In this document: positions 1-64,000 of the stretch, piece by piece
Layout: each line of letters starts with the position of its first letter
How positions within the stretch are numbered: the stretch's first letter is position 1
Source: Deefgea rivuli DSM 18356
GTDB lineage: Bacteria; Pseudomonadota; Gammaproteobacteria; Burkholderiales; Chitinibacteraceae
Length of the DNA stretch: 64,000 nt
NCBI RefSeq assembly: GCF_000620145.1
Contig: NZ_KK211082.1
Coordinates: 181,198-245,197, forward strand
Direction of reading: 5' to 3'
Position numbers and translations under genes: made by a program
The notes under the pieces: model-generated
Told to the model about the DNA's origin: nothing
The model's database searches: none
Seen by the model: the letters and a program-made list of their open reading frames with translations, nothing else

Positions 1-1
1 G

Positions 2-445
2 GGCGTGGCGTCTTTAATGAAGGCCAACCCGATTGCCTTTGATGTAATCCGCTACCTAGGTGCTACCTACTTGATGTATATCGGTGTACGTGCTTTGCTA
101 GCAAAGCCACAGCCAGATACCCCAACTAACCAGCCCAGTGAAAACTCTACCCATAAAGCATTTCGTTCCGCACTGGGAATTTCGCTGATCAATGTGAAAG
201 CAATTTTGTTTTTCATGGCTTTTTTCCCGCAATTTGTGAATCCAAACTATCCGCATGTTTGGCACACGTTTGCGGCGCTCGGCCTGATTGTGCAGTTGGT
301 TAGCATTAGCTATTTAACGCTATTAATCCTGCTGGGCAGCAGCCTATCGCGGCGGCTTTCAGCTAAAATCTGGCTGAAAACCGTATTAAATAAATTAGTT
401 GGCACCCTGTTTGTGAGCTTTGGCGTACGCTTGGCACTGAACTAA
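2..445 (+). CDS. LysE/RhtB-family amino-acid exporter, C-terminal part
   Basis: The frame is open from the window edge, so the N-terminus lies outside; about 147 residues are present. They hold at least four hydrophobic segments: one around the motif YLGATYLMYIGVRAL, then after a polar loop SLINVKAILFFMAFFPQF, and two more near the C-terminus. The LGxxYLxxxGxxxL and NPK/NVK-like motifs are typical of LysE/RhtB translocators, inner-membrane exporters of amino acids or derivatives. A GTG at position 5 is in frame but would start inside the conserved core, so it is not a credible start. The substrate cannot be told from this fragment. It ends about 100 bp before argG on the same strand, but a short palindromic repeat lies between them. 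Confidence 0.85.
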   Translation, partial: GVASLMKANPIAFDVIRYLGATYLMYIGVRALLAKPQPDTPTNQPSENSTHKAFRSALGISLINVKAILFFMAFFPQFVNPNYPHVWHTFAALGLIVQLVSISYLTLLILLGSSLSRRLSAKIWLKTVLNKLVGTLFVSFGVRLALN

Positions 446-494
446 GTATGAGTGCAAAAATTTTATAGCAAGACAGTAAGAAAACTTTTGCTTG
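444..494. repeat. AAAAGTTTT palindromic repeat, internally deleted copy
   Basis: The left arm AAGTA..GCAAAAATTTTATAGCAAG is followed almost directly by the right arm AAGAAAACTTTTGCTTG. These are the two ends of the longer repeats at 2061, 21783, 22626 and 25498, with the middle missing. It lies just after the stop of the LysE-type gene. Confidence 0.6.
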
Positions 495-546
495 AACACG
501 ATTCGCAATTTTCTTTTTTGAACATCTTCAGACTAAGGCAATACGT

Positions 547-1767
547 ATGTCCGATATTAATAAAGTAGTTCTCGCTTATTCCGGCGGCCTTGATACATCT
601 GTCATTTTGAAATGGCTGCAAGACACTTACCAATGTGAAGTGGTGACCTTCACTGCCGACTTAGGCCAAGGCGAAGAACTCGAACCTGCCCGCCAAAAAG
701 CACTGCAATTTGGTATCAAGCCAGAAAATATTTTTATCGACGACTTGCGTGAAGAATTTGTTCGCGACTTCGTATTCCCGATGTTCCGCGCTAATACCGT
801 ATACGAAGGCGAATACCTGCTCGGCACCTCAATCGCACGTCCATTGATCGCCAAACGCCAAATCGAAATCGCCAACGCCACTAACGCTGATGCGGTATCG
901 CATGGCGCAACCGGCAAAGGCAACGATCAAGTTCGTTTCGAACTCGGTTATTACGGCCTGAAACCGGATGTGAAAGTGATTGCACCGTGGCGTGAATGGG
1001 ATTTATTGTCGCGCGAAAAACTGCTCGCTTACGCCGAAAAGCACAATATCCCAGTGGATATGAAACACAAAAACGGCGGCGCACCGTATTCGATGGACGC
1101 CAACTTGCTGCACATCAGCTTTGAAGGCCGTCACTTAGAAAATCCATCGGCTGAAGCTGAAGAAACCATGTGGCGTTGGAGCGTGAGCCCAGAAAACGCA
1201 CCGGATGCAGCTGAATACCTCGATGTTGAATTCGAGAAAGGCGATATCGTGGCGCTCAATGGCGTGCGTATGTCGCCAGCGACGGTATTGACTAAATTAA
1301 ACGAACTCGGTGGCAAGCATGGCATTGGCCGTTTGGACTTGGTTGAAAACCGCTATGTTGGCATGAAATCACGCGGTTGCTACGAAACACCGGGCGGCAC
1401 CATCATTCTGAAAGCGCATCGCGCAATCGAATCGATCACGCTGGATCGCGAAGTAGCGCATTTGAAAGACGATTTAATGCCACGTTACGCCAGCATGATT
1501 TACAACGGCTTCTGGTGGGCCCCTGAGCGTAAAGTATTGCAAACGCTCATCGATGCAACGCAAGAAACCGTGAATGGCTGGGTGCGTTTGAAATTGTATA
1601 AAGGCAATGTCATTGTCGTAAGCCGTGATTCAAAAACCAATTCATTATTCGATATGAATATTGCAACGTTTGATGATGATGGCGGCGCGTACAATCAAGT
1701 CGATGCGGGTGGCTTTATTAAATTGAATGCACTACGTATGCGTATTGCAGGTCGTTTAAATAAATAA
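547..1767 (+). CDS. argG: argininosuccinate synthase
   Basis: The 406-residue product matches the usual length of the ArgG type I family. It joins citrulline and aspartate with ATP to give argininosuccinate, the penultimate step of arginine synthesis in the cytoplasm. The N-terminal PP-loop AYSGGLDTS (residues 9-17) binds ATP, and the downstream [15 protein letters not shown] segment is the conserved citrulline/aspartate-binding region. The ATG is preceded by AAGG at suitable spacing. No other arginine gene is adjacent. A hairpin 25 bp after the stop probably ends the transcript. Confidence 0.98.
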
Positions 1768-1791
1768 GTTTTGCTTTAGATAAAACCAATT

Positions 1792-1820
1792 AAAACGGCT
1801 CGGTCATTCTGAGCCGTTTG
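1792..1820 (+). terminator. Probable terminator after argG
   Basis: An 8-bp perfect stem AACGGCTC/GAGCCGTT with a 9-nt loop lies 25 bp after the argG stop. The T-tract after it is short, so termination strength is uncertain. Confidence 0.5.
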
Positions 1821-1840
1821 CACTCAGATAGAGAAAGCCA

Positions 1841-2062
1841 ATGCTTGATGCACTTTTAGCGATGGATGAAGAAAAATTTACCACGCTGTCGGTGACGATT
1901 TTATGCACGGGCTTAATCATTTATATGGGTTTTATTATTTACAATTTAGCCAAAGAATCCAAAGCCGGAAAATATGGCACGATTGTGCTGTTTTTTGTTT
2001 TAGGCTTTGGCATGCTGGGTTTTATTGCCAAAGAAATTTTAAGCCAAGTATTAACTCATTAA
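1841..2062 (+). CDS. DUF2788 small membrane protein
   Basis: A 73-residue protein with two hydrophobic segments (about residues 17-38 and 47-67) separated by a short basic KESKAGK loop. Length, the two-helix layout and the conserved FIIYNLAKESKAGKYG-type loop fit the DUF2788 family of proteobacterial inner-membrane proteins, whose function is not known. The ATG follows an AGAGAAAG ribosome-binding region. It lies between argG and ppnP, each separated by a repeat or hairpin, so it is probably transcribed alone. Confidence 0.75.
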   Translation: MLDALLAMDEEKFTTLSVTILCTGLIIYMGFIIYNLAKESKAGKYGTIVLFFVLGFGMLGFIAKEILSQVLTH

Positions 2063-2160
2063 GTAACAGTACAAAAGTTTTCACGCAAGGCGCAAAGCCA
2101 AAGACAGTGCAGGTAGTACGGCGAGGCGCAGCAACGCAGCGTGAGAACTTTTGACTTACT
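2061..2160. repeat. AAAAGTTTT palindromic repeat
   Basis: Nearly palindromic, about 100 bp: AAGTA..AAAAGTTTTCACGC at the left and GCGTGAGAACTTTT..TTACTA at the right pair at 13 of 14 positions. The centre holds GTGCAGGTAGTAC. The inner stem differs from the other copies but still pairs. Confidence 0.7.
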
Positions 2161-2192
2161 ACTTAAAATTAACCTTTATCTAGGAAATCATC

Positions 2193-2504
2193 ATGAGCCA
2201 ATTTGATAATGTATCGGTTTTAAAACAAGGTAATGTGTACTTTGACGGTAAATGCATGAGTCACACCGTGGTATTTGCGGATGGTACGAAAAAAACTGTA
2301 GGCGTGATTTTGCCATCGGCATTGAATTTCAATACTGGTGCACCGGAAATCATGGAAGTAGTTGCAGGGGTATGCAACGTTAAGCTAGCTGGAGAAAGCG
2401 CTACAAATACATACTCTGCTGGTCAATCATTCAATGTACCTGGCAATTCAAGCTTTGATATTGAAACGACTGAAACCTTGCACTACGTTTGCCATTTCGC
2501 TTAA
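2193..2504 (+). CDS. ppnP: pyrimidine/purine nucleoside phosphorylase PpnP
   Basis: The 103-residue product is a single small cupin-fold domain of the DUF1255/PpnP family. In Escherichia coli this enzyme phosphorolyses a range of nucleosides to base and (deoxy)ribose 1-phosphate, which supports nucleoside salvage. The motif [21 protein letters not shown] and the C-terminal [13 protein letters not shown]..LHYVCHF are characteristic. AGGA lies 8 bp before the ATG. The gene is flanked on both sides by palindromic repeats and looks monocistronic. Confidence 0.9.
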
Positions 2505-2511
2505 GAGCATA

Positions 2512-2639
2512 TTTTAAAAGTGCTACGCATCCCGTGATAGCGGTGCGGGCGGTGCTCGGAATCCTCATGTACAAATCGTACATTGCGGTTCCTGTGCTCC
2601 GGCCTCTCCGCTCTAACGGGCGCTCGCTACTTTTAAAAC
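2512..2639. repeat. Dispersed palindromic repeat bounded by TTTTAAAAG
   Basis: The ends TTTTAAAAG and CTTTTAAAA are inverted, and internal arms GTGCTACGCATCCCG and CGGGCGCTCGCTAC partly pair. The core CGGAATCCTCATGTAC..GTACATTGCGGTTCC is itself palindromic. It follows the ppnP stop closely. No protein-coding signal was seen. Only one copy occurs in this window. Confidence 0.55.
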
Positions 2640-2729
2640 ACTCTCTAAGCGCGAGCTGATACCAAATCAGGACGACTGTTCTGATTTGGTAAGCCATATT
2701 TCCCATCTATCTTCCAAGCGAGCTAAATT

Positions 2730-3224
2730 ATGCCTTCTTTCGACATTACTTCTGAAACCGATATGGTGGCATTAAAAAATGCGATTGATGTGGCCGCGAA
2801 AACCATCATTAATCGTTATGACTTTAAAGGCACCAGCGCCAAAGTTGAACTCAATGAAAAAGATAAGCTGATTACTTTAAACGGCGACTCTGAATTTCAA
2901 CTCGATCAAATTAAAGATATTGTTTTCCCGGCGCTCGAGAAAAAAGAACCCGAGAGCAGCAAGCGACTCGAACAAGGCGACATCCAAAAAGTTTCCGGCA
3001 ATAAAGTGAAGCAAGTGCTGACCATCAAAGATGGTATTGATAAAGAACTAGCAAAGAAAATTATCACTATCATTAAAGATTCAAAACTTAAAGTTCAATC
3101 GGCGATTCAAGGTGATGAAGTACGTATTACCGGCAAGGATCGCGATATTTTGCAAAGCGTGATTGCTTTAATGCGTAAGTCTGTGAGTGATTTCCCACTG
3201 CAATATCAAAATTTCCGCGATTAA
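2730..3224 (+). CDS. yajQ: YajQ-family cyclic-di-GMP-binding protein
   Basis: The 164-residue product has the full YajQ (DUF520) length with two ferredoxin-like halves. It begins MPSFDITSETDMVALKNAID, has the conserved INRYDFKGTSAKVELNEKDK stretch near residues 30-50, and ends in SDFPLQYQNFRD. Family members bind cyclic di-GMP, and in Xanthomonas act through a transcription factor. A receptor role here is inferred from the family. The next gene, 70 bp downstream on the same strand, makes c-di-GMP, so the two may be co-transcribed. Confidence 0.93.
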   Translation: MPSFDITSETDMVALKNAIDVAAKTIINRYDFKGTSAKVELNEKDKLITLNGDSEFQLDQIKDIVFPALEKKEPESSKRLEQGDIQKVSGNKVKQVLTIKDGIDKELAKKIITIIKDSKLKVQSAIQGDEVRITGKDRDILQSVIALMRKSVSDFPLQYQNFRD

Positions 3225-3294
3225 ATCTCGCGTCAGCATAAGGTTCAACTAATATATAAAGCAACATCCATTTGCTATTCACAGGTTGAGCCTT

Positions 3295-5121
3295 ATGCAC
3301 TGGCCATCGAAAAAACCTTACCTCGCGCCATTTTTCTCATTAGTTTTTGCCGTGAGTGTACTCTGGGTCTTAGCGATCCAAATTACCGACTCCTATCAAG
3401 GGGAAATGAAGCGCGCCAACCTAGAAATAGAAAACCTCAGCGCTTCGATAGAGCAGGAACTCCTCGCCACATTCCGCGAAATTGAATTAGCCCAAAATCT
3501 TGCAGCAGCACAAATTAATTCTAATATTTTTTCGGCGAATCCAAACCAAAACAGTCTAAATAAAACCTCTGAATTATTACAAAACCATTTGTATCTGCTA
3601 CCTACCATAGATACGATTGGGATTATTGATTCCACAGGAAAACTAATCGCTTCAGCAAACCAAAATCCAACATCCACTACAGAAAGCAATCAAGAATTAA
3701 TTATTTCAGCAGCCAATAGAAAAGATGTAGGGCGTATTACAATAGTACAAATAGATAAAACGAAAAACGCTCTACTGCTAACACAGAATATCAAAATCGA
3801 AGAGGAAAATTCAGCCGTATTTTTTTCCAGCATTTCGCAAGCTGCCATTGAGAAAATTCTCAAGCAGTTCAGCAACAATGAAAACACGTCCATTTCAATT
3901 ATTAACCTTGATTTAAATGCCGTCAGTACAAAACCTAAGCAGTCAGTTAATCAAAATGAACTAAAATATTTAATACGCTCAAGGGAAAAATTTCAAACAA
4001 CCAGTAGTTACAAAAATAATACTGCGATCCAAAGTAGTATTCGCCAAATTGCGAACTCTTCACTCTTTATTATTGTTTCCAAGCACAATTCAAACTACTT
4101 ATCTAACTGGAAGCATACAGCTTTAGTTTATGTTTTAGGTAGCTTTTTAATGCTTGGGCTATCCTTGATGATGATTTATTACTTCTGGCGCTCACAAAGA
4201 CTCAATCAAACCTTAATCCAGAAAGAAAGTAAATTAATCGCCAGTGAAGCACGTTTTCGGCAAATGATTGAAGCAATGCCAATTGGTTTAATTCTAGCAA
4301 GGATGCCTGATTTTTTAATTCTGTATATTAACCAGCCTGCCGCACAGACATTAGATATGCCGCAAGCGACTGCGCTATCAAAACGAGCATTCGACTTTTA
4401 TCATGATACCGCTGAATTCAAGCAGCAGATTAATCAACTGACTGAACTTAAAGCACCGCAAAACATTGAATGTATTTTACAAAAAAATACCAAGGAACAA
4501 TTCTGGGGCAGCATTTCAATTTCAATGGTGCAAGGCACAGAAACACAAATGCTACTAATTGGCATAGTGGATATTAGCGAGCGCAAACAGTTAGAGGCTG
4601 AATTAAAGCATCAGGCAACTACGGATGTTTTGTCGGGCCTATTTAATCGCGCTCATTTCATCCACTCAGCCAGCAATGAAATGCAAAGAATTCAACGCCA
4701 TCAGCGCAATGCGAGCCTATTAATGCTAGATATCGATCATTTTAAACGCGTCAATGATAATTATGGACACGATGCGGGTGACTTAGTGATTCAAGCGATT
4801 GCATTAACCTGCAAAAATATATTGCGGGATATCGATATCCTCGGTCGACTCGGTGGCGAAGAATTTGCCGCCCTACTCCCAGAAACAACACCTGCTGCTG
4901 CGTTGCAAGTTGCCGAACGCCTTAGAAGCGCAATTGAGTGCAGTCGCATTCAGCTTAAAGATGGGCAAATCATCCGCATCACCAGCAGTATTGGCGTGAC
5001 TGAAGTGAGTATTCACGATGAAATTATCGACATCCCACTCAAACGAGCCGATTTAGCAATGTATGCTTCGAAGAAAAATGGCAGAAATCAAGTTCAATAC
5101 TATAAAGAGGCCGAGCAATAA
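3295..5121 (+). CDS. membrane diguanylate cyclase with PAS and GGDEF domains
   Basis: A 608-residue sensor enzyme expected to make c-di-GMP. A first membrane helix (about residues 10-30) and a second (about 272-300) bracket a periplasmic region of some 240 residues that resembles a Cache-type sensor. A PAS domain follows (about 318-440), then GGDEF (440-605) starting TTDVLSGLFNRAHF. The active-site loop is GGEEF at 520-524. An inhibitory RxxD site (RDID, 511-514) lies exactly five residues before it, so product feedback is expected. I chose the ATG at 3295, preceded by AGGTTGAG, over an in-frame TTG at 3286. The gene follows yajQ closely. Confidence 0.93.
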   Translation: MHWPSKKPYLAPFFSLVFAVSVLWVLAIQITDSYQGEMKRANLEIENLSASIEQELLATFREIELAQNLAAAQINSNIFSANPNQNSLNKTSELLQNHLYLLPTIDTIGIIDSTGKLIASANQNPTSTTESNQELIISAANRKDVGRITIVQIDKTKNALLLTQNIKIEEENSAVFFSSISQAAIEKILKQFSNNENTSISIINLDLNAVSTKPKQSVNQNELKYLIRSREKFQTTSSYKNNTAIQSSIRQIANSSLFIIVSKHNSNYLSNWKHTALVYVLGSFLMLGLSLMMIYYFWRSQRLNQTLIQKESKLIASEARFRQMIEAMPIGLILARMPDFLILYINQPAAQTLDMPQATALSKRAFDFYHDTAEFKQQINQLTELKAPQNIECILQKNTKEQFWGSISISMVQGTETQMLLIGIVDISERKQLEAELKHQATTDVLSGLFNRAHFIHSASNEMQRIQRHQRNASLLMLDIDHFKRVNDNYGHDAGDLVIQAIALTCKNILRDIDILGRLGGEEFAALLPETTPAAALQVAERLRSAIECSRIQLKDGQIIRITSSIGVTEVSIHDEIIDIPLKRADLAMYASKKNGRNQVQYYKEAEQ

Positions 5122-5190
5122 TTTTGATCACCATCAATACAACTAGGTAAAAGATGCGATTAGATAGAGCATCACGACTAGGAGAGCATG

Positions 5191-5355
5191 ATGGAAAATT
5201 CACCGCTTGGCGTTATTCTATTTTCAACTGTTGGCTTACTCAGCCTCTTCACTATCGGCTTTATCATCGCCATGGCGATTTATCTCTTTATCTACGTACA
5301 GCGCCGTGTGAATGCAGAAATAGCAGAACGAGATTTAAGCCAAGATAAAGAATAA
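5191..5355 (+). CDS. small single-helix membrane protein, DUF3149-like
   Basis: A 54-residue ORF with a strong AGGAG six bases before the ATG; a second ATG at 5188 is less well spaced. One long hydrophobic stretch (roughly residues 5-33, GVILFSTVGLLSLFTIGFII and on) is followed by a charged tail VQRRVNAEIAERDLSQDKE. The GLLSLxTIxFxIxMAxYxF pattern resembles DUF3149 proteins, tiny inner-membrane proteins of unknown role in betaproteobacteria. It lies 70 bp after the diguanylate cyclase gene and may share its transcript. The glycosyltransferase gene converges from the other side. Confidence 0.7.
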   Translation: MENSPLGVILFSTVGLLSLFTIGFIIAMAIYLFIYVQRRVNAEIAERDLSQDKE

Positions 5356-5365
5356 TCTCGCACAA

Positions 5366-6994
5366 TTATCTTCTGTATAAGCCAAAAAATTCATCCTTTT
5401 CCCCTAAGCGACTGCCACTCCAGAGCAGTGAATCACTCTGGCTTGGCGGCTCTTTTGACCGCTGCAAATACAAAGCACACTGATTATCTGGACGTGCATC
5501 GAGCTCTAAATCGGTAAAATAGACAATGGCTGCGGCGGGATCTTTAGCAACAAGGCTTAGATCAATACATTCATGACGTCTGGACTGCATCGCCTCTGCC
5601 AATCCTTCGGCAACTGGGCGATAAGATTTGCCCGCATCGACCCAAGTTTGAAACAAACCAACCAACAAGCCAATCAATAAAGTGAGGCCACTCACCCAGC
5701 TCGTCAACGCTCTACGTCCAATTGGACGCTTGCGACACAGAACCTGCCCCCAGAGTAAGGTCACCAACACAGCAAATGCAGTGCCATAACTGAATACCGA
5801 CATTTCAGCAGGGCTGAATCGTCGCAAATAAGCGACGACCTCCAAAGGGTAACCCAATACCAGAGCCAACCAGAAAAACCACACAACGAGCACTGCAAGG
5901 CCCAATGTTAGTAAACTAAACCAATTCAGTGCGGCAGCAGCCCCTCTGCGTAACTCATCCACGCCGCCGCTTGCCAGCAAGGAGAGCGTGACCAAAAGTG
6001 GTAACACCAGCGTTTCATTGGTTTTACTCACCAGCGTCACAAATACAATTTGTGCCAGCAGCAGCGTAATCAATAATTGCCAGCGAGGCTGGCTCAATTC
6101 GCGGCGAAACACATACAATGCCCAGCCCGCCAGTGGCAGAGCCGGCCAAGCAAACCAAACCAGTACCGATGGTAAAAAGCCAAAGTTATGTCCGATTGCA
6201 AATGAACGCGCCCCACCAAAAGGCCCCCATGCATAGTAGCGCCACCATGTCTGAAACAAATCACTGGAACTAGTTTGCAGCGAATAACCCCACAGCGCCG
6301 CAATCGGAAATGCAATCAACACAGCAGTCAGTAAAGTAATGGCGTAACTTAACTTTCTCCACTGCGTAAACATAAGCATCAGCGATGAAATCAATACCGC
6401 CAGTAAAGCATCAGCCCAGCTTGCTCCCGTTAATAGCACCAAGAATACGCAAGCTAGAATAACCCCTGCTCGCAGAGGACGTTTTATTGCCAGCGCCAGT
6501 GCATAAGCAAGCCACGCAAATCCGCACAACACGACGACCGCCGGTGAAACATGGTGCCCCCATAAAGGTAAACCAAGGCAACCTAAGAGAATCACCACAG
6601 CAAGCCGGCCATAACGGCGACCAAAGAGTTCTCGTGCAGCGAGGCCTGTTCCCCACAAACCCAGCGCCATCCACAAGCCGGTGCTTAATCGGGCTGCATC
6701 ATGCGCAGCTACACCAAACCAAGACAATGCATTGGCCAGTAACGCAGCAAGCCAAAAATAAAGCGGCGCCTGATTAAATTGTGGCACGCCTGCGATCGAT
6801 GCCAGCGTCCAATCTGAATGATGCATAAAGTAGGCCACAATCGCCATACTTACATTTTCATCCGGTTTCCATGGATCGTGCCCAACTAAACCCGGAATTA
6901 ACCAGAAAAAACAGAGCAATAACAGCAGCCAAGGCTTATCTTGGCTTTTTGTTACATTCACAGGACGGTCTTGGGTAGCTTGATAGGTCAGCAT
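5366..6994 (-). CDS. GT39/ArnT-like membrane glycosyltransferase
   Basis: A 542-residue polytopic inner-membrane protein with about eleven or twelve hydrophobic segments and a soluble C-terminal region (about 455-542). The first periplasmic loop carries HDPWKPDENVSMAIVAYFM, containing the acidic DE pair used by GT-C enzymes of the ArnT/PMT class. These transfer a sugar from a polyprenyl-phosphate carrier to lipid A or protein. The N-terminus PWLLLLLCFFWLIPGLVGHDPWKPDE is typical of the family. Acceptor and sugar cannot be told; no arn genes are nearby. It is probably a single-gene unit. Confidence 0.85.
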   Translation of the reverse strand: MLTYQATQDRPVNVTKSQDKPWLLLLLCFFWLIPGLVGHDPWKPDENVSMAIVAYFMHHSDWTLASIAGVPQFNQAPLYFWLAALLANALSWFGVAAHDAARLSTGLWMALGLWGTGLAARELFGRRYGRLAVVILLGCLGLPLWGHHVSPAVVVLCGFAWLAYALALAIKRPLRAGVILACVFLVLLTGASWADALLAVLISSLMLMFTQWRKLSYAITLLTAVLIAFPIAALWGYSLQTSSSDLFQTWWRYYAWGPFGGARSFAIGHNFGFLPSVLVWFAWPALPLAGWALYVFRRELSQPRWQLLITLLLAQIVFVTLVSKTNETLVLPLLVTLSLLASGGVDELRRGAAAALNWFSLLTLGLAVLVVWFFWLALVLGYPLEVVAYLRRFSPAEMSVFSYGTAFAVLVTLLWGQVLCRKRPIGRRALTSWVSGLTLLIGLLVGLFQTWVDAGKSYRPVAEGLAEAMQSRRHECIDLSLVAKDPAAAIVYFTDLELDARPDNQCALYLQRSKEPPSQSDSLLWSGSRLGEKDEFFGLYRR

Positions 6995-7040
6995 GTCATA
7001 TTCAATGAGTATGTCTAAATAATTTTGGCATAAGCCAATA

Positions 7041-7072
7041 AAAAAAGGCAGCTATAAAGCTGCCTTTTTTTA
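7041..7072 (-). terminator. Bidirectional terminator between rpmE and the GT39 gene
   Basis: AAAAAAGGCAGC, a 6-nt loop, then GCTGCCTTTTTTTA. A perfect GC-rich stem with T-runs on both strands; it ends the rho-rpmE transcript on the minus strand. Confidence 0.9.
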
Positions 7073-7086
7073 TTTCTAACTCTAAA

Positions 7087-7296
7087 TTAGCGAGCGAATC
7101 GAGCGAATTTAGAATTGAATTTCTCGATACGACCTGCAGTATCAACGATTTTTTGCTTGCCAGTGTAGAATGGATGGCATTCTGAGCAAACCTCAACGTG
7201 CAAATCTTTGCCTAATGTAGACGCAGTTTTGAATGCGCTACCGCAAGAGCAAGTCACGTTCATTTCTTTGTAATTTGGGTGGATATCAGCTTTCAT
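7087..7296 (-). CDS. rpmE: 50S ribosomal protein L31 (zinc-binding, type A)
   Basis: The 69-residue product starts [12 protein letters not shown] and has the four zinc-binding cysteines C16, C18, C37 and C40, so it is the C+ form expected when zinc is sufficient. It joins the two ribosomal subunits at the central protuberance. AAGGA precedes the ATG. It lies 88 bp downstream of rho on the same strand and is followed by a strong terminator. A cysteine-free L31 paralogue is often present elsewhere in such genomes under Zur control, but none is seen here. Confidence 0.97.
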
Positions 7297-7384
7297 GTTC
7301 TTTTCCTTGGGTTAGCGGGCGCCGGGATTTTGCCGACGCTGCAAAGTCTGGGATTATCGCAAAATGCGGGCTAATCCGCAAGAA

Positions 7385-8641
7385 TTAACGGCGCATCGAG
7401 TCAAAAAAATCTAAGTTCGTTTTCGTTGACTTGAGCTTATCCATCAAAAACTCCATCGCTTCAAGGTCGTCCATTGGGTAGAGTAATTTACGCAGCACCC
7501 AGATACGCTGTAATTGCTCTGGTTTAATCAATAACTCTTCGCGGCGCGTACCCGATTTATTGATATTAATGGACGGGAAGATGCGCTTTTCGGCCATGCG
7601 GCGATCAAGCTGAATCTCATTATTACCCGTGCCTTTAAACTCTTCATAAATGACATCGTCCATACGGCTACCCGTATCAACTAAAGCCGTAGCGATAATC
7701 GTTAAGCTACCGCCCTCTTCAATATTTCGTGCGGCGCCAAAGAAACGTTTAGGACGTTGCAAAGCATTCGCGTCGACACCACCCGTCAAAACTTTGCCCG
7801 ATGATGGAACCACGGTATTGTAAGCACGTGCTAAACGCGTGATTGAATCGAGCAAAATCACCACATCTTTTTTGTGCTCAACCAAACGCTTGGCTTTTTC
7901 AATGACCATCTCGGCCACTTGAACGTGACGCGTAGCAGGCTCATCAAAAGTAGATGACACAACTTCACCCTTCACGGAACGCAACATTTCAGTCACTTCC
8001 TCAGGGCGCTCATCAATCAGCAGCACAATCATGACGACTTCAGGATGATTGGCAGTAATTGCATGTGCAATATGCTGCAACATCACGGTTTTACCAGTTT
8101 TTGGCGGCGCAACGAGCAGAGCACGCTGACCTTTACCAATCGGCGCCATCAAATCAATCACTCGACCAGTAATATTTTCTTCAGCGCGAATATCACGTTC
8201 TAACTTCAAACGCTCAGTTGGAAACAACGGCGTTAAATTCTCGAACAGGATTTTATGCTTAGAAGCTTCAGGTGCATCGCTATTCACGCGATCCACTTTC
8301 ACCAAAGCAAAATAACGCTCGCCGTCTTTAGGGATGCGAATTTCACCCTCAATCGAATCACCTGTATGCAAGTTGAAACGACGAATCTGGCTAGGGCTCA
8401 CATAAATATCATCAGGCCCAGCGAGGTAAGAAGTATCAGGGCTACGCAAAAAGCCGAAGCCATCTGGCAAGACCTCAAGTGTCCCCTCACCGAAGATGCT
8501 CTCCCCTTTTTTGGCTCGATTTTTCAGCAAAGCAAAAATTAAATCTTGCTTTCGCATGCGATTGGCACCGTCAATTTCAAAACTAATCGCCATTTCGACT
8601 AATTCAGTGACGTGCAGATGTTTTAGATCAGACAAATGCAT
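7385..8641 (-). CDS. rho: transcription termination factor Rho
   Basis: The 418-residue product has the full Rho layout: an N-terminal helical domain starting [18 protein letters not shown], an OSP RNA-binding fold ([20 protein letters not shown], about 53-72), and the RecA-like motor with Walker A APPKTGKT near residues 177-184. It has [13 protein letters not shown] and the Q-loop/R-loop segments. It is a hexameric RNA helicase that ends transcription. trxA lies upstream on the same strand, the trxA-rho order seen in many proteobacteria. The spacer carries a long hairpin. Confidence 0.98.
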
Positions 8642-8706
8642 AAATAATTACGCTTAAAATAAAGTAAAGGGGAGGTAGTACGGGATATTCTTAGAGGGGG
8701 TAAGCC

Positions 8707-8737
8707 GTTATGTGGAGCGCTTAGCGCGCCACATAAC
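8707..8737. other. Hairpin in the trxA-rho spacer
   Basis: GTTATGTGG and CCACATAAC form a perfect 9-bp outer stem, with AGCGC/GCGCG able to extend it inside. It lies in the leader region of rho. A role in rho autoregulation is possible but not shown; no T-tract follows on the minus strand. Confidence 0.45.
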
Positions 8738-8775
8738 CTTACTTTTTTGAAGCGTATATGGATTTAACTACAGTG

Positions 8776-9102
8776 TCAAATATTACTATCAATAAATGCA
8801 GTCAATTGTGATTTAGACAAAGCGCCGACTTTCGTCGATTTCACTTCACCACCCACAAACAGCATCAAAGTAGGGATACCGCGAATACCAAACTTAGGTG
8901 GTGTGGCTTGATTTTCATCGATATTGAGTTTAGCAATTTTCAGTTTACCCGCATATTCAACGGCAACATCATCCAAAATTGGCGCAATCATTTTGCAAGG
9001 ACCGCACCACTCAGCCCAATAATCCACTAAAACAGGCTCTTGTGCTTGCAGTACTTCTGCTTCAAATGTCGCATCGGTGACATGTAAAATATTTTCGCTC
9101 AT
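8776..9102 (-). CDS. trxA: thioredoxin
   Basis: The 108-residue product is a standard thioredoxin 1: redox motif WCGPCK at residues 32-37, the cis-proline segment [11 protein letters not shown], and the C-terminal [10 protein letters not shown] helix. It is a cytoplasmic dithiol carrier that reduces ribonucleotide reductase and other targets. GGAG lies 11 bp before the ATG. It is the gene upstream of rho, with a 134-bp spacer, so co-transcription with read-through control is likely. Confidence 0.97.
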
Positions 9103-9213
9103 GATTGATGATTCTCCAGTGTTTACGGGTTAAGCCAAATAAATGCGATTTAATTACCGACCTTATCTAAATCTATTAATGCGGCCTAAAATATAAATTT
9201 CAAGCACTTTCAG

Positions 9214-10569
9214 TTAAAAAGCTGCTGCAACAGCCTCATCCAAGCGCTCAACAGCGGTGACAGTCATCCCTTCAATCGGCTGCCGTGGGCGATTCGCCTT
9301 AGGTACAATCGCGTGGGTAAATCCCAGTTTTGCCGCTTCTTTTAAGCGCTCTTGCCCTCGTTGCACAGGACGAACCTCACCCGCCAAGCCCACTTCACCG
9401 AACACGACCATTTTAGCTGGTAAAGGCTTATTCTTCAGTGACGAAACAATTGCAATTAGCATGGCTAAATCGGCAGCAGGTTCAGAGATTCGTACACCGC
9501 CCACCGCATTAATAAACACATCCTGATCAAAAGCCACAATACCAGCATGGCGATGCAAAACGGCCAGTAGCAAAGCCAAGCGATTTTGCTCGACGCCCAC
9601 AGCAAGCCGCTTCACTTGCGGGGAATGGGCGTCATCCACCAAGGCCTGCACTTCGACCAACATCGGCCGCGTTCCTTCCTGCGTCACCATCACACAAGAA
9701 CCCGCAACAGGCTCTGCATGCTGACTCAAGAACATTGCCGACGGATTAGAAACTTCGCGCAAACCTTTATCGGTCATCGCAAACACACCTAACTCATTAA
9801 CCGCGCCAAAACGATTTTTAATCGCCCTAATCAAACGAAAACTAGAGTGCGTATCTCCTTCAAAATACAGCACTGCATCCACAATGTGCTCCAAAACACG
9901 CGGGCCAGCAATCGCACCGTCTTTAGTAACATGACCCACCAATAAAACTGATGTGCCGTGCCGTTTGGCAAATCGCGTTAATTGCGACGAACACTCCCTA
10001 ACCTGGGCCACACTGCCTGGCGCACTGGTTAACGCTTCGGTGAACATGGTTTGAATTGAATCAATCACGACTACTTTTGGGGCTTCATTCGCCAACGCCA
10101 GTAAGATCTTTTCCAAACTAATTTCGGGGTAAAGGCGAACTTTAGCTGTAGGCACTCCCAAGCGGCGCGCTCTTAATGCAATTTGTTGTGCCGACTCTTC
10201 GCCGCTCACATACAGTACCGGCTGAGTTTCGGAGAGTTTAGCCAACGCTTGCAGCAGTAAAGTCGACTTGCCGATTCCTGGATCACCGCCAATCAGCACC
10301 ACACCGCCGGGTACCAAGCCACCGCCCAATACACGATCCAATTCCTCCATATTCGTAGGAATACGAGGTACTTCTTCTGCATTAACTTCGGATAAGTTTT
10401 TAATTGCGCCATCTGCGGCCAATGACTGAAAGCGCCCAGTTGCCGCTTTGGCTTCAGTGATACTTTCCTCAAGCGTATTCCAGTCACCACACTGCGGACA
10501 CTGTCCCTGCCATTTGGGCGAGAGACCACCGCACATGCGGCAAACAAAATTTGTTTTAACTTTACTCAT
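9214..10569 (-). CDS. radA: DNA repair protein RadA
   Basis: A 451-residue protein. From the chosen ATG the sequence begins MSKVKTNFVCRMCGG. It has a C4 zinc finger (C10, C13, C24, C27), a RecA-like ATPase core with Walker A GGDPGIGKST, the RadA-specific KNRFG motif, and a C-terminal Lon-like P domain (VGGVRISEPAADLAMLIAI). RadA drives branch migration in recombination. An in-frame TTG 16 codons upstream would give a poor N-terminus reaching into the upstream hairpin, so it was rejected. The flagellar operon ends just upstream with its own hairpin. Confidence 0.97.
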   Translation of the reverse strand: MSKVKTNFVCRMCGGLSPKWQGQCPQCGDWNTLEESITEAKAATGRFQSLAADGAIKNLSEVNAEEVPRIPTNMEELDRVLGGGLVPGGVVLIGGDPGIGKSTLLLQALAKLSETQPVLYVSGEESAQQIALRARRLGVPTAKVRLYPEISLEKILLALANEAPKVVVIDSIQTMFTEALTSAPGSVAQVRECSSQLTRFAKRHGTSVLLVGHVTKDGAIAGPRVLEHIVDAVLYFEGDTHSSFRLIRAIKNRFGAVNELGVFAMTDKGLREVSNPSAMFLSQHAEPVAGSCVMVTQEGTRPMLVEVQALVDDAHSPQVKRLAVGVEQNRLALLLAVLHRHAGIVAFDQDVFINAVGGVRISEPAADLAMLIAIVSSLKNKPLPAKMVVFGEVGLAGEVRPVQRGQERLKEAAKLGFTHAIVPKANRPRQPIEGMTVTAVERLDEAVAAAF

Positions 10570-10576
10570 AGAATCC

Positions 10577-10606
10577 AAATGAAAACGGCTCGCACTGCGA
10601 GCCGTT
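10577..10606 (-). terminator. Terminator of the flg operon
   Basis: On the minus strand AACGGCTCGC-AGT-GCGAGCCGTT is followed by TTCATTT. It is a perfect 10-bp stem 18 bp after the flgL stop and just before radA. Confidence 0.75.
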
Positions 10607-10624
10607 GAACAAGGCACGAAAACG

Positions 10625-11947
10625 TTAAATATACTTGAATAAACTTAAATCTTGAACCTGAGAAAAGCTCTTGCGAGTTGCATCTAAAACCATCTGATTT
10701 TGCGCAAAATCACTAATTGCTGCAGCGTAATCTAGATCCTGCAATCCCGACAGGGTTTTTGCATATTGTAGTTTCAAATCTTCAGTTGTGTCTTTGACCG
10801 AATCAGTTTCAAGCATCCTTGAACCTAGAGAGGCTTGAGAGGTCAGTACATTCCCCAGAGAGTTAGACAAATTCGACAGTGCCGTATTTAACTGGTTTTG
10901 AAATGCTGCAGCACCTGTAGAGCCTGACTGAAAAGACTTCAACGCAGATGACAGCGCCCCCAAGGTACTAAATAAATCCACGTGAGTGCTGGCCTTCACT
11001 GAAAATTGATCGCCAGCCGCTGGGCTACCTTTTACATCCATTTTCACACCAAAATCCCAAGCCGCCACAGCACCGGGATCAGATGCTAACTGCTTAAACT
11101 CAATGTCCGCATTTTCTGCGTAGACCCGAGGAAGGGCAGAGCCCGCCGCACGAGGTACTGCAGCACCATCAATTAAAGACACATTACTAGCGTTATTCAC
11201 TAAATCATAAGTAGTAATTGTTTTTCCTACATTAGCTGGATCTGGCAAGACTTGAAACTGAATACTAAAATCACGCGGAGCAGGGGCAAGCTGCCATTTA
11301 TTCGGATCAAGTACTTCACCAGGACTCACAATCCCGCTTCCTGTATTGGCTGGGTTATAAGCGGTTACAAATGTCCCATTGCCATTTTTAATTCGTTGGA
11401 ATATATCGCTCCCAGATTCGGAAATGGGTAATTGCCGACCATCTGAGATTTGCACTAAGCGTTTTCCATTATCGCCATTATAAGTGACCTGACCAAAAGC
11501 AGCCTCCGTAAAAGGTTTGGTATCCCCCTGAAAGCCCGAGTACAAATAATTACCTTGTCCATCCGTCGTATTTGCTAATCCCAAGAGCTCTTGATACCGA
11601 CCTTGTAAATCTGCCTCAAGTATTTTTTTCTCATCTGAAGCAAATGCGGCATTGCCCGCACGCACTGCTAATTCTTGAATATAATGAATACTCGATGTAA
11701 CTTGATTCAACGTTGATTCACTTAAGCGCATAAATGAATCTGCAGTAGAGCTATTCGTAGCATATTGTTCATTAATCGATTTTGCCTGTGAAATATCAAG
11801 CACACGTGCAGACGCAATAGGATCATCTGCAGGCGTCAATATTTTACGCCCAGAAGATAGTTGGGCTTGCAATTTAGCTTGATCAGACTGATGTCGTTGC
11901 AATGCATTGCTACCCAGATTAAATAGGGTTGTAGTCGCGATACGCAT
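10625..11947 (-). CDS. flgL: flagellar hook-associated protein 3 (FlgL)
   Basis: A 440-residue hook-filament junction protein. The N-terminus RIATTTLFNLGSNALQRHQSDQ and the motif LSSGRKILTPADDPIASARVLD are diagnostic of FlgL, and the C-terminal helix LDYAAAISDFAQNQMVLDATRK matches the D0 domain of flagellin-like proteins. It is exported through the flagellar type III system and sits between FlgK and flagellin. It is the last gene of the operon, 26 bp after flgK, followed by a terminator hairpin. Confidence 0.96.
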   Translation of the reverse strand: MRIATTTLFNLGSNALQRHQSDQAKLQAQLSSGRKILTPADDPIASARVLDISQAKSINEQYATNSSTADSFMRLSESTLNQVTSSIHYIQELAVRAGNAAFASDEKKILEADLQGRYQELLGLANTTDGQGNYLYSGFQGDTKPFTEAAFGQVTYNGDNGKRLVQISDGRQLPISESGSDIFQRIKNGNGTFVTAYNPANTGSGIVSPGEVLDPNKWQLAPAPRDFSIQFQVLPDPANVGKTITTYDLVNNASNVSLIDGAAVPRAAGSALPRVYAENADIEFKQLASDPGAVAAWDFGVKMDVKGSPAAGDQFSVKASTHVDLFSTLGALSSALKSFQSGSTGAAAFQNQLNTALSNLSNSLGNVLTSQASLGSRMLETDSVKDTTEDLKLQYAKTLSGLQDLDYAAAISDFAQNQMVLDATRKSFSQVQDLSLFKYI

Positions 11948-11973
11948 TTTAAACTCTCCTAATTTAGTCCAGC

Positions 11974-13995
11974 TTAACGGCCTAAATTAATAATCTCATC
12001 AAATGCTTTTTGTGCAATTTGAATCACTTTGCTTGAAGCTTGATAGGCTTGTTGATATCGCAACAAATTTGCAGCCTCTTCATCCAAGCTAACAGCAGAC
12101 ACCGAGTCTCGACTATTTTCGGCGCTTGATAATAATTTGTCTTGTGCCTTAGCCATAATCGTTGCTTCATTCGTTTGCGTACCAATTGTCGCAACCATAC
12201 GCCCATATGATTCTTGATATGTTGCCGTTTTACCGTCCAATACTCGATTCGTCTGCAGCTTTCCCATTACGAGCGCATTGCGATTATCTGCACTGGCGGT
12301 ACTCACATTTTTCTGCACCGTTACGCTATCGCCACTCGCTGGCAATCCATCTAATTTCATGGTCCAACCATTATAACTAACAGTATCACCCGCCTTATAA
12401 GGCACCGTACCCGCAACAGCCGGTACAGCACCAGCGACACTAAATGCCATCCCAGATGGCACTACCGAAGCATCAGGTGTAAACGTCAGTGTAACCGGTG
12501 TAAAAATATTAGGATTCAAAGAAGCATCAGTCGTTAAAGTGGTTTGTGCAACGGCATCCGGCTGAGTAATCTTCAACGTTCCCGTATTCAATGGTGCAGG
12601 TGCTTTAGGCTCGACGGCAGACACGGGCCCCGCAGCGGCAATTTCACGCGGATCCGTAATCCTGACTCCAAGTTGATCAATAAATCCCTTCAAAGGCATG
12701 ATGGTAAACTTATCTCCTGCCGCGGGTGTCGTGCTCAAAGACAATGACAAACCACCCGCAGTGGTAAATCCAGCAGGCGTTGTCAATGCTGCGGCCTCAG
12801 CAGGCAGCAGAGTATACTTACTACCATCACTTAAATTAGCCAGCGCATAATTCGTGCCATCGTAAGATAATTCGTAGTTACTGGTCGTTAACTTGGAAAT
12901 ATCCTGAATGTAACCGGTCAAATTTGCCGTGGCGGGTACGGTGTTATTCGTATTTGGGCGCACGACGCCAAGCGCAGGGGCATCAATGCCTGCACCTAAG
13001 TTGGTTGTCGGATATGACCAAAAATTTTGCCCTAAATTACCATTCAAATCCTGCCCAGCTTTGTGTTGCTGATTGAATGTTGTCACCAAACCCAATGCAG
13101 TCCGCTCTAAGCTATTTTGCGCCAGATTTAAAGACTGGCTACGATAATCCAATAATGCGCCTAATTGGCCACCACTAACTAAATTATCAGGTAATAAAAT
13201 TGAATTACCATTTTGTTCATAACTAATTGATAAACTTTCTGGATCTGCTGGATTAGGTACCGCGCCCAAAGTGTAGGTTTGTGAACCCACCACTAAACCT
13301 TGACCATTACCAACAAACAAATTAATTGAACCATCACTTAAAGGCAGAGATGTTGTTTTGATTAATTTATTCAAATCTTTGACTAATAAATCACGTTGAT
13401 CCAATAAGTCATTGGGGGGCTGCCCACTACTTTGCGCAACAACAATTTTATTATTTAAATCACCCACTTGCGCAGCATAAGCATTGATACTACTCACTGT
13501 ATTCTCAATTTCGCCATTCAATGATGAGCGCTGCTCACTCAGGCGTTGTGAAAAAACATGAAACCGATTCAGCAGTGTTTGCGCGCTCGACAGCATTGCT
13601 TGGCGTGATGGCGGATTCGCCGGATTGGTCGCGACATTTTGCACCGACGAGAAAAAATCTTGTAACGCAGGGGAAACCCCAGCTGTAGGATCGGCGACAA
13701 TATTATTAATTTCAGATAAATGCGCCAGGCGAGTATTTTGGTAGCTCGATTGCGTTTGTGCAACTTCAACCGCGCGGGTCAAAAACTGATCATAAATCCG
13801 TACAATCGAATCGACTTTCACACCCAAACCATTAAAACCACTTCCCGCCAGCTGAGGATAAGGGGCGCTTTGCCGAAGGCCTTGCCGCGAATAACCATCC
13901 GTGTTGACGTTGGCAATATTATGCCCTGTGGTACTTAAACCCAAGTTAGCGGCATTTAAGCCGGATACGCCAATACCAAATACAGATGAGGCCAT
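11974..13995 (-). CDS. flgK: flagellar hook-associated protein 1 (FlgK)
   Basis: A 673-residue hook-filament junction protein, somewhat longer than the enterobacterial form because of an enlarged middle domain. The N-terminus has the axial-protein motif SGLNAANLGLSTTGHNIANVNTDGYSR, and the C-terminus SAVSLDEEAANLLRYQQAYQASSKVIQIAQKAFDEII packs in the D0 core. The middle (about 340-600) is rich in Ala, Thr and Pro. It lies between flgJ and flgL in the same direction. Confidence 0.97.
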   Translation of the reverse strand: MASSVFGIGVSGLNAANLGLSTTGHNIANVNTDGYSRQGLRQSAPYPQLAGSGFNGLGVKVDSIVRIYDQFLTRAVEVAQTQSSYQNTRLAHLSEINNIVADPTAGVSPALQDFFSSVQNVATNPANPPSRQAMLSSAQTLLNRFHVFSQRLSEQRSSLNGEIENTVSSINAYAAQVGDLNNKIVVAQSSGQPPNDLLDQRDLLVKDLNKLIKTTSLPLSDGSINLFVGNGQGLVVGSQTYTLGAVPNPADPESLSISYEQNGNSILLPDNLVSGGQLGALLDYRSQSLNLAQNSLERTALGLVTTFNQQHKAGQDLNGNLGQNFWSYPTTNLGAGIDAPALGVVRPNTNNTVPATANLTGYIQDISKLTTSNYELSYDGTNYALANLSDGSKYTLLPAEAAALTTPAGFTTAGGLSLSLSTTPAAGDKFTIMPLKGFIDQLGVRITDPREIAAAGPVSAVEPKAPAPLNTGTLKITQPDAVAQTTLTTDASLNPNIFTPVTLTFTPDASVVPSGMAFSVAGAVPAVAGTVPYKAGDTVSYNGWTMKLDGLPASGDSVTVQKNVSTASADNRNALVMGKLQTNRVLDGKTATYQESYGRMVATIGTQTNEATIMAKAQDKLLSSAENSRDSVSAVSLDEEAANLLRYQQAYQASSKVIQIAQKAFDEIINLGR

Positions 13996-14028
13996 GATGC
14001 TTTGCTCCTATTCTTTACTTTATCGGCT

Positions 14029-14961
14029 TTAAGCGCCCATTCTTGAATTGTTCACACCCAAACGGGCGGCCACACTCTCGGCCACACGGGCTAGTTTATT
14101 CGCGTAATTTGGATCGGTGGCATAGCCTTCTTTTGCCAAAGCCTTACCAAAACCCACTGCATCACTACCTTGACCTAAAGCATCGCCAAAGCGCCGTTTC
14201 ATCACGCTGGCATAGTCGGCAAAGGCTTCGGTGTAGGAGTCATAAGCACGAAATTTTTCGACTCTTTTTTGCGCCACACCATCAACAAACTCAGTCGTTA
14301 ACACATCGGTGGTTTTACCTTGCCAGCTTGAACCCGCTTTAATCCCGAACAGATTGAATGAGTCTTTGCCTGCGGCATCCGTAATATTTTTTTTGCCCCA
14401 GCCTGTTTCCAAAGCGGCATGCGCCAATAAAACATGTGGCGCAACGCCTAACGCTGCGGCAGTACTTTTCGCTGCGCTACTTAATTTACTAATAAAATCA
14501 CCTGCAGTACCCACTGCTGGCTTATCGGCAACACTGGCTGGCGCAACGGCAGTTTTTGCCGCAACCGCAGGAGTCGAGCGGGCATAAGGCAAGCCACGAT
14601 CAGCGAAGAGATCAACACCTCGGCGCAAGGGTTGTTGCAGTAGTTCAGGATTTTGTTGGACTTGAATTTGCCGAGCAATCACGTCGGCCAAACCCAAGCC
14701 ACCTTTGGCCGACCACATTTGGGTCAATTGTTGATCGTGCATACCACGGAACATCGTCAGGCCACTGCTACCATTGAGGTCATCAGTCGGGCTCGCAGTA
14801 CGCATGGCCGCTAGCATTTGCTGCATCAGAACGGCTTCAAACTGCTGCGCCACGCCTTTTGCACCCGCAGCAGCGTCGGCGCGATTGGCCACACGCAGCT
14901 GATTCATCGCTTTTGGGTCGATGGCGAGCGTGTTCTGAATGGCATTGCTGGCGGTATTCAC
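14029..14961 (-). CDS. flgJ: flagellar rod assembly protein/muramidase FlgJ (GTG start)
   Basis: A two-domain protein of 310 residues. The N-terminal rod-capping domain carries KGVAQQFEAVLMQQMLAAMR, and the C-terminal half is a glucosaminidase/lysozyme-like domain with ALGVAPHVLLAHAALETGWGKK, whose Glu in LETGWG is the expected catalytic residue. It makes the hole in peptidoglycan for the growing rod. I chose the GTG at 14961 because GGAG lies seven bases before it. A longer TTG frame to 15009 has no such signal. A spacer of 170 bp to flgI contains a hairpin repeat. Confidence 0.93.
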   Translation of the reverse strand: MNTASNAIQNTLAIDPKAMNQLRVANRADAAAGAKGVAQQFEAVLMQQMLAAMRTASPTDDLNGSSGLTMFRGMHDQQLTQMWSAKGGLGLADVIARQIQVQQNPELLQQPLRRGVDLFADRGLPYARSTPAVAAKTAVAPASVADKPAVGTAGDFISKLSSAAKSTAAALGVAPHVLLAHAALETGWGKKNITDAAGKDSFNLFGIKAGSSWQGKTTDVLTTEFVDGVAQKRVEKFRAYDSYTEAFADYASVMKRRFGDALGQGSDAVGFGKALAKEGYATDPNYANKLARVAESVAARLGVNNSRMGA

Positions 14962-15071
14962 GATGCTGCTCCAAAGTGCAAATGGCTTGATTGATACAAA
15001 CCAAAGCAAGGAGCATGCCGAAAGTAATTTACTTGGCTTAAATTAAGTATAAAACAGACAAAAGCACAGAT

Positions 15072-15117
15072 GTATATCGATGCAAGCAATAAGTATTAAA
15101 GCCTGCATCAATATACC
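15072..15117 (+). repeat. Small GTAT-ATACC hairpin repeat (copy in flgI-flgJ spacer)
   Basis: GTATATC, then stem GATGCAAGC, AT-rich loop, stem GCCTGCATC, then AATATACC. It is one of 14 copies in the window and lies 15 bp after the flgI stop, within the flagellar operon. Confidence 0.7.
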
Positions 15118-15131
15118 TAGAGAATAAACAA

Positions 15132-16223
15132 CTAAATAATTTCAATCACCGCATTCAAAGCGCCGGCTGCTTTCATTGCCTGCAAAATAGCGAGTAAATC
15201 CTGCGGCGTCGCGCCCACCGAATTCAGGGCACGAACGACCTGACTCAGTGAAGTGGCTTTTGGTACTTTCACCATCGGGCCTTTACCGGTTTCAATTCCT
15301 ACTTCAGCATTCTGTACCCGCTTCGCCTGCCCTGCCGCGAGCGCGTTGGGTTGTACCACTTGATTATCCGCAATGATCGTCACAGTCAAGTTGCCGTGCG
15401 CGATTGAGCATTCTTGTACAGTGACTGCCTGATTCATCACCACAGAACCCGTTCGCGCATTAATAATGACTTTGGGATTCATTTGCGCGGGAGTGACATC
15501 GATCGTTTCCAAACGCGCCAGAAAAGCGACGCGCTGATTCGGATCTTGCGGAGCACGAACTTGAATCACTCGTCCATCCAGAGCGCTCGCGACCGCTCCT
15601 ACTTGGCTATTAATCGCGTTCACCACGCGACTTGCGGTTGAGAAATCCGTTTGCAGCAGCTCTAACTGCACAAACTCACCACTCCCCAGTACCGTCGGCA
15701 CCGCCTTTTCCACTGTCGCTCCAGCAGGAATCAATCCAGTCGCCAACTGATTCACTTGCACACTTGTCCCTGCGGCGGCAGCACCAGCACCAGCCACCAC
15801 CAGATTACCCTGCGCCATGGCGTAAATTTGTCCGTCCGCGCCTTTCAAAGGCGCCATCAGCAAAGCACCACCACGTAGGCTACGTGCATTCCCGATAGAA
15901 GAAACCACCACATCGAGCGGCTGCCCTGGCCGCGCAAACGGTGGCAAAGTCGCCGTGACCATCACAGTAGCCACATTTTTAAGCTGGATATTGCCGCCCA
16001 ATGGAATTTGCACGCCTAGATTGGTCAGCATATTGCGGATCGATTGCACCGTAAATGGCGTTTGCGTGGTTTGATCCCCTGTCCCATCCAAACCGACAAC
16101 CAAGCCATAACCCACCAATTGGTTATTTCGTACGCCTGCAAAGCTAACTAGCTGCTTCAAAGGCTCTGCAACACTAGGCAGCGATAAACAACACAGTAAA
16201 GTGGCCAAAATCAGGCGACGCAT
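15132..16223 (-). CDS. flgI: flagellar P-ring protein FlgI
   Basis: A 363-residue periplasmic P-ring subunit. The chosen ATG gives a clean signal peptide (MRRLILATLLCCLSLPSVAEP) and has AAGGG seven bases upstream. An upstream in-frame start at 16262 would overlap flgH and add a non-signal extension. The mature start EPLKQLVSFAGVRNNQLVGYGLVVGLDGTGDQT is a hallmark of FlgI. The ring acts as a bushing around the rod in the peptidoglycan layer. It lies 26 bp downstream of flgH. Confidence 0.97.
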   Translation of the reverse strand: MRRLILATLLCCLSLPSVAEPLKQLVSFAGVRNNQLVGYGLVVGLDGTGDQTTQTPFTVQSIRNMLTNLGVQIPLGGNIQLKNVATVMVTATLPPFARPGQPLDVVVSSIGNARSLRGGALLMAPLKGADGQIYAMAQGNLVVAGAGAAAAGTSVQVNQLATGLIPAGATVEKAVPTVLGSGEFVQLELLQTDFSTASRVVNAINSQVGAVASALDGRVIQVRAPQDPNQRVAFLARLETIDVTPAQMNPKVIINARTGSVVMNQAVTVQECSIAHGNLTVTIIADNQVVQPNALAAGQAKRVQNAEVGIETGKGPMVKVPKATSLSQVVRALNSVGATPQDLLAILQAMKAAGALNAVIEII

Positions 16224-16249
16224 ATTCAAGCCCTTTATCATCGCTAACA

Positions 16250-16933
16250 TTAAAACGGCCAAACCGACAAAAATGCGCGTTGCATCCAGCCCATCGTGTT
16301 GGCATCGGCAATCGCGCCCTGCCCGACTTGTTCGATTCGCGCATCGGCAACACGCGTCGAAGAAACGGTATTTCCGGCGCGGATATCGGCAGGATTAACC
16401 ACTCCGGTAAAGCGAATCAAGCTCGTCTGCCCATTCACCGCAATTTGCTTCTCACCGCCAAAGACCAAATTACCATTCGATAAAACATCCACGACCGTAA
16501 CGGCAATCGTGCCACGGAAGGTGTTGCTGCTATTGGTTTGCCCTTTGCCAGCAAAGGTATTCGCCGAAGTCACATCGGCGCTGGCATCCAGCATTTTGTT
16601 CAGTACTGATGGCATATAGGGCAAATCAGTCGTGCCACTCAACTTCAGACTACCACTTCGATCCGCTGCACTATTGGCCGAGTTCACCGCAGACAGGCTT
16701 TCTTCAATCGCAATAATCAAGATATCGCCAACGCGGCGCGCATTTGGCTCTTCAAACAACAATTTGGCCGTGCCTGACTGAAAAATAGAACCATTACTAG
16801 CCTGAGTCAGTACGGTTTGCTGTGGGCGTGCACTCACTGGCTGAGTCACAATTGATTGCGGCGCAACACAAGCCGTTAAGCCCAATGAAACCAGGACAAC
16901 AGCCAGAATGCGAAAATTATTCAATGTATACAA
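16250..16933 (-). CDS. flgH: flagellar L-ring lipoprotein FlgH
   Basis: A 227-residue outer-membrane ring protein. The N-terminus MYTLNNFRILAVVLVSLGLTAC ends in a lipobox with Cys22 for acylation. The conserved segments NARRVGDILIIAIEESLSA and FSGTIAVTVVDVLSNGNLVFGGEKQI-like text (with R for S) identify the family. It begins one base after flgG ends, indicating tight coupling. Confidence 0.97.
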   Translation of the reverse strand: MYTLNNFRILAVVLVSLGLTACVAPQSIVTQPVSARPQQTVLTQASNGSIFQSGTAKLLFEEPNARRVGDILIIAIEESLSAVNSANSAADRSGSLKLSGTTDLPYMPSVLNKMLDASADVTSANTFAGKGQTNSSNTFRGTIAVTVVDVLSNGNLVFGGEKQIAVNGQTSLIRFTGVVNPADIRAGNTVSSTRVADARIEQVGQGAIADANTMGWMQRAFLSVWPF

Positions 16934-16934
16934 T

Positions 16935-17720
16935 TTATAAAGTACCTAGTTTTTGCAACATTTCATCCGAGGTACGCACAGCACGCGAATTCATTTCATA
17001 CGCCCGTTGCGCTTGAATCATATTGATTAGCTCTTCTGTCACATTTACATTCGATGCTTCCACATAACCTTGGTTAATTGCCCCGAGTCCATTCGTACCC
17101 GGTGTCCCTACTGTGGGCGCACCACTGGCTGCGGTTTCAAGGTACATATTTTCACCCACCGATTGCAGACCCGGTGGATTAATAAAGGTTGCCAACTGAA
17201 TATTACCTAGTTGCACTGGCGCAGCAGAATCATTATTAATGATGGCGGAAACCGTACCGTCTTTGGCAATGGTGACCTTTGTTGTGCCCTGTGGCACTTG
17301 TAATGCCGGCTGCAATGAATAGCCGCTAGAGGTCACGACCGTACCCTGACTATCCACCTGAAAACTACCGTCACGGGTGTAGGATGTCGTACCATCTGGC
17401 AAGGCAATCTGAAAAAAGCCCTGCCCATTGATCGCCATATCCAATGAACCATCGGTCAACTGCAAGCTACCTTGGCTAAATTGACGCGCAGTGGCGACAG
17501 GACGCACCCCCGTACCCACATTTAAGCCCGTCGGCAATTGCGTTTGCTGGCTGCTTGCGGCACCAGGTTGACGTAAATTTTGGTACAGCAAATCTTCAAA
17601 TACCGGCCGCTCACGCTTGAAACCGTTGGTGCTCACGTTCGCCAGATTGTGCGAAATCACATCCACATTAAACTGCATGGCATCCATGCCGGTTTTAGCG
17701 GTCCACAAAGAGCGGATCAT
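16935..17720 (-). CDS. flgG: flagellar distal rod protein FlgG
   Basis: The 261-residue product begins [39 protein letters not shown], the axial-protein signature of FlgG, and ends in the matching C-terminal helix [35 protein letters not shown]. It forms the distal rod of the basal body. It lies 17 bp after flgF. The length matches the usual 260-262 residues. Confidence 0.98.
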
Positions 17721-17737
17721 GATGATTTATTCCTATT

Positions 17738-18478
17738 TTAACTATTGAGCGACAGCAAAGAGGCTGCCGAACGAGAATTCTGCTCTGCGGTTTGCAGTAA
17801 TTTGATTTGCATATCGTAATGCCGTTGCGTCGTAATCATGCTAACCAATTGATCGACTGCATTCACATTACTACCTTCAACCCCGCGAATCGCCAAACGC
17901 ACATTCGGGTCGCTTTGGCCTGCCTCACCATTACGCCGCCGAAACAAGCCATCAAGGCCTTTTTCCATTTCAGCCGCAGGTGGATTCACCAACTTTAAAC
18001 GACCTACTTCCACCGTTTGCGACGGATTACTGAGATCAACTGCTGAAACCGTACCATCGGCAGCGATAGATGGTTGAGTATTTTCTGGAATAGTTAACGG
18101 CCCATTTTCGCCCTCAACCACTTGCCCAGAAAACGTTTTTAACAAGCCCGTCGCATCCATCACAAAGCTACCATTACGGGTATAAGCTTCACCCGATGCG
18201 CTTTGCACCGCAAACCAGCCCTCGCCCATCACAGCAGCATCAAGCTCACGACCAGTTTGTTGAAATGGGCCAGAAGTTAAATCCGCTCCCGTGCCCTGCT
18301 CAATCGCAAATGCCCGAGTGGCTAATCCTGGTCCACCTAAAACAGGAATCGCCCGAAAAGCGGCCAAATCTGCACGAAAACCATGCGTTGATGTGTTTGC
18401 TAAGTTATTCGCAACAGTCGATTGACGGAACTCGGCTTGCTTTGCCCCCGTCATTGCCACATAAATCAAGCGATCCAT
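17738..18478 (-). CDS. flgF: flagellar proximal rod protein FlgF
   Basis: The 246-residue product begins MDRLIYVAMTGAKQAEFRQSTVANNLANTSTHGFRADL and ends with a paired C-terminal helix (NVNAVDQLVSMITTQRHYDMQIKLLQTAEQN). This is the rod protein FlgF, close in fold to FlgG. It lies between flgE and flgG with 9-17 bp gaps, consistent with one transcript. Confidence 0.97.
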   Translation of the reverse strand: MDRLIYVAMTGAKQAEFRQSTVANNLANTSTHGFRADLAAFRAIPVLGGPGLATRAFAIEQGTGADLTSGPFQQTGRELDAAVMGEGWFAVQSASGEAYTRNGSFVMDATGLLKTFSGQVVEGENGPLTIPENTQPSIAADGTVSAVDLSNPSQTVEVGRLKLVNPPAAEMEKGLDGLFRRRNGEAGQSDPNVRLAIRGVEGSNVNAVDQLVSMITTQRHYDMQIKLLQTAEQNSRSAASLLSLNS

Positions 18479-18487
18479 ATCAACCTA

Positions 18488-19804
18488 TCAACTTAAATTA
18501 ACGATGGTTTGCAAAATCGTATCTTGCGCTTTAATCGTTTGTGAGTTGGCCTGGTAATTACGCTGTGCAGTAATTAAATTTACCAGTTCGCTCGTCAAAT
18601 CTACGTTTGAGTCTTCAACTGCAGCCGATTGCAATGAACCCGTGCTACCCGAACCTGGCGCATTGGTCAGTGGCTGCCCTGAAGCCGATGACTCGGCCCA
18701 GCGGTTATCCCCGAGCGGCTGCAAACCTTGCGAGTTAGTAAACGATGACAGCACCACTTGCGCTACATTGCGCGTTTGCCCATTCGAATAACGGCCTTGA
18801 ACCATACCGTCTTTATTCACCGAAATGCCAGTCAAAACACCATCGGTATAACCATCTTGCGTCAGCGTACTCACCGCATATGGGCTACCAAACTGGGTTG
18901 ATTTATCAAAAAACATTTGAAAATTCAAACCATTTGAGCCGTTATTGAGCGTTGCAGCCGTCACATTAAATGTTGAGCCACCAACCGGCAGACCAATCGG
19001 TCGACCATTCGCATCAAAAGTTAATCCTGTAGATAGAGCCGCTACAGCAGGTACTTGCGCACCCAAAGTACCGTTAGCATTCACATCTTTACCATCCAGA
19101 GCATAGCGAATAGTCCAAGTACTGCTCGGTGGAACCGTCGGCACTGCAGGCGGTACATCTTTACGGAAATATAAAGTTTGCGTGTGCGTGCCACCCAAAG
19201 AGTCAAACACAGTCGCTGATGTTGAATAATTGTAAGTGGTCGGATCGGTTGACGAGAAAACAGTCGTTGCAGGAATTACTTTGTCATTGGCGTTTAAATT
19301 CAAGCCTAAATTTAAACCAGCCCCAGTGACACCGGAACCACCCGTTGCGCGTGCGCCAATATTGGAAAATTGCAACTGAATTGGTGTTGGCGTTGAACCG
19401 GCTAAAACTTGCCCCGTTCCCTGATCAACAGCCCAACCTGTTAAAAACTGTGTGTTATTAACGATATAGCCATTTTTATCCAACTGGAACTGGCCGTTAC
19501 GTGCGTAACTAATTGAGCCCGTCGGATCTTGCATACGGAAAAAGCCATTTCCGGTAATCGCAATATCCAGTGGGTTATTCGTTGATGTTGTGTTGCCTTG
19601 GCCAAATTGCTGCGCAATCGTGGTGGTTTTAGCACCAATACCGGCGATATTCGATGAGGAACCAAAAGTACTGGCATAAATATCAGCAAACTCGGCACGT
19701 GCGCCTTTAAAACCCACCGTGCTGGTGTTGGCAACGTTATTGCCAATCACATCGAGATTTTTTGCCGATGTGTTCAAGCCACTTAAACCTTGTTGAAAAC
19801 CCAT
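18488..19804 (-). CDS. flgE: flagellar hook protein FlgE
   Basis: The 438-residue hook subunit begins MGFQQGLSGLNTSAKNLDVIGNNVANTSTVGFKGARAEFADIY and ends NVDLTSELVNLITAQRNYQANSQTIKAQDTILQTIVNLS, both classic FlgE signatures. The middle is Gly/Thr/Ser-rich, as expected for surface domains. It is secreted and assembled under the FlgD cap. It lies 16 bp after flgD. Confidence 0.98.
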   Translation of the reverse strand: MGFQQGLSGLNTSAKNLDVIGNNVANTSTVGFKGARAEFADIYASTFGSSSNIAGIGAKTTTIAQQFGQGNTTSTNNPLDIAITGNGFFRMQDPTGSISYARNGQFQLDKNGYIVNNTQFLTGWAVDQGTGQVLAGSTPTPIQLQFSNIGARATGGSGVTGAGLNLGLNLNANDKVIPATTVFSSTDPTTYNYSTSATVFDSLGGTHTQTLYFRKDVPPAVPTVPPSSTWTIRYALDGKDVNANGTLGAQVPAVAALSTGLTFDANGRPIGLPVGGSTFNVTAATLNNGSNGLNFQMFFDKSTQFGSPYAVSTLTQDGYTDGVLTGISVNKDGMVQGRYSNGQTRNVAQVVLSSFTNSQGLQPLGDNRWAESSASGQPLTNAPGSGSTGSLQSAAVEDSNVDLTSELVNLITAQRNYQANSQTIKAQDTILQTIVNLS

Positions 19805-19820
19805 GATATTCCCCTAATCT

Positions 19821-20507
19821 TTACGCGGTTGTGCTGCCAGTGGCTGAGCGAATTTGAATGACATCACCAAAACCAGTTTTACTGCCGTTCGCCAAATACA
19901 CGCCAACGCCACTACTACCAAACTCAACCGATTTAGCCACTTGCCAAGTCACCGTATCTAAAGCAATTTCCTTGCCATCTTTTTTGCCACTTGCAGCAAC
20001 AGTGTATTCACCAGCAGGGAAAACACTGCCATCCGCTTTTTTGCCATCCCACTCCAACTGCGCCAAACCTGGTTGAGAACTATTAGCAGGAATCTTCGCG
20101 ACTTCAGTGCCATCTTTATCAAAAACACTGAGGATCACGTCACTAGCACCTTCAGGAATGCTCACTCGCAAATCCGCCTTAGTCGTTCCATCAAAGTGGA
20201 AGCCTTTGCCGGGGGTGAGGACTTCTTTGCCGATCAAACCTGCCGCTTGCATCACTTGCGTTCCGGCATACAAAGATTGCATTTGATTCATTGTTTCATT
20301 GAGCTTGCCAATACCAGTGACGGTATTGATTTGCGCCATTTGGCTGGTAGTTTGTGCGTTATCCATCGGATTCATTGGATCTTGCGTTTGCAATTGCTTC
20401 ACCAGCAATTTCATAAAAGTGTCTTGCTGCTTCTCTGCCTCGGTTCTGTTCACCAGTTTTTTAGTATTGAGCGAGGTGTAATCAAAATTATTGCTAATCG
20501 TTGCCAT
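19821..20507 (-). CDS. flgD: flagellar hook cap protein FlgD
   Basis: The 228-residue scaffold for hook assembly contains QQDTFMKLLVKQLQTQDPMNPMDNAQTTSQMAQINTVTGI near residues 26-66, the conserved FlgD export/cap segment, and a C-terminal FlgD Ig-like region (VFPAGEYTVAASGKKDG). It lies between flgC and flgE in the operon with an 11-bp gap to flgC. Confidence 0.97.
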   Translation of the reverse strand: MATISNNFDYTSLNTKKLVNRTEAEKQQDTFMKLLVKQLQTQDPMNPMDNAQTTSQMAQINTVTGIGKLNETMNQMQSLYAGTQVMQAAGLIGKEVLTPGKGFHFDGTTKADLRVSIPEGASDVILSVFDKDGTEVAKIPANSSQPGLAQLEWDGKKADGSVFPAGEYTVAASGKKDGKEIALDTVTWQVAKSVEFGSSGVGVYLANGSKTGFGDVIQIRSATGSTTA

Positions 20508-20518
20508 GATGAATCTCC

Positions 20519-20932
20519 TTAAGCCTGACCGATAGACAAAGTACGCATCAGCAGGGTTTTTGCTGTATTCATTACATCGATATTGGTTTGATAAGAACGC
20601 GAAGCTGAAATCATATTGGTCATTTCTTCGACCACGCTGACATTGGGCATTGCGATATAGCCGTTGCCATCGGCAAATGGATTCTTTGGATCGTAAACCA
20701 GACGCGGCGGCGATTGATCTTCAATCACGCCAGCGACTTTTACGCCTACCGATGCGGCACCATGGGTATTGCTCGGAACAGCTTGAAATACAACCTGCTT
20801 AGCCCGATACGGCTGCCCATTCGAACTAGTGACCGATTCAGCATTCGCCAAATTACTCGCCACCACATTCAAACGCGCCGATTGCGCATTCATTGCTGAC
20901 GAAGCCACATCAAAAACGCGAAACAATGACAT
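20519..20932 (-). CDS. flgC: flagellar proximal rod protein FlgC
   Basis: The 137-residue product begins [50 protein letters not shown] and ends [39 protein letters not shown]. These are the N- and C-terminal signatures of FlgC. It lies 11 bp after flgB in the same operon. Confidence 0.98.
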
Positions 20933-20943
20933 CAGTGCTTTCC

Positions 20944-21348
20944 TTATTGACCCGTTAACGCCGTTTTCATCGACTCAATTCGCCGCGTCATAAAGGTGAC
21001 AGCCGCCTGATAGCGAATCGCGTTATCGGTAAATTCTCTCATTTCGGTATTCATATCGACCGTATTGCCATCAATCGACGGCTGCTGCTCATTGCGGTAT
21101 TGCAGGCTAGGCGCGAATAAATCGACGGTATTGGTGGGCTGTAAATGACGAGTGTTCGTCGCTTGCAAAGTCGCTGGCGTATTACCTGCGCGTGCAGCAT
21201 TAAAAGCAGCTTTAAAATCAATATCACGCGCTTTGTAATTGGGCGTATCGGCATTGGCAATATTAGAGCCCAAGATTTCTTGACGATAACCACGCAATTT
21301 CAGTGCGGTTTCTTGGTTACTAAAATAATTGTCGAGGCGACCTAGCAT
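20944..21348 (-). CDS. flgB: flagellar proximal rod protein FlgB
   Basis: A 134-residue rod protein beginning [45 protein letters not shown]. The start at 21348 has GGAG seven bases upstream; a longer in-frame extension to 21432 would run through the promoter and is rejected. It is the first gene of the eleven-gene minus-strand operon flgBCDEFGHIJKL. A sigma-54-type promoter lies about 30 bp before it. Confidence 0.97.
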
Positions 21349-21377
21349 GTGCAAACTCCATAGAGATGAACAACTAT

Positions 21378-21395
21378 AAGCAGGAAGCGTGCCAA
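21378..21395 (-). promoter_or_regulatory. Sigma-54 promoter of the flg operon
   Basis: On the minus strand the 18-base sequence TTGGCACGCTTCCTGCTT matches the RpoN consensus (TTGGCACG, 4 nt, TTGCW) with GG and GC separated by exactly ten bases. Transcription would start near 21368, about 20 bases before the flgB ATG, leaving room for its GGAG. Confidence 0.85.
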
Positions 21396-21424
21396 TAAAA
21401 AAAAGCCAAGCTAGGCTTGGCTTT
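21396..21424 (-). terminator. Terminator of the gene upstream of flgB
   Basis: On the minus strand AAAGCCAAGC-CTA-GCTTGGCTTT is followed by a T-run. It insulates the flg operon from the small gene at 21527-21745, and its T-run directly abuts the -24 element of the flgB promoter. Confidence 0.88.
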
Positions 21425-21526
21425 GGGATCAATTTTTGATGATTTCAATAAGATAACGGCAAGACTTGCCGACTTACTCAGCACACAAGTGCCATACAGC
21501 CTCTTGTGCAGTGATTTATTGATGAA

Positions 21527-21745
21527 TCAATGAAATTGCAATTGAATTTGCTGTTTAGCCACTGCTGCGGCGCCTTGCAATACTGAATGCACAGTCGCAC
21601 GGTGCGCTGAGGGCGCTGGCTGCCAATCCGTTACCGGTTTACGGGCATTGCCATGGCAAATTACAATTTGAAACCAGCCTTCCATCTCGGCAGAACGAGC
21701 GGACGGACGTGCTTCTACATCAAAATCAAACATACGATTAGTCAT
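21527..21745 (-). CDS. 72-residue protein of unknown function
   Basis: I do not recognise this product. It begins MTNRMFDFDVEARPSARSAE, continues with EGWFQIVICHGNARKPVTDWQ, and ends in an alanine/glutamine-rich tail. It has no signal peptide or membrane helix. A good GGAG lies six bases before the ATG, and a strong terminator follows about 100 bp after the stop, so expression as a single gene is likely. It sits where flgA, flgM or flgN is often found upstream of flgB, but does not resemble any of them. A palindromic repeat lies just upstream. Confidence 0.6.
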   Translation of the reverse strand: MTNRMFDFDVEARPSARSAEMEGWFQIVICHGNARKPVTDWQPAPSAHRATVHSVLQGAAAVAKQQIQLQFH

Positions 21746-21782
21746 AATGGACTCCAAACTACGGGGCTTTGCTGACCTTTTT

Positions 21783-21877
21783 AAGTAGATAAGCAAAAGT
21801 TTTCTTGCATCGTTGTCTCGCCTTGTCGTACTAGACGGCTTCGACGCCTTGCCATAAAACTTTTGCGCGAATACTTA
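21783..21877. repeat. AAAAGTTTT palindromic repeat
   Basis: AAGTA..GCAAAAGTTTTCTTGC at the left and GCCATAAAACTTTTGC..TACTT at the right form an imperfect palindrome, with a central GTCGTACTAGACGGC region. The left arm is almost identical to the copy at 25498. Confidence 0.75.
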
Positions 21878-22195
21878 GAATTTCGGTCGCACAGCCAAAC
21901 CCGCCCAAAAGCCGGACGGTAAAGCACCAAATAGAAGAGCACCACGTTCAGAATGAACTTTGCAGAAAAGCTGAGGAGGCTTGCTGGGGAGAACTACTAA
22001 AACACATGGCAATCATCACTTAAAGTGGATCGCGTTAATGTGCTCAATCAAATTAGTGCCGCGAATATACGACATAAAAAAATCAAAGTCAACACAATAT
22101 GTCAATAAAAAAATAATCACGCACAACTAAAGCAATGATTTGTAATCATCTTATTTAATTGGCATCGTGCCGTGCACGATGCCAAGCTAGCAAAA
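21878..22195. other. Intergenic stretch without recognised feature
   Basis: 318 bp between a repeat and the DUF4332 gene. It is AT-rich towards 22080-22150 and has only short, unsupported ORFs. A small inverted repeat GGCATCGTGCCGTGCACGATGCC at 22161-22183 follows the DUF4332 stop and could help end that transcript. Confidence 0.4.
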
Positions 22196-22600
22196 TCAGT
22201 ACTCAACACCGCGCGGCAAGTCTTTCGCCTCGGCAATCCACTTCTCAACTTGCGACAAACTCGGCGTTGTTCCCGCGAGTTTTTTCGCTTCGTTGGCTGT
22301 TGCCAACGCTTCTTGCAGATTTTGCGCATTGCGGCGCGCCAATTCAGCCACGGTATCCACGCCAGCGGCTTCCAGCAACTCAGCGAACTGCCCTGCCACA
22401 CCGTGAATACGGAATAAATCAGCGTGATTCACCCATTTCAAAATTAATTTATCCGCAATCCCCGTTTGCGCCGCCAATGCATCGCGGCCTTTCGGTGTGC
22501 TACCCGCAGTTAACAGCGCTTCAACGCTGCTAATGCCGGCTTCTTTGAGTTTCGCTGCGTAGGTTTCGCCAATGCCTTCAATATCGATAATTGCCGTCAT
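22196..22600 (-). CDS. DUF4332 helix-hairpin-helix protein
   Basis: A 134-residue protein with two helix-hairpin-helix-like repeats: IEGIGETYAAKLKEAGISSVEALL at the N-terminus and IHGVAGQFAELLEAAGVDTVAELARR in the middle. This pattern matches the DUF4332 family, small proteins with a DNA-binding-like fold and no assigned function. The tail ends WIAEAKDLPRGVEY. There is no membrane segment. It stands between two AAAAGTTTT repeats and looks monocistronic. Confidence 0.8.
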   Translation of the reverse strand: MTAIIDIEGIGETYAAKLKEAGISSVEALLTAGSTPKGRDALAAQTGIADKLILKWVNHADLFRIHGVAGQFAELLEAAGVDTVAELARRNAQNLQEALATANEAKKLAGTTPSLSQVEKWIAEAKDLPRGVEY

Positions 22601-22625
22601 ATTATTTACTCTCCACGGTTAAAAT

Positions 22626-22721
22626 AAGTATTCAGGCAAAAGTTTTATGGCAAGGTATCGAAGCCGCAGACAGTACATCAAGTACGGCAAGGCAAGATAA
22701 CGATGCAAGAAAATTTTTGCT
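22626..22721. repeat. AAAAGTTTT palindromic repeat
   Basis: AAGTA..GCAAAAGTTTTATGGCAAGG on the left pairs with CGATGCAAGAAAATTTTTGC on the right; the centre is GTACATCAAGTAC. It is inverted relative to the copy at 21783 and touches the stop codon of the next gene. Confidence 0.75.
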
Positions 22722-25424
22722 TTAAATTGAGTCCTGCGCCAAATCAGTGAGCGGCTTGACCACCCACTTCAAGCTATCATCTTCTGGATGCTGACCAATA
22801 GTAAAGCCCAAATGTTTCATAAAGGTCAACATCGTTTTATTACTACTCAGCACTTCGCCTTCAATCACCGATAAACCCATATCCCGCGCAGCGACAAACA
22901 GCGCATTCATCAAGCGCCCACCTAAACCCAAGCCCTGCCATTGATCACTAATAACAACAGCAAATTCACAGCTATCGCGATCTGGATTAGCGGTGAAACG
23001 CGCTACGCCGATGATTTCAGTGCCCGCGCTCGTTTCTACCGTCGCGACAATCGCCATTTCTCGCGTGTAATCAAGCTGAGTAAAGCGCGCTAACATCACT
23101 TGCGGCAAGGATTTGAGCGTACTCATAAAGCGGTTGTAGCGGCTTTCTTCGGATAATTTACTGACAAACATCGCGACCAAATCCGCATCTTCGGGGCGAA
23201 TCGGCCGCAATACCATCGGCAAACCATTTTTCAATTGGGTAATTTGCGCTAAATGCGCCGGATAAGGATGAATCGCCATATGGCTGTAACGGCGAGCATT
23301 TTCAGGAACTGGCGCAATTACAATTCGTGCATCCACCGCGACAACACCATGCTCGTCAGCCACCAGCGGATTAATATCAAGCTGCTGAATTTGCGGGAAT
23401 TCGCAGACCATTTCCGAAACACGTAATAGCACCGCTTTCACCGCCTCCATATCCACACCTGGCAAATTACGAAACGGCGCGAGCATTTTCTTTACGCGCG
23501 TACGGCGAATTAAGTTTTCTGCGAGGTATTCATTCAGGGGCGGCAAGGATACTGCGATGTCGTTAAATACCTCCACGGTCACGCCACCATGACCAAAAGT
23601 AATCACTGGGCCAAACGAATGATCTCGCCCAACACCGATCATTAATTCACGGCCTGATTTTTTGCCGTGCATCGGTTGAATCACCAAGCCACGCACATTT
23701 TCAGCGCCCAAACGCTCTTGCGCGCGTGCCAGCATTTTGCTCGATTCGGTCGCGACTTGAACCAAGCTACTTAAATTAAGCACCACACCGTCAATATCAG
23801 TTTTATGCAAAATGCCTTTGGCATCGATTTTAAGCGCCACTGGCAAACCCAGCCCCATTGCAGCCGAAACCGCATCATCAGGTGTTTGCGCACGTATCGT
23901 TAAAGTCACTGGAATATTAAACGCACGCAAAATCGCTTTCGATTCCACTTCATCCAGCACTTCGCGGCCACTGGCGAGCACCGAATCAATAATCATGTGC
24001 GCGGTTTCAAGATCGGGCGCTTCCATTTCACCCAGCGGGCTTGGCGTTTGCAACAGCAACTGCTGATTGTATTGCCAGCTCGCCAAAGAATAAAACACTT
24101 CAACCGCGCTTTCTGGCGCGTTAAAAAACGCGGTTTGCGACTTTGCCAGCAATTTACGGCTTGCATCGATTTTCTTACCGCCGACCCACGCCAGCAGCAG
24201 CGGCTTGTCGGTACTTTTACGCAGCGCGATCATCGCCTCGGCAGTCGCCATATCATCGGTGCCAACCTGCGGCGTAAATACCACCAATACGCCATCGACA
24301 TTCGGGTCTTTAATCACGAATTCAGTCGCTAATTTAAAGCGCTCTGCATTCGCATCGCCCAGCACGTCGACTGGATTTTGCAATCGGCTTTGCACCGGCA
24401 AAATCGCTTTTAATTGTTCTATCGTTTCAGGGCTGAGTTGGGCAAGCTGAATATGCAAATCATGGGCGCGATCGACCGCCATCAAACCCGCACCAATGCC
24501 ATTGGTCAAAATCGCGAGGCGACGACCCTTGGTGCGATACGTACCATCGAGCACGCGTACCGCAGTGAACAACTGATTGATCGAGCGTAAACGCAGCACG
24601 CCAGCGCGTTTGAGCGCCACATCAAACACATCATCGTGTTTAATTAAGCGCTCAGAATGCGTACGGCCTAATTTCGGCTCTTCATCGTAGCGACCGACTT
24701 TCAACGCCAAAACGGCTTTCGAACGCGACGCAGCGCGCAGCGCCGACATAAACAAACGCGCGTCTTTTAAATCTTCGATATACAGCAAAATAGATTTGGT
24801 TTTCGGATCGGCGACCAAGTAATCGAGCACATCGCCCACGTCAATATCCGATGCCGAGCCCAGCGATACCACCGAGCTAAATCCCACATCATGCAGCTCG
24901 GCCCAATCCAAAATCGCCGTCGTTACCGACGAAGATTGCGACACCACCGCCAAGCTGCCGCTTTTAATTTTGCCTTTGTAATTGGCCGCTAATAATTTAC
25001 TCGGCGCGCGGCAATAGCCAAACACCGTCGGCCCCATAATGCGGATATTGAATGTCTTTGCCGTCGCCAAGATTTTTTCGAGTAGCTTTTGCCCCGCTTT
25101 ATCGTTACCGACAAAATCGCAAGACATAATCATGATATGGCGAATGCCCTGCTGACCGCAGGCTTCGACCAATTTGAGTAGGGTGCGGCTCGGTGTCGTC
25201 AAAATCCCTAAATCAACGGGTGTCGTGATTTTACTCACGGTTTTCACCGCCGCGATGCCATGCACCGTTTTGTGCCGCAAATTCACCGCATGAATCGCGC
25301 CGGTATAGCCGCCGTCCAGCAAATTTTGCATCACAGAACAGCCTACCGAACCCACTGTTTCTGATGCGCCAATGACAGCAATCGACCGAGGATCAAATAA
25401 TGGAGCAAGGTAGTGGGGTTTCAT
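22722..25424 (-). CDS. PatZ-like acyl-CoA synthetase/GNAT acetyltransferase fusion
   Basis: A 900-residue protein. In order it has a CoA-binding Rossmann domain (LAPLFDPRSIAVIGASE, near residue 7), succinyl-CoA-ligase-like domains, an ATP-grasp domain (about 490-700, GLPVALKIDAKGILHKTDIDGV), and a C-terminal GNAT domain (about 735-890, ending in EFAVVISDQWQGLGLGGRLM..). This is the architecture of PatZ/Pka protein lysine acetyltransferases, which acetylate enzymes such as acetyl-CoA synthetase; an NDP-forming acyl-CoA ligase role is the alternative. The ATG at 25424 has GAGG upstream; a longer frame to 25526 runs into a repeat and was rejected. Confidence 0.9.
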   Translation of the reverse strand: MKPHYLAPLFDPRSIAVIGASETVGSVGCSVMQNLLDGGYTGAIHAVNLRHKTVHGIAAVKTVSKITTPVDLGILTTPSRTLLKLVEACGQQGIRHIMIMSCDFVGNDKAGQKLLEKILATAKTFNIRIMGPTVFGYCRAPSKLLAANYKGKIKSGSLAVVSQSSSVTTAILDWAELHDVGFSSVVSLGSASDIDVGDVLDYLVADPKTKSILLYIEDLKDARLFMSALRAASRSKAVLALKVGRYDEEPKLGRTHSERLIKHDDVFDVALKRAGVLRLRSINQLFTAVRVLDGTYRTKGRRLAILTNGIGAGLMAVDRAHDLHIQLAQLSPETIEQLKAILPVQSRLQNPVDVLGDANAERFKLATEFVIKDPNVDGVLVVFTPQVGTDDMATAEAMIALRKSTDKPLLLAWVGGKKIDASRKLLAKSQTAFFNAPESAVEVFYSLASWQYNQQLLLQTPSPLGEMEAPDLETAHMIIDSVLASGREVLDEVESKAILRAFNIPVTLTIRAQTPDDAVSAAMGLGLPVALKIDAKGILHKTDIDGVVLNLSSLVQVATESSKMLARAQERLGAENVRGLVIQPMHGKKSGRELMIGVGRDHSFGPVITFGHGGVTVEVFNDIAVSLPPLNEYLAENLIRRTRVKKMLAPFRNLPGVDMEAVKAVLLRVSEMVCEFPQIQQLDINPLVADEHGVVAVDARIVIAPVPENARRYSHMAIHPYPAHLAQITQLKNGLPMVLRPIRPEDADLVAMFVSKLSEESRYNRFMSTLKSLPQVMLARFTQLDYTREMAIVATVETSAGTEIIGVARFTANPDRDSCEFAVVISDQWQGLGLGGRLMNALFVAARDMGLSVIEGEVLSSNKTMLTFMKHLGFTIGQHPEDDSLKWVVKPLTDLAQDSI

Positions 25425-25497
25425 AAGGCGCAACCTCTGTGAGAAGCTGTAATTGTATAACGTCTGACAGTATGCCTGGGCTCTATTGCAATGCAAT

Positions 25498-25602
25498 AAG
25501 TTAGATAGGCAAAAATTTTCTTGCATCGTTGTCTCGCCTTGTCGTACTAAAGTACTGCCTGCGGCATCGACGCCTTGCCATAAAACTTTTGCACGTGTAC
25601 TT
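25498..25602. repeat. AAAAGTTTT palindromic repeat
   Basis: The left arm GCAAAAATTTTCTTGCATCG and right arm GCCATAAAACTTTTGC are as in the copy at 21783. The centre GTACTAAAGTAC is a perfect short palindrome. It lies in the divergent spacer between the PatZ-like gene and ppa. Confidence 0.75.
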
Positions 25603-25715
25603 ATCTGTGCTTTCTTTGCGCTTTCCAGTAAATTTGATGCGAGCGAACTATCAAGGCGAACAAGGGATAGATATAATCCGTGGGTTTATTTCTCACCCAC
25701 TCAGGATTGTGCACC

Positions 25716-26246
25716 ATGGACATCAGCAAGATCCCCGCCGGTAAAAACCTGCCAGACGACTTTAACGTTATCATCGAAATCCCAGCTAACGCACCACCCA
25801 TCAAGTACGAATTCGATAAAGAATCCGGCGCAATCATCGTTGACCGCTTCGTCGGCACTTCGATGTCGTACCCAATGAACTACGGCTTTGTACCGCACAC
25901 CTTGTCATTGGATGGTGATCCTGTTGACGTTCTGGTTTACACCCCATTCCCACTCGCACCTGGCATGGTCATCAAATGCCGCGCGATTGGCGTGTTGGGC
26001 ATGGAAGACGAAGCCGGTATGGACGCTAAAGTCATCGCTTTGCCAGTACCTAAAGTATGTGCAATGTTTGCACACATCGAAAAACTGGAAGACTTACCAG
26101 AATTGCTGCTCGCGCAAGTGAAACATTACTTCGAGCACTACAAAGACCTAGAAAAAGGCAAATGGGTGAAAATCACTGGCTGGGGCGACAAAGCCGCAGC
26201 TGAAGCTGAAATCATGACGAGCTTCGAACGTGCTAAAAACGCTTAA
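25716..26246 (+). CDS. ppa: inorganic pyrophosphatase
   Basis: A 176-residue family I pyrophosphatase beginning [32 protein letters not shown]. The metal-binding signature DGDPVD and the surrounding [20 protein letters not shown] are intact. It hydrolyses pyrophosphate to drive biosynthesis in the cytoplasm. An in-frame ATG at 25680 would add 12 unrelated residues and was rejected. A strong bidirectional terminator follows 18 bp after the stop. Confidence 0.97.
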
Positions 26247-26263
26247 TCTATTCAAGTAGATAC

Positions 26264-26295
26264 AAAAAAGCCGATCTTTTTGATCGGCTTTTTTA
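26264..26295 (+). terminator. Terminator between convergent ppa and folA
   Basis: AAAAAAGCCGATC-TTTTT-GATCGGCTTTTTTATT: a perfect stem with T-runs on both strands, serving both convergent genes. Confidence 0.92.
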
Positions 26296-26298
26296 TTA

Positions 26299-26348
26299 GG
26301 TATTTCATTGTAGACATTAATAAATAATGCCTACAAGCACATACCTAT
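26299..26348 (+). repeat. Small GTAT-ATACC hairpin repeat (at folA stop)
   Basis: GGTATTTCATTGTAGACATT, loop AATAA, ATAATGCCTACAA, then ATACCTAT. The stem TTGTAG.CATT/AATGCCTACAA pairs with one mismatch. Its right end overlaps the folA stop codon. Confidence 0.75.
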
Positions 26349-26830
26349 GCTTTGTTATATCGAACAAACGCATACTCAATGCCATTGGCAGCGACATGCT
26401 GCTCGCGGCTGACTTCTTGCCAGATTGCACTATCAAACACAGGGAAATACGCATCACCTTCAGGGCTTAAAGCGACTTCAGTGAGGTATAAAGTATCGGC
26501 CACAGCCAAACTTTGCTGATAAATTTCGCCGCCGCCGATGATAAAAACGCGCTCATGTCCGGCTAATTGGGCAGCATCAATCGCAGCTTGAATCGATGAA
26601 AATGGCGTTGCGCCTATTGCTTGCCAATCGGCATTGTGCGTAATCACCCAATGTGGGCGCCCCGGCAATAGCCCCGGCAAGGATTCAAAAGTTTTGCGCC
26701 CCATAATCATCGGGCAGCCCATCGTTAGCGCTTTGAAATACTTTAAATCTTCGGGCAAGCGCCACGGCAATTGATTGTTAATACCAATGACACGGTTTTG
26801 GCCTACGGCGGAAATAATAGCGACTTGCAT
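26345..26830 (-). CDS. folA: dihydrofolate reductase
   Basis: The 161-residue product begins MQVAIISAVGQNRVIGINNQLPWRLPEDLKYFK, with the conserved GINNQLPW, PMIMGRKTFESL and VFIIGGGEIYQQ motifs. It reduces dihydrofolate to tetrahydrofolate with NADPH; the acidic residue at about 28 (PEDLK) is in the catalytic segment. It lies 24 bp after the LytM-like lipoprotein gene, and together with DUF1415 may form a three-gene unit. Confidence 0.97.
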   Translation of the reverse strand: MQVAIISAVGQNRVIGINNQLPWRLPEDLKYFKALTMGCPMIMGRKTFESLPGLLPGRPHWVITHNADWQAIGATPFSSIQAAIDAAQLAGHERVFIIGGGEIYQQSLAVADTLYLTEVALSPEGDAYFPVFDSAIWQEVSREQHVAANGIEYAFVRYNKA

Positions 26831-26854
26831 TCATCTATCCTTTAAAACGGCGAC

Positions 26855-27532
26855 TCAATTGGGTAAAACGCTCAGCGGATTAATCGTTTGGCCTTTATAG
26901 CGCACTTCAAAATGCAGCTTCACTTCATCCGCGCCCGTTTGCCCCATCGCGGCCACAGCCTGACTTTGCTTCACTTGAGTACCTTCTTTGACCAGTAATT
27001 TCTGATTATGCGCATAGGCCGTCAAGTAGCCATTGGCGTGCTGAATAATCAGCAGCAAACCATAACCACGAATCCCATCGCCTGCGTACAGCACTTTACC
27101 ATCGGCAGCGGCAAGAATCGGATCGCCCATTGCACCACCAATCCCAATACCTTTCACGCGCGGCGGCGCGTAACCATACAGAGATTTACCCTTAGCGGGC
27201 CACACTAAACTGATTGTTGCCATTGGCGCTGGGGCGCTGGTGGTGGTCGGCGTTTTAGGTCGACTCACAGTCGGCGTGGTCGGTTTCGCCACAGCGCCAT
27301 TCGGAGCTGTGACACGCAATAATTGTCCTACGCTAATGTCTTCGGCCTTAGCCAAGCTATTCCAGCGCACTAAATTACTGACGCTTTGGCCATTATTTTT
27401 GGCAATTCGATACAGCGTATCGCCGGTTTTAACACGGTAGAATCCAGCTGGCGTCGACCCCGAGACCACTGGAGCTGGATTGCTGCCACACGCAGCCAAA
27501 AATAAGCAAAAAATGACGATCCAAACGCGCAT
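26855..27532 (-). CDS. LysM/LytM-domain lipoprotein with degenerate peptidase site (NlpD/YgeR-like)
   Basis: A 225-residue lipoprotein: MRVWIVIFCLFLAAC lipobox (Cys15), a LysM peptidoglycan-binding domain (YRVKTGDTLYRIAKNNGQSVSNLVRWN, about 32-75), a Pro/Thr linker and an M23 fold (about 110-225). The usual HKGIDI zinc segment reads VKGIGIG, and HLHFEV reads KLHFEV, so zinc ligands are lost. Family members with such losses, such as NlpD and EnvC, activate amidases instead of cutting peptidoglycan. A cell-separation role is inferred. Its start overlaps the DUF1415 stop by one base. Confidence 0.85.
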   Translation of the reverse strand: MRVWIVIFCLFLAACGSNPAPVVSGSTPAGFYRVKTGDTLYRIAKNNGQSVSNLVRWNSLAKAEDISVGQLLRVTAPNGAVAKPTTPTVSRPKTPTTTSAPAPMATISLVWPAKGKSLYGYAPPRVKGIGIGGAMGDPILAAADGKVLYAGDGIRGYGLLLIIQHANGYLTAYAHNQKLLVKEGTQVKQSQAVAAMGQTGADEVKLHFEVRYKGQTINPLSVLPN

Positions 27533-28083
27533 TATTTCTGACTAGCCTGCAAACCGAGAGCCAACCAGCCCGCAATCCCTAGTTTTTGCAGCGTTTCAAT
27601 ATTGCGCTCAAAAATCACATCCGGATTTGGGAAGGCTTCCACTGCTTTGGCGATACTGTCCTCACGCAGCAAGTGCAAAATCGGATACGGCGCGCGATTA
27701 GTGTAGTTACCAATATCGTCGCTTTCGGTATCGGCAAACTGGAAATCAGGATGAAAACTGGCGACTTGCAAAATACCTTCGAGTTCATGCTCAGCCACCA
27801 CCTCGTCGGCCAAGGCTTGCACATCATTGAAAATCTCGAAATCCGGAAATAAGGTCGGATGAATCAATAAAGTGGTATCGATTTCATCCGCTGGTGTTTG
27901 CGCCAACAAATCGAGTTCACGGTCTAAATCTTCCAAAAAACCATCCAAATGCTTGGCATCGCTAACGACAAAACGGATTTGTTGCTTCACATACACCGCT
28001 TTGGCGAATGGACAGAGATTCAAACCTATCACCGCTTGTTCTAGCCAATGTTGGGTGGTTTTGATGATTTCTTCGTGACTCAT
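27532..28083 (-). CDS. DUF1415 family protein
   Basis: A 183-residue cytoplasmic protein of the DUF1415 family, function unknown. Its start, MSHEEIIKTTQHWLEQAVIGLNLCPFAKAVYVKQQIRFVVSD, is typical, with the conserved NLCPFA motif containing Cys24, and the later LIHPTLFPDFEIFND and VASFHPDFQFAD blocks. It overlaps the LytM-like gene by one base (TAATG), indicating translational coupling, and a terminator lies just upstream from the flagellin gene. Confidence 0.9.
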   Translation of the reverse strand: MSHEEIIKTTQHWLEQAVIGLNLCPFAKAVYVKQQIRFVVSDAKHLDGFLEDLDRELDLLAQTPADEIDTTLLIHPTLFPDFEIFNDVQALADEVVAEHELEGILQVASFHPDFQFADTESDDIGNYTNRAPYPILHLLREDSIAKAVEAFPNPDVIFERNIETLQKLGIAGWLALGLQASQK

Positions 28084-28165
28084 GTTGATTCCTTTACAAG
28101 AGTCGACAATTTTACCTGCCTATGCGGTTTTTGGCTTGTTACAAACACCAGAGAATTTTTTGCGA

Positions 28166-28195
28166 TAAAAAATGGCGTCGATATAAATCGACGCC
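28166..28195 (-). terminator. Terminator of the flagellin gene
   Basis: On the minus strand GGCGTCGAT-TTAT-ATCGACGCC followed by ATTTTTTA. It lies 70 bp after the flagellin stop. Confidence 0.85.
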
Positions 28196-28214
28196 GACAG
28201 AGCCTATTAATGAT

Positions 28215-28265
28215 GGGTATATCAATGAAGCGCTTACTAAATAAACTCTTTATGCAGATACCCAT
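28215..28265 (+). repeat. Small GTAT-ATACC hairpin repeat (at flagellin stop)
   Basis: Starts ATGGGTATATC and ends AGATACCCAT, so both conserved ends are present as inverted repeats. Inner stem pairing is weak in this copy. It touches the flagellin stop codon. Confidence 0.65.
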
Positions 28266-29086
28266 TAACGCAATAAGCTAAGCACCTGCCCCGCAGTTGC
28301 TCTAGCTTGAACTTGCATCGCAATGCCCGCATTACTGCGAATATTTTCTTGCGCCAATTTAGCTGTTTCTGCTGCGTAATCGGTATCGGCCACGCGGCTT
28401 TTTGCTGCGGACACATTGAGTGATGTCTTTTGCAAATTTTGAATCCCGCTTTCAAGCCGATTTTGAAACGCCCCCAGATTAGCCCGCTGCCCTGAAATCG
28501 TATTGATATCACTGTCCAGCGCCTGCAAACTGGCAGTCGCTGCTGCCGTACTGGATAAATCAATCCGCCCGGCCACACTATTTAGCCCAGACTCTCCCGC
28601 CAAGTTGGCAGTGCTCAAATTAAGTTGATCGCCCGCATTGGGTCCTGCTTGAAAATTAACAGACCCACCTTGCAGCACAGCTTGTCCATTAAATTGCGTG
28701 TTGTTCACAATATCGTTATTACTTTGCGATAAAGCATCGGCCTCGGCTTGCAGCGCCTGCCGATCACTGCTCGACAAAGTGCTATTGCCCGCTGCAACGC
28801 TCAATTCACGCAGGCGATCTGTGTTGTCCGAAATCGAACTCAATGCACCCTCGGTCGTTTGCGCCAAAGACACGCCATCGCTCAAATTGCGTACTGCTTG
28901 ATTACTTCCCACAATTTGCGCGGCAAATTGCTGAATAATCGCCGCCCCTGCCGCATCATCTTTGGCGCTATTAATCCGCGATCCACTCGACAATTTTTGC
29001 AGACTGCTTTCCTGCGTAGCTTGCGAACGCGCCGTACTATTCTGCGCCGTTAAAGAGGCGAAATTGTTATTGGGATTGATCATCAT
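28265..29086 (-). CDS. fliC: short flagellin
   Basis: A 273-residue flagellin that holds only the conserved D0/D1 parts: N-terminal SLQKLSSGSRINSAKDDAAGAAIIQQF and C-terminal NLGAFQNRLESGIQNLQKTSLNVSAAKSRVADTDYAAETAKLAQENI. Only about 60 residues connect them, so D2/D3 surface domains are missing. It forms the filament. The start is the ATG at 29086 (or 29083), with GGAGG upstream. It is isolated from other flagellar genes and has its own terminator. Other flagellins may exist outside the window. Confidence 0.95.
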   Translation of the reverse strand: MMINPNNNFASLTAQNSTARSQATQESSLQKLSSGSRINSAKDDAAGAAIIQQFAAQIVGSNQAVRNLSDGVSLAQTTEGALSSISDNTDRLRELSVAAGNSTLSSSDRQALQAEADALSQSNNDIVNNTQFNGQAVLQGGSVNFQAGPNAGDQLNLSTANLAGESGLNSVAGRIDLSSTAAATASLQALDSDINTISGQRANLGAFQNRLESGIQNLQKTSLNVSAAKSRVADTDYAAETAKLAQENIRSNAGIAMQVQARATAGQVLSLLR

Positions 29087-29282
29087 AATGACCTCCACAA
29101 GCCATTGTTATCTTATCAGAGTACGCTTAAACTCACGCAATCCCAACTTGGCGCGACTGACGGCAAGCCTTATTAATCAAGCGCTTCCAGCGAATTTGAA
29201 TCGCTCACCTAAGGAATATCTCTACAGCCAAATTGACGATCTCTGGCTATGCTGCAAGTGATTCTCAATTCAATTTACAGCC

Positions 29283-29882
29283 ATGACACAGCAAGCCCAT
29301 TCCCTGGTAGATGACCTGCAAGGCATGCTTTCCGGCGTGATTTTAGTCGCGCTGGCTTTGCAATTTTTTAAGCACGCGGGCTTACTCACTGGCGGCGCGA
29401 CCGGGCTGGCTTTTATTGTGTACTACTTAAGCCATTTGCCTTATGGACCGATTCTGTTTGTACTGAATTTGCCGTTTTATATTTTTGCCTATCGCGTGAT
29501 GGGTAAAGAATTTACGCTCAAAACTTTCGCTTGCGTGGCCAGTTTGGCGATACTGGCCGAATGGATGCCACAACTGATTAGCTTTAAAGCACTCAACCCG
29601 ATGTTTGCAGGCATCATGGGCGGATTGCTTGCTGGTGTAGGGATTTTGATTTTAATTCGGCATAAAGCCAGCCTCGGCGGCGTAACAGTACTGGCTTTAT
29701 ATTTGCAAAAAACCAAAGGCTGGCGCGCTGGGCATGTGCAATTAATTGCCGATTTATTGATTTTGGCTATTGCCGTCGCGATTGTCAGTTGGCAACAACT
29801 GATTATTTCTATCCTTAGCGCGTTTGCACTGAATTTGGTGATTGCAACTAATCACAAAACAGGCCGCTATATGGGAATGTAA
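29283..29882 (+). CDS. YitT-family membrane protein
   Basis: A 199-residue inner-membrane protein with five or six helices. It matches the YitT_membrane (DUF161) part: LQFFKHAGLLTGGATGLAFIVYYLSHLPYGPILFVLNLPFYIFAYRVMGKEFTLKT. The usual cytosolic C-terminal DUF2179 domain of Bacillus YitT is absent, as in many proteobacterial members. Transport has been suggested for the family but the substrate is unknown. It is divergent from the flagellin gene. Confidence 0.88.
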   Translation: MTQQAHSLVDDLQGMLSGVILVALALQFFKHAGLLTGGATGLAFIVYYLSHLPYGPILFVLNLPFYIFAYRVMGKEFTLKTFACVASLAILAEWMPQLISFKALNPMFAGIMGGLLAGVGILILIRHKASLGGVTVLALYLQKTKGWRAGHVQLIADLLILAIAVAIVSWQQLIISILSAFALNLVIATNHKTGRYMGM

Positions 29883-30003
29883 GCTGTGCATCTAGCGCTG
29901 CTTAGCAGCAATAGTCTAAGATGAAGCTCTAATAGACAAACCGTTTTCATACATTTGCATGCTGGCTAGTTCTCAGCTACATCCTCAGTGTTAAGGCAAT
30001 CAC

Positions 30004-31716
30004 ATGCTGACTTTGCTCGCCGTGCTCTGTGCTGTTTTATTTGCAATACTGATGATTGCGCTATATCGCATGCAGCAAGCGCGACGCGCTTTGCAACGCC
30101 ATCAATCGCTACTCGACAGTATTCCCGATTTGGCATGGGTCAAAGATCGAAAAAGCCGCTTTGTGATTGTTAATCAAGCCTTCCGTGATATTTGGAATAT
30201 CAAAGATCCGCAATGGCTGATCGGTAAAGATGATTTCGCACTCTCCCCACCTGAACTTGCCGCTAGCTACCAAACCGATGACCAACGCGTGATGAATGAA
30301 GCCACCTCGCTGCAATCGGAACGCAATTTTGAGCACTTTCGTGATGGCTCACGCTGGATGGAGCTGATTAAAGTGCCGGTGTACGAGCACAATAAAATCA
30401 TTGGCACCGCAGGCATTGCGCGCGACATCAGCATGCGCAAAGCAGCGGAAGAACGCCTATCGTGGTTAGCGCATCACGATCCACTGACCAAACTGGGCAA
30501 TCGCAGCTATTTGGCGATCAAAATCAAAGAGCGCATCACCACGGCTACGCCATTTTGCGTTTGGCTGATTGATTTAGACCATTTCAAACGCATTAACGAT
30601 GCCTTAGGGCATCGCGCAGGCGACCAAGCCTTGGCGCAAGTCGCCGATAGCCTCAGCAAAATTGGTAGCGAAGTATTCCGTCTTGGCGGCGATGAATTTG
30701 TGCTGCTGGATGATTTACGCCATGCCGAAACCATTAATGAAGCACTCAGCCAGCAACTCAAAATCCCAGTGACCATCGAAGGCCTGTATTTCGAGCAAGG
30801 TTTTACCGCCGGCCAAGTTGATTTTCCACACGATGGAGAAACGCCAGAACAACTACTCAAACACGCTGATGTCGCGCTGTACGAAGGCAAAGAGCTAGGT
30901 CGTGGGCATATTCGCCGCTTTGAATCGCATATGGCCACGCAAGCGGTGCGCCAGCTCGAACTGGAACGCGATTTGCGTCGCGCGCTACAAGAAGGACAAT
31001 TTCGCCTTGTTTACCAACCGCAAGTCGCGCTAGACGGTGCGCAATTGATGGGCTTTGAAGCCTTAATTCGTTGGCGACATCCCGAACGTGGTGAAATTGC
31101 ACCGAATGATTTTATTCCCTTTGCCGAACAAACAGGCATTATTTGCCGCATCGGCGAATGGGCTTTAGATTGCGCCATTTTGCAAATTAGGGACTGGGAT
31201 GAACAAGGCTTGGCCTTGGTACCCGTATCCGTGAATGTATCGGCCTTACAACTGGCACAACCCTTATTTGCCAAAACCGTCATCGCTCGATTGGATGCGC
31301 TGCCAGCGCATTTGCGTCAATACATTGCTTTAGAACTCACCGAATCGACGCTGATGCACGAGCAAGCGCTCGATAGCGTGCATCAACTCACGAGCGCGCA
31401 GATTCCGATTTTTATGGATGATTTTGGTACCGGTTATTCTAATCTTTCGACCATTTCCCAATTAACACTATCCAAGCTCAAGTTTGATCGCAGCCTGATT
31501 CAAAATGTAGGCAACGATAGCGCGCATCAACGTGTTTGCCGCGCCTTACTCGACTTAGCCGATGCCTTAGAACTCGACGTGATTGCCGAAGGCGTAGAAA
31601 CCGCCGAAGAAGCGCAATGGCTCGCCGAACAAGGCGTACTCTACGCGCAAGGTTATTGGTTTAGCCGCCCACAAGAAAGCCAAATCGCCACCCGTTTTCT
31701 AGCAACGCAGAAGTAA
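30004..31716 (+). CDS. PAS-GGDEF-EAL c-di-GMP signalling protein
   Basis: A 570-residue protein with an N-terminal membrane anchor (LLAVLCAVLFAILMIALY), a PAS domain (about 35-150), GGDEF (about 155-320) and EAL (about 325-565). The cyclase loop GGDEF at 228-232 and the phosphodiesterase motif EAL at 352-354 (GFEALIRW) are both intact; DDFGTGYS, a further EAL catalytic segment, is also present. It could make or break c-di-GMP; the EAL half looks complete. No RxxD inhibitory site stands before GGDEF. It is likely monocistronic. Confidence 0.95.
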   Translation: MLTLLAVLCAVLFAILMIALYRMQQARRALQRHQSLLDSIPDLAWVKDRKSRFVIVNQAFRDIWNIKDPQWLIGKDDFALSPPELAASYQTDDQRVMNEATSLQSERNFEHFRDGSRWMELIKVPVYEHNKIIGTAGIARDISMRKAAEERLSWLAHHDPLTKLGNRSYLAIKIKERITTATPFCVWLIDLDHFKRINDALGHRAGDQALAQVADSLSKIGSEVFRLGGDEFVLLDDLRHAETINEALSQQLKIPVTIEGLYFEQGFTAGQVDFPHDGETPEQLLKHADVALYEGKELGRGHIRRFESHMATQAVRQLELERDLRRALQEGQFRLVYQPQVALDGAQLMGFEALIRWRHPERGEIAPNDFIPFAEQTGIICRIGEWALDCAILQIRDWDEQGLALVPVSVNVSALQLAQPLFAKTVIARLDALPAHLRQYIALELTESTLMHEQALDSVHQLTSAQIPIFMDDFGTGYSNLSTISQLTLSKLKFDRSLIQNVGNDSAHQRVCRALLDLADALELDVIAEGVETAEEAQWLAEQGVLYAQGYWFSRPQESQIATRFLATQK

Positions 31717-31844
31717 TTCGTAAGCAACATCACAAATACCCCGTCAAAAACCAACAAATACTTACAAAAAAACAGCAATAACTGGCAATAAACATTCGTT
31801 TGGATTAGTATCCGCATTCGAATTAACCCCCTCGATTTCAGCCT

Positions 31845-32570
31845 GTGCACACCGAATTTTCAGCCCACTCACCGTTCCACCGCAAAACACGTTGGCCACT
31901 TGCCATCTTAGTGGCGGCTTCGGTTTTTTTGCTGAGTTACCTGCTTATTCCGCTGTGGCTGGGTGATGATATCTATCTAAGCTTACTCATCCCGCACTTT
32001 CAGTGGCTGCTATTGGCGCTGATAGGACTGTGCGGCCTGATCGCGCTGCGCTTTTATATCAATGATAAACGCCAACGCCGGCAACAAGCGCATCAAGATG
32101 ACGCGCCGACCAGCGATAAAGGCTTAAAACTGTGCTTTTCAACCATCAATCAGTTTTTAATGCCGCAGGCTTGGTCGATTGAATTACTACAAAAGCTCAC
32201 TGCTGCCCAATTTACACAGATGTGCGTTGCCTATTACGAAATCAAAGGCATTACCCATTCCACTTTAACGCTAGGCTCAAGCGAAGGCGTTAATATTTTA
32301 ATCTGGCAAAATGAAATTGTGAGCCGAGTGATTCATTGCAGTAACGATCAAATCGTTGAGATGACTGCGCTAAGGCAATTTTTGGGCGTCATGATGCATG
32401 AGCGAGCACATGCAGGTGTGTATATTCATCGCGGCAGCTTTAGCGAAGAAGTCCGCATCTTCGCCGCCAGCCACCATATCCAGCTCAGAAATGAATACGC
32501 GATACTCGCAAAAATCGAAAAACTCTCTGAGCGTCGCCAGCAGCAATTGCTAAAAATAACACTCAATTAA
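31845..32570 (+). CDS. membrane-anchored Mrr/restriction-endonuclease-like protein with altered active site
   Basis: A 241-residue protein starting at GTG; no better start is visible. Two membrane helices (about residues 19-40 and 50-70) are followed by a basic linker and a domain (about 115-215) with the layout of the Mrr_cat fold: LTAAQFTQMCVAYYEIKG, GSSEGVNILIW, VIHCSND, ALRQFLGVMMHERAHAGVYIHRGSFSEEVRIFAASHHIQL. In active members the second block carries a catalytic Asp and the third QxK. Here they read Asn150 and IHC, so nuclease activity is doubtful. The family call comes from pattern only. Confidence 0.65.
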   Translation: MHTEFSAHSPFHRKTRWPLAILVAASVFLLSYLLIPLWLGDDIYLSLLIPHFQWLLLALIGLCGLIALRFYINDKRQRRQQAHQDDAPTSDKGLKLCFSTINQFLMPQAWSIELLQKLTAAQFTQMCVAYYEIKGITHSTLTLGSSEGVNILIWQNEIVSRVIHCSNDQIVEMTALRQFLGVMMHERAHAGVYIHRGSFSEEVRIFAASHHIQLRNEYAILAKIEKLSERRQQQLLKITLN

Positions 32571-32609
32571 GTGCAAACGAAAGAACAAGCGCGCCATACA
32601 GATTATCAA

Positions 32610-32659
32610 GGTATATTAATGCAGCCATTCATAGGTAATGGCTACACTAACATACCCAT
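32610..32659 (+). repeat. Small GTAT-ATACC hairpin repeat (panC 3' end)
   Basis: GGTATATTAATGCAGCCATT, loop CATAGGT, AATGGCTACACTAAC, ATACCCAT. Stem AGCCATT/AATGGCT is perfect. It ends 5 bp from the panC stop. Confidence 0.75.
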
Positions 32660-32663
32660 CACA

Positions 32664-33503
32664 TTAAAGATTCACTTCAATATTATCAATCAAGCGCGTG
32701 GTGCCTAAACGCGCGGCGATCAGGATCACCAAGCGTTGATCAGTGCTCGCCGCCGGTTTTAGTGTTTCGGCATTACGCGTATCCACATAATCAATATCGT
32801 GCCAACCGCGTACGCGCAAATCAGTCACCGTTTGCACGGCGAGTTTGGAATAATCTTTTTCGCCCGCTTCAATCGCCGCTTTCATTCGCGCCAAATGGTA
32901 GTGCAAACGCGGCGCTTCAGCGCGCTGATCGGCACTCAAAAATGCATTGCGCGACGACAACGCTAAACCATCTTCCGCGCGGCCGGTATCAACCGGCAAG
33001 ATTTGAATTTTCATATTCAAATCTTTCACCATGCTCTGAATCACAAATAGTTGCTGGTAATCCTTGCGGCCAAAACACGCCACATCGGCATCAACGATAT
33101 TAAATAATTTCGTCACCACCGTCGCCACGCCACGGAAATGCCCTGGACGGAACGCGCCGCACAGCTCTTCGGCAATTGCGGGCGGTGTCACTTGATATTG
33201 CTGAATCACATTCGGATAGAGTTCTCTCTCATCCGGCGCGAAAATCACATCGACACCGCCTTGCTCAGCAATCAGCGCCGCATCATTTTCTAGTGTGCGC
33301 GGATAGCGATCAAAATCTTCGCCTTGACCGAACTGCAAGCGGTTCACAAAGATGCTGACGACGGTATGCTCTGCTGCGGCTTTTGCAGCATGGATCAGCG
33401 ACATATGCCCCGCGTGCAAACTACCCATCGTCGGCACAAAAGCCACCGTGCCCACGGTTTTGCGCCAAGCGCGAAGTTCTGCAATCGTATGGATGATTTT
33501 CAT
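32664..33503 (-). CDS. panC: pantothenate synthetase
   Basis: A 279-residue enzyme beginning [15 protein letters not shown], with nucleotide-binding [14 protein letters not shown] (the HxGH signature), [15 protein letters not shown] and FGRKDYQQL. It joins pantoate and beta-alanine with ATP, the last step of pantothenate synthesis. A longer frame to 33593 gives a cysteine-rich extension unlike any PanC and was rejected. It follows panB after an unusually long repeat-bearing spacer of 200 bp. Confidence 0.97.
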
Positions 33504-33562
33504 GGTATTTGGGAATTCAATAGGATGGATTGAGAAGGGCAAAACCAAAGCAAAACTGGAAC

Positions 33563-33703
33563 ACGAACTACACGAAAAAAGGCCGAAAAACACGAAAACA
33601 ACTACAAAATTAAAACCACAATTTAAGCTTTATTTGTGGTCATTGTTCGATCCTTTTCGGCTTTTTTTCGTTCTTTTTTTCGTGCCTTTCGTGTTCTACT
33701 TTT
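33563..33703. repeat. Inverted-repeat spacer between panB and panC
   Basis: ACACGAAAAAAGGCCGAAAAACACG at about 33569 is repeated in inverted form as CTTTTCGGCTTTTTTTCG..TTTCGTGTTC at about 33653-33696, separated by AT-rich sequence. The same TTCGTGCCTTTCGGCC text occurs at 63645. The block could form a long hairpin in the panB-panC mRNA. Confidence 0.55.
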
Positions 33704-34495
33704 TTAGAATGAATGCTCTTCCGCTGGGAAAGTTAAACCTTTCACTGCTTTCACATACGCTTCCACTGCGCCTTGGATGCTGTGGCTGCCGCTCATAAAG
33801 TTTTTGACGAAGCGGGCTTTTTTGCCTGGATACACGCCCAGCATGTCGTACAGCACCAGCACTTGACCATCGACATCGACGCCTGCACCAATACCAATGG
33901 TCGGGATCGTCAGCGATTCGGTAATCGCTTTGCCGACCGCTGCTGGCACCATTTCCATCAACACCATACTCGCACCCGCGGCTTGCAAGGCCAGCGCATC
34001 GCGCTTTAGAATTTCCGCTTCGGTTTCGGTTTTGCCTTGTACTTTGTAGCCGCCGTATAAATGCACCGATTGCGGTTGCAAGCCGATGTGCGCACAGACT
34101 GGAATGCCGCGTTGCACCAAGAAATCAACGGTATCGACCATCACCGCGCCGCCTTCGATTTTGACCATTTCCGCACCAGCGGCCATCAACAGCGCCGCGT
34201 TTTCATACGCTTGCGCATGCGAAGCTTGATAGCTGGCAAATGGCAAATCAGCCAGCACCAAACCTTTTTGCGTACCGCGCGCTACTGCGGCGGTGTGGTA
34301 AATCATATCGCTCATCGTCACCGGCAAGGTCGATGTATGACCTTGAATGACGTTACCCAGCGAATCGCCAATCAAAAAAATATCCACCCCCGCTTCATCG
34401 AGCAAGCTAGCAAAGCTCGCGTCGTAGCAAGTCAACATGGCGATTTTTTGGCCATCTTGTTTCATTTTAATGAGGGTATTTAAAGTCGTCTTCAT
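33704..34495 (-). CDS. panB: 3-methyl-2-oxobutanoate hydroxymethyltransferase
   Basis: A 263-residue TIM-barrel enzyme beginning [64 protein letters not shown] and the metal-binding region are intact. It adds a hydroxymethyl group from methylene-tetrahydrofolate to ketoisovalerate, the first committed step of pantothenate synthesis. An upstream frame to 34606 is rejected as unrelated. Order pcnB-folK-panB-panC is common in beta- and gammaproteobacteria. Confidence 0.97.
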
Positions 34496-34628
34496 GGTTC
34501 GATATCCATGGTTAGAGGTGCAGCACGGATGGTGCTGTGAGGTGTGCTGCTGCGCGTTTGGCGCAGCCGCAATGGAGTCAATCTCAAGCAAAGAATCGTA
34601 AGGCAAACGAGTTCAAAAATCGACTCTT

Positions 34629-35126
34629 TTAAGCAGAAATACGGGTTTTCTCGGGGATGCGCGTCAGTTCTTGCGTGGCGACGCTAGGCAAAAAGTCCGC
34701 CGCTGCGCCCAAACCTGGGATTTCTACTTCAGGCGCGATTTCGAGCAAAGGTTGCAGCACAAAAGCGCGCTCATGCATTCGCGGATGCGGCACGATCAAA
34801 TCGGGCAACGTTATTTGCTCTGCACCATACAAAATCAAGTCTAAATCTAAAGTTCGCGGCGAATTCTTGAACTCTCGCTGCCGACCATTCGCCGCTTCAA
34901 TCGCCAGCAAAGCCGCCAACACGTCCGGCGCAGATAAGTCAGTTTCCAGCTCGCAAACGGCATTCACAAAATCAGGCTGATCGGTGTAACCCACTGGCGC
35001 GCTGGCGTAAAACGATGAGCTTTGCAGCAAAGTCATCGCCGGCCACGCCGCCAAAGCCGCAATCGCGGTGCGCAATTGCGCCTGCGGATCGCCTAAATTT
35101 GCGCCCAAGGCGACATAAATTCTCAT
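34629..35126 (-). CDS. folK: 2-amino-4-hydroxy-6-hydroxymethyldihydropteridine pyrophosphokinase
   Basis: A 165-residue HPPK. Signatures are YVALGANLGDPQAQLRTA at the N-terminus, FVNAVCELETDL, and SPRTLDLDLILYG with the catalytic acidic residues. It transfers pyrophosphate from ATP to the pterin in folate synthesis. It starts 5 bp after pcnB and is followed after 133 bp by panB. Confidence 0.97.
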   Translation of the reverse strand: MRIYVALGANLGDPQAQLRTAIAALAAWPAMTLLQSSSFYASAPVGYTDQPDFVNAVCELETDLSAPDVLAALLAIEAANGRQREFKNSPRTLDLDLILYGAEQITLPDLIVPHPRMHERAFVLQPLLEIAPEVEIPGLGAAADFLPSVATQELTRIPEKTRISA

Positions 35127-35131
35127 GCGAA

Positions 35132-36499
35132 TTACGCCTCAGACGTCTTAGAGGATGCCTTTACTGACGCGGGTTTACGCTGACGACTACGTTTGCGGCG
35201 TTTAGCAACGCCTTCACCACTGCTTGCGCCACCCGCCCCACTTTTCACCGCAGCTTCTATCATTGCCATGCGCTCAGTGCTTTCGCAAACTTGAAATTTC
35301 GTCCACCAATCGGCCAATTCAGGCTCAACCAAATCACATTCAGCCCGCAGCAATAGAAAATCGTAAGCGGCACGGAAACGCGGTTGCTCAAACAAGCGGA
35401 ATGGCCGCAAGCCCACGCGTTGCTCAAAGCGCGGTTGCATCGCCCAAATTTCTTTCATCGCTGCGCCGTAGCGATTCGGAATCGCCAAGCGTTTGCACAC
35501 TTTGCTTTCCACGTCATTCATCGCATCAATCAGCGCTGGAGTCTTCACTTCACCGGCGGCAATCCGTTTTTGCCAATTCAATTCAACTTCATGCCACAGC
35601 AAGGCGGCAAACAAAAATCCAGCCGAAACCGGTTTGTCTTCAGCCAAACGCTGATCGGTATTTTCGAGTGCTTTTTGCAAAAACTTCGCCGTATCCGGCT
35701 GCGATAAAAGTTTATCCAGCAGCGGAAACAGCGGTTTATGCAGACCCAGCTCACGCAAGGTTTGCACACAAGCCCACGCCTTGCCCGACAGCAAGAGCTT
35801 CATCATTTCATCAAACAAACGCGCTGTTGGGATGTTTTCAAGTAGCGCCGCGTGTTCGCGAATTGGGTTGCGCGTATCGGGCGCAATCGCCAAACCGAGC
35901 TTGGCCGACAAGCGCGCCGCACGCAGCATGCGTACTGGATCTTCGTGATAGCGTTTAACTGGATCGCCGATCATCACCAGCTGTTGCTTTTCGAGGTCTT
36001 CAATGCCGTGATGGAAATCGAGAATTTCCTCAGAGTTTGGATCGTAATACAGCGCATTCACGGTGAAATCGCGGCGATCGGCATCCTCAGCGATAGTACC
36101 GTAGACGTTATCGCGAATAATCCGCCCCGAAGCATCGGTCGGCGATTCTGCGCTGCCACGGAAAGTGGTCACTTCAATGATCTCTTCACCGCCACGCTCA
36201 TAAAACGGCACGTGCACGATACGGAATCGGCGGCCAATGATGCGCGAGCGGTTAAAAATATGCCGCACTTGTTCCGGCGTGGCGCTGGTAGCCACATCAA
36301 AATCTTTGGGCGCTTTGCCGAGCAATAAATCGCGGATCGCGCCGCCCACAATATACGCCTCGTAACCCGCAGCTTGCAGACGATCACAGACTTTCAATGC
36401 ACCTGAATGCAGTTGATCGCGGCGAATGCCATAATGCTTGGCGTGAATAACACGCTTGCCCGGGCGCCGTAGCACCTTGCCGATAAATTTACGAATCAT
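35132..36499 (-). CDS. pcnB: polynucleotide adenylyltransferase (poly(A) polymerase I)
   Basis: A 455-residue enzyme of the class II nucleotidyltransferase family. AYIVGGAIRDLLLGKAPKDFDVATSATPEQVRHIF (about 53-88) holds the catalytic DFD, with RRFTVNALYYD and the GRRFRIVHV segment also present; the basic tail RRKRSRQRKPAS is typical. It adds poly(A) tails that speed RNA decay. The ATG at 36499 lacks an obvious Shine-Dalgarno; an in-frame ATG at 36556 is possible but the alignable part begins near MIRKFIGKVLRR. Confidence 0.95.
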   Translation of the reverse strand: MIRKFIGKVLRRPGKRVIHAKHYGIRRDQLHSGALKVCDRLQAAGYEAYIVGGAIRDLLLGKAPKDFDVATSATPEQVRHIFNRSRIIGRRFRIVHVPFYERGGEEIIEVTTFRGSAESPTDASGRIIRDNVYGTIAEDADRRDFTVNALYYDPNSEEILDFHHGIEDLEKQQLVMIGDPVKRYHEDPVRMLRAARLSAKLGLAIAPDTRNPIREHAALLENIPTARLFDEMMKLLLSGKAWACVQTLRELGLHKPLFPLLDKLLSQPDTAKFLQKALENTDQRLAEDKPVSAGFLFAALLWHEVELNWQKRIAAGEVKTPALIDAMNDVESKVCKRLAIPNRYGAAMKEIWAMQPRFEQRVGLRPFRLFEQPRFRAAYDFLLLRAECDLVEPELADWWTKFQVCESTERMAMIEAAVKSGAGGASSGEGVAKRRKRSRQRKPASVKASSKTSEA

Positions 36500-36654
36500 G
36501 GGGTAATTAATATTGCCATTGATTTTGCCAAAGCGGCGAAGCCCAATATTATACAAGCCCTGCGTGGCCTACAGTGGATTGATTCGAGGTGCAAACACAA
36601 AAGCAAAATCGCACACCATTTGATTACATTCGCTAGCAAACACTAAATTAGGCA

Positions 36655-36702
36655 GTATTGCCACCTATCCATTAATAAATAATGCTTAGCTGTATATACC
36701 CA
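36655..36702 (+). repeat. Small GTAT-ATACC hairpin repeat (pcnB-phzF spacer)
   Basis: GTATTGCCACCTATCCATT, loop AATAAAT, AATGCTTAGCTGTAT, ATACCCA. Its right end directly abuts the AAGGA ribosome-binding site of the next gene, in a divergent promoter region. Confidence 0.65.
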
Positions 36703-36712
36703 AGGAAATAAA

Positions 36713-37558
36713 ATGAAAAAAGTTCACTACCAATTAGTCAATGTTTTTGCCACTGAAGCGCTTTTTTCTGGCAATCCTTTGGCAGTGTTTAGCGATGCCA
36801 GCGCCATCAGCCCCACAGAAATGGCGGCGCTTGGCCAGCAAATGAATTTATCCGAGATCACCTTTGTGACGAAGAGCGATGAAGCCGATGCCCATGTGCG
36901 GATTTTTACGCCCTCGTACGAGATGCCGTTTGCGGGTCATCCCACCTTGGGGACGGCGTTTGTGATTGCCAATGGACGGGCTCAATTGACGCTGAAAATG
37001 CAAGCGGGCTTGATTCCCGTGCGCTGTGCGGGTGAACAAATCACGCTCACGGCCAATCCGCCGAGCTACCGCGCAGGCCCAGAAGTGGCTGAACTCGCGG
37101 CGGCGCTAGGAATTTCTGCTAGCCAGATCATAGGCACACCACGCTTTGTCAATTGCGGCACTGAGCAACTCATCGTCCCGCTCGCTGACGCTGCTGCCGT
37201 TGCCAGTTGCAATATCGACATCACCCAATTTACGCGTGTCGCGCAGAATCAAGCAGGACTCAGCGGCGCGCTGGTGTGGGCGCGACAAACTCAGATGGAC
37301 GGCAGTGAAACGATAGTTGCGCGCTATTTTTGGGATCAGTACGGCCAAGCAGCAGAAGATTTCGGTACCGGCTCGGCCTGCGCCAATTTGGGCGGCTGGC
37401 TACTGGCGGAAAATACGCCAACGCCGTTTGCACTGACGATGGAACAAGGCCACGGCATCCAACGCATTGCGCGCTTGCAATTGCACGTTGATGCAGAGCA
37501 AGACATTCACGTCAGTGGCCGCGTGGTGCAAATTGGCAGTGGTGAATTTACGCTTTAA
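36713..37558 (+). CDS. PhzF-family isomerase/epimerase
   Basis: A 281-residue PhzF-like protein with the two-domain diaminopimelate-epimerase fold. The N-terminus YQLVNVFATEALFSGNPLAVF, the catalytic Glu in NLSEITFV (E48), MPFAGHPTLGTAFVIA and DFGTGSACANLGGWLL are conserved. Family members isomerise small metabolites; the substrate is not known, and no other phenazine genes are present, so phenazine synthesis is not implied. Stop codons overlap those of the convergent AraC-type gene. Confidence 0.92.
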   Translation: MKKVHYQLVNVFATEALFSGNPLAVFSDASAISPTEMAALGQQMNLSEITFVTKSDEADAHVRIFTPSYEMPFAGHPTLGTAFVIANGRAQLTLKMQAGLIPVRCAGEQITLTANPPSYRAGPEVAELAAALGISASQIIGTPRFVNCGTEQLIVPLADAAAVASCNIDITQFTRVAQNQAGLSGALVWARQTQMDGSETIVARYFWDQYGQAAEDFGTGSACANLGGWLLAENTPTPFALTMEQGHGIQRIARLQLHVDAEQDIHVSGRVVQIGSGEFTL

Positions 37559-39318
37559 TCGGGCATGGCCATTAGTGCCAGAAAATCCAGCGGTGCGGCG
37601 TTTTGTGTGTGCCAGCGCTCACACAAACGCCGCCAAATCCCCGCCCACTCGGCTTCGACTTGCAAGCGATCAACTGGTAAACGCCACTCGGCCACGCTAT
37701 CGCCAGCCAACATCGCGGCCAGCCAAGCCAGCGCGGCACTGAGATAATTAGATTCTGGTGACGACTGATTCGCCCATTGATTTAAGCAACGCACCACATC
37801 GGCATTCACGCCCCACACCATCAGCAGCAAAGCACTGCGCCTACAATGCACTGCAAACGCTAATTCGCTTGCAGGTGCAGCCAAGCGATGCAAAAAAACC
37901 GCCCACAACATCGTATTGCTTGGGGATGGGGACAAGGAATATTCAGCCAGTACCGCGCGGGCAAAATTGGCGCTGAGTACCGCCAGCCAATCGCTGCGCT
38001 GGCTGGCACGCTGCTGAATGCCGCGCGAAGACAATAATAAATTTTTATAGGTATGCAACGCCAGGCTTTGTTGATGAAGGGCTTGCTGAGCAATACCCTC
38101 GATACACGCTATGTCTGGCAAATTTAACTCCAGCAAGAGCAAGGCACTGAGTTTTGGATTGTCCAAGCAATACGGCATAAACTGCGCCAGTAGCAATGAT
38201 TCTTGCTGCGACTGTAGCAGCAGCGCATCCAGCGCCGCCGAATGCAGCTCGGCGCTGGGCCAGCGCTCGGCGGCAAAGCTGCTTTCCCGTAATGCATTCG
38301 GAAAACAAGCCACTAACTCACGCCGAAACTGGCTCGGTGACAGACCAAACCACTGCCCAAATGCCCGCTCAAACGCACTGCGCTCAGCAAAGCCAATTTG
38401 TAGCGCCACATCATCCAAACGAGCGCTCGTATTAAGTAAAGCTTGAATCGCAGTGCGGCGTTTGATTTGCAGCAAAATCTGGCTAAAGCTGGTGTTTTCC
38501 AAGCTCAATTGCCGCCGCAGCATCGCGCTACTCATCCCCAAGGCGGCGGCTGTTTGTGCCAAATCAGCATGGGCTAAATTCGCCGTTGGTGTTAAATACC
38601 GGCCCACTTTTTGCGTTAAAGTGTCTTGCACCAAATATACTTGCAAGCGCTGATTTAACATCGGCTGAATCGCTAGATATAAATTCGTACTGGAGCCGGG
38701 CAATTTGCTGGCTAAATAGTGATTGGGCCACGTGAGGCCAAAACACTCCGCCGCATAGCGCACCGACACAGCGCACAAGGTATCGAACTCGTTTGATGCG
38801 GTTTTAGGCGTCATCACCTGAATCGACACCGGCGGTGCAGCAACGCCCAGCACATAGCTCACGACGCGCATCAACCAAATCAAAATCGCTTCATAGCGCA
38901 AGAGCATGCCCATGCGATCAGTACTCACACGGGGAATCAGCCGCAATTGCCAATCGTGCGGCTTGCGAACAAATTGAATCTCGCCATCGGGAAACAACAT
39001 CGGCGCTAAACGCACAATTTCGTCGATTGCGACTTCGAGTGAATTGGCGGCGCGCAGGTAATACACCAAGCCATCACCCGCCGCCATATCTAGCTCGCTG
39101 GCGATCCAGCTCATTGCATGGCTATCGCCTAAGCCATATAAAAACTCGCTCAATTGCAAAGCCGATTCAGCAGCAAGTTCGCTGACCTCATCGGCCGCCA
39201 CGCGGCGCAGCCCAAATAGCTGCTCAAATTGCGCAATCCGTTCAGGATGATGCTGGTAGCGCAGGTATAAACCCTGCAAATGGCGCAGCTGTGCAGCGGC
39301 CTGATTTCGTACTGACAC
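37555..39318 (-). CDS. AraC-type regulator with long C-terminal extension
   Basis: A 587-residue protein. Residues 1-230 resemble the arabinose-binding-like N-terminal domain of OruR/ArgR-type AraC regulators (LRAANSLEVAIDEIVRLAPML). An AraC helix-turn-helix pair follows at about 235-335 (LAQTAAALGMSSAMLRRQL.. and ..VALQIGFAERSAFERAFGQWFGLSPSQFRREL). Normally the protein ends there. Here another 250 mainly helical, Leu/Ala-rich residues continue with no motif I can name. The gene converges on phzF with overlapping stops, and its target may be in that region. Confidence 0.85.
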   Translation of the reverse strand: MSVRNQAAAQLRHLQGLYLRYQHHPERIAQFEQLFGLRRVAADEVSELAAESALQLSEFLYGLGDSHAMSWIASELDMAAGDGLVYYLRAANSLEVAIDEIVRLAPMLFPDGEIQFVRKPHDWQLRLIPRVSTDRMGMLLRYEAILIWLMRVVSYVLGVAAPPVSIQVMTPKTASNEFDTLCAVSVRYAAECFGLTWPNHYLASKLPGSSTNLYLAIQPMLNQRLQVYLVQDTLTQKVGRYLTPTANLAHADLAQTAAALGMSSAMLRRQLSLENTSFSQILLQIKRRTAIQALLNTSARLDDVALQIGFAERSAFERAFGQWFGLSPSQFRRELVACFPNALRESSFAAERWPSAELHSAALDALLLQSQQESLLLAQFMPYCLDNPKLSALLLLELNLPDIACIEGIAQQALHQQSLALHTYKNLLLSSRGIQQRASQRSDWLAVLSANFARAVLAEYSLSPSPSNTMLWAVFLHRLAAPASELAFAVHCRRSALLLMVWGVNADVVRCLNQWANQSSPESNYLSAALAWLAAMLAGDSVAEWRLPVDRLQVEAEWAGIWRRLCERWHTQNAAPLDFLALMAMPD

Positions 39319-39456
39319 GCGCCCTCCTCCATGTTCTAAACGTAAATGTCATATTTTTGCGCCGCCGGATCATATCAGTCTTTTCTGATATTCAATATAA
39401 TCCCAAGAAATGGGGAATCCCGTATTCATAAAAACAATATTAACGAGAGCGCATCA

Positions 39457-42261
39457 ATGAAACGCACAGTCATTCTCAGCCTTTTGCTCGGCCTCACTGC
39501 CTGTGGTGGCGGTGGTGGATCCAGCCCCACAACTCCACCCGCTGGCACACCGAATAATCCAAGCACGCCGAATAATCCGCCGCCAACGAATACGACAGTC
39601 GATCAAATCACCAATCCCGAACTCAAGCCCGAAGTGCCAACGACAGACCCAATTGTGCAAGCTTTAAAAACGGGCAGCGTGCAGGGATTGAATGCTGGGC
39701 ATTTACCTACGTTGCAACGCCTCGCCGGTGAATTGGCGACTCGCTATCAGCAACAACAAAACAGCGCTTTGGCGGATATTTACGGCGATGCGAATCTGAA
39801 TCTCACGCTGAATCACACCAGTAATAGCAACGAAATCCAGCGCTTAAGCTCCACATCGGCCAGCCCTTTCATCGTCGCTGATGATGGCAGCGGTATGGCG
39901 GCGATTTCACAATACGGCCAAGGCCGTGCGCTGGCCTATGGCGCGGATGTGCTCAATTGGATGGCGAATCAATCCAAAGAAACCCAGCATTTACCGCTAT
40001 TCACGCGCGCTTTTAATTGGGTGGTCACGGGCAAAGCCACTGGCCCGCTGCCGAGCACACTCAAATTTGCTAGCGCAGGCTACGATGCCGCCACAGTGAG
40101 TAAATTCATCACCCGCCTCGGCAAAACACCGCAAGCAATCACATGCGATCTGACTGCCGCTAGCAACACCTGCTGGCAAGACGCTGATGTATTGGTTTTT
40201 GGTAATAATGTCAAAGACGCACCGAATCTCAGTGCGCTGGTACGCCAATACCAAGCCAGCGGCAAAGCCATTATTTATATGCACCCCAATTGGACTGAAT
40301 CGGCCACCGGCCGCAAAGTACTCAACGGCATCGGCATGGATTTGGGCGGCTATCCGGGCAATTACTTTGCCAGCGCCGCAGGTGTTTCAGTCGGCGCGAG
40401 CCGCACTATCGCCGAATCCCTACAACGTGGCGATCAAATGGGCGCGCTAGTCAAAGCGCTGAGCCAAATGAATACACCAAACTTGAGCCTAGATCTCAGC
40501 GTCGACACCAGCTCCAGCAATGCCATTACGCAGTTTCAAAATGAGCTGGCCTCGTTGCAAAGCAATGGCACAGATATTTTTGCTGATCCAACAACGGATT
40601 TACATCGCATATTGATTCTCTGGGCCGATCTGTATCGCCCATCAATTCAATACGGGAAAATCAATCGCAGCACCAATCCTGCCGAATTTTTACGCACTTA
40701 TGCATCCGATTCTTGGGTCGCCTACAATCGTGCCAGCACAACCGTTGCCAGCGCAGGGCAAGGCGATTTTATGCCGGTGGCGGCGCAAAGTATTCCGGTC
40801 AGTAGCAGTGCTGAGACCATCGAAGTGACCATCGCCCAAGCCGCAGGTATCACAGCCATTGGCCGCGCGGCGATTCCGGGCAAACCGCTGTATATCGAAA
40901 TCGTCGACAATGGCGGAGCCAGCAAACTCAGCGTGCAAACCAATCATCTGCGCGCCTACGGCAATCCACTCACCGACAATGTCAGCGAAGGCTATAAACG
41001 CCCGCGTCGCCCGCAATCGTTTGCAATTCCACTCAAAGCCAGCGGCGAAATCGTCTTTGTTACGCCATTTGGTGGCCCGCTGTATCTGAATTACAGCGGT
41101 GCAACAGCGGGAAAAAGCGTGACGCTCAAAATCCGTGGCGGTGCAAAATACTCGCATTTTGATTTTACTAAAACGCAAAGCGACGCCGAGATTAGCGACG
41201 CTGTCGCCGCAATGAAACGCAAAGATTTTGGCTGGCAAACCGCCAAATTGGTGGGCGGCGAAATTCAGCAAACGATTTTTTACGCCAATCAAGCGATGGG
41301 TAATCTCGACCCTAAAGTGTATATCGTTGACCAAATCAAAGGCATGTTGTTCGACTCCAACCACATCGCCAATGGCTACAACAATATGCCAATGAGCAGC
41401 AATGTCGCCACGCTCTGTACGCAGTTTGGCTGGGATTGCGCTGGGCCCATTCACCGCGCGCCCAATGTGCAGCATTTTGTCGGCTGGATCGCCCAGTGCG
41501 GCTTTTTGTGCTCGGGCAATCCATCGGATGGTTTTGCCGGTATTGGTGGCACAGGTTGGGGCCACGCGCATGAACTCGGCCACAACACCGTGCAGCGCGT
41601 GATGCATATCGAGTTTAACGGCAAGGGTTGCGTCGTCGAATGCGATAACAATATCCTCGCCAGCGCGCACATGATGCGCCAATACAAACTACTCGGCATC
41701 GACACCGGCCATACCACCGACCATCCTAGTTTATATCAAAGGATGATCGCCAATCGCGCGACTAATTTGACGGGCAACGCCAAAGTACTCGATATGCAAA
41801 CGCGGCTATGGGATATGGATAAAGGCCAAGATCCAATGCGTGCGGTGCATTTCCAACTGGCATTTTTGTTTAGCAAATACCGCGAAAACGAAGCGAAACC
41901 GAGCATGGAAGCGACGATGAATTACTTTACGCTGCTCACCAAAGGCGACCGTTTAGTCAGCAAGGCATGGGATTCGGCGAATAAAAATAAGTACGCGATG
42001 TCACGTTTTACTGATAACACCACCATCAGCAATCCAGACCTGCTGTATGTGCTTAGCTCGAAAATCATCGGCAAAGATTTACGGACGATTTTTGCGATGT
42101 ATGGCATCACCGTCAGCCAAACTGCACTCGATTCGGTCGCCGATTTGGGATTGACGGTATTACCCGAAGAGTTTTACGCGCTGGCAACGGCCAAATTTAA
42201 CCAAGTCTCTAGCGGGCAATGGCTTAATTTGGCCGGCACAGCACCAAGCTATCCTTACTGA
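39457..42261 (+). CDS. secreted M60-like zinc metalloprotease lipoprotein (ImpA/SslE type)
   Basis: A 934-residue lipoprotein: MKRTVILSLLLGLTAC lipobox (Cys16), a low-complexity Gly/Ser/Pro/Thr/Asn linker (17-60), a domain with GLNAGHLPTLQRL, and a gluzincin domain with HELGH at 705-709 followed by NTVQRVMHIEFNG. The layout fits the ImpA/M60 enhancin-like group, which cut mucins and other O-glycosylated proteins at the cell surface. Two cysteine-rich segments near residues 660-690 suggest disulfides. Start at 39457 is chosen for the signal peptide; a frame from 39346 is rejected. Substrate and the secretion route are inferred from family. Confidence 0.88.
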   Translation: MKRTVILSLLLGLTACGGGGGSSPTTPPAGTPNNPSTPNNPPPTNTTVDQITNPELKPEVPTTDPIVQALKTGSVQGLNAGHLPTLQRLAGELATRYQQQQNSALADIYGDANLNLTLNHTSNSNEIQRLSSTSASPFIVADDGSGMAAISQYGQGRALAYGADVLNWMANQSKETQHLPLFTRAFNWVVTGKATGPLPSTLKFASAGYDAATVSKFITRLGKTPQAITCDLTAASNTCWQDADVLVFGNNVKDAPNLSALVRQYQASGKAIIYMHPNWTESATGRKVLNGIGMDLGGYPGNYFASAAGVSVGASRTIAESLQRGDQMGALVKALSQMNTPNLSLDLSVDTSSSNAITQFQNELASLQSNGTDIFADPTTDLHRILILWADLYRPSIQYGKINRSTNPAEFLRTYASDSWVAYNRASTTVASAGQGDFMPVAAQSIPVSSSAETIEVTIAQAAGITAIGRAAIPGKPLYIEIVDNGGASKLSVQTNHLRAYGNPLTDNVSEGYKRPRRPQSFAIPLKASGEIVFVTPFGGPLYLNYSGATAGKSVTLKIRGGAKYSHFDFTKTQSDAEISDAVAAMKRKDFGWQTAKLVGGEIQQTIFYANQAMGNLDPKVYIVDQIKGMLFDSNHIANGYNNMPMSSNVATLCTQFGWDCAGPIHRAPNVQHFVGWIAQCGFLCSGNPSDGFAGIGGTGWGHAHELGHNTVQRVMHIEFNGKGCVVECDNNILASAHMMRQYKLLGIDTGHTTDHPSLYQRMIANRATNLTGNAKVLDMQTRLWDMDKGQDPMRAVHFQLAFLFSKYRENEAKPSMEATMNYFTLLTKGDRLVSKAWDSANKNKYAMSRFTDNTTISNPDLLYVLSSKIIGKDLRTIFAMYGITVSQTALDSVADLGLTVLPEEFYALATAKFNQVSSGQWLNLAGTAPSYPY

Positions 42262-42665
42262 TTGAGCGGCGCGGTGAGCGCAATATGAATTAACTGATGA
42301 ATTGACTGGCGCGCTCAGGCGCCAGATCAAACCCACACGATGGCGCGCAAAATATGCGCGCCATCGTCGTATCAATACGATCAATACCGAAATCTCCCAC
42401 TCATCGTCATACCGACGCAGGCTGCTATTGACGAGCCGCGCTAAAATCACCATTGCAGCGGGATTCCAGCCTTGCCTTTAGGTATGCGGAGCACCGTCGA
42501 AATGACGAACTAATAAATGTTTTGCGTGTTTTTTAAATCAACGACTGTCAAGGCGGAAGATTTACTCCCGCATTGCGGAACAAAGCCGCCAGATGCGCGT
42601 CTATGCCCATGAATTAGCCGTATAATTGCCCCACTTTTTGCTCACATCTCGTAAAAGCCGCCACT
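42262..42665. other. Intergenic hairpins between the M60 protease and D,D-carboxypeptidase
   Basis: No gene is seen. CTGGCGC..GCGCCAG at 42306-42325 and a perfect 13-bp stem ACGATGGCGCGCA/TGCGCGCCATCGT at 42337-42367 stand 45-105 bp after the protease stop and could act as terminators without a T-tract. GATTCCAGCC..TCGAAATGACG at about 42461-42504 looks like a decayed ATTCCGG-type dispersed repeat. Confidence 0.5.
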
Positions 42666-43811
42666 ATGCCACGCATTGCCATTACCGCTAGTCTGATTGC
42701 CACCCTTTTTAGCAGCAGTATCGCCCACGCTTTTGTCGCGCCCGTACCAGAAATTGCCGCTAAATCGTACTATTTATACGATAAGCAAAGCGGCCAAGTG
42801 CTTGCCGCGCGCGATCCAGATATGAAAGTTGAGCCCGCATCACTGACCAAATTGATGACCGCCTACTTGACGTTTAAAGCCATTAAAGAAGGCAAACTCA
42901 AGCTTGATCAGACATTACTAGTCTCAGAAAAAGGCTGGCGCCAAGAAGGCTCGCGAATGTATCTGGATCCGAAAGTGCCGGCCTCTGTCGATGACCTGAT
43001 CAAAGGCGTCATCGTACAAAGCGGCAACGATGCTTGCGTCACACTCGCCGAAGCCATCGCCGGCTCTGAGGAAGTTTTCGCGCAATTAATGAATAAAGAA
43101 GGCAAGCGCCTAGGTCTGAAGGACTCGCACTTCACCAACAGTACCGGCCTGCCTGATCCAGCAATGCACGTCACGACCAGCGATTTATCCCGCCTTGCTA
43201 GCGCGATCATTAGCGACTTTCCTGAGTTCTATCACATCTATTCAATCAAAGAATTCAAGTACAACAATATCAGCCAACCGAACCGCAATCTCTTACTCTA
43301 TCGCGACCCGTTTGTTGATGGCATGAAAACCGGCCACACCCAATCCGCCGGTTACAACCTCGTTGCCTCCAGCAAACGCGACGACCGCCGCTTGATTTCA
43401 GTCGTCGTTGGCACGACCAGCCCAGAAGTTCGCGCGACTGAATCATCAAAACTACTTAACTGGGGCGCGCAATTTTATGAAACACCGCGCCTTTACGCAG
43501 CCAAACAAGCAGTGCAAACCGTACCCGTTTGGAAAGGCAAAGCCGATGACGTTGGCGTCGGCTTTTTGAGCGATCAATACATCACCGTACCGAAAGGCGA
43601 CGCGGCGAAAATCAAAATTGAACTCACCAGCCAGCAACCCTTGATTGCACCGATCAAAGTCGGCCAAACGGTCGGCACGATGAAAATCACGCTTGAAGGT
43701 AAAGTGCTTTCAGAGCGCCCCGTCGTCGCCGTCGCCGCCATCGAAGAAGCCAACATCTTCGGCCGCGCATGGGACACGATGCGTTTATGGTGGAAAGGGA
43801 TTTTTGGTTAA
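42666..43811 (+). CDS. D-alanyl-D-alanine carboxypeptidase (PBP5/6 type)
   Basis: A 381-residue S11 peptidase with a signal peptide ending near IAHAFVAP. Active-site motifs are SLTK (59-62), SGN (119-121) and KTG (221-223). A C-terminal PBP5-type domain (about 275-360) and an amphipathic tail FGRAWDTMRLWWKGIFG anchor it to the outer face of the inner membrane. It trims pentapeptide side chains of peptidoglycan. A strong terminator follows. Confidence 0.96.
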   Translation: MPRIAITASLIATLFSSSIAHAFVAPVPEIAAKSYYLYDKQSGQVLAARDPDMKVEPASLTKLMTAYLTFKAIKEGKLKLDQTLLVSEKGWRQEGSRMYLDPKVPASVDDLIKGVIVQSGNDACVTLAEAIAGSEEVFAQLMNKEGKRLGLKDSHFTNSTGLPDPAMHVTTSDLSRLASAIISDFPEFYHIYSIKEFKYNNISQPNRNLLLYRDPFVDGMKTGHTQSAGYNLVASSKRDDRRLISVVVGTTSPEVRATESSKLLNWGAQFYETPRLYAAKQAVQTVPVWKGKADDVGVGFLSDQYITVPKGDAAKIKIELTSQQPLIAPIKVGQTVGTMKITLEGKVLSERPVVAVAAIEEANIFGRAWDTMRLWWKGIFG

Positions 43812-43830
43812 TCCCGATCTGATACACGAC

Positions 43831-43866
43831 AAAAAGCCCAGCAAGATTTGCTGGGCTTTTTTAATT
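43831..43866 (+). terminator. Terminator after the D,D-carboxypeptidase
   Basis: AAAAAGCCCAGCA-AGATT-TGCTGGGCTTTTTTAATTT: a 10-bp stem and a T-tract 20 bp after the stop. Confidence 0.93.
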
Positions 43867-43871
43867 TAAAA

Positions 43872-43922
43872 GGGTATTGCCATACAGGTATTTAATAGCA
43901 AGGTCTAGAAACATATACCCAT
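43872..43922 (+). repeat. Small GTAT-ATACC hairpin repeat (left of large element)
   Basis: GGGTATTGCCATACAGG..AAGGTCTAGAAACAT then ATACCCAT. Inner stem is weak. It stands 15 bp left of the large structured element at 43938. Confidence 0.65.
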
Positions 43923-43937
43923 AGATATCTACTGATA

Positions 43938-44251
43938 TTCAGATTTAGTGTTGATGCTGTGCCGCAATGGTTGAGCTGCGCGAAATCCCTTGTATCAAGC
44001 CGAGCGAGGAACAAGCGGCAAGGGGCTTTCGGCGGGCTCTGTTTTGTTAAAGCCCGCCGCCTTGCCGATTGTCCGCAGCGAGGGAATCCGACGAAGTCGG
44101 ACGCAGATACTAGGGCGGCCTTCTTTTGCTTACTTTTCTTGGCCGTTCAAGAAAAGTAAGTGCCGCGCGGCATTAGCGCGACCATGACGATTAGAAAATT
44201 GACGTGTCAAGTCAAACGATGCACTTTTTTTTATCAATACCCAATCTAAAC
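43938..44251 (+). repeat. Large structured repeat, copy 1
   Basis: Imperfect terminal inverted repeats (CAGATTTAGTGTTGAT and ATCAATACCCAATCT). The internal order is CCCTTGTATCAAGCCGAGCGAGG, a long hairpin with GGCGGGCT/AGCCCGCC, TCCGACGAAGTCGGA, then the hairpin CTTACTTTTCTTG/CAAGAAAAGTAAG and GCCGCGCGGC. It is almost identical inside to copy 3. Short ORFs inside on either strand have no ribosome-binding sites and are not genes. Confidence 0.8.
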
Positions 44252-44352
44252 ACAGCCCAACACCAGCGCTAAGCTTCAAAGCACTCGAAAACTCGGCACT
44301 CCTCAATACAGACGGTTTAAAATAGTCGGCAACACTATTGCAAGGCCACACG

Positions 44353-44562
44353 ATGTATAACTCAGATCCACAACACGGCATTACGCTGGAAAAAATGCTC
44401 ACCGATTTAGTCGATCACTTCGGCTGGGAAGAACTGGCACTGCGGATTCCGATTAAGTGTTTTTCCAATGAACCGTCGATCAAATCCAGCCTCACCTTCC
44501 TACGCCGCACACCATGGGCGCGCGCGCAGGTTGAGGAGCTGGACGCTAGGATGCGGCGGTAA
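44353..44562 (+). CDS. VF530/DUF2132-type small DNA-binding-like protein
   Basis: A 69-residue protein beginning MYNSDPQHGITLEKMLTDLVDHFGWEELALRIPIKCFSNEPSIKSSLTFLRRTPWARAQVEELDARM. This matches the VF530 (DUF2132) family, whose founding structure from Vibrio fischeri is a small helical fold suggested to bind DNA; the role is not established. AAGG lies seven bases before the ATG. It is probably a single gene, next to a repeat block. Confidence 0.85.
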   Translation: MYNSDPQHGITLEKMLTDLVDHFGWEELALRIPIKCFSNEPSIKSSLTFLRRTPWARAQVEELDARMRR

Positions 44563-44577
44563 ACCATTCAAAGCCAA

Positions 44578-44655
44578 GTAGGGTGTCAATAAGCATTAGC
44601 GTATTGCAACTTTTGCAGCAAATTGGTGGAATGCCTTTCAGTTATTCCACCCTAC
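44578..44655. repeat. GTAGGGTG palindromic repeat
   Basis: GTAGGGTG at the left is inverted as CACCCTAC at the right; inside, GGTGGAAT..ATTCCACC is a second nested stem. This type of intergenic palindrome is frequent in proteobacteria. It ends just before the ribosome-binding site of the next gene. Confidence 0.65.
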
Positions 44656-44676
44656 CCGCTAAAGGCAGAGGGTCTA

Positions 44677-45156
44677 ATGAAAACGATGAAAAATTTATTA
44701 TTTTTCCCTTTAGTATTAATTGCCCTTTTATTATTAACACTTGGTTTTTTTGAGGGCAGAAAGGCTTATTGGGATAATAGAGTGCAAAAAATGTGCAACA
44801 AAGATGGCGGAACTACGGTCTTTGAGCACGTAACAATTAGTCGTGATGATGCACTAAACGGTGGATTGATGCGTGGGGATTTGTTTGCAATTCCTGCGGG
44901 TAAAAACGAGAAGACAATTTTCTATGTTAATTTTGAAAGCAAAAATATTCGTGATAGCGATCCATTAATCTTTCGATCTGAAACTAGTATAGTTCGAGTT
45001 AAAGACAGCAAGATAATCGCAATGATGATTGGCTACGCCCGAGTAGGGGGGGATTTTCCATCATTTTCGCATCCAACACACCAAAGCTGTCGTGAGAGAA
45101 GTAAAGCTTTAATAAATTTTGATAAAGCAGTGCAAATTAAAGAAGAGTCCAAATAG
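44677..45156 (+). CDS. small membrane-anchored protein of unknown function
   Basis: I do not recognise this 159-residue product. One N-terminal membrane helix (about residues 5-24, LLFFPLVLIALLLLTLGFF) could be an uncleaved signal. The remaining part is soluble and probably periplasmic, with three cysteines (MCNKDGG and HQSCRER). GAGGG lies seven bases before the ATG. Base composition is more AT-rich than the flanking genes, which hints at transfer. It sits between repeat blocks, with no functional neighbours. Confidence 0.7.
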   Translation: MKTMKNLLFFPLVLIALLLLTLGFFEGRKAYWDNRVQKMCNKDGGTTVFEHVTISRDDALNGGLMRGDLFAIPAGKNEKTIFYVNFESKNIRDSDPLIFRSETSIVRVKDSKIIAMMIGYARVGGDFPSFSHPTHQSCRERSKALINFDKAVQIKEESK

Positions 45157-45187
45157 AGTTTTATCGTAAACAAGATAAGCCAAGTTC

Positions 45188-45220
45188 GTAGGTTGGGCTA
45201 AGCCTGCGCAGCCCAACGTT
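45188..45220. repeat. GTAGGTTGGGC palindromic repeat, left copy
   Basis: GTAGGTTGGGCTAAGC..GCGCAGCCCAACGTT. Nearly the reverse complement (32 of 33) of 45363-45395, so the two bound a 142-bp segment. Confidence 0.65.
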
Positions 45221-45263
45221 CGAGTAGCAACAAGCCCAAGGTGGTTTGGTGCATGAGTTATAA

Positions 45264-45312
45264 GTATACGAACAAAGCCTATATCAATAAATGCCCCCAC
45301 AAAGATACCCAT
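45264..45312 (+). repeat. Small GTAT-ATACC hairpin repeat (weak copy)
   Basis: GTATACGAACAAAGCC..ATCAATAAATGCCCCCACAAAG then ATACCCAT. Ends and length fit the family, but the stem is poor. It lies inside the 33-bp inverted repeat pair. Confidence 0.5.
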
Positions 45313-45362
45313 AACAATCGAAAGAGATTATTTAGGTACAAAGAAAAAGCGAATCCACAGTA

Positions 45363-45395
45363 AACGTTGGGCTGCGCAAGCTTAGCCCAACCTAC
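45363..45395. repeat. GTAGGTTGGGC palindromic repeat, right copy
   Basis: AACGTTGGGCTGCGCA..GCTTAGCCCAACCTAC; identical over this length to 55273-55305 and inverted relative to 45188-45220. Confidence 0.65.
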
Positions 45396-45483
45396 GATAC
45401 TGTTTTAACCATTTGTGTATATCGTGGTGCGCAACGCTGCGCGTTTCACACCCTACCAACCAATCCGTCATCGAGTCATCACC

Positions 45484-46545
45484 ATGTCGTCACCCTGCTC
45501 TACCTTAGAAACGCCTCCCAATCCAGAACTCATCACGCTGGCGCAGGCACATTTGCGGGATGTGTTGACGATTGCGTTTGAACACATCGATGGTGAGCAA
45601 CAGGCGGTGGTGGTGTTTGATACGCGCTGTGAGCTGGCGGCGACGTTGACAGAGGCTTATCGCTTGGCTTTGCCGAACGCGAACTTCATTGATTTTGATG
45701 CCAGCACGCCCGAGCAAGTATTGGCGGCGTTTGCGCCGTTGGCCGCGAAAGATTTGGTGGTGTTAGTGCAATCGACGAACTTTCGGCTGGAAGCATTTCG
45801 GATTCGCGTCGAGCTATTTAAGCGTGGTTTAAAAGTGATCGAGCATCCGCATTTGGGGCGGATGCAGGGGGCGGAAGTCCCGATTTATGTCGATTCACTG
45901 GCGTATGATCCTTGCTATTATCGCGGCGTTGGGCATGCGCTAAAAGCCAAAATCGATAGCGCCAGCCGTGGTTTGGTCGATAGTGGCGCGGGCAATGTGC
46001 TGCACTTCGCGGCGCCGTTTGAATCGGCCAAGCTCAATATTGGCGATTACAGCCAGATGAATAATGTCGGCGGGCAATTTCCGCTCGGCGAAGTGTTTAC
46101 CGAAACGCAGGACTTTGCGGCGGTGAATGGCCGAATTCGCGTGTTTGTGTTTGGCGACACGCGCTACCGCGTGAACCGCCCTAGCCTACCGATTACCTTG
46201 GTGATAGCCCAAAGCCAAATCATCGACGTCATCGATTCAACGCCCGAATTTGATGAGATGCTGGCGATGATCCGCGCTGATGAAGGCGGCGTGGTATGGG
46301 TGCGGGAACTCGGTTTGGGAATGAATCGCGCATTTAGTTTTGCGCGCACCGTCAGCGATATTGGCACTTATGAGCGTATGTGCGGGATTCATTTGTCGCT
46401 TGGTATGAAGCACGGTATTTACGCCAAGCCGAATATCAAACGCGGTGAAGGCAAATACCATATCGACGTGTTTGCGATCACCGAATCGGTGCAGTTTGAC
46501 GATGAAGTCGTTTACCGCAATGGCGCTTGGGTGGTTTCGCCGTAA
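45484..46545 (+). CDS. M29 aminopeptidase-like protein
   Basis: A 354-residue cytoplasmic protein without close relatives that I can name. The C-terminal half resembles M29 (AmpT/AmpS) metallopeptidases: FPLGEVFTE (E203), RELGLGMN (E275), GIHLSLG (H303) and YHIDVF (H326, D328). The order and spacing match the five metal ligands of the family, so an active dinuclear site is plausible. The N-terminal half (DTRCELAATLTEAYRLALPNANFIDFD) is a Rossmann-like region. The ATG at 45484 is chosen over a GTG at 45415. Its upstream spacer is full of repeats. Confidence 0.7.
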   Translation: MSSPCSTLETPPNPELITLAQAHLRDVLTIAFEHIDGEQQAVVVFDTRCELAATLTEAYRLALPNANFIDFDASTPEQVLAAFAPLAAKDLVVLVQSTNFRLEAFRIRVELFKRGLKVIEHPHLGRMQGAEVPIYVDSLAYDPCYYRGVGHALKAKIDSASRGLVDSGAGNVLHFAAPFESAKLNIGDYSQMNNVGGQFPLGEVFTETQDFAAVNGRIRVFVFGDTRYRVNRPSLPITLVIAQSQIIDVIDSTPEFDEMLAMIRADEGGVVWVRELGLGMNRAFSFARTVSDIGTYERMCGIHLSLGMKHGIYAKPNIKRGEGKYHIDVFAITESVQFDDEVVYRNGAWVVSP

Positions 46546-46604
46546 TGCATTGAAGTCGTCAAAAATGGCCTCAATGCCGATCTAAATAAAAAATATAAAA
46601 GCAA

Positions 46605-46654
46605 GGTATTACCATCTAGCCATTACTCATAAAGGCCTAGATGGTAATACCCAT
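46605..46654 (+). repeat. Small GTAT-ATACC hairpin repeat (first of three in tandem)
   Basis: GGTATTACCATCTAGCC, loop, GGCCTAGATGGTAATACCCAT. The stem GGTATTACCATCTAG/CTAGATGGTAATACC is perfect over 15 bp. It is identical to 47030-47079. Confidence 0.85.
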
Positions 46655-46667
46655 AATAAAATGGCTA

Positions 46668-47017
46668 TGTTCGGATTTGGTGTTGATGCTGTGCCGCGAT
46701 GGTTGGACTGCGCGAGATCCCTTGTATCAAGCCGAGCGAGGAACAAGCGGGTCGGGGTTTTTGCGATCAATGTTTGAGCGAGGCCGATGCTGTTGCCTTT
46801 GAGGCCGACCGAGTTTTGAGCGCAACCGACCCGATTGTCCGCAGCGAGGGCATCCGGCGAAGCCGGACGCAGATACAGGGCGGCCTTCTTTTGCTTACTT
46901 TTCTTGGCCGTTCAAGAAAAGTAAGTGCCGCGCGGCATGAGCGCGACCATGGTGAGTAGAAAATTGAAGCCTTCGTTTAAAGTGAAGTAATTTTTTATCA
47001 ACACCAAATCCGAACAT
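46668..47017 (+). repeat. Large structured repeat, copy 2 (perfect 21-bp terminal inverted repeats)
   Basis: The first and last 21 bases are perfect inverted repeats (ATGTTCGGATTTGGTG.. and ..CACCAAATCCGAACAT). Inside, the central outer stem is GGGTCGG/CCGACCC where copy 3 has GGCAAGG/CCTTGCC, and the small hairpin TCCGGCGAAGCCGGA carries a paired change from TCCGACGAAGTCGGA. No transposase or other gene is encoded. Confidence 0.88.
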
Positions 47018-47029
47018 CGAAAAAAGCAA

Positions 47030-47079
47030 GGTATTACCATCTAGCCATTACTCATAAAGGCCTAGATGGTAATACCCAT
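47030..47079 (+). repeat. Small GTAT-ATACC hairpin repeat (second in tandem)
   Basis: Identical to the copy at 46605, offset by 425 bp, between large copies 2 and 3. Confidence 0.85.
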
Positions 47080-47091
47080 AATAAAATGGCT

Positions 47092-47409
47092 ATGTTCGGA
47101 TTTGGTGTTGATGCTGTGCCGCGATGGTTGGACTGCGCGAGATCCCTTGTATCAAGCCGAGCGAGGAACAAGCGGCAAGGGGCTTTCGGCGGGCTCTGTT
47201 TTGTTAAAGCCCGCCGCCTTGCCGATTGTCCGCAGCGAGGGAATCCGACGAAGTCGGACGCAGATACTAGGGCGGCCTTCTTTTGCTTACTTTTCTTGGC
47301 CGTTCAAGAAAAGTAAGTGCCGCGCGGCATGAGCGCGACCATGGTGAGTAGAAAATTGAAGCCTTCGTTTAAAGTGAAGTAATTTTTTATCAACACCAAA
47401 TCCGAACAT
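47092..47409 (+). repeat. Large structured repeat, copy 3 (perfect 21-bp terminal inverted repeats)
   Basis: Same 21-bp ends as copy 2, but the interior matches copy 1 instead, with GGCAAGG..CCTTGCC and GGCGGGCT..AGCCCGCC stems. This shows exchange of internal modules between elements. Confidence 0.88.
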
Positions 47410-47421
47410 CGAAAAAAGCAA

Positions 47422-47468
47422 GGTATTGCCATCTAGCCATTATTCATAATGACCTAGATGGTAATACC
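47422..47468 (+). repeat. Small GTAT-ATACC hairpin repeat (third in tandem)
   Basis: GGTATTGCCATCTAG..CTAGATGGTAATACC. It differs from the first two at a few positions. It ends 28 bp before the stop of the glycerate kinase gene. Confidence 0.8.
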
Positions 47469-47495
47469 AACCATAAAACATTCGTTCACATTAAC

Positions 47496-48641
47496 TTATT
47501 TCAAACGCATCAAATGAATCACGCTCGCTACATTGCGTGCAGTGCGTTGTAAATTTTCGCGTGCGTCGCCCAATGCTTCTTGCAGCGACATCGCTTTGTG
47601 CACGCAAGAAAACACTGCGTCGATGCCATGCGCATACACCTCGTCCACATCTTCGCGCAAGCAGCCGCCGATGCCGATCACTGGCAGGCCAAATTGCTTG
47701 GCCAGTTGCGCTACGCCTATCGGCGTTTTGCCAAAAATCGTTTGACCATCCAAACGACCTTCGCCAGTAATTACCAAATCAGCATCGCTTAAATGCTGCG
47801 CCAATCCGGTCGCGTCGAGCACGATATCAACGCCTCGGCGCAAGCGGCAGCGGAAGAAAAACGCCAACGCCGCTGCGCCCATGCCGCCCGCCGCGCCAGC
47901 ACCGGCGATGTGTTCAACGTCTTTGCCCAGTTGCTGCCGGATGATGCGCGCGTAATTGCTTAATGCCGCATCCAACTGCTTCACCATCTCCGGTGTTGCG
48001 CCTTTTTGTGGGCCAAAAATCGCCGAAGCGCCTTTCGCACCGGTCAATGGATTATCCACATCACAAGCCACTTCAAATTCGCATTCCAGCAAGCGCGAAT
48101 CAAAGCCGCTCAAATCAATCTTCGCCAAATCAGCCAGCGCTGCGCCACCCGCCGCCAGCGGCGCACTTGCAGTATCCAAAAACTGCACGCCCAGCGCGCG
48201 CAGCATGCCGCTGCCGCCGTCATTGGTCGCCGAGCCGCCAATCGCCAGAATGAATTTTCTCGCGCCGGCATCGAGCGCAGCGCGGATTAATTCACCCGTG
48301 CCCTCGGTGCTGGTTAGCAAGGGATTGCGCGCATCGGCCGCGATCAAGGCGAGGCCACTGGCGGACGCCATTTCGATCACCGCCGTGCGGCCGTCGCCTA
48401 GCATTCCCCATTGCGCCGTCACTGGCGCGCCCAATGGGCCACGCACGGTGGCGGTGTGAAATTGGCCATTGGTCGCGTCGATCAAGGCTTCCAGCGTGCC
48501 TTCGCCGCCATCGGCCATCGGCACTTGTACTAGCTCGACGTGCGGCAAGATATTTTCAAATGCGCTGGCGATAATGCTGGCGACTTCTTTGGCACTTAAA
48601 GATTCTTTAAACGAATCGGGTGCAATTACGATTTTTTTCAT
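47496..48641 (-). CDS. glycerate kinase (GarK/GlxK type)
   Basis: A 381-residue type II glycerate kinase beginning MKKIVIAPDSFKESLSAKEVASII, with VPMADGGEGTLEAL, AIGGSATNDGGSGMLRALG and DLVITGEGRLDGQTIFGKTP. It phosphorylates D-glycerate to 2-phosphoglycerate, feeding glycolysis. AAGGAG lies seven bases before the ATG, so the longer frame to 48665 is rejected. It is 10 bp after the permease gene and completes the CdaR-GntP-kinase set. Confidence 0.96.
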   Translation of the reverse strand: MKKIVIAPDSFKESLSAKEVASIIASAFENILPHVELVQVPMADGGEGTLEALIDATNGQFHTATVRGPLGAPVTAQWGMLGDGRTAVIEMASASGLALIAADARNPLLTSTEGTGELIRAALDAGARKFILAIGGSATNDGGSGMLRALGVQFLDTASAPLAAGGAALADLAKIDLSGFDSRLLECEFEVACDVDNPLTGAKGASAIFGPQKGATPEMVKQLDAALSNYARIIRQQLGKDVEHIAGAGAAGGMGAAALAFFFRCRLRRGVDIVLDATGLAQHLSDADLVITGEGRLDGQTIFGKTPIGVAQLAKQFGLPVIGIGGCLREDVDEVYAHGIDAVFSCVHKAMSLQEALGDARENLQRTARNVASVIHLMRLK

Positions 48642-48651
48642 CTTGCGCTCC

Positions 48652-49914
48652 TTAAGCCAAACCAATCACGCCGTACAAAACTGTCGCGGTAATCGTAATA
48701 CCGAGGCCAACTGCGGTTTCGTAGGGAATCATTTTTAGGCGTTCATTCATATTCATGCCGACAGCACCCGCAGTGGCGTGGAAGAAACTACCGTGTGGCA
48801 AGTGATCGAGCACCGTGGCACCCGAATGGATCATCGCTGCCGAGCCCAGCGCCGGAACGCCCAAGGTCATCAACGTTGCGCCAAACACTTGCGAAGCGAC
48901 TGCGGTACCTGCCGTCGTTGACGCGGTGGCCATCGACATCAAAATACCAGCGACGGGTGCCAATACATACGCTGGCAAACCCATGCCGCCGATGGCGTGA
49001 ATCAGTAGATTTTTCAATTCAGAATTAGCGATAATCCCGGCCAGCGTACCGGTGCCGAGCAGCATAATCGCGACTGGCATCATGCGTTGCAGGCCAGCGA
49101 TGCTGTATTCATTGATATTGGCAATCTTGCCCATCGCCAAACAGCCTAGTATACCGCCCAAAGGCAATGCAATTAAGGGGTCAATGGCAATACCCGCGAT
49201 AGGACGCAGTGACAATAAACCAATTGCCACTAGCGGTGCGACCATTGCCGCGCCAAAGCTGGGCAGATTGTCATTACCATGATCGTGGACTTCTTCGGCC
49301 GAAATCATGCTGCCTTTGCTTGTTAGGCGGCGCGCCAGCAAGTAGGCAATGGCGAGGCCAACCAGACCGGGAACAATCCCCGCCATCATGACGGACGTTA
49401 GTGGCTGCTGAAATGCATCCGCAGCGGCAATCGCGTTGGGATTGGGCGACATCACATTACCGGCTTTACCACCGCCGATCATCGCCAATAGCACCGCAAA
49501 GCGCGAAATTCCGGCGCGTTCGGCGATCATCAATGCAATCGGTGCCACGGTAATCACGGCCACGTCGATGAAAACGCCAACGCTAGTCAAAATCAGCGTT
49601 GCTAAAGCCAAGGCCAGCAGCGCGCGAACTTCACCCATTTTCTTGACGATGGTATCGGCAATGCGCGCCGCGCCGCCCGATTCGATCAACACCCCAGCCA
49701 ACACACCAGCGGCGATAATCCGCAGCACGGCCGGAATAATATTGCGCGCGCCGTCCATCATAATCGTCACGGTTTCGCTCAGGCTTGCGCCGCCGACCAA
49801 GCCGCCAATCAAAGCGCCCGCGACCATGCCGTAGGTCGGTGATACTTTTTTCAAAATCAGGCCGATGGCAACGGCCAAAGCCGCCATCGCACCGAATGTG
49901 CTAATTGGATCCAT
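48652..49914 (-). CDS. GntP-family permease, probably for glycerate
   Basis: A 420-residue inner-membrane transporter with about twelve helices and GntP-type segments (AGVLAGVLIESGGAARIADTIV, GGGKAGNVMSPNPNAIAAADAF). The family imports gluconate, glycerate and related sugar acids. Glycerate is inferred from the kinase encoded 10 bp downstream and the CdaR-type regulator upstream. Confidence 0.93.
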   Translation of the reverse strand: MDPISTFGAMAALAVAIGLILKKVSPTYGMVAGALIGGLVGGASLSETVTIMMDGARNIIPAVLRIIAAGVLAGVLIESGGAARIADTIVKKMGEVRALLALALATLILTSVGVFIDVAVITVAPIALMIAERAGISRFAVLLAMIGGGKAGNVMSPNPNAIAAADAFQQPLTSVMMAGIVPGLVGLAIAYLLARRLTSKGSMISAEEVHDHGNDNLPSFGAAMVAPLVAIGLLSLRPIAGIAIDPLIALPLGGILGCLAMGKIANINEYSIAGLQRMMPVAIMLLGTGTLAGIIANSELKNLLIHAIGGMGLPAYVLAPVAGILMSMATASTTAGTAVASQVFGATLMTLGVPALGSAAMIHSGATVLDHLPHGSFFHATAGAVGMNMNERLKMIPYETAVGLGITITATVLYGVIGLA

Positions 49915-50039
49915 CTTGCTCTCCAGAATGTAGTCGTAAAACAGTGACTACATTCTAGGCGTGCAAGTCGCTGCAAGTCCTCGGCATAAATCCAGAATAA
50001 ACCACATAATTTGCATCTATTTTTGTGCAAATGCCCAAA

Positions 50040-51191
50040 TTAGTGCGGTAATAAAGCCGGAAGTTGTAGTGCGATATAAATTTGCACCCGATCTTCCAAG
50101 CGGCTCAGATCCATTTTGCTCAGCTCAGCAATGCGACCAAGCCGGTAATCCAGCGTATTACGATGAATATTGAGCGCTTGTGCGGTGGCTTGTAGATTCA
50201 AATCGTGCGCAAACCAACACGCTAATGTGGGCAAAAAAACGCCTTTTTTATCTTGGGCACGGATCCGCTCGACGGGTGCGCACAGCAATTGCGCTTGCCA
50301 GCCTTGCGCCAGTGGTGCGAGCAGCACGGGTAAACGCTCATCATCAAAAAGCTGCAAAATATCGTCGCCCACCGCTTGCTGCAAAGTGGCGCTCGCCGTT
50401 TGATACGACAGCGCCAGCCCGCCTTCTTGCACAAAATAATGCCCCAAAGCCGCTTGCAAACGCAGCGGCGTTTTAGTTTGTAAGACTTGCAATGCGGGCA
50501 ATAACTGGCGGCGCTGCGCCGCAGGACTCCAACGGTTGAGGTCGTCCAGCGCGGGTAAGAGCAAAACGAACTCATCAAACGTCGGCCTAGCCAGCAAAGG
50601 CGCGTAGCCAAAATCGGCGAGCAAATATTGCAATTGCTGCAAAGCGCTCAATCCAGTTTCTTGGTCGAGCAAGCTACCGCTGGCGCGAATCACCAGCGCC
50701 ACGCGCGGCAACGTGAGATCAACGCCCAGCCGCTCGGCCCAGCGCGCCAGCGATAAATCCGAAATACTCTGCCGCTGAATCAGCTGCTGCACCAGGTCTT
50801 CGTACAAACGTGCATCGCGCTCGATGCTGCGCAGCATGGCTTTTTGTTCCAGCATCATTTCGGCGCTCATCCGCACCAATTCGCCCATCGGTCGCACAAT
50901 ATCCGGCGCGCCAGTAATACCAATCACGCCAACAATTTCACCTTGGCTATACAGCGGCAAATTCACACCGGGCTGTACACCTTGCAGGTTCGCCGCCGTC
51001 GCCGCGTCGATTTCCAGTACGCGGCCTTGCTGAATCGCCAGCATTGCGCCTTCATGCCGCAGCCCTATCCGCTCGGTAATCCCACTGGCTAAAATCACAC
51101 CATGCTCATCCATCACATTAATGTTGTACGGCAGCAGCGCCATAGTACGGCGGGCAATTTCCTGCGCCAGCTTGATGGATAAACGCGACAT
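50040..51191 (-). CDS. CdaR-family sugar diacid regulator
   Basis: A 383-residue activator of the CdaR family: N-terminal diacid-binding domain (MSRLSIKLAQEIARRTMALLPYNINVMDEHGVILASG), a central GGDEF-like region, and a PucR-type C-terminal helix-turn-helix (DLNLQATAQALNIHRNTLDYRLGRI). In E. coli CdaR turns on galactarate, glucarate and glycerate use in response to glycerate. It probably controls the permease and kinase 125 bp downstream. The ATG at 51191 is chosen over a longer frame from 51380 that extends into the neighbouring gene. Confidence 0.93.
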   Translation of the reverse strand: MSRLSIKLAQEIARRTMALLPYNINVMDEHGVILASGITERIGLRHEGAMLAIQQGRVLEIDAATAANLQGVQPGVNLPLYSQGEIVGVIGITGAPDIVRPMGELVRMSAEMMLEQKAMLRSIERDARLYEDLVQQLIQRQSISDLSLARWAERLGVDLTLPRVALVIRASGSLLDQETGLSALQQLQYLLADFGYAPLLARPTFDEFVLLLPALDDLNRWSPAAQRRQLLPALQVLQTKTPLRLQAALGHYFVQEGGLALSYQTASATLQQAVGDDILQLFDDERLPVLLAPLAQGWQAQLLCAPVERIRAQDKKGVFLPTLACWFAHDLNLQATAQALNIHRNTLDYRLGRIAELSKMDLSRLEDRVQIYIALQLPALLPH

Positions 51192-51306
51192 GAGTTTCTC
51201 TTTGGGGCGATGTGATACGTATGAATATACCGCAGAGCCCAAGGCCTGAAATGACAAAGCGCAGCAGATACCGCGCTTTTGCTTTTTTAAACCGCCATCG
51301 CGCCGA

Positions 51307-52539
51307 TTAAGCTGGCATAGCACACGCGCTGATGTCGGCTTCTTCATCAGCTGCGCTTCCCCAATGTGGGAATGGATCATTCAAAGCCGACCAGTTTTGC
51401 ATTCCCAACGCCAATTCGGCGTCGCTCAGCAGGCATTGATTTAGCCGCTCGCGCAGCAGCGCTTCGTCCATATCAATACCGATGAACACCAATTCTTGCT
51501 TGCGATCGCCAAAATCGTCGTCCCAACGATCCATGATGCTGTCGATTTGCTCGTCTTCCGTTGGCCAATGCGCTTTGGGTACGCTCGCCCACCAATAACC
51601 GCCTGCGCCATGCCGACAAGCACCGCCCGCTTGCGACCAACTACCGGCAAAGCTCGGGCGGCTCGCCAGCCAGAAAAAGCCTTTGGAGCGCAATACGCCC
51701 TGCCATTCGCTATGAATCAAGTTCCAAAACCGCTCTGGGTGCAGCGGCGCGCGTGCTTGCCAAACGAAGCTGCTGATACCGTATTCTTCAGTTTCAGGGA
51801 GATGCTCACCGCGTAATTCAGCCAACCAGCCCGGTGCATTGGCGGCTTCGTCAAAATCAAAACGCCCCGTGCCTAAAATGGCATCCAGCGGCACTGCGCC
51901 GTTTTCAGCAACGATTTGCAGCGCGCGCGGATTGAGCGCGGCGAGGATGCCTTGCAACTCAGCCAGCTGCGTTGGCGTCACTAAATCGGGCTTGCTAATC
52001 ACCAGCACATCACAAAATTCAACTTGCTCGGTGAGCAGATCGACCACGCTGCGGTCATCATCTTCCCCTGCCGTTTCGCCGCGCTCGACCAGCAAATCGC
52101 TGCCCGCATAATCACGCAAAAAGTTAAATGCATCGACCAGCGTCACCATCGTATCGAGCTGGGCGATGTCCGCGAGCGACTGCCCTGCTTCATCACGGAA
52201 AGTAAATGTTTCGGCCACTGGCAAAGGCTCGGCGATGCCGGTGGATTCGATCAGCAGGTAATCAAAGCGATCTTCCTTAGCGAGGCGCGCCACTTCGAGC
52301 AATAAATCTTCGCGCAAAGTGCAGCAAATACAGCCATTGCTCATTTCAATGAGCTTTTCTTCGCCGCGCGCAAAACCGCCTTGATGAATCAATTCGCCAT
52401 CGATATTCACATCCGACAAATCATTCACAATCACCGCAACACGCAAACCGGCGCGATTTTTCAATACGTGATTGAGCAAAGTGGTTTTACCTGCGCCCAA
52501 AAAGCCAGATAAAACGGTAACCGGTAAACGCTTTGCCAT
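51307..52539 (-). CDS. COG0523/CobW-type GTPase, ZigA-like metallochaperone
   Basis: A 410-residue G3E GTPase: Walker [16 protein letters not shown] near residue 11, the metal-binding CICC motif in [28 protein letters not shown], and NKxD-like SKPD. The C-terminal CobW_C domain (about 255-400) has [24 protein letters not shown], typical of the ZigA/YciC group. These insert or deliver zinc when it is scarce. A perfect palindrome upstream (52577-52608) looks like the operator. AAGGAG lies eight bases before the ATG. Confidence 0.92.
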
Positions 52540-52576
52540 TTTGGCCGCTCCTTAAATAAAGCGCATAGCATATCCT

Positions 52577-52608
52577 TATGCAACACAGTTGCGCAACTGT
52601 GTTGCATA
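52577..52608 (-). promoter_or_regulatory. Perfect 32-bp palindromic operator, probably Zur
   Basis: Each half is TATGCAACACAGTTGC; the whole 32 bp is an exact inverted repeat. It lies 37 bp before the COG0523 GTPase start, where promoter elements are expected. COG0523 genes of this group are usually repressed by Zur, so Zur binding is inferred. The sequence differs from the TGTTATA-type box of other lineages. Confidence 0.75.
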
Positions 52609-52640
52609 TAAAGCGAATATAGCACCCTCCTCCAAGCATA

Positions 52641-52667
52641 AAAAAAGCCACCCTGATTGGGTGGCTG
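52641..52667 (-). terminator. Terminator of the DUF502 gene
   Basis: On the minus strand AGCCACCC-AATCA-GGGTGGCT is followed by TTTTTTATG. It lies 22 bp after the DUF502 stop. Confidence 0.9.
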
Positions 52668-52689
52668 ATAATAAAAACAATGCTGCGCT

Positions 52690-53376
52690 TTAAGGCTGCT
52701 TTGGATCGGGATAAATCACAGGCGCAGTTTGCAGCGCTTTTTTCAGCGGTGGTGGCGGCGTAATGCCCATCGACATATAAATACTGGTCAGTTTATCCAC
52801 GCCAATATTAGCCGGACGTATCCATTCCTTTGGAATATACAGCAAGCCGCCGCCAATTGGCACGGGCGCAGTGGGCACCAGCACCGCCTGATATTCGCGG
52901 CCTTCGATGTCCATGATTTCAGGATTGGGCATCAGCGCCAATACCGCCACGCCATCGCCGCCAAACAAGCACCATACCGGGCTCATCGCGCCGATATCGG
53001 CGTCTTGTTTTTGATCAAGCAAGCCGACAAACCGATCGGCTACATTATACAAACTGCCAATAATCGGAATCCGGCGCACGGTTTTATCCAGCAACGCTGC
53101 CAGCGGTTTTTTCAAGCGCGATTGCACAACAATCCCCAACGGATAAATCGCGCCTATCAAAATTACCCAGCCGAGTAAATAACCCAAAATCGGATTACTC
53201 ACAATCGGCTGACCAATCATCGCAAACAATTGCCCAGCGAGGCTACGTGGCCCTAAGAAGCCATCCAAAATATTCACCACCCAACCGAGCAGTGACAGTG
53301 TGAGCAGTAAAGGCAAAAGCGCCAATAAACCCGCCAACCATGTTGTCATTACACCTTTTACACTACGCTTAATCAT
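52690..53376 (-). CDS. DUF502 membrane protein
   Basis: A 228-residue protein of the DUF502 family with two N-terminal helices (about 10-34 and 57-80) and a soluble domain. The motif RRIPIIGSLYNVADRFVGLLDQK and VLVPTAPVPIGGGLLYIPKEWI is conserved. The role is unknown; the family is widespread in proteobacteria and plants. It stands between a terminator and a small hairpin repeat and is likely monocistronic. Confidence 0.93.
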   Translation of the reverse strand: MIKRSVKGVMTTWLAGLLALLPLLLTLSLLGWVVNILDGFLGPRSLAGQLFAMIGQPIVSNPILGYLLGWVILIGAIYPLGIVVQSRLKKPLAALLDKTVRRIPIIGSLYNVADRFVGLLDQKQDADIGAMSPVWCLFGGDGVAVLALMPNPEIMDIEGREYQAVLVPTAPVPIGGGLLYIPKEWIRPANIGVDKLTSIYMSMGITPPPPLKKALQTAPVIYPDPKQP

Positions 53377-53401
53377 GCAAACTCCATTCGATACTCAGCA
53401 T

Positions 53402-53452
53402 GGGTATATCTCTATAAAATATGAAAATAAATTACTACAGAGATATACCCAT
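53402..53452 (+). repeat. Small GTAT-ATACC hairpin repeat (fully symmetric)
   Basis: ATGGGTATATCTCT, AT-rich loop, AGAGATATACCCAT. The outer 14 bp pair perfectly and both ends carry the ATGGGTAT form. It lies 26 bp upstream of the DUF502 start. Confidence 0.85.
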
Positions 53453-53577
53453 TAATTTTTGTTCTAATTCAAACCCAGTCCAATCAGCACGCTCTACGCG
53501 ATCTATGACTAATTATTTTCGTGCTAACACCGCGATTTTCAATGAGCTAGCCGACAATGATGCATTGCAAGTTTACG

Positions 53578-54366
53578 CTATACCTCGCGGTACAACTTTT
53601 TATCGGCCGATTTCATTTTTTCATACTCATTACGCAAAATACACACCAGCTCGGCCTCGCCAATACCCCGCACCGCCACCGCGCGCGTGATGATGTGATC
53701 GGTAAAAAACGACGTCGTTCGATTATCTTCCAAATCAAAGCCACGCCGATTAAACGCAAAGCCAATCCCCGGCAATTTTTGCATCCGCGACGCCATATTG
53801 ATGCACGAACCCACGTAATCATTACCCTCGCCCACCGAATAAACGGTGCCACGCGCCAGCCCCACGCGCAAACGCACTGGCGGATCAGCAACCCGAGATT
53901 TGAGCGTTGGCAAAAAATCCTGCTGATATTTTTTGCAAATACTCCACGCGCTGGCAATCACATTACGCATCGCCGCCTGCGACAAACCCCTGCTCGACCA
54001 AATCACCAGCAAGCCATCGCCCATGAATTTGGTAAAAAACGGCAAAGGGCACCACAAAGCCACGCCTTTTTCCTCGTCCTTTTGCTTCATTTCATTGCGC
54101 AATTCATCCATCAGCCAGCTTAAAAACGGATGCAGAAAACTCGGCACTGACAAATGCGGATCAATTTGATTACAAAACTGACTAAACCCCTCCAAATCAA
54201 ACACCGCCGCAATCGCATCAGTCGCTTTGGATTCCCGCGTCAAATTCCCCAGCCCCAGCATCGACGCATTAAAGCGATCAAACGCTGGATAACTCAATAA
54301 TTTGCGGCGATGGCCGTCAATTTCGGTACGCACATAATCAGAACTGCGGGGCTTATACGTCGGCAT
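53578..54366 (-). CDS. stand-alone class III adenylate/guanylate cyclase-like protein
   Basis: A 262-residue protein with an N-terminal region of 48 residues and one cyclase homology domain. Key residues are in place: metal ligands D57 (VFDLEGF) and D117 (KFMGDG), substrate-selecting K113 and D183 (NDYVG), and transition-state N190 and R194 (INMASRM). The K/D pair suggests ATP as substrate. No sensor or membrane segment is attached. Activity is inferred from residues only. No cAMP-related neighbour is present. Confidence 0.82.
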   Translation of the reverse strand: MPTYKPRSSDYVRTEIDGHRRKLLSYPAFDRFNASMLGLGNLTRESKATDAIAAVFDLEGFSQFCNQIDPHLSVPSFLHPFLSWLMDELRNEMKQKDEEKGVALWCPLPFFTKFMGDGLLVIWSSRGLSQAAMRNVIASAWSICKKYQQDFLPTLKSRVADPPVRLRVGLARGTVYSVGEGNDYVGSCINMASRMQKLPGIGFAFNRRGFDLEDNRTTSFFTDHIITRAVAVRGIGEAELVCILRNEYEKMKSADKKLYREV

Positions 54367-54570
54367 GGTTGGGCTAAGTTGATTTGCGGTTGAGGTCGGG
54401 ATTAAACAGAGCGTGCCAGCAAAATTACCGCTGCTAGCGCGAAAAAAATCAATCTTGGCATCTTACAGCATCAGCGAGTGCAAGGCTTGATGCGACGCAG
54501 AGTAAACAAGATGAAATTATTGATTTGGCATTTTTTGACTGCTAATCGGGCGCGAAGTTCTAATAGGCTG

Positions 54571-54851
54571 AGAGTTTGGTGTTGATGAAAAATCGCTTCA
54601 CTTAAACTAAACGTGTCAATTTTCTTCTCACCATGGTCGCGCTCATGCCGCGCGGCACTAACTTTTCTTGAACGGCCAAGAAAAGTAAGCAAAAGAAGGC
54701 CGCCCTAGTATCTGCGTCCGACTTCGTCGGATCCCCTCGCTGCGGACAATCGGCAAGGCGGCGGGCTTTAACAAAACAGAGCCCGCCGAAAGCCCCTTGC
54801 CGCTTGTTCCTCGCTCGGCTTGACACAAGGGATCTGGCGCAGCTCAACGAT
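54571..54851 (-). repeat. Large structured repeat, copy 4 (one end missing)
   Basis: In inverse orientation, with TTGGTGTTGAT at the left, the GCCGCGCGGC and AAGAAAAGTAAG hairpins, TCCGACTTCGTCGGA and the GGCGGGCT-type stem. Beyond 54851 no terminal inverted repeat is found. Predicted ORFs in it are not genes. Confidence 0.8.
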
Positions 54852-54937
54852 ATTTTAAATAAAGTAGATGTATTGCCTTCTAAGCTTTTAAAATAAAAGG
54901 CTACGGTTGAATACATCAACACCCTGTTCAACTCGTC

Positions 54938-54957
54938 ATTCCGGCGAAGGCCGGAAT
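54938..54957. repeat. ATTCCGGC inverted repeat
   Basis: ATTCCGGC-GAAG-GCCGGAAT, a small hairpin of a type widespread in proteobacterial intergenic regions. Confidence 0.6.
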
Positions 54958-55032
54958 CCAGCAACTCTATTTGCCCAGCACCAGCACGAAACCAAGCACG
55001 CAAATGATGGATTCATGGTTTTTAAATCCCGT

Positions 55033-55200
55033 CCAAGCGCACCGAGTGAGGAGAGAGACAAACCGCTTTATCGTTTGGCTCACGATCGATCGAGGGCATC
55101 GGGGACCGATGCGCGCCCGGGGCTCGTTTTCTTTGGTTCGTTTCTTTTGGAGAAGCAAAAGAAATGAACCTGCAGCGGGCAGCTCCCGCCCCAAAACCTA
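55033..55200. repeat. Second class of structured repeat, single copy here
   Basis: GAGTGAGGAGAGAGACAAACC, then GGGCATCGGGGACCGATGCGCGCCC, then hairpin GGTTCGTTTCTTTTG/CAAAAGAAATGAACC and GCGGGCAGCTCCCGC. The order of stems mirrors the large repeats but the sequence is different. Short ORFs on both strands are artefacts of the repeat. Confidence 0.6.
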
Positions 55201-55272
55201 CGCGGCGTAGCCGCATAAACAACAAAACCGCCAGAATAATCCAGCGGTTATGTTTGAATCATACTCGCGGTA

Positions 55273-55305
55273 AACGTTGGGCTGCGCAAGCTTAGCCCAA
55301 CCTAC
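55273..55305. repeat. GTAGGTTGGGC palindromic repeat
   Basis: AACGTTGGGCTGCGCA..GCTTAGCCCAACCTAC, the same as 45363-45395. It stands near the 3' end of the Hint-domain gene. Confidence 0.65.
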
Positions 55306-55329
55306 AGCGCTTATTGTCGCCCTACGAAA

Positions 55330-56097
55330 TCATTCCGTGGAATGAAGTTCACAATTTCGACAATGAACCCAGACCCCTTCTTCGCCGACATAATAGGTGT
55401 GGCAATCTTCTACTTCCAGATTGTAAACGCGAGATTTAAACGCACGATCCCCTTCATCATAAATAATGGACAGCATTGCTTTATGGTCAAAAACCGTGCA
55501 ATCAAAATCTCCTGGGTAAGAATAAGGAACAGTAGCGTCATTCCTACGGCGTAACGGATACGCCCAGAGGTCGCAGCCTGCGCGGAAATCTGCAATATGA
55601 GCTTCGGTTGCATCTGGCATACCCAAGATATCCGTCCGCACCCAGCCCATGCCTGCCGCTGGCGTACGCCAGACTTGCCATACTTGCTGCACGGTGGCGA
55701 TGCCCCCATCGGCCAACTGCAATTGCTGATCTGCGCTCAAATCCGCCGCGGCAGTCCATCCTTCTCCCTCGCCACAGAAAGGATGATTGGCCGTGGCATA
55801 CAAATGATGAATCGGCTTATCACGTTTCAAATGGGCTTCAGCTGCCAGCGTATACTTTACAACCCAGATTTCTTTGTCGTCGTACGTGAAGGTATTTACA
55901 ACTTGTTTGTAAACCCGCTCACCACCACCTTCCGACTGCGACAAGACTCGATCACCAATCTGAGTTTGCTCGATCGGTTTTAGCCCCTGATCGGTATGCA
56001 CCAATGTGCCAGCAATCAAACCCTCATTTACAGCGCAGCTCATCACGGGAGTTGAATTAAATCTATCAATCATCGACATATTATACTTACCCATCAT
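55330..56097 (-). CDS. orphan Hint-domain protein (polymorphic-toxin type) lacking catalytic Cys
   Basis: A 255-residue protein that is almost only a Hint domain as found before the toxin tip of polymorphic toxins: IAGTLVHTDQGLKPIEQTQIGDRVLSQSE (about 28-56), block B TANHPFCGEGEGWTAA, and the end VYNLEVEDCHTYYVGEEGVWVHC. The nucleophile expected as CFVAGT is GLIAGT (Gly26), and the terminal HN is HC. Only nine residues follow, so no toxin is attached, and no large N-terminal delivery domain precedes. It could be a decayed toxin remnant or a recombination cassette. No immunity gene was recognised. Confidence 0.78.
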   Translation of the reverse strand: MMGKYNMSMIDRFNSTPVMSCAVNEGLIAGTLVHTDQGLKPIEQTQIGDRVLSQSEGGGERVYKQVVNTFTYDDKEIWVVKYTLAAEAHLKRDKPIHHLYATANHPFCGEGEGWTAAADLSADQQLQLADGGIATVQQVWQVWRTPAAGMGWVRTDILGMPDATEAHIADFRAGCDLWAYPLRRRNDATVPYSYPGDFDCTVFDHKAMLSIIYDEGDRAFKSRVYNLEVEDCHTYYVGEEGVWVHCRNCELHSTE

Positions 56098-56178
56098 TTC
56101 GTTTTCTTGGGTTTGCCATAGGCATCACGCCGCATCACCAGACTGCAGTTTAGCTAATCACACTGAATAATTTAGCAT

Positions 56179-56226
56179 GTATTACCTGCTAAGCATTCAA
56201 TATCAATGCCTCGCAATACATACCCC
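56179..56226 (+). repeat. Small GTAT-ATACC hairpin repeat (gamma-CA 3' end)
   Basis: GTATTACCTGCTAAGCATT, loop CAATATC, AATGCCTCGCAATAC, ATACCCC. The stem pairs with two mismatches. It ends 2 bp from the stop of the carbonic anhydrase gene. Confidence 0.7.
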
Positions 56227-56228
56227 AA

Positions 56229-56756
56229 TCACCCCTGATACTTCCCCATCAACCGCACATAATGCGCTGCCGAATAAGCGAAATGCTTAATTTCATCTTC
56301 GGTCAACGCCCGCACTTCTTTCACTGGCCGCCCCATATAGAGATAACCCGAACGCAAGACTTTATTCGGTGGCACGAGCGAGCCAGCACCGATCATCACG
56401 TGGTCTTCGATGACGACGCGGTCAAGCACAATCGTACCCATGCCGATCAGGCACTCATTGCCGATGGTGCAGCCGTGCAACATCACGCCATGGCCGATGG
56501 TGACGCGCTCGCCGATTACCAGCGGCGCGCCGAGTGGATCATCGGGGCGTTTGTGCGTGGTGTGCAGCACGCTGTTGTCTTGCACATTGCTGTCTTTGCC
56601 AACGTGGATATGGTTCACATCGCCGCGCAGCACCGCGCCCGGCCAGATCGACACGTTTTCACCGAGTTTCACTTCGCCAATCACACTCGCTTGCGCGTGC
56701 ACCCAAGCGCCTGCGCCGATTTCGGGTTCAATTCCATCAAATTGTTCGATCGACAT
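56229..56756 (-). CDS. gamma-type carbonic anhydrase-like protein
   Basis: A 175-residue left-handed beta-helix protein of hexapeptide repeats (GEVKLGENVSIWPGAVLRGDVNHIHVGKDSNVQDNSVLH). Zinc-ligand histidines are seen in SVLHTT (about H65) and IGHGVMLHGC (about H88 and H93). The family (YrdA/CaiE/PaaY-like) includes carbonic anhydrases and thioesterases; the precise reaction is uncertain. It is likely a trimer in the cytoplasm. It lies divergent from prlC. Confidence 0.92.
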   Translation of the reverse strand: MSIEQFDGIEPEIGAGAWVHAQASVIGEVKLGENVSIWPGAVLRGDVNHIHVGKDSNVQDNSVLHTTHKRPDDPLGAPLVIGERVTIGHGVMLHGCTIGNECLIGMGTIVLDRVVIEDHVMIGAGSLVPPNKVLRSGYLYMGRPVKEVRALTEDEIKHFAYSAAHYVRLMGKYQG

Positions 56757-56830
56757 TGTCTATTCCTTGAATTCGGGCGGGTTACGCCCATCTAATTAAA
56801 ATATTTTCACCATTCTACCTGAGAGCTTTC

Positions 56831-58876
56831 ATGACACTCGCCAATCCCCTTCTCGATTTTGCCGATTTACCCCAATACAGCGAAGTCAAACCTGAACACG
56901 TTGATCCTGCGCTGGATGTTTTGCTGGCCGCTGCGGCGGAGGCGATTGCGCAAGCGGAGCAGATTTCTGATGCGACTTGGGATAGTTTGAGTGTGCTGGA
57001 AGCGCCGCTAGAGAATCTAGGCCGTGCTTGGGGTGTGGTGGCGCATTTGGAATCGGTAGTGAATTCGCCAGAGTTGCGCGAAGTGTATAACGCCAATATT
57101 CCACGGATTTCGAATTTCTTTACCGAAATCGGCCAAAACGAAAAACTGTTCGCGCTATATAAAGCGGTGAAAGAGCGCGAATATGATGGCTTGAACCCTA
57201 CGCGCAAAACGGTGATTGATGATGCAATCCGTGGCTTTGTGTTGTCCGGCGCGGAATTGCCGAGCGAGCAAAAAGATCGCTTTAAAGATATTGAAGAAAA
57301 GTTGTCCGAGCTAACAACCAAATTCTCGCAAAACGTACTCGATGCGACCGATGATTTTGCGCTGTATCTGACTGCGGAAGAACTCGTTGGCCTGCCTGCG
57401 GATAATCTCTCTGCCGCAGCGAGCGCTGCCAAGGCGGATGGTAAAGAAGGCTACAAAATCACGTTAAAAATGCCGTCATATATGCCAGTGATGCAATACG
57501 TGCAAAATCGCCCACTGCGCGAGCAACTCTACAAAGCCTATGCCACCCGCGCCTCGGAGTTTGGTAAGGATGAATGGGATAACGGCAAGCTGATTCCTGA
57601 AATCCTCGCGCTGCGCCATGAAGCCGCAGCGATGCTCGGTTTTGCCAATTTTGGCGAAGAATCGCTGGTCACCAAAATGGCCGATAGCCCAGAGCAAGTG
57701 ATTGCGTTTTTGTCCGATTTAGCCAAGCGCGCCCAGCCCTTTATGCTCGAAGATCGCGCCGAGCTAGAAGCGTTCGCGAAATCTGAATTTGGTATTGAAA
57801 AACTGCAAGCGTGGGATGTGGCTTTGGTTTCTGAACGTCTGCGCGAAGAAAAATACTCGTTTAGCGAGCAAGAAGTGAAGCAGTATTTCACTGAGCCAAC
57901 CGTGCTCACTGGCTTGTTTAAATTGATTTCCGAGCTGTATGGCCTGCAGTTCGTTGCTGCACAAGCGCCAGCGTGGCATACCGATGTACGGTATTACGAA
58001 TTGAAAAACAACGACGGCAGTTTGGTCGGTGGCCTGTATATGGATTTGCATGCGCGTGAAGGCAAGCAAGGCGGCGCGTGGATGAATGATGTACGCGGCC
58101 GTAAACTGCGTGCCGATGGCACGGTGCAAACGCCAGTGGCGCTGATTGTGTGCAATTTCGCCAGCGGTGTGGATGGCAAAGATGCGCTGTTGCCGCACGA
58201 TGATGTGATTACGTTGTTCCACGAAATGGGCCATGCGCTGCATCATTTGCTGACTGAAGTCGATGAATTGGAAGTGTCTGGCATCAGCGGCGTGGAATGG
58301 GATGCGGTTGAATTGCCTAGCCAGTTTATGGAAAACTTTTGCTGGGAATGGCAGGTATTGCCCGCTTTAACGCACCATATCGATAGCGGCGAGGCAATAC
58401 CCCGCCCGCTGTTCGATAAAATGCTGGCGGCGAAAAACTTTCACAGTGGTTCTGTATTACAGCGCCAATTGTATTTCTCGATTTTCGATATGGCTTTGCA
58501 CCAAAAATCAGAAGCGGTTTCTGCTGGCGATTTAACAACGTTCGCACAAGCGGTGCAGCAAGAATTGGCACTGCCTTTGCCGCCAGAATACAACCGCTTC
58601 CCACAAACCTTTAGCCATATTTTTGCGGGCGGCTATGCGGCCGGTTATTACAGCTATAAATGGGCGGAAGTATTGAGCGCTGATGCGTATGCGGCGTTTG
58701 AAGAAGCGGCCGATCAAACCGGCAGCAGCGTGGTGAATCCAGCGGTCGGCGCGCGTTTCCGCAAGGAAATTCTGGCTGTTGGCGGCTCGCGCCCAGCTGC
58801 GGAGTCGTTTGCCGCCTTCCGTGGCCGCGCACCAGCGATTGATGCGCTCTTACGCCACAATGGTTTGACAACTTAA
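56831..58876 (+). CDS. prlC: oligopeptidase A (M3 family)
   Basis: A 681-residue zinc metallopeptidase with HEMGH at 464-468 in TLFHEMGHALHHLLTEVDELEVSGISGVEWDAVELPSQFMENF; the downstream Glu of VEWDAVELPSQ is the third ligand. It begins MTLANPLLDFADLPQYSEVKPEHVDPALD. It degrades short peptides, including signal peptide remnants, in the cytoplasm. GAGAG lies about six bases before the ATG. A strong terminator follows. Confidence 0.97.
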   Translation: MTLANPLLDFADLPQYSEVKPEHVDPALDVLLAAAAEAIAQAEQISDATWDSLSVLEAPLENLGRAWGVVAHLESVVNSPELREVYNANIPRISNFFTEIGQNEKLFALYKAVKEREYDGLNPTRKTVIDDAIRGFVLSGAELPSEQKDRFKDIEEKLSELTTKFSQNVLDATDDFALYLTAEELVGLPADNLSAAASAAKADGKEGYKITLKMPSYMPVMQYVQNRPLREQLYKAYATRASEFGKDEWDNGKLIPEILALRHEAAAMLGFANFGEESLVTKMADSPEQVIAFLSDLAKRAQPFMLEDRAELEAFAKSEFGIEKLQAWDVALVSERLREEKYSFSEQEVKQYFTEPTVLTGLFKLISELYGLQFVAAQAPAWHTDVRYYELKNNDGSLVGGLYMDLHAREGKQGGAWMNDVRGRKLRADGTVQTPVALIVCNFASGVDGKDALLPHDDVITLFHEMGHALHHLLTEVDELEVSGISGVEWDAVELPSQFMENFCWEWQVLPALTHHIDSGEAIPRPLFDKMLAAKNFHSGSVLQRQLYFSIFDMALHQKSEAVSAGDLTTFAQAVQQELALPLPPEYNRFPQTFSHIFAGGYAAGYYSYKWAEVLSADAYAAFEEAADQTGSSVVNPAVGARFRKEILAVGGSRPAAESFAAFRGRAPAIDALLRHNGLTT

Positions 58877-58911
58877 AATCTAAAACAAGCTATCGCATTA
58901 ACAAAAGCCTC

Positions 58912-58940
58912 GTTTTCCAAATTGGGAAACGAGGCTTTTT
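58912..58940 (+). terminator. Terminator after prlC
   Basis: AAAAGCCTCGTTTTCC-AAATT-GGGAAACGAGGCTTTTT: long stem with T-runs on both strands between convergent genes. Confidence 0.92.
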
Positions 58941-58979
58941 GCTGGTTTCAACTTTAATATTTGTAGGCTGGGTTTCGCG

Positions 58980-59738
58980 CTATAAATCATGCTTTTTTAA
59001 AATTTCCGCCAAGCTGCCATCATGTCGCATCGCTTTCAGCGTTTTATCAAATTCAGGCAATAATTTAACAAAGTTTGAGCTTTTACGAATACAGAGTCGA
59101 TAACGCAAAGTATCAAAACTGTGCGGCACTTCAGCGATTTTGTCCTTTAAACCTTGCTTCAAAATATAGGGACGCGCATGTCCGGCTACCTCAGGCGAAG
59201 CATCGACAATCCCCTCAGCCACCGAGCGATACAAAGATTCAGATAGCGGGAAATACGTGATATTAAATCCACCTAAACTCGTTTTGGTCCAACCTGCGCC
59301 AATATAAGAGCCAATTCGATACGGTATCCATTGTTCAAGCCGCGTAAAAGTTTTGATTTTATTAAAATCGGGATGATTTTTTCGCACATAAAACCGAATT
59401 TCATCCGAATACAGTATCTCGCTACTGGCCTCGGTATAACGCTGCCGATCAGGATTGTGCACCGTTACAAACGCATCGGCGTCACCCTGTTTAACCATAT
59501 ACTGCGCCCGCTCCCACGGATAACCGCTATGAATGGTAGGCTGCTTCATCCGTTTAACAAGCGCCTCCTGCATAATATCGACAAAAGCACCCTGAACCTG
59601 GTCACCAGCGCCACTAGAAAACGGCGGGTAATCTTGAAAATACACCACTTTGATCGCACCGCTACGCTCAGCAGCCGACACAGCCAGCGTGCAGCACGCC
59701 AGTAGTATTAGCATGAATCGGGCAAGAAACGGTTTCAT
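58980..59738 (-). CDS. periplasmic solute-binding protein, SBP_bac_3 type
   Basis: A 252-residue protein with a signal peptide cleaved near VSAAERSG. The fold is that of amino-acid-type binding proteins (IKVVYFQDYPPFSSGAGDQVQGAFVDIMQEAL). Membrane components of a transporter are not encoded nearby, so it may work with a distant permease or serve as a free sensor, as in many orphan members. It ends at LAEILKKHDL, typical for the family. The stop meets the terminator region of prlC. Confidence 0.88.
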   Translation of the reverse strand: MKPFLARFMLILLACCTLAVSAAERSGAIKVVYFQDYPPFSSGAGDQVQGAFVDIMQEALVKRMKQPTIHSGYPWERAQYMVKQGDADAFVTVHNPDRQRYTEASSEILYSDEIRFYVRKNHPDFNKIKTFTRLEQWIPYRIGSYIGAGWTKTSLGGFNITYFPLSESLYRSVAEGIVDASPEVAGHARPYILKQGLKDKIAEVPHSFDTLRYRLCIRKSSNFVKLLPEFDKTLKAMRHDGSLAEILKKHDL

Positions 59739-59850
59739 TACATATTCTCAACAGCCATCTTATGATGTGACCGTAGTGGGCGGCTTCTACCGAGTCAAGC
59801 GTGAATCGCTTACACGGTCAACTCGCACCAGATTGATGGCGTACCCCATA

Positions 59851-59899
59851 AAAAAAGCCCCTGTAACAAAGCGAATTAGCTTTAATTCAGGGGCTTTTT
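59851..59899 (-). terminator. Terminator of the H1-like gene
   Basis: AAAAAAGCCCCTG and CAGGGGCTTTTT flank a 24-nt loop with a nested stem (AGCGAATTAGCT). It lies 17 bp after the stop of the next gene on the minus strand. Confidence 0.85.
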
Positions 59900-59915
59900 G
59901 ACTATTTTGCAAGAC

Positions 59916-60650
59916 TTACTTTGCAGGACGGCCGGTTTTGATTTTTTCTAGACTATTTACCACTGCCAGCAATTGCTCATCAGGCATCGCCACCAAAGCG
60001 GCTAAGCCAGCGCGGATCAATTCGCTTTTTTTCACTTCAACGCCAGCTGCAATCGCACGCTGTTTAAGCGCGGCGATCAAGGCGTAATCGCTGGCTGGGA
60101 AAGTGAAGCTATCGCGAACCAATTTCGGTTTTTTGGCTGATTTTTTTTGCGCTGATTTTTTTTGCACTAATACAGTCGCGCGATCTAGTTTCTTTTCCAT
60201 TTTGGCCAAAGGTGCGGCGTTGGATTCTTCGGCCAACAATGCTTGTGCAATCGCGCCTGATTTTTCTGCGGCAGTGGCTTTGGCGCTTGGTGCTAGTTTG
60301 GCAGTAGCGGGTTTAGCGGCTGTTGCGACGGGTTTCGCTACTGCGACTGGCTTTGAGACTGGCTTTGCTGCAGGGGCGGGCTTTGCGGCTGGACTGGGTT
60401 TAGCTGCTACTGGCTTGGCCGCTGGTGCAGGTTTAGCCACTGCAACCGGTTTTGCTGCTGGCGCTTTTGCTACGGCGGGTTTTGCTGCTGGAGTTGGTTT
60501 TACAGTTGGAGTTGTAGTTGTAGTTGCTGCGGGTTGAACTGCGGCGACAGCTGCAGGCGCTTTTGTCGCAACTGGCTTTGCGCTAGCCGCTTTGGCTTCA
60601 TTGGCAGCAATGACTGCTTCACTTGAGGTTTGCAGGGCAGATTTAGGCAT
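59916..60650 (-). CDS. histone-H1-like Ala/Lys/Pro-rich protein
   Basis: A 244-residue basic protein. Residues 20-130 are low-complexity repeats of AAKPVA/PAAKP type, as in AlgP and bacterial H1-like proteins. The C-terminal about 75 residues (KLVRDSFTFPASDYALIAALKQRAIAAGVEVKKSELIRAGLAALVAM) look like a short folded DNA-binding module of ribbon-helix-helix style. It probably binds DNA as a nucleoid protein. The ATG at 60650 has GGAG six bases upstream, better than one at 60662. Repeat number may vary between strains. Confidence 0.82.
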   Translation of the reverse strand: MPKSALQTSSEAVIAANEAKAASAKPVATKAPAAVAAVQPAATTTTTPTVKPTPAAKPAVAKAPAAKPVAVAKPAPAAKPVAAKPSPAAKPAPAAKPVSKPVAVAKPVATAAKPATAKLAPSAKATAAEKSGAIAQALLAEESNAAPLAKMEKKLDRATVLVQKKSAQKKSAKKPKLVRDSFTFPASDYALIAALKQRAIAAGVEVKKSELIRAGLAALVAMPDEQLLAVVNSLEKIKTGRPAK

Positions 60651-60766
60651 TAAGTGCTCCATATAGAATATAAACAGTATAAATAGTTTCTACACGTATT
60701 TTGCACTCTTTTCAAACGACCGTCTGTTGCCGTTTTATGACTAAGCCGCCCTGCACTACAAAAAAA

Positions 60767-62038
60767 CTACACCTGCGCCAGCGCTTGTTCCAAATCGGCC
60801 AGAATATCGTCGATATGCTCAATACCAATCGACAAGCGCACCATGTCTTCCGATACACCGGCTTTTTTCAATTCATCAGGAGAAAGCTGACGATGGGTTG
60901 TACTTGCCGGATGGCAAGCCAACGATTTGGCGTCGCCAATATTCACCAAGCGTGTAATCAGTTGCAGCGCATCTTGAAAACGCGCACCGCCATCGCGGCC
61001 GCCTTGCACGCCAAACGTTAGCAAACCCGAAGCTTTGCCGCCAAAATATTGGTCGACCAAGGCTTTGCTTGGATGATCTGCTTGCCCGGCGTAATTCACC
61101 CAAGCGACTTTGGCATGGCCTTTGAGGTAATCGGCGACTTTCAGCGCATTTTCAACGTGCCTATCCATGCGCAGCGCCAAAGTTTCCAAACCCTGCAAAA
61201 TCAAAAATGAATTAAACGGCGAAATGCACGCGCCCATATTGCGCAGTGGCACCGTGCGTGCGCGACCAATAAACGCCGCTTCACCGAGCGCTTCGGTGTA
61301 GACCACGCCGTGATAGCTCACTTCTGGCTCGTTCAAGCGGCGGAAACGCGCTTTGTGCTCTGCCCATGGAAACTTGCCCGAATCAACAATAATCCCGCCA
61401 ATACTCGTACCGTGGCCGCCCATATATTTGGTCAGACTATGCACGACAATATCCGCACCATGCTCAATCGGGCGTGTGATATACGGCGTTGGCACGGTAT
61501 TGTCGACAATCAGCGGAATGCCGCCAGCGTGCGCAACGGCAGCAAAAGCGGCGAAATCAACGACATTGCCGAGTGGATTGCCGATGGATTCGCAGAAAAT
61601 CGCTTTGGTGCGCTCATCAATCAGCGCGGTAGCCGCTTGTGGATCGTTAGCATCGACAAAACGCACGCTAATGCCGTATTGCGGCAAGGTATGTGCGAAT
61701 AAATTGTAAGTACCGCCGTACAGCGCACTGGTCGCGATGATATTGTCGCCCGCTTCGGCAATGGTCAGAATCGCATACGTGATCGCGGCTTGGCCTGAAG
61801 CCAGCGCCAGCGCGCCAATACCGCCTTCCAGCGCCGCGACACGCTGTTCCAGCACATCGGTAGTCGGATTCATAATCCGCGTATAGATATTACCTTTGAC
61901 TTTCAGATCGAATAAATCAGCGCCGTGCTGCGTGTCGTCAAACGAATAGCTGGTCGTTTGATAAATCGGCACGGCAACCGCTTTGGTCGTTGGATCAGGG
62001 CTATAGCCTGCGTGAATCGCTAGCGTATCGAATTTCAT
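60767..62038 (-). CDS. metY: O-acetylhomoserine sulfhydrylase (MetY type)
   Basis: A 423-residue PLP enzyme of the Cys/Met metabolism family, beginning MKFDTLAIHAGYSPDPTTKAVAVPIYQTTSYSFDDTQHGADLFDLK. The PLP lysine is in VVHSLTKYMGGHG. The YSFDDTQHGADLF signature favours O-acetylhomoserine aminocarboxypropyltransferase over MetB/MetC. It makes homocysteine from O-acetylhomoserine and sulfide. The start is chosen with GAGG nine bases upstream. No SAM riboswitch was recognised upstream. Confidence 0.94.
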   Translation of the reverse strand: MKFDTLAIHAGYSPDPTTKAVAVPIYQTTSYSFDDTQHGADLFDLKVKGNIYTRIMNPTTDVLEQRVAALEGGIGALALASGQAAITYAILTIAEAGDNIIATSALYGGTYNLFAHTLPQYGISVRFVDANDPQAATALIDERTKAIFCESIGNPLGNVVDFAAFAAVAHAGGIPLIVDNTVPTPYITRPIEHGADIVVHSLTKYMGGHGTSIGGIIVDSGKFPWAEHKARFRRLNEPEVSYHGVVYTEALGEAAFIGRARTVPLRNMGACISPFNSFLILQGLETLALRMDRHVENALKVADYLKGHAKVAWVNYAGQADHPSKALVDQYFGGKASGLLTFGVQGGRDGGARFQDALQLITRLVNIGDAKSLACHPASTTHRQLSPDELKKAGVSEDMVRLSIGIEHIDDILADLEQALAQV

Positions 62039-62133
62039 CAACATCATCCTCAAGGGTGGGCAATCCAAATACTCTAACAGCATGTTATTTCAATCATAAA
62101 TGCCTATTTCTGCTCTTCTTGGCATCAATTGAT

Positions 62134-62946
62134 CTAAGGCAAAGCCACTTGAATATTGTGGCTCAATGCCGACGGCACGACGACGGGGCTGCCATCAATC
62201 GGCGCGCTGAGAATATCGGCTTGCACGCCGTATAAAGATTGCACCAAGGCTGGCGTAACGATGTCGCGCGGTGCGCCTTGCGCGACGATTTGTCCGTCTT
62301 GCATCGCCACCAACACATCGGCGTAGCGCGCCGCCGCGATCAAATCATGCAGCACCATCACAATGCTCGCGCCTTGTCGCGTCAGCCTTTGCGCCAAAGA
62401 CAGCACTTCGATTTGATGCCCGAGATCGAGCATACTAATCGGCTCATCAAGCAGCATCAGCGGTGCGGCCTGCGCCAAAATCATCGCCAACCAGCAACGC
62501 TGCCGCTGCCCACCAGACAGTCGCTCAAGCCTTTGCTCGGCCAAATCGCTGACATTACACGCCGCCATTGCGTCTTCAACCACAGTTTGATCGTGCGCCG
62601 ACCATTGTTTTAACCAGCTTTGATGTGGATGACGACCATAGCGCACCAAATCAGTCACGGTGATGCCTTCGGGCGCGAGCGGGGATTGCGGCAACAGCGC
62701 AATCGAATGCGCCGCTTGGCGTGGGCTGAGCTGCCACACATCGCTGCCATCGACGCGAATCTGGCCAGCGCACGGCGGCTGCAAACGCGCAATGGCGCGC
62801 AGCAGCGTTGATTTGCCACAGCCGTTCGGCCCCACAATAACGACCAATTGCCCCGCCGCCACGTTCAAGTTCACATCCCGAACCGTCGCCGCGTTTTGGG
62901 TATTATGCGGGTAGCGAACACTTAAATTTTCCACGACTAATCGCAT
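62134..62946 (-). CDS. iron-chelate/cobalamin ABC transporter ATP-binding protein (FecE/FepC type)
   Basis: A 270-residue ATPase: Walker A GPNGCGKST, signature LSGGQRQR, Walker B MLLDEPIS and the switch His in VLHDL. The layout (ATVRDVNLNVAAGQLVVIVGPN, then PLAPEGITVTDLVRYGRHPHQSWL) fits FecE/FepC/BtuD-type subunits. The start with AGGA seven bases upstream at 62946 is chosen. The matching permease is encoded upstream on the same strand but is separated by 760 bp of repeats. Confidence 0.93.
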   Translation of the reverse strand: MRLVVENLSVRYPHNTQNAATVRDVNLNVAAGQLVVIVGPNGCGKSTLLRAIARLQPPCAGQIRVDGSDVWQLSPRQAAHSIALLPQSPLAPEGITVTDLVRYGRHPHQSWLKQWSAHDQTVVEDAMAACNVSDLAEQRLERLSGGQRQRCWLAMILAQAAPLMLLDEPISMLDLGHQIEVLSLAQRLTRQGASIVMVLHDLIAAARYADVLVAMQDGQIVAQGAPRDIVTPALVQSLYGVQADILSAPIDGSPVVVPSALSHNIQVALP

Positions 62947-62982
62947 CGTTATTCCTGTTTTCTTCATAGATACACCATCTGT

Positions 62983-63028
62983 GTATTGCTATGGAGATCT
63001 CAAATATTAAAGGCTACAAGCAGATACC
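62983..63028 (+). repeat. Small GTAT-ATACC hairpin repeat (between ABC ATPase and large element)
   Basis: GTATTGCTATGGAGATC..ATTAAAGGCTACAAGCAG, ATACC. Stem partial. It is on one side of large copy 5; another small copy (63524) is on the other. Confidence 0.6.
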
Positions 63029-63052
63029 GCTTAAATAGCGGGGTAATCAAAT

Positions 63053-63509
63053 TTGATATTTAGAACCAATGCTTCACTTCACTTGAAAGCATCAACTGCT
63101 CTAATTAGCATGGTCGCGCTAATGCCGCGCGGCACTGACTTTCTTTGCTTCGCCAAAGAAAGTAAGCAAAGAAAGGCGACCCTAGTATCTGCGTCCGACT
63201 TCGTCGGATGCTAACCCGAGGTCATGGGCTACGCTAAGGCAACAAGTTGCCAAGCTACGCCACACCTCGCTGCGGACAGTCGGTTGCGCTCAAAACTCGT
63301 TCGGCCTCAAGGACAAAAGCATCGGCCTCACTCAAACATTGATCGCAAAAAACCCCGCCCCAATTGTTTCCCGAAAAAAGGGATCCCGCGTCGCTAAGCG
63401 GGGAAAAATCATCCCGCTAAGCTTTGGCGTCACCTCGCTCGGCTTGATACAAGGGATTTCGCGCAGCTCAACCATCGCGGTACGGCATCAAGACTAAATC
63501 CAAATATCA
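63053..63509 (-). repeat. Large structured repeat, copy 5 (longest, with extra module)
   Basis: In inverse orientation. It has the GCCGCGCGGC, TCCGACTTCGTCGGA and CCTTGTATCAAGCCGAGCGAGG parts. The distal hairpin is CTTTCTTTG/CAAAGAAAG, not CTTTTCTTG/CAAGAAAAG, so pairing is kept. Extra sequence (63215-63270 and 63360-63430, with CCCGCTAAGC/GCTAAGCGGG) makes it about 457 bp. The ends only partly match. Confidence 0.8.
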
Positions 63510-63523
63510 CCAATAAATAACAT

Positions 63524-63572
63524 GTATATCTACGAAGACCTTAAATACCAAGGCTTGTAATAATATACCCAT
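63524..63572 (+). repeat. Small GTAT-ATACC hairpin repeat (right of large copy 5)
   Basis: GTATATCTACGAAGACCTT, loop AAATACC, AAGGCTTGTAATAAT, ATACCCAT. The stem pairs with mismatches. Confidence 0.7.
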
Positions 63573-63620
63573 ACATTTTTAGGCTAAGCATTTGTTTCTT
63601 ATCAAAAACATAGTCCACAA

Positions 63621-63683
63621 AAAGCACGAGAGAATATGAATTTATTCGTGCCTTTCGGCCTTTTTTCGTGTCTTTCGTGATCC
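63621..63683. repeat. TTCGTGCCTTTCGGCC repeat
   Basis: AGCACGAGAGAATATGAAT..ATTCGTGCCTTTCGGCC, then TTTTTTCGTGTCTTTCGTG. The text matches part of the panB-panC spacer at 33563-33703. Hairpin plus T-run on the plus strand; function unknown. Confidence 0.5.
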
Positions 63684-63708
63684 ATTTGTTTTTGACTTTT
63701 AACAAAAC

Positions 63709-64000
63709 TCACTGCTTGCGAAACAGCACCCACAGCAAAAACGGGCCGCCCAAGATGCAGCTAATGACGCCGACGGGTACTTCAACACTGCCGCCTGCGC
63801 TGCGGCCCAAAGTGTCGGCGCAAACCACGAGTAGCGCGCCGAGCAAGGCTGAGCGCAGTAAAGGAACTTGATTTGGATTGCTCCAATGCCGCGCCAAAAT
63901 CGGTGCGGCCAGCGAAATAAATGCAATCGGCCCTGCGACTGAAACACCCAAGGCTGCCAGTGCAATGGTTAATAGCAGCATCAGCAATTGCGTTCGGCGC
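63709..64000 (-). CDS. iron-chelate ABC transporter permease (FecCD family), C-terminal part
   Basis: The last about 96 residues of a FecCD-type permease; the rest lies beyond the window. RRTQLLMLLLTIALAALGVSVAGPIAFISLAAPILARHW is the conserved coupling-helix region, and the end is GVISCILGGPFLLWVLFRKQ. It carries iron-siderophore, heme or cobalamin across the inner membrane. Its partner ATPase gene lies 760 bp downstream behind repeats. Confidence 0.88.
   Translation of the reverse strand, partial: RRTQLLMLLLTIALAALGVSVAGPIAFISLAAPILARHWSNPNQVPLLRSALLGALLVVCADTLGRSAGGSVEVPVGVISCILGGPFLLWVLFRKQ

Follow-up and report, generated by a model that had tools for sequence, protein, structure and literature searches.

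The rod and hook genes of Deefgea rivuli DSM 18356 are preceded by a conserved sigma-54 promoter upstream of flgB, and we consider it likely, with a probability of about 80%, that this promoter is activated by an FlrC-type regulator from an inverted repeat further upstream, across an intervening terminator. In this arrangement the FlrC-type protein P0002, phosphorylated by its partner kinase, would bind CGGCAA-N3-TTGCCG at 21457-21471 (with the site centred near -96), loop over the terminator and open the RpoN polymerase poised at 21379-21395. The same protein would also serve the sigma-54 promoters of flgJ and fliK from repeats within those genes and act near fliE from a repeat copy within flrC. 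All positions refer to the 64,000-nucleotide stretch of DNA that was analysed (the window), unless another contig or locus is named, and the features of the rod/hook region are collected in Table 1.

Table 1. Features of the rod/hook region, listed from upstream to downstream
Feature	Positions	Strand	Remarks
72-codon open frame	21527-21745	-	No Pfam match; upstream; terminator would end its transcript
Inverted repeat CGGCAAGTCTTGCCG, proposed FlrC enhancer	21457-21471	-	Centre about 96 bp upstream of predicted start
Intrinsic terminator	21397-21424	-	Stem 21424-21402, 10 pairs, then T5
Sigma-54 promoter of flgB	21379-21395	-	TTGGCACGCTTCCTGCT; predicted start near 21368; 30/30 family loci
GGAG, likely ribosome binding site of flgB	21356-21359	-	Read from sequence
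flgB	20944-21348	-	TIGR01396, 120.6 bits against a cut-off of 59.05; ATG at 21348
flgC to flgI	15132-20932	-	flgC, flgD, flgE from family searches; flgF, flgG, flgH, flgI from gene order and sequence
Second sigma-54 site TCGGCATGCTCCTTGCT	15005-15021	-	flgI-flgJ gap; counterpart in 21/21 family operons
flgJ open frame	14029-15009	-	Pfam Rod-binding and Glucosaminidase; start probably near 14961
Near-exact repeat CGGCAAAAACTGCCG (11/12)	14547-14561	-	Within flgJ, 444 nt below flgJ promoter

Sigma-54 promoters of the rod/hook genes

The product of flgB is 86% identical to FlgB of Deefgea chitinilytica, the closest named relative. The promoter of the gene, TTGGCACGCTTCCTGCT, reads on the minus strand from 21395 to 21379 with GG-N10-GC spacing, and the ATG follows 30 nt past its end. 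The -24 half is perfect, and the -12 half, CTGCT, shows one departure from the sigma-54 consensus TTGCW. The pattern YTGGCACG-N4-YTGCW has a single match in the 64 kb window, where shuffled sequence leads one to expect 0.03 and 3 of 100 shuffles reach one. The whole genome (3.71 Mb in 23 contigs, searched and then read in stretches) contains five exact matches, and if one mismatch is allowed there are 75, against 29 for the reversed control; a looser sigma-54 pattern with up to three mismatches is not enriched at all (207 found, 218 expected). At least two of the five exact matches are antisense within genes (C1:459489 and C4:258402), so not all matches are promoters. Two further exact matches are found upstream of genes which by eye we take to be nitrate-transporter-like (L047:10027-10043, minus strand) and htpX-like (L049:7632-7648, plus strand).

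Conservation points to a functional site. Forty-three genomes of the Deefgea family carry flgB and 30 flgB loci were fetched for the promoter and repeat counts; every one of these 30 has a sigma-54 site scoring at least 0.83 at 46-79 nt upstream of flgB, a score that 3.6% of random 300-nt single-strand draws would also reach. The genome has one rpoN gene, seen as one Sigma54_DBD match. That this is a true sigma-54 promoter under RpoN control is well supported, and the near-perfect RpoN site with ten bases from GG to GC, which the initial annotation had described here, is thus present and kept throughout the family loci. The transcription start is predicted near 21368 from the promoter spacing.

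It has been suggested for Laribacter and Chromobacterium that flagellar genes are read by another route, and flgB might by analogy be transcribed mainly by housekeeping or FliA (sigma-28) polymerase. FlgM/FliA control was proposed for this group because FlhDC is missing (PMC3180692; this and the other papers cited below are represented by excerpts), and D. rivuli does have a FliA-type gene (L191:484-1224), but with the sigma-54 site in all 30 family loci and no minus-strand match listed near flgB by a sigma-70 scan we find such transcription extremely improbable.

The flgB promoter was originally thought to drive the entire rod/hook operon. The word 'entire' is doubtful, because another conserved sigma-54 site is found ahead of flgJ. 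This site is present in each of the 21 family operons that were read: in 20 cases the flgI-flgJ gap contains it, and in G029 it neighbours a displaced flgJ.

The terminator ahead of the promoter

A single A separates the TTTTT of the intrinsic terminator from the flgB promoter. The terminator would end the upstream transcript, and we infer that it could in this way shield the promoter from read-through. The fusion of promoter and terminator noted in the initial annotation is real in Deefgea but limited to two genera, Deefgea itself (g1, 7 of 7 loci) and g8 (8 of 8), with one weak case in g6 and none in the remaining 12 of the 28 family loci counted (G010 and G021, whose starts were misplaced, were left out). 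On these counts we rejected the fusion as a mechanism. No Rfam family exceeds its threshold at 20900-22200. A palindromic stretch, TTGGCATCGTGCCGTGCACGATGCCAA, read by eye, is found at 22158-22187, just below a DUF4332 gene (22196-22600).

A conserved inverted repeat upstream of flgB

The initial annotation had reported no activator site, but there is a conserved candidate at 21457-21471. This repeat, CGGCAA-N3-TTGCCG, was first seen by eye and then by enumeration of all inverted repeats upstream of flgB with six-base arms and spacers of 0-10. It is the commonest exact inverted repeat in the family (24 of 28 loci, the next one reaching 8). For comparison we used a named set, that is, the genomes of the best 50 of 80 named flgB loci, 16 with a sigma-54 promoter at flgB and 34 without. 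Here it is again the commonest among the promoter-bearing loci (11 of 16, the next one 3), while in the 34 loci without the promoter it falls outside the top five. Allowing up to one mismatch, the repeat is present in 12 of the 16 and in none of the 34; among the four loci that miss it, L071 and L088 have identical arms separated by four bases, a variant that L063 and L070 lack. Two loci needed a decision: L107, with a weak sigma-54 match (0.83) at -333 and no repeat, was counted as promoter-lacking, and L104, with the promoter at -236 and the repeat at -333, as promoter-bearing. Within the family the repeat is present in 26 of 30 flgB loci and is missing within 300 nt of flgB in G002, G004, G005 and G016, although FlrC is present there.

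As we read these counts, the case for the repeat rests on its conserved place and not on its rarity. With up to one mismatch the genome has 31 copies, hardly above the 22 of the reversed control, and the window has two where 0.54 are expected, a number that 8 of 100 shuffles reach. The distances between repeat and promoter give R of 0.75 for 14 distinct genus/distance values, grouped by hand and with an assumed period of 10.5, which is suggestive only of helical phasing.

The motif itself has known relatives. Caulobacter FlbD binds CCCGGCAxxxxxTGCCGGG and Desulfovibrio DVU1063 binds GGCAxxxxTGCC (PMC3333781, excerpt). Written as CGGCA-N5-TGCCG, the Deefgea repeat equals the FlbD core published there (GGCA-N5-TGCC), and it is ftr-like in that this core lies close to a sigma-54 flagellar promoter. 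Binding of FlrC to the repeat is, in our opinion, strongly indicated. A betaproteobacterial repeat of this kind is undescribed in the titles and opening lines of abstracts among the literature matches listed, a set that mostly leaves subscription journals outside.

Could the repeat be a second terminator instead, or the operator of another regulator? The terminator scan does list it at 21457-21471, and in several loci of genus g6 a T-run follows it. The loci of genera g8, g4 and g2, however, have no T-run after the repeat, flgJ, flrC and fliK have copies of it in their coding sequence, a place in which termination would do harm, and the repeat tracks the sigma-54 promoter together with FlrC. 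We consider both of these roles very unlikely and retain the repeat as the candidate FlrC enhancer.

The proposed FlrC-type activator and its partner kinase

The gene for P0002 lies on contig 1, just ahead of fliE, and the protein combines a receiver, which looks canonical by eye, with a sigma-54 AAA+ domain and an HTH_8 domain (a Fis-type, DNA-binding HTH). Its best NCBIfam match is FlbD (425 bits, cut-off 750), followed by AtoC (420) and NtrC (406); it reaches no NCBIfam cut-off, and no FlrC model is among the 25 best matches. Compared with solved chains, the top match over the full length is an NtrC-family protein (311 bits), and among the AAA+-only chains V. cholerae FlrC is the best (293 bits, with the next different protein at 258).

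An orthologue of this protein is found in all 43 family genomes at 66-100% identity, the copy in G010 having an internal stop. Its distribution in the named set follows the promoter closely: an orthologue of at least 440 bits is present in 14 of the 16 genomes with the flgB sigma-54 promoter and in none of the 34 without (up to 34 candidates were scored per genome, and all other hits stayed at or below 342 bits). The two genomes in which it was not found, L085 and L110, have both promoter and repeat, and both are metagenome assemblies. The Fisher values (1e-10, 1e-8 and 1e-6) ignore kinship and, because the named genomes are related, overstate the case.

A candidate partner kinase, with HisKA, HATPase_c and a weak PAS_8 domain, is encoded about 11 kb from flrC in the same cluster. 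Relatives with 39-45% identity to it sit directly ahead of flrC in four named-genome loci; for comparison, the genome's own NtrB is 25% identical and its PilS-like protein 28% over the longer segment. The kinase would phosphorylate P0002. In D. rivuli (L043:882-14150) the 11 kb between the flrB-like kinase gene and flrC hold genes which, by eye, we take to be of the chemotaxis (che) type.

P0002 is not the only sigma-54 activator of D. rivuli. The genome also encodes NtrC (over its cut-off), a PilR-like protein beside a pilS-like gene, a receiver-less activator and one that is split, on contig 6. An enhancer-binding protein such as NtrC, the PilR-like or the receiver-less one might act at flgB, or FlrC might act from solution like Helicobacter FlgR, which lacks a DNA-binding domain and needs no enhancer (PMC3930126, excerpt); the absence of the repeat from 4 of 30 family loci would agree with this. 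These possibilities seem unlikely to us, as the tally of FlrC separates the genomes with the flgB promoter from those without, P0002 carries HTH_8, a DNA-binding domain, and the repeat has the core of an FlbD site. We therefore continue with P0002, bound to the repeat, as the likely activator.

A proposed hierarchy without FleQ

The promoter was initially taken to imply a polar-flagellum type of hierarchy, with RpoN and a FleQ/FlrC-type activator in place of FlhDC, and a search for fleQ/flrBC and for missing flhDC genes was proposed as a check. The FlrC part of this holds, with flrC and a candidate kinase gene in the genome and the orthologue throughout the family. The FleQ part is not supported: the sole FleQ-profile match in the genome is the receiver of the FlrC-like protein itself (25.9 bits), and FleQ was rejected there. 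The one strong match in the family (98 bits) comes from G032, a genome with 6% contamination. 'FlrC-type, without FleQ' is a better description of the regulator. The flhF-, flhG- (presumably; named by eye) and fliA-type genes, all present, fit a polar flagellum.

The FlhC profile has no match in the genome, and for FlhC this agrees with the initial reading. To read absence of FlhDC from the promoter is, however, too strong, since 5 of the 16 promoter-bearing named genomes also have FlhC. Twelve of the 50 named genomes lack FlhC, and 11 of these have the promoter; of the other 38, which have FlhC, five have it. These five (L073, L082, L085, L097 and L104) have the sigma-54 flgB promoter with the repeat and a full-length FlhC elsewhere in the genome, representing either a mixed hierarchy or two systems. 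In the family a weak FlhC-like protein (about 35 bits, cut-off 27) occurs in 3 of 43 genomes, G022, G035 and G042. These three, of genus g8, also hold second, divergent copies of flgB and flhB, perhaps from a second flagellar system.

Repeat copies inside flagellar genes

Exact copies of the repeat occur three times in the genome: upstream of flgB, within fliK and within what we take by eye to be a murC-like gene. Fifteen of the 31 copies with up to one mismatch were viewed in context, and four of them are flagellar, namely those upstream of flgB and within fliK, flgJ and flrC. The flgJ copy is kept in all 21 family operons, with 11 of 12 bases in each, and in 20 of them the reading frame across it is xCG GCA AAN NNT GCC G (the frame finder assigned another frame to G009), with residues that vary around it. 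Its arms average 1.92 bits against 0.39 in 90 flanking columns, a contrast that is inflated because the ungapped rows were aligned to each other by the repeat. The copy within flrC is found in 27 of 30 loci (arms 1.90 against 0.58 bits, computed without the three rows that lack the repeat) and that within fliK in 17 of 30 (13 rows being left out of its bits figure). In the flrC-fliE stretch of the named genomes, 13 of 14 FlrC loci have a copy with at least 11 of 12 bases; the fetched stretch of L254 has none.

A sigma-54 site is found upstream of fliK in 30 of 30 family loci, while upstream of fliE a sigma-54-like site (at least 0.83) is found in 15 of 30, with a score of 0.78 in D. rivuli itself. 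A CCTACAAT box upstream of fliE, present in 24 of 30, can be read as a housekeeping promoter. A stronger sigma-54-like match (0.95), 414 nt ahead of the stop of flrC, was tried as the fliE promoter and rejected: it encodes the residues LARSML of the protein and is therefore read as coding.

In V. cholerae the sites for FlrC mostly lie below the start and function as genuine enhancers, and expression of the fliK operon depends on FlrC (PMC6504787, excerpt). By analogy, the gene-internal repeats may be downstream enhancers, at distances that are long in Deefgea (444 nt in flgJ). If so, they would clearly exemplify enhancers that lie within coding sequence, and this set of repeats is to us the most interesting part of the system.

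Comparison with known flagellar systems

Among the closest parallels are V. cholerae FlrBC and P. aeruginosa FleSR, where sigma-54 and a two-component pair likewise activate flgB (PMC7064773, excerpt), and it is V. cholerae FlrC that P0002 matches best among AAA+-only solved chains. Vibrio and Pseudomonas have FlrA or FleQ at a level above the pair, whereas searches of the Deefgea genome gave no FleQ-type protein. The Deefgea flgB repeat is upstream, unlike most FlrC sites of V. cholerae (PMC6504787). With Caulobacter FlbD the likeness is in the motif core CGGCA-N5-TGCCG (PMC3333781) and in the best NCBIfam match of P0002, which stays, however, well below the cut-off of the FlbD model (425 against 750 bits). 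Desulfovibrio DVU1063 binds the similar GGCA-N4-TGCC (PMC3333781). FlbD acts as an activator of middle genes and as a repressor of fliF (PMC3930126); it is controlled by FliX and its receiver is seemingly unphosphorylated, according to the excerpts of PMC3930126 and PMC3096577, while Deefgea has a histidine kinase and a receiver of canonical look by eye. Campylobacter FlgSR is similar in placing sigma-54 rod/hook genes under a two-component pair with no master regulator (PMC7064773), but the C-terminal domain of FlgR is dispensable for activation there (PMC3930126), while Deefgea has a conserved candidate enhancer and HTH_8.

We are dealing with a flagellar switch of a known kind, as the initial annotation correctly recognised; what we add is its likely activator, the candidate site of that activator and a second promoter. 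An activator and a site are thus proposed for a setting where published work saw no FlhDC and turned to FlgM/FliA (PMC3180692, excerpt). A wider picture, which we put forward tentatively and would rate at slightly less than even odds, is that in nearly all genomes of the Deefgea family neither FlhDC nor FleQ stands on top. FlrBC would then form the top tier, with fliE transcribed from a housekeeping promoter, and FlbD-type enhancers would carry the signal; several of these would lie within flgJ, fliK and flrC, tying protein linkers to a DNA site and making the activator gene the carrier of its neighbour's enhancer.

Other repeats in the window

A long intergenic element is present in several copies, at 43865-44202 and 46597-47478, with related sequence at 54560-54760. 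Stretches of 165, 268 and 210 nt share 74-98% identity and contain internal inverted repeats such as CTTACTTTTCTTGGCCGTTCAAGAAAAGTAAG. A separate 35-nt inverted repeat (45186-45220 and 45363-45397) has 97% complementarity and 142 nt between its arms, and the open frames beside it, 44623-45156 and 45415-46545, have no Pfam match.
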